Shown piece by piece: positions 1-21,981 of a stretch of 21,981 nt of DNA. The notes beneath the pieces are model-generated. The model did no database searches and had not been told where the DNA came from. It saw nothing but the letters and a program-made list of their open reading frames with translations. Position 1 is the stretch's first letter, and the number at the start of each line of letters is the position of its first letter. The stretch covers positions 1-21,981 of IMG/VR virus record IMGVR_UViG_3300041964_000134. One strand, written 5' to 3'. Origin of the DNA: a virus. Made by a program: the position numbers and the translations under genes.

Positions 1-719
1 GCCGTGAGGGTAATCGAGAGACCTAACCGTGTTTGGTGATCATCGCTCGCGAACTCGGAGCCGACGATTCCGCCCGAAGTGCGTCGGGTGCTCGAGTTGC
101 GATGCGTCAGATCGATAGTCTTCGCTACCAGCGAGTACAAGCGCGCCCGCCGCGGGATGGACAATACCTGCTGCGATGTGAGCTGCGGCGGACGATGGAT
201 CTTCTATGCCTTGCTTGCTGGCCGACGCGCCGCGACCTGGGCAGGAGGCGTTCGCACGGGACCGGCCTAGAGGGGTTGCGGCGGCTACTGACGCTCGTCA
301 CGTGCTGGGGCGTAGAGATTTCCGGATGAGGCACGGGTGCGTGATCGGACCTGTGGAGCAATACGCCAGGCACGCGCCGATCCGCGCGCGCCGGTGTACG
401 CTCGTTCCGTTGTCTAGGTTCCCGGCGTGTGGTGGACCAAACGCGCGGACTTGCACTTTTCTGCGCACTGAAAGCATGGCGCACTTCGGTGTGTGCCTGA
501 CACGGCACGTGACGCGAGGCTGCTTGCAGATGTTGCAAGAACTGCCCTCGCAGAACAGCTCCCCACCCACGAACGTGACGCTCATCGTCGTCGGAGTGAC
601 AAACTTTATGATAGCAGCTGACACGGTACTTTTGCCATGCCGTGGCCGGTGTGCGCAGCAAATCGGCATCCGTAGCGAGGCGGACGCTCCTCGTTCTGAG
701 CACGCATTACCGTGCTGAG

Positions 720-757
720 GCCCGCGGCTGCTGGCCATCACGGCCAGCGCCGCGGGC
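720..757 (+). other. Strong GC hairpin upstream of a terminator
   Basis: The arm GCCCGCGGC (720-728) pairs with GCCGCGGGC (749-757), and inside it CTGGCC (731-736) pairs with GGCCAG (742-747) around the loop ATCAC. It lies directly before a second hairpin with a T-run, so the pair may form a tandem terminator or attenuator. No gene is assigned upstream. Confidence 0.5.
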
Positions 758-787
758 GGGGAGGGCTTCGCATGAGCCCCCCTTTTT
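758..787 (+). terminator. Candidate rho-independent terminator
   Basis: GGGCT (763-767) pairs with AGCCC (775-779). Flanking G and C runs can extend the stem, and TTTTT follows at 783-787. This is the classic intrinsic terminator layout for plus-strand transcription. The gene it would end is not identified. Confidence 0.5.
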
Positions 788-1586
788 CAACGAGCGCGCG
801 ATCTCGATCGAGAGTTGCTCATTCACCTGGTAGCTGACCGCCAAGAGAGTGGTGGTCGCAATCCGCATGCTCTCTGGACAAGGGGCAGGATGCGGCGCCG
901 GTGGATGAACAGGCAGACCTGGCGGCCGCGCTGCAGATGGATGCGGCGAGAACTGTGCCGTTCGATCGCGGAGTTGCGGTCGTCAATGTGTTCGCGGGTG
1001 CAGTCGCTTTGGCGGCCGGTGGTGGTTTGAGTTGCTGTCCGGATTCCCAGATGTGGAGGCGCGGACAGCAACCTGCTGCAAGAAGGCTCGCATAAGGGCG
1101 CGCAGAGCAAGCGAGAGCGCCATCAGCATAGCGGATCGAGAGCGGCACGGCAAGCATAGGGCGCGCCTGGAGGCCGAAGGAGATCCGCAGCAGCAGAGAC
1201 TACTGCCGATGCAGATCTCCGCCGACGCTAGCCCGCCGCTGGTGGATGACGGGGTGCTCGGCGATGCGCTGCGAGTCGAGCCGCGGAAATGCCTGACAAA
1301 CGCTTCGATCTGGGCATGCAGGCTCTGGCGCTCATCGAGCAGATCCGGTTGGGTACTAAACCAATTGGAAAGAACAGAAGCGCCCCGCAGGCAAGCTCAG
1401 TTGGGGAATCACCATCTGGATTAGCTCGGGCCAAGCCCTCAAGTATGCGCTCCACATGCGCCGTAAGAGCCGCTAAAGCACAGTCCAGTCGGTGGGATTT
1501 CACCAATCTGGGACAGTGACAAAACACGGTGGTGGTTCGGCGGTCCGTTGGGGATATCATCTGGCGCGATATTGGGGAATAACCAT

Positions 1587-1615
1587 CACAGCGCGCGTAC
1601 AGTACGCGCGCTGTG
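1587..1615. repeat. 29-bp palindrome with a single central base
   Basis: CACAGCGCGCGTAC (1587-1600) is the exact reverse complement of GTACGCGCGCTGTG (1602-1615), with one A between them. Such a long perfect dyad is typical of a DNA-binding site (operator, partition or origin site) rather than an RNA terminator, and no T-run follows. A ParB-family gene starts about 650 bases downstream, which makes a centromere-like site one possibility. Confidence 0.6.
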
Positions 1616-1652
1616 CGCACGATGTTCTTGTTCATAAGAGAGATGCTACGCT

Positions 1653-1675
1653 TCTCATGAATCTTGATCATGAGA
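1653..1675. repeat. 8-bp inverted repeat with 7-nt spacer
   Basis: TCTCATGA (1653-1660) and TCATGAGA (1668-1675) are exact reverse complements spaced by seven bases. It sits 38 bp after the larger palindrome at 1587-1615, in AT-richer DNA. It could be a second operator; function is unknown. Confidence 0.4.
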
Positions 1676-2272
1676 GCTGTCGCGCAGAAGAAGAGGCGAC
1701 GCTTCGCGCGCCGATGATGGTCTGACATTCAGTCTAGCTTTCTTCGTCGGCCGCCGCTGCAGGAGGAGCTGCGCTGAGCGGATCCGCAACGACCTCCAGA
1801 GTTATGGTGAGGTTATTAACCAGCTCCTACGAGGAAACACTGGACACTCCAGAATACGGGCCAAGCCGCGCGCGGTGATTTCGCCGTCGAACAAGGGGAA
1901 CTCGCGTTAAGCCTCAACCGCGATGCAGCACACCTCGGCGGATGCTGTGACACACTTGCCTTTCTGGATGCATCGGGAAGAAGCCGCAAAGTGGTGGCAG
2001 AAGCTGTGAGTAAGCTCCTCACCTTCGAGGTGCTCGAGACCGTATCACGAGGCACGCTCACAGACGCTGCCATTTTGGAGCCGGTATTTCAATCGCAACA
2101 TGCAAGAGCAGCGCGTGCACGTGGAGCGCTGCTGAACCATGTGATAGATCGCCAATTAGAACCCGACCTATGCACCAACTTAGCTAGCCAGCGAAAGCTG
2201 GGAAGCACACTCCGCCGCAGCAAACGACCGACAGACGGGCGCTTTTCCCCAGGTATAAAAGAAAAGCGAACA

Positions 2273-3499
2273 ATGGCATCCACTAGTCCGCAGCAGCTCA
2301 AGCCGCGAGCGCGACCTGGAGAAGCTGTTGGGCCGCGGCGATCGCGGCAGCGGTTGTCAAAGAGTAAGCGAGAGTTCGACCGGACTGCCCTAAGGAAGAC
2401 AGAACGCGTTCCTTTCTCACGGCCAGAGGGCAATCGTCACAGCCGATCTGGAAGGTCTCGCCTGGAGATCCTCGCGACGGATCGGATCCGCCGGCTCGCC
2501 ATTCAAACGCGTGTCACTTCGATGCCGATGAACTGCAGGATCTCATCGAGAGTCGTGAAAGAGCACGGCGTGATTCAGCCTGTGATCGTGCGCTCAGCGG
2601 ATGGCAAACGTCCTCGAGCTAATCGCTGGCGAGCGCCGCGGGCGAGCGGCACGGCTGCAGAAGGATATTCCGGTCGTCATCCGGGAAGCCACTGACGAGC
2701 AGGCGCTCGAGCTGCAGGCGATCGAGAATCTGCGGCGCGAAGATCTGAACGCGATCGATCGAAGCGACGAAGTATGAGCAGCTCATCGCCAGCTATACGG
2801 TGACACCATCAGATCGGCCGCGTGGCCGCAGTGGCAATGCTTCGAGGAGAAGCTCGGCGGATGAAGAAGACTTCAGCGAGTCTAGGCGGCTGACCTTGAC
2901 TCAATCTGCTCCAAAGTGCAGGAGCTGGTTTTGCGCAGGAAGCTGCCGCACAGCCACGCCGAATTGCAAACTAACCAACTGAACGATTCAGTATCACGGT
3001 CGCGCAGCTCGCAGCAGGTTCGCGGCGCCAAGGCGGACAAACGGGAAGCCGCTCGGGACATGTCCTTTCGGTTGCTGAAGCGGTTGTAAGCCAGGCAAAG
3101 GGCACGCGCAAAGAATCTCGCTGCTTGGCAGAAGAAGCGGCTGGAGTTCGCCGCGATGTCATCTCCATGTGCTGACGGCCGCTCGAAGCGGAAGAAGTGG
3201 ATCGGCTGGTCGCGTAGATGGTGGCTATCACTACCTCATGTCGGGAGCTCCATTCGTGAAGCGACGATAGCTGCGATATGTGCAGGCTCGAATTATCGAG
3301 AGAGTCACAAAAGCTCTGCGCACAGCACACCTGCAGTATCTCTCGGACGGGGCCCATCGGAGCCCCGGTGATTGACTATGATCGGAGCAAATTAGCGGAT
3401 GCGGCGGTGAAGGCTGGCGGAAACTGAACAAGCCTGGCGTCCCTCGACGAAATGCCGTCCGAGCAGGCTAAGTGCACAGGCCCACTAACCGCCGTCTGA
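2273..3499 (+). CDS. ParB/Spo0J-family partition-type protein, frameshifted
   Basis: ParB proteins bind centromere-like sites and use a ParB/Srx domain for CTP-dependent clamping. Read across frames, the signature is clear: an N-terminal DADELQDLIES stretch (about 2521-2556), VKEHGVIQPVIVRSADG, LELIAGERR (about 2610-2635), then a segment ending in IENLRREDLNAID (to about 2760) and a KYEQLIASY stretch before the HTH area. Around 2925-2975 a segment like VQELVLRRKLPHSHAEL matches the helical part that follows the HTH. The start at ATG 2273 and the end near 3499 are estimates. At least six frame changes are needed. The conserved motifs argue for sequence errors rather than decay. It belongs to the replication/partition-like left module together with the HerA-like gene. 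Confidence 0.7.
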
Positions 3500-3860
3500 G
3501 AGCGTCACACACGGCAATCCGTGTTGTAGTGCAGAACATGAGATACTCTACTCGTTCGTCACGTCTGGCGGTTCTTCGCCGCAGCTATGCTTGGGCAATG
3601 GCGATGCGCTCCTGTCACGCGACTGAGCAAACTGGCGGGGTTGGCGCGGAAACACCTGGGGCGAGAAGCTCTCAGACATGACGGTGCACGCACTCCGCGG
3701 CGTCTGCGGCGGAAATCCTGCTCTATTACGATGTGACCGAGCGACTACGGCCGACGAGTGGGGGAACACCTCGTTCAAAGCAGCTTGCGATCCTGTGCCA
3801 GGTGCAGCTCCCGTCATGGGGTGGCGACGAGGTCCAAGCGTGTCTGGAGATGATCGACGT
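3500..3860 (+). other. Unresolved, probably coding stretch with frame breaks
   Basis: No continuous gene can be read. Protein-like pieces appear in different plus-strand frames, for example a stretch with KLAGLARKHLGREAL near 3625-3670 and one with ILLYYDVTERL near 3715-3750. They may be the first part of the gene ending at 4103 or a separate one. No family is recognised. Confidence 0.3.
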
Positions 3861-4103
3861 GTGGAGTATCTAGATGAAGGGCCTATCAACTTCGAGCAGG
3901 ACGGTTTTTATCTGGTCCCTGGTATTTCGAATGCGCCGCCTATCTGCGCTTCGGGAAAGGCGCGAATTTCTCGCTGCGCATTCGCGCGCTGATGTACGAG
4001 CCAACAAAGTGGCTGCTCGAGTATCGCTTCCGCCTTTTTTCGCGACGTCGATCATAATCACCAGGATGAGCTGAACTCCTACGCTCTCACCTTTTCCGAG
4101 TGA
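3861..4103 (+). CDS. Small hypothetical phage protein, frameshifted
   Basis: The piece INFEQDGFYLVPG (from about 3886), a following piece with AAYLRFGKGANFSLRI, then EPTKWLLEYRFRLF and finally NSYALTFSE before a TGA at 4101-4103 read as one aromatic-rich protein of about 80 residues if two or three indels are repaired. The TGA overlaps the GTG of the next gene (GTGA), a coupling arrangement common in this window, which supports the reading frame of the 3' end. The start is uncertain; GTG 3861 is the first plausible one in frame and the gene may begin earlier. The family is not recognised. Confidence 0.4.
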
Positions 4104-4510
4104 CGAAACGAGCAGCGACAAAGCCTGCCCGCGTCTTTGAGATCCTCGTGGCGCTGGCCGGAATCGGTGCTACATATATCGCGCGGTCCGCGGCGACGCA
4201 GAACGCTGTGATGTACACAAGCTGGACGTCTGCCTATGTTTCATACAACACGGGTGGTCGTGTCGTGATTGTGGAGTTCACCGAAGTGCAGCGGCAAGCG
4301 ATCCTGCTTGCGCTGGCTAAGCTGTCCTCACGCGACCTGGCTGGCTTCACTGCACTGCCTCACTCGATCGCAGAGAGAGCATACCTGCAAGGAAGGCGAT
4401 GTATGAGTGTGTTCGATCGTTTGGCCCGGACATCCGATCCATTCATCGGCTTGGAAGAGGTCCACCATGGTCGCGTCCACAGGCGTTGCGCTCGGCAACT
4501 CTTATCGTGA
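4100..4510 (+). CDS. Small hypothetical phage protein, frameshifted
   Basis: Starts at GTG 4100, overlapping the preceding stop by GTGA. The N-terminal half reads cleanly, including YTSWTSAYVSYNTGGR and VEFTEVQRQAILLALAKLS. After about 4325 the sense frame changes (a piece RPGW, then MYE) and returns as FDRLARTSDPF before the stop at 4510. I recall a pattern of this kind (QRQALLLALAKLS followed by RPGW) from small phage proteins of unknown function. No catalytic motif is visible. It sits in a row of small genes leading to the HerA-like ATPase. Confidence 0.45.
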   Translation: MTKRAATKPARVFEILVALAGIGATYIARSAATQNAVMYTSWTSAYVSYNTGGRVVIVEFTEVQRQAILLALAKLSSRDLAGFTALPHSIAERAYLQGRRCMSVFDRLARTSDPFIGLEEVHHGRVHRRCARQLLS

Positions 4511-4551
4511 TCGCTGACTGGTTTACTGCTGGGCACGACCTGGGGACAGTT

Positions 4552-4738
4552 ATGAGGAAACGAACGAATCGACGAAAGGACTGTCGCCAGCATTGCCCAA
4601 AATGCGGGAAAGTACTCGATGCCGCAACAGCGTCGAAGATTCCGGAGATAGGCCGCGCATGGCAGTTTATCTGTCTGCTTCGACTGCGCAGAGCTGCTCA
4701 TGTTCGTCCAGACTAAAGCTCGAGCTCCTAGGCGATAG
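4552..4738 (+). CDS. Small zinc-ribbon protein, frameshifted
   Basis: From ATG 4552 the product carries CPKCGKVLDAATA (from about 4591). After one or two frame changes a second cysteine pair appears as CFDCAELLMF (from about 4678), ending RAPRR at the TAG 4736-4738. Two CxxC knuckles about 25-30 residues apart make a zinc ribbon of about 60 residues. Proteins of this shape are common as single small genes in phage early regions; their role is generally unknown (nucleic-acid binding or protein contact). It lies 24 bases upstream of the HerA-like gene and is probably co-transcribed with it. Confidence 0.5.
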
Positions 4739-4762
4739 AGTCGTGGGATCCCGCCCGACGCC

Positions 4763-5950
4763 ATGGAGACGCTTTTCAACTACAAAAGCGGTGCTGCGCC
4801 GATCGAGATTTGCAGCGCCCAAACCGTATGGCTGACCAATCATGAGCAACTGAAGATCTCCACGACCTATCCGCCCTCGATGCGGTGACGCAAAAGTTTG
4901 CGATCCTTGGGCGCACAGGCTCATGCAAAAGCTACGGCGCGACAAAGCTGTGTGAGGAGATGCTCGACGCCAGGCTCAGGTGGTCGCGCTGGATCCCGTA
5001 GGCGTTTGGTGTGGACTACGCACCGGCACTGCTGATGGCGACGGGTACAACATCCGGTGTTCGGCGGAATCCATGGCGACATTCCGCTCGAGCCTGAGGC
5101 TGTGCGATGATGGCCGATCTGATCGTAGAGCGAAATCTCTCTGCAGTGCGGATCTCTCGAACTTTCTCCTGCTGAGCAGCGCAGATTCGCGACTGCTTTT
5201 GCGATACAGCTCTTTCAGCGCAAGAGACGCAGCGCAGCCCGCTGCACGTCTTCTTCGAGAAGCGCAGGAGTTGTGCCCCAGAAGGTCGGCAGGAGTCGGC
5301 GAAGATGTCGGCGCGTTCGAACGGCTGATCAAGCTAGGGCGCAATTTCGGCATCGGCGCGACCCTGATCTCTCAGCGGCCGCAGGCAGTGAACAAGGATG
5401 TGCTCAACCAGACAGAGTGCTTGCTGGCCTTTCAAATGACGGGCCACATGAACGGAATCGATCGAGGGGTGGATCGCGGAGAAAGGAGTGAATGAGAACA
5501 TCGCCGACATTCTTCCACATCTGAAAATCGGATGTCACCTCTGGTACCTCAGTGGTTGCAGATCACCAGGCAGGTGAAGATCGCCAAAAGAAGACGGCTG
5601 TGTGAGCTCAACACCAAAGCCTGGCATGAAGGCGGTTGAACCTCAGGAGCTGAAACCGTGGAGCTGGAAGAGCTACGAGAGAAGATGGCAGGACGATCGA
5701 ACGCGCGAAAGCTGAAGATCCGAAGGAGCATCGCAAGGAACTCGCGGATGTGAAGCGCCGGCTGGCTGATATGGTGCAGCGGGAAGAGGAGAGATGAGAA
5801 GGAGCAGACTGCAGCGGAGTCGAAACCGGCGCCACGCCAGAAGAGTGGGAGCAGATTAGCTCTTGCAGTGGTGGCTCGAGCAGAGTTTGGCGTGCGACTG
5901 AATGCGACGGTGCAGACAGCTCTCCCGCAACTGTTCAGGCAGGGATCGAA
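4763..5950 (+). CDS. HerA-like (DUF87-type) P-loop ATPase, N-terminal and core part, frameshifted
   Basis: HerA/FtsK-like ATPases form hexameric rings that translocate DNA. Across frames the order is: METLFNYKSG from ATG 4763; FAILGRTGSCKSY (about 4890-4935), the Walker A region with Cys where Gly is expected; VVALDPVGVWCGLR (about 4980-5021); DLSNFLL as Walker B-side strand (about 5155-5168); an FFEEAQEL-type segment (about 5246-5270); then the clean stretch KLGRNFGIGATLISQRPQ (about 5332-5385) with the conserved SQRP, followed by NKDVLNQTE. A charged coiled-coil segment (LREKMAG, ELADVKRRLADM) follows to about 5800. Eight or more indels break the frame. It very likely continues into the frame at 5954-6565, which carries the family's C-terminal winged helices. 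Confidence 0.7.
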
Positions 5951-5953
5951 GTC

Positions 5954-6565
5954 GTGAGCAGGCTACAGCCACTCGTCGCGAAAATTGCAGAAAAGCAGCC
6001 GGCTGATGCAAATATGCAAAAAGGCGGTGCGATTATGCAAAAGGCGTCCTCGAAAATGCATAAAGCGGCCGCGATCATTCCTCCTCGGGGCGAATCGGCA
6101 GGGGAGATCGGCGGCGGTATCCGTCGGATGATGATTGCGTTGGCCCAACGCCCTGGACTGAACAGCAAGCAGCTCGGAGTAAGAGCATCGATGTCCAGCA
6201 ACAGTGGCACGTTTGGCACTTACCTCGCGAAACTCCGGACCAATGGTTGGCTGGAGGGAGGGCGCGACAGCATGCAGCTCACACCTGCAGGAGTCGCGGT
6301 CTTGGGTGAATACACGCCGCTGCCCGAGGGTCAGGCGCTCTTAGACCATTGGCTCACTGACTTAGGACAAGGGAGCGGTGCCGCACGGATGTTGCAGGCT
6401 CTCGCGAACGCGTATCCTCAGGCACTCACAAAGGAGCAGCTCGGCACAGCCGCTAACATCAGCCACAGCAGCGGCACCTTCGGCACTTACCTCAGCAAGC
6501 TACGCACTCTCGAGCTGATCACCGGAAGCAAGGAGCTACAGGCTAGCGCCGAACTCTTTGGATGA
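5954..6565 (+). CDS. C-terminal duplicated winged-helix part of the HerA-like ATPase
   Basis: This 203-residue frame is intact. It holds two related units: SNSGTFGTYLAKLRTNGWLEG (first unit, at 6196-6258) and SHSSGTFGTYLSKLRTLEL (second, at 6460-6516), separated by a PLPEGQALLDHWL linker. These look like two winged-helix domains in tandem. From memory, large phage DUF87/HerA ATPases end with such a duplicated region, so this is most likely the 3' end of the gene beginning at 4763. The open frame can be extended upstream of the listed start. Residues 20-42 contain a threefold 7-residue repeat. It could alternatively be a separate DNA-binding protein. Confidence 0.65.
   Translation: MSRLQPLVAKIAEKQPADANMQKGGAIMQKASSKMHKAAAIIPPRGESAGEIGGGIRRMMIALAQRPGLNSKQLGVRASMSSNSGTFGTYLAKLRTNGWLEGGRDSMQLTPAGVAVLGEYTPLPEGQALLDHWLTDLGQGSGAARMLQALANAYPQALTKEQLGTAANISHSSGTFGTYLSKLRTLELITGSKELQASAELFG
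6014..6076 (+). repeat. Three 21-nt coding repeats
   Basis: Starting at 6014, 6035 and 6056, three in-frame units begin ATGCAAAA, ATGCAAAA and ATGCATAA. They encode MQKGGAI, MQKASSK and MHKAAAI, a 7-residue periodicity in a linker before the winged helices. The 21-base spacing is exact. Confidence 0.6.
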
Positions 6566-6644
6566 CGTGGCGGGCATCCTCAGCTCAGGGCGGGCACCAC
6601 ACGGCCACCCCCCCCTACAAGGAGTCTCCTAAGCCACCCCCCAT

Positions 6645-6677
6645 GGGAGCAGTCTAAGCGACTCCCAGCAGTTTTTT
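6645..6677 (+). terminator. Candidate rho-independent terminator
   Basis: GGGAG (6645-6649) pairs with CTCCC (6662-6666). Within the loop AGTC (6651-6654) could alternatively pair with GACT. Six T residues follow at 6672-6677. It lies after the HerA-like gene and five bases before the next start codon, so it separates the left module from the ParB-like/glycosyltransferase pair. Confidence 0.5.
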
Positions 6678-6681
6678 ACGT

Positions 6682-7440
6682 ATGACCAAAAAAGCAAGTT
6701 CCCATGAAAAACCGCAACCGGCGCCGCTGGCGTCGGGAATTCCAGTGCATTGTAAGTTCGATCGGATCGCGCCAGCGGCCGAGCTGAAGCTCTATCCTGG
6801 CAATTACCGTAAGCACCCAGCGAAGCAACTCGATCGGATGCACAAGGTTATCCAGGGAAACGGCTGGCGCCGGTCGGCCGTCGTCTCCTCGCTCAGCGGG
6901 TGTGTGACGAAGGGCAACGGCACCGTGCAGATGGCACAGCGGCACGGACTCGATGTCCCGATCGAGATCCAGCACTACCGGAATCGCGCAGAGGAGCTGC
7001 GGGACCTGGTTGCTGACAACAAACTTGCAGCCCTTGCGGAAGACGATGACGCGGCCCTGCAGAAGCTGCTCCAGGAACTCGATGCGTCAGAGCTGGAATT
7101 CGCCGCCGTGACGTCAGACGAACTCGAACGCCTGCTCTCGGAGACCGATGTTCCCGAGGGCGAGTTCCCGATCACCGCGAAACTCGGAGAGTCCTACGAC
7201 TACGTCCTCATTTTCACCACCAATGCCACCGAATATGCCTTCCTCCAAAACCTCGTCGGGATCCAACCAGAACGCAGCTACAAGAAAACCGGCGTCGGGC
7301 TCGGTCGCGCGATCCCGCTCGAGCGAGCCCTCGCCGCTCTCCGTGAAAATCGTCATTCCCTCGATGTCCAGGGCAGCAACGATGACCACTCACCGGCTAC
7401 TGCCAAGCGCGCTCGTGTGCGTGCCACGAAGCCAGGCTAA
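6682..7440 (+). CDS. ParB-like nuclease-domain protein (phage ParBc type)
   Basis: A 252-residue protein with a ParB-like N-terminal domain: YPGNYRKHP (residues 38-46), GWRRSAVVSS (61-70), SGCVTKGNGT (72-81) and ADNKLAALAEDD (111-122). The RKHP and GWRR signatures are typical of the stand-alone ParBc domains found in phages beside terminases and DNA-modifying enzymes, not of chromosomal ParB. The family-typical KGHG is KGNG here. The C-terminal half has an acidic linker and a segment with YVLIFTTNATEYAFL whose role I cannot name. It starts at ATG 6682, just after a candidate terminator. The glycosyltransferase gene starts inside its last 98 bases in another frame. Its role in modification is inferred from that neighbour. 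Confidence 0.8.
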   Translation: MTKKASSHEKPQPAPLASGIPVHCKFDRIAPAAELKLYPGNYRKHPAKQLDRMHKVIQGNGWRRSAVVSSLSGCVTKGNGTVQMAQRHGLDVPIEIQHYRNRAEELRDLVADNKLAALAEDDDAALQKLLQELDASELEFAAVTSDELERLLSETDVPEGEFPITAKLGESYDYVLIFTTNATEYAFLQNLVGIQPERSYKKTGVGLGRAIPLERALAALRENRHSLDVQGSNDDHSPATAKRARVRATKPG

Positions 7441-8104
7441 TGAATACGCGAAGGTCGTTGGGGCTGATCGCGTCTGGACGCACCCGGACGAGGTGAAGGG
7501 ACTGACGCCGAAGCTTAACTGGATGTTCGACTGCTTCGATCGTTGGAATGACGGGGATGCGCTCGTTTTCGTGGACGACGACATCCTCAGCGTGCAGCGG
7601 TGCTTCGTCGAGAAAGGCGAACCGGCAACTATCCGAGATCCGGAGCTGATCGAGGCGATCATCACGAACACCGCGCGCCTAGCTGCCGACGTTGGCGCAT
7701 TCTACTTTGGGTGGGAGGCGAGCAATGGCGCGCTCCGCTACTATACCGGTCTGAAGCCGTTCATGCTCACCGGCTACATCAACGGCTGTGCCATGGGGTT
7801 CCGGCGTGGCCACGGCTTGCGCTTCGACGAGCGGATCGTCGCGAAGAACGATTTTGATATCGCAGCGCAAAACGCATGGAAGCACCGGCTGTGCGTGAAG
7901 GATTGCCGCTACACCTTTTGCCAGAAGGAGACATTCACCGGCCGAGGCGGGCAGGCGGCGTTTCGCACCTCAGCGACCGAGAAGCGAGACGTTGTTCTTC
8001 TTCAAAAGAAATGGGGCGATCTCTTCACCTTCGGCGGGCACTCAGGCACACGGAAACGTGACTACGCGGGTGTGCAGAAAATTACCATGAATCTTCCATT
8101 CTAG
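7343..8104 (+). CDS. Predicted phage glycosyltransferase of the TET-associated (TAGT) type
   Basis: I choose GTG 7343 because the product then begins VKIVIPSMSR, matching the IPSxxR start strand of GT-A-fold phage glycosyltransferases; the ATG at 7382 would remove it. The 253-residue product has VCVPRSQANEY (25-35), LTPKLNWM (54-61), the metal-binding DDD at 78-80 in LVFVDDDI, FYFGWE (120-125), TGYINGCAMGF (143-153) and KNDFD (168-172). In the published proposal, TAGT enzymes add sugars to hydroxymethylated pyrimidines in phage DNA. No hydroxymethylating or TET/JBP enzyme is visible in this window, so the substrate is inferred. It overlaps the ParB-like gene by 98 bases and the frame is intact. 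Confidence 0.7.
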   Translation: MKIVIPSMSRAATMTTHRLLPSALVCVPRSQANEYAKVVGADRVWTHPDEVKGLTPKLNWMFDCFDRWNDGDALVFVDDDILSVQRCFVEKGEPATIRDPELIEAIITNTARLAADVGAFYFGWEASNGALRYYTGLKPFMLTGYINGCAMGFRRGHGLRFDERIVAKNDFDIAAQNAWKHRLCVKDCRYTFCQKETFTGRGGQAAFRTSATEKRDVVLLQKKWGDLFTFGGHSGTRKRDYAGVQKITMNLPF

Positions 8105-8107
8105 TCC

Positions 8108-8136
8108 TTGACCAGTGGAGTAATGTGGCGTTACAT
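8108..8136 (+). promoter_or_regulatory. Candidate promoter with PadR-type operator
   Basis: TTGACC (8108-8113) is a near-consensus -35 box. Seventeen bases later TTACAT (8131-8136) stands at the -10 position, though it is a weak match. ATGT (8123-8126) and ACAT (8133-8136) form a dyad around GGCGTT, overlapping the -10. ATGT/ACAT half sites are characteristic of PadR operators, though the usual spacing is somewhat longer. The PadR-like gene starts 43 bases downstream, so autoregulation is likely. Confidence 0.45.
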
Positions 8137-8178
8137 AACGGCACAACTACGAACCTGACCACGAAAGAAAGGTGCAGC

Positions 8179-8496
8179 ATGGAACTACCAGAACTTAGCC
8201 ACTTACAATGTTTAGTCATTCAAATCATCGGATCAGGCAAGCTTACAGGGCGAGAGCTCCGAGAAAAGCTAGCGGGGGCGGGGGCCGCTAAATCGGGACC
8301 TGCCTTTTACCAGATGATGTCCCGGCTCGAAGAGTCTGAATATGTGACCGGCGAGTATTCTCAAAAGATAGTCGAGGGTCAGATTATCAAAGAGCGAGCC
8401 TATCGTGTGACTGGCTCAGGCGAAGAAGCCCTAACCCGCGCACTGCGATTTTACGAATCCCTGCGGCCCATCGTTCGACATCCATCCTATGTATAA
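8179..8496 (+). CDS. PadR-like winged-helix transcriptional regulator
   Basis: A 105-residue product with a winged-helix fold: CLVIQIIGSGKLTGRELREK (residues 11-30), a second helix region ending FYQMMSRLEESEYVTGE (about 43-59), and a wing leading to YRVTGSGEEAL (about 74-84). This matches the PadR-type layout (L-x-G-xx-L, Y-xx-L-xx-L, YxxTxxG). The start at ATG 8179 is favoured over an in-frame upstream start because AAAGAAAGG precedes it and the fold begins there. A candidate operator lies at 8123-8136. The stop overlaps the start of the next gene by eight bases, so it probably controls that membrane-associated partner. This pair seems to be a transcription unit of its own within the phage genome. 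Confidence 0.75.
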   Translation: MELPELSHLQCLVIQIIGSGKLTGRELREKLAGAGAAKSGPAFYQMMSRLEESEYVTGEYSQKIVEGQIIKERAYRVTGSGEEALTRALRFYESLRPIVRHPSYV

Positions 8497-9133
8497 GTTG
8501 AACCTCTCTCTTCGGAACGTGTTTTGGCTCCCGGTGCAGATAAGTCTGCTAAGGTTTGAGATCTATTATTCCCTTCGGAATCGGTCCAAAATCAGGTCTC
8601 AGCGCCGGATGCTGGAAGCGCAGTTAATGCATCTTCGGATACTGAAGCAGCGCCCAGACCTGCCTTCCGAGACTACGTCTTGGATTGAGCATCTCATGGC
8701 TCGCACGCTTGAAGCGGACCAGCAAAGTGCTCGGGTCTTGGCCATCACTTCAACTAAAGCGGATGAGTGGGAAGCAGTGCTGGCGGCGGCTATGGCCGCG
8801 TGGAGGGAGTTGATCCGCCCTAAACTCAGCGAGCGTTTCCGGTTCTCGATATCTGAGCTGATTGGTTTGTTAGCCGTAATGTTTCCTCCCAAGGTTCGCG
8901 AGCGAATATTCGTTCCTTGCGCTGAGGAACTGAAGGAAACCTACATTCTCGATCAAAAAGCGACAGCAGGTGTGGGACGGAAAGCCTGGATAGGGTTTTG
9001 GTGCATTATGAACTTGTTACATCTGACCGTTCGTTCCGTCAGTGCGACGTTCTTCCCTAAGGGCTTCCCAGGCTTCAAGTTCCTTGCCTTAGCAAGCGCC
9101 GCGGTGACCTGGATTCGCTCAAGAATGGAATAG
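8489..9133 (+). CDS. Hypothetical membrane-associated protein paired with PadR regulator
   Basis: A 214-residue protein starting at ATG 8489, overlapping the PadR gene by eight bases. The N-terminus (FWLPVQISLLRFEIYY) and the C-terminal region (WIGFWCIMNLLHL, about 172-184, and FKFLALASAAVTWI, about 196-209) are hydrophobic or amphipathic. The middle is helical and charged. The KVRERIFVPCAEELKETY stretch resembles, to my eye, small proteins coupled to PadR regulators in environmental bacteria (permease-prefix-like), but I cannot assign a family. No enzyme motif is seen. Codon use is less GC-rich than in the neighbouring structural genes, hinting at cargo acquired with its regulator. Confidence 0.55.
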   Translation: MYKLNLSLRNVFWLPVQISLLRFEIYYSLRNRSKIRSQRRMLEAQLMHLRILKQRPDLPSETTSWIEHLMARTLEADQQSARVLAITSTKADEWEAVLAAAMAAWRELIRPKLSERFRFSISELIGLLAVMFPPKVRERIFVPCAEELKETYILDQKATAGVGRKAWIGFWCIMNLLHLTVRSVSATFFPKGFPGFKFLALASAAVTWIRSRME

Positions 9134-9163
9134 GCCACACAGCCCCAGTAAACCCACCAACCA

Positions 9164-9182
9164 CCGGGAAGACGCGACCCGG
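9164..9182 (+). promoter_or_regulatory. Leader hairpin, third copy of a recurrent motif
   Basis: CCGGG (9164-9168) pairs with CCCGG (9178-9182) around the nine-base loop AAGACGCGA. Then CCAAAAAC follows, and the next start codon is 22 bases after the CCC. The same layout (GGG, nine-base loop starting AAGA, CCC, then CCAAA, start 22-24 bases on) recurs before the genes at 10120 and 11313. Confidence 0.45.
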
Positions 9183-9202
9183 CCAAAAACGCGAATGTCA
9201 CC

Positions 9203-9403
9203 ATGGCCAATCAAACGGCGCTGGCTCTGCCAGACGCACTCCTCGTCCGCTACTTCCGCGCTGCGGAAATTGACGACATTACTGCAGTCACGTCCCTGGA
9301 GCACGGTCGTGTTCAGGTGCAGCTCCAGATCGCCGGAGAAGAACGGACCGACTACTGGCGAGATCTGGGCGGCGGACTCGGCTTCGTGCCAGACGGCGAG
9401 TGA
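9203..9403 (+). CDS. Small hypothetical protein
   Basis: A 66-residue acidic product from ATG 9203 with no recognisable domain; its middle (ITAVTSLEHGRVQVQLQI) looks like two beta strands. No Shine-Dalgarno sequence is visible. Instead a small hairpin sits 20 bases upstream, as for two later genes. An overlapping frame (9195 on) also runs through here, but its upstream half looks like a shadow. Function is unknown. Confidence 0.5.
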   Translation: MANQTALALPDALLVRYFRAAEIDDITAVTSLEHGRVQVQLQIAGEERTDYWRDLGGGLGFVPDGE

Positions 9404-9443
9404 CGGCTTGACCGTCCCACAGATCCGCGCAAGGTGCGCCCTC

Positions 9444-9773
9444 GTGAACGAGGACGTTGCCGAAGCTGCAGCCGCCTGGCTCCCTGCGTGGGGATTGCCA
9501 GCGCCGCCGCCTGCCGGCGTGAAGGATCTGAGAGGGCAGGGGATTCGCGTCGCGAAGTTCACCGATGAGGAGACTTCCCGCTTCTTCTTTCCACGCCGCA
9601 CCTTGGGCTTTCAGCAGCGGATGACGAAGACGATCACAATGCAGCTTCGGAAACGCGGCGCGAAAATTGTCAGCGTCCAACTCACCCCGGAGGACTACGC
9701 GCGCTGGCAACAAGCTCAGGGGCAGCCGGACACGCCCGAGCTGCGCTTCAGCTTCGCCACGGTCCCGCCCTGA
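9444..9773 (+). CDS. Hypothetical protein
   Basis: A 109-residue product. I use GTG 9444 because the protein-like part begins there (VNEDVAEAAAAW); a TTG at 9408, four bases after the previous stop, is an alternative. A proline-rich stretch (about residues 15-25) is followed by a basic segment with FTDEETSRFFFPRRTLGFQQ and a conserved-looking TITMQLRKRGAKIVSVQLT. No family is recognised. It continues the same plus-strand cluster of small accessory genes. Confidence 0.5.
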   Translation: MNEDVAEAAAAWLPAWGLPAPPPAGVKDLRGQGIRVAKFTDEETSRFFFPRRTLGFQQRMTKTITMQLRKRGAKIVSVQLTPEDYARWQQAQGQPDTPELRFSFATVPP

Positions 9774-9779
9774 ACTATT

Positions 9780-9932
9780 GTGAAAGGGAAGCCACAACCG
9801 AAGGCTCGGCCGCGTGGAGAGCGGAAGGCTGAGGCGGACAAGCTACAGCGGAAGTGGGGTGGAGTCCGTGACTCGTCTCCCGATGACGTGCGCCGCGCTG
9901 GAGCGCGATCGGCGCGCGGCTTGCAGCGATGA
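9780..9932 (+). CDS. Very small basic hypothetical protein
   Basis: A 50-residue, strongly basic product from GTG 9780, six bases after the previous stop (VKGKPQPKARPRGERKAEAD to the N-terminal side). Arg and Lys dominate throughout, so it may bind nucleic acid, or it may be a chance frame in GC-rich DNA. No Shine-Dalgarno is clear. It is included because it fills an otherwise empty gap in the same direction. Confidence 0.3.
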   Translation: MKGKPQPKARPRGERKAEADKLQRKWGGVRDSSPDDVRRAGARSARGLQR

Positions 9933-9952
9933 CCGGGGTTTAGCCGACGCCG

Positions 9953-9975
9953 CGCCAGCATCGGCCTTGCTGGCG
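9953..9975 (+). other. 8-bp hairpin at the head of the duplicated leader
   Basis: CGCCAGCA (9953-9960) pairs exactly with TGCTGGCG (9968-9975) around TCGGCCT. The right arm can alternatively pair with CGCCGGCA at 10060-10067 (one G-T pair), so two mutually exclusive structures are possible. Confidence 0.4.
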
Positions 9976-10113
9976 TGAGGAAAAGTTTCTGCACGAGCGG
10001 TTTCGCGCGACGTCGCGAGTGCCGACGGCGAATCTCTTCTTGTCCGGCGGGGCAGTTCTCGCCGGCAGAAACCGAAACGGGGAAGAGGCAACCCCACCAA
10101 AAACCGCCGCTGA
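9958..10113 (+). repeat. Duplicated leader segment, copy A
   Basis: This segment aligns with 11151-11306. The first ~110 bases align without gaps, with about 50 of 80 bases identical by hand count in the central part. The last ~30 bases, GGGGAAGAGGCAACCCC followed by ACCAAAAACCGCCGCTGA, are nearly identical in the two copies. The GGGG (10079-10082) and CCCC (10092-10095) form a hairpin with loop AAGAGGCAA. Both copies end just before a start codon (here GTG 10120). A shared reading frame (GKVxAR...RDV...LxVRR) also exists, so it may be a duplicated short coding piece rather than an RNA. In this copy that frame has a stop just upstream and no start. Confidence 0.55.
10079..10095 (+). promoter_or_regulatory. 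Leader hairpin before the DUF2786 gene
   Basis: GGGG/CCCC stem with loop AAGAGGCAA, 24 bases before GTG 10120. No Shine-Dalgarno stands at the normal distance from that start. Confidence 0.45.
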
Positions 10114-10119
10114 CAAATC

Positions 10120-10854
10120 GTGCAACACAGCACCCCTGCAGAGATTATCGAGAAGCTCCGCAAGCTTCTACGTCTGGCATCCGACAAAGCCGCCACACAA
10201 GGCGAGGCGGAAGCAGCCATGCAAAAAGCGCAGGAGCTCGCGCTTCGCTACAAGGTCGAACTCGCCGGCATCAGTCATTCCGAGCGGCCGGCCGAGGAAT
10301 ACACAGAGGACCGCCAATCCCGACGGAAGACCTTCCAAGCCAAATACGTCGAGTGGATCGTCCGGAAGCACTTCAACGTCCACATGGTCCTCGGCGCGAA
10401 TGGCGAACTCTTCATCATCGGCAAGCCGACGGATCTGGAGTTTGCCAAGTGGGTCATGGAGTTCCTCGAGGCGGAGTTTCCGCGGCTCTGGACCCGTTAC
10501 CAGCGCGAGACGCAGTGCGGCCAAGGCGCGCGCGTGAACTATTTCTACGGCGTCTATTGCGGACTCGACGCGAAGCTCACCGAAAACCGCGAGCGGGTCG
10601 AAGGCGAGGCGATCGTCGAGGCGCAGATGAACGGCGACACCCGCATCGCCGCGAACTACCAACTTGCCGTTGTAAACGACAAAATGGCTCTCGCCGAAGC
10701 CGTCCTGAAGTTTCATCCGAACGTCAGAGCCGGCCGCGCCGCTAACCTCAACCTCCGTCACGGCAACGCCATCGCCGCCGGCAAGCAGGCGGGCCGCGAG
10801 ATCAATATTCATCGGCCGCTCGCCGGTGGCAAAGTCGCAGGGAGGCTCCACTAA
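10120..10854 (+). CDS. DUF2786 domain protein
   Basis: A 244-residue protein from GTG 10120. Residues 8-50 match the DUF2786 pattern (IIEKLRKLLRLAS, then AAMQKAQELALRYKVEL), a helical domain found in phage and plasmid proteins of unknown function. The remainder (RKTFQAKYVEWIVRKHFNV, FIIGKPTDLEFAKWVMEFL and a C-terminal GRAANLNLRHGNAIAAGKQAGREI) follows the layout of longer DUF2786 proteins, where the C-terminal part resembles a second conserved domain. No catalytic motif is certain. Its TAA overlaps the ATG of the next gene (TAATG). A duplicated leader segment lies directly upstream. Confidence 0.75.
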   Translation: MQHSTPAEIIEKLRKLLRLASDKAATQGEAEAAMQKAQELALRYKVELAGISHSERPAEEYTEDRQSRRKTFQAKYVEWIVRKHFNVHMVLGANGELFIIGKPTDLEFAKWVMEFLEAEFPRLWTRYQRETQCGQGARVNYFYGVYCGLDAKLTENRERVEGEAIVEAQMNGDTRIAANYQLAVVNDKMALAEAVLKFHPNVRAGRAANLNLRHGNAIAAGKQAGREINIHRPLAGGKVAGRLH

Positions 10855-11141
10855 TGGGCTCTGCAACTATTTCGTTCAAGCCGGGGCGAATGCTGATGTC
10901 GCGCGGCATCGCGGCGCTGATCTCTGATCACGGCTCCGCTCGGATCGTGCGCCGTTGCCTGGATCGGCATCTCTCCGGAGACTGGGGCGAGATGTGCGAA
11001 GAGGATCTGCGCGCCAACGAAGAGGCGCTGCGCGAAGGTGCGCGCCTCTTCTCTTCCTACCAGACTGAACTAGGCAAGATCTGGGTGATCACCGAAGCCG
11101 ACCGCGCCGCAACTACCATTCTGTTGCCGGAAGAATACTAG
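10854..11141 (+). CDS. Small conserved phage/plasmid protein of unknown function
   Basis: A 95-residue protein whose features (FKPGRMLMSRGIAAL, the HLSGDWGEMCEEDLRANEEAL region at about 40-59 and the terminus WVITEADRAATTILLPEEY) match a small family common on plasmids, integrative elements and phages. That family ends in ITEADRSxTTxLLPEEY and has no assigned function as far as I know. It is translationally coupled to the DUF2786 gene through TAATG. No frame breaks. Confidence 0.65.
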   Translation: MGSATISFKPGRMLMSRGIAALISDHGSARIVRRCLDRHLSGDWGEMCEEDLRANEEALREGARLFSSYQTELGKIWVITEADRAATTILLPEEY

Positions 11142-11150
11142 GCAACGTGA

Positions 11151-11306
11151 GCACCGGCCCTGCCAGTGTCCGGAAAAGTGATTGCACGATTGGATGCGCG
11201 CGACGTCACGACTGGCTCATTCGAAACTCTCATTGTGCGGCGAGAAAACTACTCGTCGGACACTTAACCAAAACCGGGAAGAGGCAACCCACCAAACCGC
11301 CGCTGA
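11151..11306 (+). repeat. Duplicated leader segment, copy B
   Basis: Homologous to 9958-10113. It contains AGTGTCCG (11165-11172), which can pair exactly with CGGACACT (11257-11264), enclosing 84 bases; copy A can form a similar long-range stem also enclosing 84 bases, but in a register shifted by four. At the end GGG (11276-11278) and CCC (11288-11290) enclose AAGAGGCAA. In this copy the shared frame gives a short open reading frame from GTG 11166 (VSGKVIARLDARDV...) to TAA 11265-11267. It ends just before ATG 11313. Confidence 0.55.
11276..11290 (+). promoter_or_regulatory. Leader hairpin before the gene at 11313
   Basis: GGG/CCC stem with the nine-base loop AAGAGGCAA, identical in sequence to the loop at 10083-10091. 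ATG 11313 follows 22 bases after the stem; no Shine-Dalgarno is visible between them. Confidence 0.45.
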
Positions 11307-11312
11307 AAACCA

Positions 11313-11650
11313 ATGAACGCACTCCGCACCATCCGCAGCATCGCCATCGGCAAAGCTAACACCTTGCAGCGCTGCCACCGTCACTTGAAGCTCTTCGCCC
11401 AGCGTTCGCCGAATGGAGCGATGGCGAAATTTACGTCTGCAAAAAGACTGGCACTTACCGCTACCGCTTCGGCGATCGCAGTAAATCGGTCACTGCGTGG
11501 GACACGCTCGCACGCCAGGTCTTTCCCTCCGCCGGAAGCTTTGCCTTTGCCGCCATGGTCTTTGGATGCGATCGACCGAAGGAGTTACCAGCCGCGTCTC
11601 CGCAAAAGCTCGAGTCGGAGCGCGCTAACGTCGTCGCCCTTGCCGCCTAA
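11313..11650 (+). CDS. Hypothetical protein, one frameshift
   Basis: From ATG 11313 the frame reads MNALRTIRSIAIGKANTL. It then becomes implausible (Arg/Ser/His-rich), while the neighbouring frame continues with AALPPSLEALRPAFAEW, then GEIYVCKKTGTYRYRFGDRS and KSVTAWDTLARQVFPSAGSF, to a TAA at 11648-11650. One missing base near 11364-11366 restores a protein of about 112 residues. No family is recognised; the middle looks like a beta-hairpin domain. The SymE-like gene follows three bases after the stop. The longer open frame 11313-11846 is an artefact of that indel. Confidence 0.6.
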
Positions 11651-11653
11651 GCT

Positions 11654-11821
11654 ATGCGCGCACTTACTGTCTCCACACTTCACCGGCCGCGCCGGCGGGA
11701 CTACACACGCACTGCGCAGATCCGGCTCTCTGGCCGCTGGCTCGAGTCCGCTGGCTTCGAGGCTGGCAGCCGCGTCCGCGTTCAGGTGCAGCAAGGTCAG
11801 CTCATCATCACCGCGTCATGA
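11654..11821 (+). CDS. SymE-like toxin-fold protein
   Basis: A 55-residue product, too short for most gene finders. It reads MRALTVSTLHRPRR, then IRLSGRWLESAGFEAGSRV (residues 23-41), then VRVQVQQGQLIITAS. This is the SymE pattern: RLxGxWLxxAGFxxGxxVxVxVxxGxLxI. SymE proteins derive from the AbrB/MazE fold and include an SOS-induced toxin in E. coli; other members may be DNA- or RNA-binding regulators. The TGA overlaps the ATG of the AAA+ gene (ATGA), so the two are coupled. Its role beside a split RarA is unknown; toxicity is not established. Confidence 0.7.
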   Translation: MRALTVSTLHRPRRRDYTRTAQIRLSGRWLESAGFEAGSRVRVQVQQGQLIITAS

Positions 11822-12489
11822 CAAAGCGCGACAAGACACCGGCTGACAACATCTTTGGCCCCGCCGCCTCCATTCTGGAGGCGGCTCGGGGGCTGGTCAG
11901 TAAGCGCGATCGCGTTGCCCTTCTACTGGATGGCGACCCAGGCATCGGCAAGAAGCTGATTGCCGACCAGATCGCTTTGGAGCTGACCGGCTCCCCGTAC
12001 GCGATTGAGCTGACCAACGGCCAGAGCACCGGCGTTGATGTGGTCCGCGAATGGCGGGACCGCGGTTGCTATGGCAATCTGTTCTCGAAGTGGACCGTTA
12101 AGCGGATTGAGGAGATCGACCAGATGAGCGGCTCAGCGATGAGCGAGATGCTCACTTTTCTCGACACGCTTCCCGTCCGTCACGCGATCATCGCCACCAC
12201 CAACGAGTTCGCGAAGTTGCGCCAGCTCACGAAGGGTCGCCTCGAGTCCCGGTTTATCAGGCTCCCCGTAGATGCACCCACAGCCTCGGAAACTGCGCGC
12301 GAGCTGGTGCGTAGGTTCGGAATCCCTGCGGAGAAAGCGAAGATCATCGCGCGGGGCACAGTGCCCGACGGAATGCTCGACGGCTGCAACGTCCGAGCCG
12401 CATTCCACGACGCCGAGGCACTGCTGGCGGTGACCGCGTCCAAACGAATTTTCCAGACACTGTCTGGAAAATTGGAGGGTGCATGTTGA
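11818..12489 (+). CDS. AAA+ ATPase, clamp-loader/RarA-like motor domain
   Basis: A 223-residue AAA+ protein: Walker A GDPGIGKK (residues 39-46), Walker B VKRIEEIDQ (94-102), sensor-1 IIATTNE (124-130) and an arginine-finger region GRLESRF (140-146). A short lid domain follows. The fold and spacing match phage clamp-loader-like AAA+ proteins related to RarA/MgsA. The usual Ser/Thr after the Walker A lysine is Lys (GKK), which would impair Mg binding unless it is a base error. It starts at ATG 11818, overlapping the SymE-like stop, and overlaps the RarA-C gene by TGATG. The 27-bp palindrome lies in its last codons. Confidence 0.8.
   Translation: MTKRDKTPADNIFGPAASILEAARGLVSKRDRVALLLDGDPGIGKKLIADQIALELTGSPYAIELTNGQSTGVDVVREWRDRGCYGNLFSKWTVKRIEEIDQMSGSAMSEMLTFLDTLPVRHAIIATTNEFAKLRQLTKGRLESRFIRLPVDAPTASETARELVRRFGIPAEKAKIIARGTVPDGMLDGCNVRAAFHDAEALLAVTASKRIFQTLSGKLEGAC
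12447..12473. repeat. 27-bp palindrome before the RarA-C gene
   Basis: AATTTTCCAGACA (12447-12459) and TGTCTGGAAAATT (12461-12473) are exact reverse complements with one C between. It lies inside the end of the AAA+ coding sequence (encoding about IFQTLSGKL). It stops exactly where the ribosome-binding GGAGGG (12474-12479) of the next gene begins. It may be an operator or a mRNA hairpin tuning translation of the downstream gene. Confidence 0.65.
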
Positions 12490-13048
12490 TGACCTTCGCC
12501 GAAGTCCAGACGCCTGGAGGTCACCGCGCCGGGGAGGTCGCCAGCGCGCTGCAGAAGTGTATTCGCCGCGGCCTTGCCGACGACGCGCTGTATTGGGCCA
12601 CGGAACTGGATCTCGCCGGCTTTGGGGAATACGTCTTCAAGCGCCTGGTCATCATCGCCAGTGAGGACGTGGGCCTCGCCGACCCTCACGCGTGCCAGAT
12701 CGTGGCCGCGCTTCGAGACTCTTGGCGGGACCAGCGGAAGAAAGACGACAAGCGCCACGTACCGGAGCGGCTTTTCCTCGTGCATGCCGTGCTCTATCTC
12801 GCTCGAGCCCCGAAGAGCCGCATGATCGATCACGCCCTCATCGTCCACTACGAAGGCAAACGCGAGCGGCGGAAGGTTCCAGACTTCGCCCTCGACCGCC
12901 ACACAAGCCGGGGAGGGCCAAGAAACGCGCGTGGAAGCACTTCTGGGAGGAAGGAGCCCACGTCGAGAACCACGCCAGCCTCGACGATTCTTACGCAGAG
13001 CGCGCGCAGGAGATCCGGAAAGATCTGCAGATGGAGATGAATTTGTGA
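12489..13048 (+). CDS. RarA/MgsA C-terminal-domain protein, one frameshift
   Basis: The protein carries the signature of the C-terminal half of RarA/MgsA: LQKCIRRGLADDALYW, then KRLVIIASEDVGLADPHA, then VLYLARAPKSR. In full-length RarA this region mediates tetramer formation. Here it is a separate polypeptide encoded directly after the AAA+ motor. ATG 12489 is favoured (TGATG overlap, GGAGGG nine bases upstream); ATG 12483 is possible. Near 12912-12918 the frame changes, and the tail (RAKKRAWKHFWEEGAHVEN ... MEMNL) continues in another frame to TGA 13046-13048. A one-base indel in the G-run there is the simplest cause. The C-terminus differs from cellular RarA. Confidence 0.75.
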
Positions 13049-13054
13049 AAGCGA

Positions 13055-13474
13055 TTACCTTTTTGGAGTCAGCCGAAGCGGGATGTCTCTGCGCAGCCCT
13101 CTAGATAGCAGGCGCAGAGTTACGCCGTCGATCAGGCTTATCGGACCATGACCAAACTTGGGTTTCAGCTCAAAAGTGACGCGATCAGGATCACCTGGCG
13201 CAACACGAATTGTGTTCTCGGGCTTGTGCATGACACCTCCCCCCGGCATCCCAATCGCCACATATTCCGAGATCGTTCCATCGGGGAAGGGCATGCCGCT
13301 GGTCGGATAATCAGCCGGCGTAATGAGGCGTACTTCAAGCTCAACCATAGACTCAGTTGCGTTTTCCCGGAGGTGAAAATCTACATCAACTGAAACTGTG
13401 AAGAAGCCACTTCCCTCATGTGTCCTACGCGCCCGTAAGATTGCGTGCAGGTCCACCGTAGTCGTAATCGTCAA
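13055..13474 (-). CDS. Hypothetical partner of the TIR-like protein
   Basis: A 139-residue minus-strand product starting at TTG 13474, which overlaps the stop of the upstream minus-strand gene (TTGA), so the two are coupled. It is predicted beta-rich (FFTVSVDVDFHLR, MVELEVRLITP, RVTFELKP), with a central loop GMPGGGVMHKPENT. No signal peptide, membrane segment or catalytic motif is evident, and no family is recognised. It ends six bases from the convergent RarA-C gene, with no clear terminator between them. Confidence 0.6.
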   Translation of the reverse strand: MTITTTVDLHAILRARRTHEGSGFFTVSVDVDFHLRENATESMVELEVRLITPADYPTSGMPFPDGTISEYVAIGMPGGGVMHKPENTIRVAPGDPDRVTFELKPKFGHGPISLIDGVTLRLLSRGLRRDIPLRLTPKR

Positions 13475-13927
13475 TCAACTTCCACGCCATTTAGAAGCAT
13501 GATGATTTGATCAAACGGGTCGCGGACGGATTCGCCTGGGTTAGTCAAGTAGTACGCAGCTCTTTCTCTCAGGCGTGCCTTCAACGACGCGATGCCGTCG
13601 GAATAGACGATATGAAAGTGGTGTTTGAGATCGAAGGGGATGTCGTCAGAGTTGTTCGTCAGGAGAATCACTCGTTTCCCGAGCGCATGCGCATAGCCAA
13701 CCTCGTAGAAGACATTCGCGTTCCGTCGACATATCTGCAACGATTAGGTCAGCTTTTGCAATCTGGTTATAGATGCGCTCCAGCATGGTCTCTTCGAAGA
13801 TCTGCTCATCGACGCGTTCGCAGTAATAGCCTGCGTCGGTGCAGGCTGCCTTGATGCCAAGGATGTATGTGTCGTCAAAATCCGAGCTGAACGGCATCAA
13901 CACAAATGCGAAAGGTTTCGGTTGCAT
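13471..13927 (-). CDS. TIR/nucleoside deoxyribosyltransferase-like protein, one frameshift
   Basis: From ATG 13927 the product begins with FAFVLMPF (residues 6-13), followed by RVDEQIF (38-44), ERIYNQIAKADLIVADMS (50-67), and, after a single frame change near 13725, NANVFYEVGYAHALGKRVILLT. It ends about 150 residues on. The MPF strand, the ADLIVADMS strand and the NVFYExGYAHAL helix with its candidate catalytic Glu are the marks of the nucleoside 2-deoxyribosyltransferase-like/TIR-related group. That group includes NAD- or nucleotide-cleaving effectors of prokaryotic conflict systems. AGGAGGG lies immediately before this ATG; an alternative start lies at 13972. It is opposite in direction to all its neighbours, typical of phage cargo genes. 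The function here is inferred. Confidence 0.7.
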
Positions 13928-13996
13928 CCCTCCTGCGTCTTGGCAGGCACCGCTACAGTTGGCGAGGTCCAAGTTCGTTGACGCCGCACCACCGGC

Positions 13997-14965
13997 GTGA
14001 AGCTCGCGCCAGAAGACCTCGATAAACTCCAGACTAAGGAGATCGCCAATCTCATCCGGAAGTTGAATTCCGGCGGCACCCTTACCGGGCCACAGCGTGC
14101 CTTGCTAGCCCAAGCGCAGGCAGGGACCGCCTCAGCGGCGGCTGCAGGTGGCTTTGCTCAGACGTGGGATGAACTCGCGCAGCGGCTTGGTGTTTCTCGC
14201 AAGAGTATCCAGAACTGGCGGTCACGGGAGAAGCAGGGGAGTTGCCCGGGCCGCTGCCGATCGCCAGAGCCGACGGCCGTCACGACGTCGCCGCTTGGGC
14301 TGATTGCATGGTGCGCTACCAGCTCGCCCGCGCAGACGAGGAGGTGGATCCAGACGCCTGGAATGCTGACGATGACAATGGGCTGAAGACCGTCACCGAC
14401 TGGAAGAAGCGCCGGGAAATGCGGGAGGTGCAGCGCATTGAGCGGTCGATGCTGAAGGATGATGAGCAGTTGCTCGTCGCGGCCGAGCTCGAAGTTGCAG
14501 TGGGTCAACTGCTCGCTGGGATCCAGACAGCGCTGACGCAAATGCCAGGCACAGAGTCGCGCTTCCTGGTCGGGATCCGGGACGTGCATGTGGTGCAGAC
14601 TCGGCTGCAGGACGCGATGGGATACCATCCTGTCGCAGCTTAATCTCACCTTCTACATCGATGACATCGTTGGGGAGACGACCGCCGCGGCGTGTGAAGA
14701 GCCAGAGCTCCAGAAGTCGATCGAGAAGCTCCTCTTTGCCGGTGCCGATCGTGCCGCCCTGCTGGATCTGGCGCAGCGCCTGGCTGTCGCCTCGCTGCGG
14801 GCGATTGGGCAACGCGCCGTCCGCCAGCTCACTGGCGACCGCGTCGCGGATTTGGAGCCTGAGCTTTCGGTCGAGGCTCCGGCCGCGTCAGCGCCTCCTG
14901 TAAGAGCAGCCACGCCAGCGAAACGTCGCGCCCGCAAGTCTGGCAAAGCCAAGTCGCGCGCCTGA
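13997..14965 (+). CDS. Small-terminase-like HTH protein, frameshifted
   Basis: From GTG 13997 the product has KLAPEDLDKLQTKEIANLI, an Ala/Gln-rich hinge, and a HTH WDELAQRLGVSRKSIQNW (about residues 55-72), resembling the Nu1-type DNA-recognition domain. Near 14236 the frame shifts (a G missing from a run) to LPGPLPIARADGRHDV. Near 14612 it shifts again to DTILSQLNLTFYIDDIVGE and continues to TGA 14963-14965 with an Ala/Lys/Arg-rich tail. The reconstructed product is about 320 residues, longer than lambda Nu1, so the packaging-specificity role rests on position before the large terminase and on the HTH. Helical charged segments in the middle could mediate oligomerisation. The GTG lies in the right arm of a small hairpin (13981-13998). 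Confidence 0.6.
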
Positions 14966-15116
14966 TCCGCACGACCAGCTGCGGCCAAGGGAAGCAATCA
15001 GGGCAAGGCTTCGGCGGAGGTTCAATCACGAAAGGCACGGACGAAAGACTTAGGGAGGGCTAGGGCAACTCTAGGCCGTTTCAAGGGGTGGGGGAAGTGA
15101 CACGCCGCCGGAAGGC

Positions 15117-17252
15117 GTGACTCCGACCACAGACCTTCCGACCGTTCCCGCCGACGGGCATTTCATCAAAGCGCGTGAGTGGCTGAAGCGCGTGGTGAAA
15201 GCCACCCTGCGGCCACGTCCGAAGATGCGGCTGTGGGAGTGGCTGGAGAAACACTTCGTCATTCCGCGGGAAGTTGATTCGCCGAAGCCTGGTCCTTACC
15301 GCACCTCCACGTTCCCGCCGATGCGCGGGCTCTTCGATCTGATCGATCAGCCTGGTGTCCACTTTTTCAGCTTCTGCTCGAGCGCGCGTATCGGCAAGAC
15401 GCTGCTCTCACTCGGGATCCTGTGTTGGTGGATCAGCGAGCGGTTCGGCACGGTGGTCTGGCTCGATCCGACACGGAAGACGGCCCTTCGCCTGGTCCGG
15501 ACCGAGCTCGAATACTTCCTCCTGCAGTGCAAGCCGGTCCGCGCACTGGCGATCATCAGCAAGACAACCTGGACGGTGCTCGAAAAGAGCTTCGTCGGGA
15601 AAGTCTTCCGCATCGTCGCGAGCGGCGCCGAAGCGGACATGCACGGCTATCAGGCGCGGCTCGTCGTCATCAACGAGTCGGATCGCTGCCGGCAATCAAT
15701 CGATCGCGACGCGGCCAGTGCTGACAAGGTCATCGCCCGATCGCGCCAGTTCGCTCATGAGCGGCTGATCGTCCGCAACTCCACGCCAACGGAGGAGTGG
15801 GGCGACATCTGGGTAAACTTCAAAGCGGATCCCACACTACTGTTACCTTCCGTGCCCGCACTGCAGCGACGATGCCGCGGCGAAGGTGAAGGCTGGCAAG
15901 CGGCTGCCGAGACACGCGCTCATCGATGAGACCAGCGGTGAGGTCCTCGCCGGCTTCCAGCGCCTGACGTTCTCGCCGGAGCAAAAGGACGTGCCGTTCG
16001 ACCTGGTCGGGCGGCCGCTGAAACCAGGCGTCGTGCGCACCGAGCAAACGGGGGGCGTCCGCTTCGATCAGTTCGCTGTTTACAAAGAGAAACGCGCCGA
16101 GGGGCACCGCGGCAAGACGGAGCGGGTCAAAGTCGGTTACGACATCACAGCCGTCGAGAATGGCGCGACCTACACCTGCGCGCACTGCAAGCGCGACATC
16201 GAGTGGGTGGATCTGAATGGCTACATGCTCCCGCGGTTTCGCTGGTGGTCGCACAATACGAGCGAGCTGCGCGACAAGAGCCACCTCTCGGCACATCTTT
16301 CGGCGCTCTATTCGCCGTTCGAGTTCTGGGGAATTCTGGCCGCGGAGTTCATCGGCGCCAAAGGATCGCAGGGCAAGCTGATCAAGTTTGAGACGCTCAC
16401 GCTCGGCCGGCCGAACATCCGGCACCGCGCGTCGATTCGGGAAGACGATCTCGATCGCGTCATTGCGCGCTGCCCTCATCGGTATGCCCAGGGCGAACTG
16501 CCGACGGAACCGGAGCTCCTCACGATGACTGTCGATCGCCAGGGCGATCAGATGTGGTTTGTGATCAGAGCTTGGGGCATTCTTTGGGATCACCCGGATC
16601 GGCCGACCTGGAGCGCGCTCGTGGATTGGGGCGAGTGCGTGAGTTGGGAGCAGGTTGAGGAACTCGCAGGCCTGCGCGAGCGCGCCGATGGGACCGTGCG
16701 CACGTTCAGCTACGCGCGGAAGATGGGACGGTTCGCGAGTATTGCGTTACAGCCGGGCTCGTCGATTCTGGTTTCGAGCCGCGAGTCGTGTACGAGTTCT
16801 GCCTGAAGTGGGCGCACATCTTCAGCCCGTACAAGGGCGGCGACGCCAGCAAGACGCGCGGCGGGCTCATCTATCTCGCAAAGATCCTGGACGACAAACT
16901 CGACCTAGTCTGGGCGTGGTCCGACCACTTCACCAGCCAGCTCTACTACGCCGCGCCTGCGCGACGGCCGCAATTCCATCGGCGACCTCATTCACTGGTG
17001 GCTTCCGGTCAATATCGACAGCCACTACCGCCTCCAGCTCACGTCCGAGAGGCAGTCGAGGAGAACGGGAAGATGATCTGGAAGGCCGTGAATGATAATC
17101 ACCTTGGCGACTGTGAAAAGATGCAGGAGGTGCTTAGAGATACGATCGAGGAACGCCTCGACGCCCATCGCAAAGAGCGTCTGCTGCTGGAGGAAGACAC
17201 CACAGAGCCGGAAGGCGATATGTCGCCGGCAGTGCTGCAGCCGCACGCGTGA
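15117..17252 (+). CDS. Phage large terminase, GpA family, frameshifted
   Basis: GpA-type terminases package DNA using an N-terminal ATPase and a C-terminal nuclease. Visible marks: FFSFCSSARIGKTLLSLG with the Walker A GKT (about 15364-15417), LVVINESDR as the Walker B-like strand (about 15660-15685), and an ARSRQFAHERLIVRNSTPTEEWG segment (C-motif area). Zinc-binding CPHC (about 15856-15867) pairs with CAHC (about 16180-16191). The nuclease part has TVDRQGDQMWF, DWGE and, after a shift, AGLVDSGFEPRVVYEFC, then HIFSPYKG and NDNHLGDCEKM. Frame changes lie near 15832, 16743, 16955 and 17045. The reconstructed length is about 710 residues, near family size. GTG 15117 is tentative; open sense sequence extends upstream to 15075 without a start codon. 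Confidence 0.85.
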
Positions 17253-17431
17253 CTGTGTGTTTAGTGGTGATCCTGGCTCTCTCGCTGCTGCTAATGTGCG
17301 GTGAGCAGTTGTGCTACCATTCACACAATCGTGCGCGCTCGCACCCTCCTGTCGATCAAAGAGCTTTGCTTCACGCTTGGCATCTCGCGAACGACGCTTT
17401 GGCGGCATCGCCAACGCGGCGCGCCTCGTGA
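17249..17431 (+). CDS. Possible very small membrane peptide
   Basis: GTG 17249 overlaps the terminase stop (GTGA). The first 18 residues (VTVCLVVILALSLLLMCG) form a convincing membrane helix. The rest reads into the HTH gene in another frame and looks like shadow sequence, so the true product, if any, may be short or the frame may be chance. No Shine-Dalgarno is clear. Confidence 0.25.
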   Translation: MTVCLVVILALSLLLMCGEQLCYHSHNRARSHPPVDQRALLHAWHLANDALAASPTRRAS

Positions 17432-17618
17432 TCCTCACGAGCTGGCTTTCTGGATCCAGGAGGACGACGCGGCCAAGTGCCTGCAGATCCCGTCCGCTGC
17501 TTTCCACGCGTTTCCGCGCACCGTGCGAGAGAAACTCATCGAGGCTGCTACCTTGTTGCAGTGCAACCAGTTGGAACATCCCGGCAGTGGCGGGAGTTCG
17601 GCAGGTGAGAATAAGTAG
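17301..17618 (+). CDS. Small HTH DNA-binding protein
   Basis: A 105-residue product with a MerR/excisionase-like helix-turn-helix: LLSIKELCFTLGISRTTLWR (about residues 16-35), then HRQRGAPRDPHELAFWIQED. The start could be GTG 17301 or GTG 17331, which lies closer to the HTH. The dyad TTGTG/CACAA around CTACCATTCA sits over the start region (about 17310-17329) and may be an operator. It lies between the large terminase and two further small genes. It may regulate head genes or act as an accessory packaging factor; there is no evidence for either. Confidence 0.55.
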   Translation: MSSCATIHTIVRARTLLSIKELCFTLGISRTTLWRHRQRGAPRDPHELAFWIQEDDAAKCLQIPSAAFHAFPRTVREKLIEAATLLQCNQLEHPGSGGSSAGENK

Positions 17619-17660
17619 CACGCATGTTGACACACCTACTGCCTTGTCTAGCGACAGCGG

Positions 17661-17690
17661 CGGGGCGCGCTCATCCGAGCATCCGCCCCG
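17661..17690 (+). other. Stem-loop between the HTH gene and the next gene
   Basis: CGGGGCG (17661-17667) pairs with CGCCCCG (17684-17690), and within it GCTC (17669-17672) pairs with GAGC (17677-17680) around ATCC. No T-run follows, so it is not a standard terminator. It could be an attenuator or RNA processing site before ATG 17722. Confidence 0.4.
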
Positions 17691-17721
17691 CGCGCGCCGG
17701 CTACTAAACCCGCCAGCCATT

Positions 17722-18324
17722 ATGCTTACCGCCGATCTCCCTGACACTCCGCTGGCCTCTTACTGGCCAGACACAGCGGCCACTCTGGATTCGCTGCCCG
17801 ACTATCTGCAGGAGCAGATCGCCGAGTTCAACGCACCGCTCCCGATGACTTTCGCGGAGCGGACTAAACAATTTCTTTCCGTCGTCGCGGCCGCGATGAA
17901 GGAAGCCAACCTGCAGTTTGCGGAAAGTGAGGTTCGCAATAGTTCGAACGCTCCGCTCAACGGAGAGCTGGTTGAGGGAATGCGGATCCTCTCCGGATCC
18001 GGCGAGCAGAACCGCCAGCTTGCGTTCCGCGCAGCGTGCGTGCTGAAACAGATGGGCCTGGACGGCCGCAGCGACCAGCAGCTTGCCGACGATTACGGCG
18101 TCGTCACGACTCGCGCTGCAGCTCATGCCGTGCGGCGGAAGGTCGAACGGCAGACCGGGCTGCGCAGCCGTTCTTCCAAGACCGACACGACTCGTGAACG
18201 CTGCCGGCTCCGCAGGCTGGGCAAAAAGCGCGAAAGCGCTCCGTGGACCGCCAAGGGAACGTGGCAGTTCATGATGCAGACCCTCGCCCAACCTCTCCAG
18301 CTTCCCGCGCCCGTTTTCGCATGA
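17722..18324 (+). CDS. Hypothetical DNA-binding-like protein
   Basis: A 200-residue product from ATG 17722. The open frame extends much farther upstream, but that part overlaps the HTH gene and is Arg/Ser-rich shadow. Residues 118-142 (DQQLADDYGVVTTRAAAHAVRRK) look like a helix-turn-helix. The segment after it is very basic (RSRSSKTDTTRERCRLRRL), as in DNA-contacting tails. The N-terminal half is acidic and helical. No family is recognised. Its stop overlaps the next start (ATGA), so the two are coupled. Confidence 0.55.
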   Translation: MLTADLPDTPLASYWPDTAATLDSLPDYLQEQIAEFNAPLPMTFAERTKQFLSVVAAAMKEANLQFAESEVRNSSNAPLNGELVEGMRILSGSGEQNRQLAFRAACVLKQMGLDGRSDQQLADDYGVVTTRAAAHAVRRKVERQTGLRSRSSKTDTTRERCRLRRLGKKRESAPWTAKGTWQFMMQTLAQPLQLPAPVFA

Positions 18325-18848
18325 GCACTCTTACCACTCCCGGCTCTGCCATCCTCCTCTCAGACGCCGACCAGCTTCGTGCGTGGCAGCTCGAGATCAT
18401 CCAATGTCGCGACGCAGCGATTGCCTGGACGGCGCGTGGAATTGAGCGCGTCGTGCGCTCTGGCGAAAAGCTGATCCAGAAACAGGAAGCGCTCGCCGGC
18501 GATTTTGAAGACTGGTTCGCGACGCACAAGGAAGTTATCGGCTATTGCCTCACCACAGCCCGCAACTACATGGCGGCTGCGCGCCGCGTGAACAAAGTCG
18601 GCGGACTGGAAAAGGCGATCGAAGACTTCCCGACACAGACGGAACTACTCATCGCTTTGGGGATCCTGCCACCGAAGCCAGAGGCGGGCACTGGCGGCGA
18701 AACGAAGCAGCCCCTCTTCACGCTCAAGCTGTCGGTGAATGGCCCTTCGCCTGATCAGTGGACTTCGCTCGAGCGGCGAGAGTATCTGCAGAAAGCAAAG
18801 CCGGCCGTGGATCTCTACGAACGCTGCCGCGAGCTAGAGGGTGAATGA
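18321..18848 (+). CDS. DUF3102-like phage protein
   Basis: A 175-residue product from ATG 18321 (ATGA overlap with the previous stop). The pattern RGIERVVRSGEKLIQKQEAL (residues 39-58), DFEDWF (61-66) and CLTTARNYMAAARRV (76-90) fits DUF3102-type phage proteins (a GxxLIxxK motif, FxxWL, then AxxYM). They often sit near replication or packaging genes and have no established activity. The C-terminal part (PLFTLKLSVNGPSPDQW, then helical) is less typical. Intact frame. It overlaps a small Cys-containing frame at its end by ATGA. Confidence 0.6.
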   Translation: MSTLTTPGSAILLSDADQLRAWQLEIIQCRDAAIAWTARGIERVVRSGEKLIQKQEALAGDFEDWFATHKEVIGYCLTTARNYMAAARRVNKVGGLEKAIEDFPTQTELLIALGILPPKPEAGTGGETKQPLFTLKLSVNGPSPDQWTSLERREYLQKAKPAVDLYERCRELEGE

Positions 18849-19015
18849 AAGCAACGTGCCCGCCCAAAGACCGCTGCCCTGCATGCCGCAGCAGGTCCAT
18901 GCCGGGAAGCGTTCGGCAGATCCTCTGTACCTGGTTCGAACCGGTAGCCGCGATTAAGCGGCCAGTGCTGGCGAACGGCCGTTCCGCTCCAGGATCTTCT
19001 TCGTGCCCGCGATGA
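18845..19015 (+). CDS. Possible small Cys-rich protein
   Basis: ATG 18845 overlaps the preceding stop (ATGA). The 56-residue product starts MKATCPPKDRCPACRSRSMP, with two cysteine pairs in the first 15 residues that could bind zinc. From 18954 it overlaps the end of a convergent minus-strand gene, so the C-terminal part may be read-through of an indel. Coupling by overlap is the main support. Confidence 0.35.
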   Translation: MKATCPPKDRCPACRSRSMPGSVRQILCTWFEPVAAIKRPVLANGRSAPGSSSCPR

Positions 19016-19338
19016 CTTCGAGACGGACGCTTTCAACGCCATCTTGCCATGGCGTCGAAGTGAGCGTGACCAGGCGTTGCTCGAGCCAATCAAGCACTCG
19101 CGGATCCGACTCCGGCACCCATCCGGAGCGGCCTTCGAAGGAGTAACCGCTGCAGAGGCAGTAGTGCGGGAGGGTGAACTCTGCTCCATTTTCCATCCGC
19201 ACCGTGCATTCCCGCTCCTGCATAGCGACCACGAGAACGAAAGGCATCGTCGGGCAAGCCCGCGAGCGCGTGGGACTCGCACGGGTAGTCCACCCAGGCA
19301 TGCATGCCGGGGGTTATGGCGAGTTTCTTCATCATCAT
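18954..19338 (-). CDS. Hypothetical protein, one frameshift
   Basis: From ATG 19338 (ATG triplets also at 19335 and 19332) the product starts MMMKKLAITPGMHAWVDYP. It then crosses one frame change near 19250, where an extra T in a T-run explains the shift, and continues FVLVVAMQERECTVRMENGA, LPHYCLCSGYSF, a WVPESDPRVLDWLEQRL segment and a C-terminal helix. The reconstructed length is about 128 residues. No family is recognised. It is coupled to the upstream membrane-protein gene, whose TGA lies within its ATGATGATG start. It runs opposite to the surrounding head genes. Confidence 0.5.
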
Positions 19339-19579
19339 GCGCGAGAGGAAGGTTCACTTTTTGCATCTCGCTTCAACATCCATTCTCCCAACTGACGCAC
19401 CATAAACCCGCCCAGCATCGTCAGCCAACCGATGTTGAAGAACAGGCTCCTAGACTCGTCTGAATTGTCCGGGAGAAGAGCTCTTGCAAGAAGAAAGCGA
19501 ACCCGCAGCCGAGAATTGTCCCGGATACATAGATGAGATAACGTGGACTAAGATACGCAAAGAAGTGCTCCCAAGACAT
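19335..19579 (-). CDS. Small two-helix membrane protein, one frameshift
   Basis: From ATG 19579 the product starts MSWEHFFAYLSPRYL. It has a first membrane helix (YLIYVSGTILGCGFAFFL) and, after a frame change near 19450, a second (SLFFNIGWLTMLGGFMV). It ends with a charged tail (LGEWMLKRDAKSEPSSRA) at TGA 19335-19337. About 80 residues with two helices and a charged C-terminus fit a holin-like or small-effector membrane protein, but no family is assigned. The longer frame starting at 19726 includes sequence upstream of the plausible start. It is transcribed away from the portal operon, from a shared intergenic region. Confidence 0.5.
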
Positions 19580-19663
19580 GCGACTTTGTCGCAGAGTGCA
19601 AGAGACATGAGGGCAGCCGACGTGTTGCGTGCAGTGTAAGTCGCTGAAAATCAGTAAATCCGC

Positions 19664-19706
19664 CTCCACATGTGTGGAGCTGGAGCCCGGTTGACATCCC
19701 CCGGGC
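19664..19706. promoter_or_regulatory. Two dyads between divergent genes
   Basis: CTCCACA (19664-19670) and TGTGGAG (19673-19679) form an inverted repeat with two bases between. Next to it GCCCGG (19685-19690) and CCGGGC (19701-19706) form a stem around a ten-base loop that contains TTGACA. The minus-strand pair starts at 19579 and the plus-strand connector gene at 19711, so this is the likely shared control region. No confident -10/-35 pair could be set. Confidence 0.35.
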
Positions 19707-19710
19707 GGCA

Positions 19711-20001
19711 ATGACCGCCGCCTCACTTCGTTCCGTCTGCGACTCTCAGATCGAGCGCGGCCACCGCAACTTCGTCGAGCAGCTCGAGGAGCGTGCCCTC
19801 GCCAAGATTGCTTCCGGCGCCGGCGAAATTGCGCCGGTCGGCGAGGGGTCGCTCAATGGGCAGCAATTTTCTCGAGAGATTCGGCTCGATTGTACTCAGG
19901 TCGCTGAGATCGCACGCGCCGCGTTGGATGCAGCGGACGGGGATCCCAGCGGCGGATCCACGGGCATCACCTTTATCGACTTCAACCAGGCGCTGCGATG
20001 A
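19711..20001 (+). CDS. Small protein at the head-tail connector (gpW-like) position
   Basis: A 96-residue product from ATG 19711; an in-frame upstream start at 19672 lies inside the dyad region and is less likely. It has an N-terminal helix region (SLRSVCDSQIERGHRNFVEQ), an acidic C-terminal half with ARAALDAADGD and an end TGITFIDFNQALR. The gene order terminase, small gene, portal is where lambda-like phages carry gpW. The sequence itself does not clearly match gpW, so the assignment is positional. The stop overlaps the portal start (ATGA). Confidence 0.45.
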   Translation: MTAASLRSVCDSQIERGHRNFVEQLEERALAKIASGAGEIAPVGEGSLNGQQFSREIRLDCTQVAEIARAALDAADGDPSGGSTGITFIDFNQALR

Positions 20002-21559
20002 ACCTCGCATCCTTGTTCGGTCGCATTGCTGGCCGCGGCGGCAACGCTTTCAACGAAACGATCGCCGCATCGATCGACCGGGCCAACGTCCGGTTTATAC
20101 TGCCTGCAGATTCGACGCTCTATCTCAGCGAGCGCAGCCGCACCGCGATCAACGAGAAGGTCGAGTGGATCTGGCAAAACTTCGGCGTGGTGAAAGAGGG
20201 CGGGGCTGGCATCGCCGGCATTCTGTGGGGAAGGGGATCAGCTCGAGCTGAATACTTCGATGAAGAGTGGGATCGGGACGCTGAAGACGATTTCGAGGAT
20301 TACGCGCTCACGCCCGAGCGGTGCGACCTAGCAGGCCGCGCAACGTGTATGAGGCGCAGACGACCGGCATCGAGCAGCGGATCTTCCGCGGCGAATTCTT
20401 TGCCGCCAAGACCGAGAATCCTGAGTGGGACAACGAGCCATGCTTTCAGCTCTACGACTCGCAGGAGATCGTCTCGCCGGCAGATCTGGCTGGTCGCAAG
20501 ATCATTGATGGCGTCGAGGTGAACGCAGCCACGCGGGCGCTGCGCTATTTCGTCCGCAATGACTCAGGCGGCACGAGCCCCATCGAGCGCGCCCGGATGA
20601 TTCATTGGTTCAAACCGCACGCCGTGAACCAGGTCCGCGGCATTTCCGACATGGCGCAGGCGGTGAATCCACTCGTCGATATTCACGAACTGAAGCGGCT
20701 CACGACTCGCAGCGCGAAAGCATCGCAAACTGATCACGCTGGTGCTGAAAGGCATGGGGAAGACGAAGGGCCGCGGCGCGATGGGATCGATCAAGTCCGG
20801 CGCGCCTGGCGCTGGGCAGGAAGCCGCCACGGATACAGCGCAGCTCGAGCAGCTCGCGGGCGCGGCCGGTGCAGGCATCGCGTATCTCAATGCCGACGGG
20901 GAGGCACAGCTCCTCACGCCGAAATCTCCGACGCCGCTGGTCGAAGGCTTCATTACGACCTCTTAATGCGCGACGTGTGCGCCGGCTGGGGCGTGCCTGC
21001 AGAATTCTTCTGGTCGATCGCCAAGCTTGGCGGCGCAAACACGCGGTTCGTGCTGAGCAAGGCCGACCTCCTTTTTCAGATGCTTGCCGACGGGCTCATC
21101 TACCGCTTCTGCACTCCGATCGCGTACCGCTACCTGAAGCATCGGATTGAGACGGGCAAGCTGCGCGCTCCGAAAGATCCAGACTGGGCGCGCAAGATGA
21201 GCTGGCAGACGCCACCGCGCGTGACCGTGGACAACGGCAACGAAGGTGCGCTGCAGATCGAACTGCTCGCGAATGGCCTCATCACTCTCCGCCAGTACTG
21301 CAATGCGCGCGGCCTGAACTACCGCCATGAAATGCGGCAGTGGATCCGCGAGCCGATCGAGTTTGTGAAGATGGCTGCCGTCGAGCTCAAGGGCGCGGAC
21401 ATTCCCCAGGACGTGAAAGACAAAATCCTCGAGCGCTGGAGCACGAACCTCCCGATCTGGCGCGCAGCCAAGCCCGGAGCGGTCACGGCCCAGCCCAACG
21501 AAACAGAGGCACCGCAAAAGCCAGGTGCCACCACTGAGGAAGAGAAAGAAGCCGCATGA
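19998..21559 (+). CDS. Phage portal protein, lambda family, frameshifted
   Basis: Portal proteins form the dodecameric DNA entry ring. The gene starts at ATG 19998. Family marks in order: KVEWIWQNFGVVKEGG, a SVGKGISSS piece in another frame (about 20219-20245), WDRDAEDDFEDYALTPERCD, RNVYEAQTTGIEQRIFRGEFF, ARMIHWFKPHAVNQVRGISD (the conserved RxxGxS region), then a piece with LVLKGMGK and IAYLNADGEAQLLTPKSPTP in a second frame (about 20730-20960), and finally YDLLMRDVCAGWGVPAEFFW, then DNGNEGALQIELLANGLITL and REPIEFVKMA. Frame changes lie near 20215-20250, 20332, 20718 and 20960. Total about 520 residues, normal for lambda-family portals. Confidence 0.85.
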
Positions 21560-21981
21560 GACTCCAACGCATTCAGGAACTGGTCTATCACACGTCCTGG
21601 CTGATCACTCCGACGGGCCACGAGTCCATTCGCGCTCTGGTTGAAACGAAGCTCGCCCGTGCGGCAGACGCTGACGACGGACTTCGCGCGGGCATCCTCG
21701 ATGAGTTGATCACCAAGCGTCCCGAGCCATCCGTGGGAAGACGGCGTCGGACATGTCCACATCGTCGGTGCCGTCGCATCGGCTTTTCGAAGCTTGAGAA
21801 AACGTGCGGCAATACCGACGTGAGCGATCTTCTCGCGGAGCTCGCCGAAGTGCAGGAAAAGGGAGCTGAGCGCATCATGCTGCACGTCGATTCACCGCGG
21901 AACCGTCGGCGGAATTCCGGAAGCAGCTGCGGCGATCGCAAAGATCAGCGTCCCCCACTTTTGCCTACGTCGGCGCAGGCG
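21556..21981 (+). CDS. S49-family head maturation protease, 5' part only, frameshifted
   Basis: ATG 21556 overlaps the portal stop (ATGA). The product starts MRLQRIQELVYHTSWLITP and, across frames, shows GVGHVHIVGAVAS (about 21733-21770), a clean KLEKTCGNTDVSDLLAEL, and IMLHVDSPxGTVGGIPEAA (from about 21876) followed by IAKI and FAYVGAG at the very end. The HVDSPGG-type turn and the P-x-FAYVGxG strand are typical of ClpP/SppA-fold S49 peptidases, which cleave the scaffold in lambda-like heads (gpC). The catalytic serine should lie just past the window end. Frame changes near 21735, 21780 and 21895. Confidence 0.75.
   Translation, partial: MRLQRIQELVYHTSWLITPTGHESIRALVETKLARAADADDGLRAGILDELITKRPEPSVGRRRRTCPHRRCRRIGFSKLEKTCGNTDVSDLLAELAEVQEKGAERIMLHVDSPRNRRRNSGSSCGDRKDQRPPLLPTSAQA

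Follow-up and report, generated by a model that had tools for sequence, protein, structure and literature searches.

A ParB-like protein paired with a TAGT-family glycosyltransferase as a candidate TET-independent DNA-glycosylation module of phages

We analyzed a viral genome fragment of 21,981 bp (IMG/VR record IMGVR_UViG_3300041964_000134, referred to as the window), in which a ParB-like gene is followed on the same strand by a glycosyltransferase gene (Table 1). The glycosyltransferase reading frame was first listed as 7148-8104. The GTG codon within it (Table 1) is most likely the true start, since all close homologues begin at the corresponding sequence, MKIVIPSMSR, and from this codon the gene shares 98 bp with the ParB-like gene. 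Both genes are under purifying selection, with dN/dS values of about 0.09-0.15 for the glycosyltransferase and about 0.11-0.35 for the ParB-like gene. The terminase of the window lies ∼7 kb beyond the pair and does not directly adjoin it. This gene, the portal gene (19998-21559) and a canonical ParB-like ORF (1991-2777) are each split over several frames in the window and are whole in relatives, which suggests indel sequencing errors or decay in the assembly. Unlike these ORFs, the pair is unbroken in the contig. A DUF2786/DUF7168 protein (10120-10854; PHROG 421, function unassigned) is conserved 3′ of the pair in the window clade. Further downstream, an ORF at 12483-13040 matches the C-terminal domain alone of the AAA+ ATPase MgsA/RarA and is adjoined by a separate AAA ORF (11818-12489), an arrangement that is kept in relatives.

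Table 1. Coordinates of the paired genes, their domains and motifs, and the terminase gene in the window.
Feature	Position	Strand	Description
ParB-like gene	6682..7440	+	252 aa; ParB/sulfiredoxin-fold domain (about residues 25-159) plus C-terminal domain
C-terminal domain of ParB-like protein	7159..7347	+	approx. residues 160-222; LxExYDYVLIF...GxGR; from alignment and reciprocal search
TAGT-family GT-A glycosyltransferase	7343..8104	+	253 aa, GTG start; PF20691, PHROG 842, AlphaFold model
VDDD, metal/nucleotide-sugar binding DxD motif	7571..7582	+	TAGT residues 77-80; D78 and D79 invariant in 67 TAGTs
KNDFD, position of GT2-type catalytic-base motif	7844..7858	+	putative catalytic role, by reference to GT-A/GT2 families
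Terminase large subunit (gpA type)	15117..17252	+	in three frames here; ORF list, Pfam, PHROG

The initial annotation had placed the glycosyltransferase in the TAGT family on the basis of the motifs IPSxxR, VFVDDDI and KNDFD. All three are present in the protein, the first as IPSMSR, and the family assignment was upheld by profile searches and structural modeling. With Pfam PF20691 the protein scored 49.7 bits, well above the cut-off of 27.5 (E = 5.5e-13), in an alignment that spans profile positions 2-205 of 205. It also matched PHROG 842, which holds the T-even beta-glucosyl-HMC-alpha-glucosyltransferases, at 4e-21. An AlphaFold model generated with 66 relatives as input (pLDDT 88.2, pTM 0.88) adopted a GT-A fold, and its comparison with solved GT-A structures gave Z scores of 13-15. 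At the position of the catalytic-base motif, KEDYD is seen in 57 of 67 TAGT homologues and KNDFD in nine. With a GT-A fold, a DxD motif and a PF20691 match above the cut-off over the whole domain, the gene product is a genuine GT-A glycosyltransferase of the TAGT family (PF20691). A sequence search of solved structures found no sequence relative of the protein. The best solved matches of the model were peptide GalNAc-transferases and polysaccharide synthases, and the fold is that of a generic GT-A enzyme, while the closest viral models were phage TAGTs, among them a Klebsiella beta-glucosyl-HMC-alpha-glucosyltransferase and phiRSL1 proteins.

Assignment of the upstream gene to the ParB family, as judged from profile matches and a structural model, is correct but remote. 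A Pfam search of the window protein returned no match to ParB_N or HTH_ParB. PHROG ParB families matched it down to 7e-19, and a profile built from its relatives matched structures of Spo0J, Noc and ParB (1.7e-13 for Spo0J). Residues 25-156 of its AlphaFold model could be superposed on ParB/Noc CTPase folds (Noc, Z 11.6, rmsd 2.4 over 129 residues). Box II of the window protein reads GNGT and lacks the NTP-binding Arg of the GxxR motif, which most relatives keep. Nucleotide switching may have been lost in the window clade, because replacement of this Arg in those ParB folds that have been tested abolishes NTP binding (PMC12704722). We ruled out a role as the canonical partition protein, given the lack of an HTH, the GNGT box II and the presence in relatives of a separate ParB with HTH_ParB. 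The lineage has this second, canonical ParB (ParB_N and HTH_ParB), followed by a HerA/DUF87-type ATPase, 5′ of the pair (about 2400-5500 in the window; L002:5327-9086 in a further locus). Members of the ParB-like family also share a C-terminal domain with the consensus LxExxNYVVLxFDNxxDW...GxGRVxxG, which, among the loci tested, occurs beside TAGT genes only. We propose this domain as a candidate docking segment for the glycosyltransferase.

We then determined how widely the two genes occur together. A set of 167 TAGT loci was assembled (62 groups at 70% identity, with relatives 22-87% identical), which was seeded from the window and Javan291 TAGTs, both with ParB neighbors, and places the T-even branch outside the sample. 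A ParB-like gene was found directly upstream and on the same strand in 157 of these loci, mostly overlapping the TAGT gene or within 30 bp of it. Of the 10 exceptions, eight begin no more than about 700 bp from the end of their contig, and in one of these eight the upstream gene is another TAGT, a tandem copy; in the other two the TAGT match lacks its first 78 residues. Chance adjacency is negligible, because matches to the ParB profile number just 166 among the ORFs of the whole set. In a reverse search of viral contigs with the ParB C-terminal domain alone, a TAGT lay immediately downstream in 78 of 79 loci, in some as the first of two, and the remaining locus held too little sequence; several contigs are shared with the forward set, and the reverse test is thus not fully independent. 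Further cases are the Streptococcus prophage Javan291, the Microbacterium Quhwahvirus and the Microbacterium phage DelaGarza (gp61-gp60), the last found from the ParB side by similarity. A search of GTDB genomes for host prophages, run with two alignments, gave pattern matches and no confirmed relatives. In three loci (L168, L176 and L268) the TAGT reading frame is in three pieces, for which frameshifts or the insertion of an element may be responsible. Within the sampled branch the pairing is close to universal, a statement that does not extend to all TAGTs, as T-even TAGTs are known without a ParB partner. The overlap of the two genes and their functional pairing, both put forward in the initial annotation, are supported.

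A terminase cluster lies downstream of the pair in 43 of the 62 lineages, and the pair precedes the terminase genes in Javan291. Clustering of all ORFs within about 7 kb across the 62 lineages showed wide recurrence for the ParB-like gene and packaging genes alone, and revealed no shared handle-making gene. DUF5131 and DUF932 were rejected as shared partners, each occurring in single relatives only. In one ParB-TAGT phage, a LAGLIDADG-like domain occurs within the terminase large subunit (L129:10428-12944) and probably represents an intein or an inserted homing endonuclease. At least 16 loci carry tandem TAGT pairs directly after the ParB-like gene (L053, L055-L057, L184, L220, L249, L252, L260 and others), as expected for two sugars added in turn. 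In Quhwahvirus, a UDP-glucose dehydrogenase-like gene directly follows the TAGT gene (L046:6699-7481; gp86 of Microbacterium phage Phrancesco), hinting at a glucuronic-acid donor.

DNA had been suggested as the substrate of the glycosyltransferase at the outset, and relatives of the ParB domain make it a plausible target. Its closest named relatives form the N-terminal part of phage adenine methyltransferases (37-63% identity). In ct3Oc712, Javan117 and Gardnerella phage AB1, the gene for such a ParB-methyltransferase lies ahead of that for the terminase large subunit, as the ParB-TAGT pair does. The 252-aa ParB-like protein itself contains no methyltransferase domain detectable with Pfam or PHROG. 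ParB_N genes also adjoin CmoX, a proven phage cytosine carboxymethyltransferase (PMC12783734), and the characterized T-even TAGTs act on DNA-borne sugars, in the form of glucosyl-5hmC (PMC13216743). In the gene neighborhoods, each type of transferase is accompanied by genes for donor supply: a gene for SAM synthetase adjoins one ParB-methyltransferase gene, and the UDP-glucose dehydrogenase-like gene adjoins the Quhwahvirus TAGT. The related ParB domains, the same pre-terminase place, the CmoX neighbors and the donor-supply genes suggest, by analogy, an exchangeable ParB-addressed DNA-modification slot in phages. Our preferred reading, to which we give a probability of roughly 55%, is that the ParB-like protein and the TAGT constitute a TET-independent, two-protein module for the glycosylation of phage DNA. 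The generic GT-A fold and the box II of the window clade, without its nucleotide-binding Arg, count against this reading.

The main rival to DNA glycosylation is a protein target of the TAGT, of phage or host origin, such as one involved in packaging, the capsid or host defense, with the ParB-like protein as the substrate or as a DNA-bound scaffold. The best fold match of the TAGT model is to a peptide GalNAc-transferase (Z 14.9, with 210 residues aligned at an rmsd of 3.5). Capsid modification is the presumed role of phage glycosyltransferases encoded close to virion genes (PMC4351075), and the module adjoins terminase genes while no DNA acceptor can be named. However, the module is found upstream of the terminase, outside the capsid and tail genes; the ParB domain of its partner is shared with DNA methyltransferases; and both the sequence family and the closest viral models are those of TAGTs acting on DNA sugars. 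We consider a protein target unlikely on balance.

In classical hypermodification, a phage TET/JBP oxygenase or a hydroxymethylating homologue of thymidylate synthase makes 5hmC or 5hmU, which a TAGT then glycosylates. This was the route favored in the initial annotation, in line with the Pfam family being named for its association with TET and with the use of glucosyl-5hmC by T-even TAGTs (PMC13216743). The window is a fragment, and genes for such enzymes may lie beyond it in the same genome. We searched TAGT records, most of which are also fragments; absence here means no recognizable member of a family. Neither Tet_JBP nor the thymidylate synthase/hydroxymethylase profile (PF00303, Thymidylat_synt) matched any of 71 records, closed circles included. 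As a positive control, the Tet_JBP search matched Mycobacterium phage Nigel, which we take to carry a TET/JBP gene, at 4e-8. A C5 methylase was present in one of 50 records and was not found in the other 49, circular relatives among them. Identical ends of 127 bp suggest that two relatives, of 44,239 and 40,817 bp, are closed circles, and a pair of overlapping contigs can be joined into a circle of 43,449 bp. A comparison with Pfam covered all called genes of the 44,239-bp circle except one on the minus strand (18967-20403), a putative integrase by its position and strand, and showed no TET, thymidylate synthase, DNA methyltransferase, alpha-GT or beta-GT. The early halves of the other circles likewise contained no such hydroxylating, methylating or glycosyltransferase gene. 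The decoration of hydroxymethylated bases by this TAGT is thus not supported: the hydroxymethylating enzyme expected elsewhere in the genome is missing from the circular relatives, while the 22-kb window covers just part of its own genome. We regard the classical route as quite improbable. The same result weighs against the DNA-glycosylation module, in that the known TAGT reaction requires glucosylated 5hmC as its acceptor while no recognizable enzyme for hydroxylated bases, alpha-GT or beta-GT is found.

Least probable of all, in our estimate, is that the pair glycosylates a nucleotide, a nucleic acid-bound small molecule or a cell-surface polymer, since the pair has no link to surface-polymer or nucleotide metabolism and such a role would not be expected to involve an obligate partner with a ParB fold, although similar GT-A enzymes use many small and polymeric acceptors, as illustrated by the match of the TAGT model to AvpGT solved with the nucleoside analogue Ara-A (Z 13).

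If the two proteins do form a DNA-glycosylation module, the ParB-fold protein would address the DNA, and its C-terminal domain would recruit the TAGT into a physical complex. The TAGT, as a metal-dependent GT-A enzyme, would move a sugar from an NDP-sugar to an acceptor on the phage DNA, presumably as the late or packaging phase begins. The handle on the DNA could be either a group of a canonical base or a base altered by an unrecognized enzyme, and the sugar would probably hide the phage DNA from host nucleases, in an anti-restriction role. Also conceivable, though in our view rather doubtful, is a self-sufficient route that skips hydroxylation, in which a ParB-guided GT-A enzyme attaches the first sugar straight to a canonical base or to another native group of the DNA and a second tandem TAGT sometimes extends it. 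Glycosylated DNA is a prediction for ParB-TAGT phages, and Quhwahvirus, DelaGarza and Javan291 are cultured phages in which the DNA is open to direct analysis.

A recent survey of 753 phage genomes found solitary TAGT homologues, with neither an alpha-GT nor a beta-GT, in 288 of them and marked these homologues as potentially new transferases (PMC13216743). One large branch of these now gains a near-obligate partner, and the TET name does not describe this branch. We found no description of an obligate ParB-TAGT pair in the searchable literature, where an earlier mention of the link may nevertheless exist. Many uncultivated phages carry this tight unit of a ParB-fold protein and a TAGT with no recognizable base-hydroxylating enzyme, and may sugar their DNA by a route that has not been worked out. 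Should DNA prove to be the acceptor, the pair would represent a compact two-gene route to sugar-coated DNA, of use in base-modification chemistry and in understanding anti-restriction.

The T2/T6 beta-glucosyl-HMC-alpha-glucosyltransferase shares with the window TAGT the PF20691 domain, the PHROG family, the GT-A fold, and DDD and ED-type motifs. Unlike the window branch, it extends alpha-glucosyl-5hmC by a second glucose and requires a dCMP hydroxymethylase and an alpha-GT, genes that are missing in relatives of the window, where the ParB-like partner is near-obligate instead. Cytosine hypermodification by phage TET/JBP enzymes is the source of the TAGT name, whereas ParB-TAGT records carry no TET/JBP homologue (0 of 71). 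The carboxymethylcytosine system CmoX/CmoY resembles the pair in having a ParBc-fold gene beside a phage enzyme that modifies DNA bases (PMC12783734); CmoX, however, is a Cx-SAM-dependent C5 enzyme, and 49 of 50 ParB-TAGT records have no C5-MTase-like gene. The closest ParB domains, with up to 63% identity, are found in the phage ParB-N6/N4 DNA methyltransferase fusions (PHROG 498), several of which lie upstream of terminase as the ParB-TAGT pair does. These fusions carry their methyltransferase in cis, whereas the ParB-TAGT pair employs a separate glycosyltransferase and a ParB-like protein with a different C-terminal domain.
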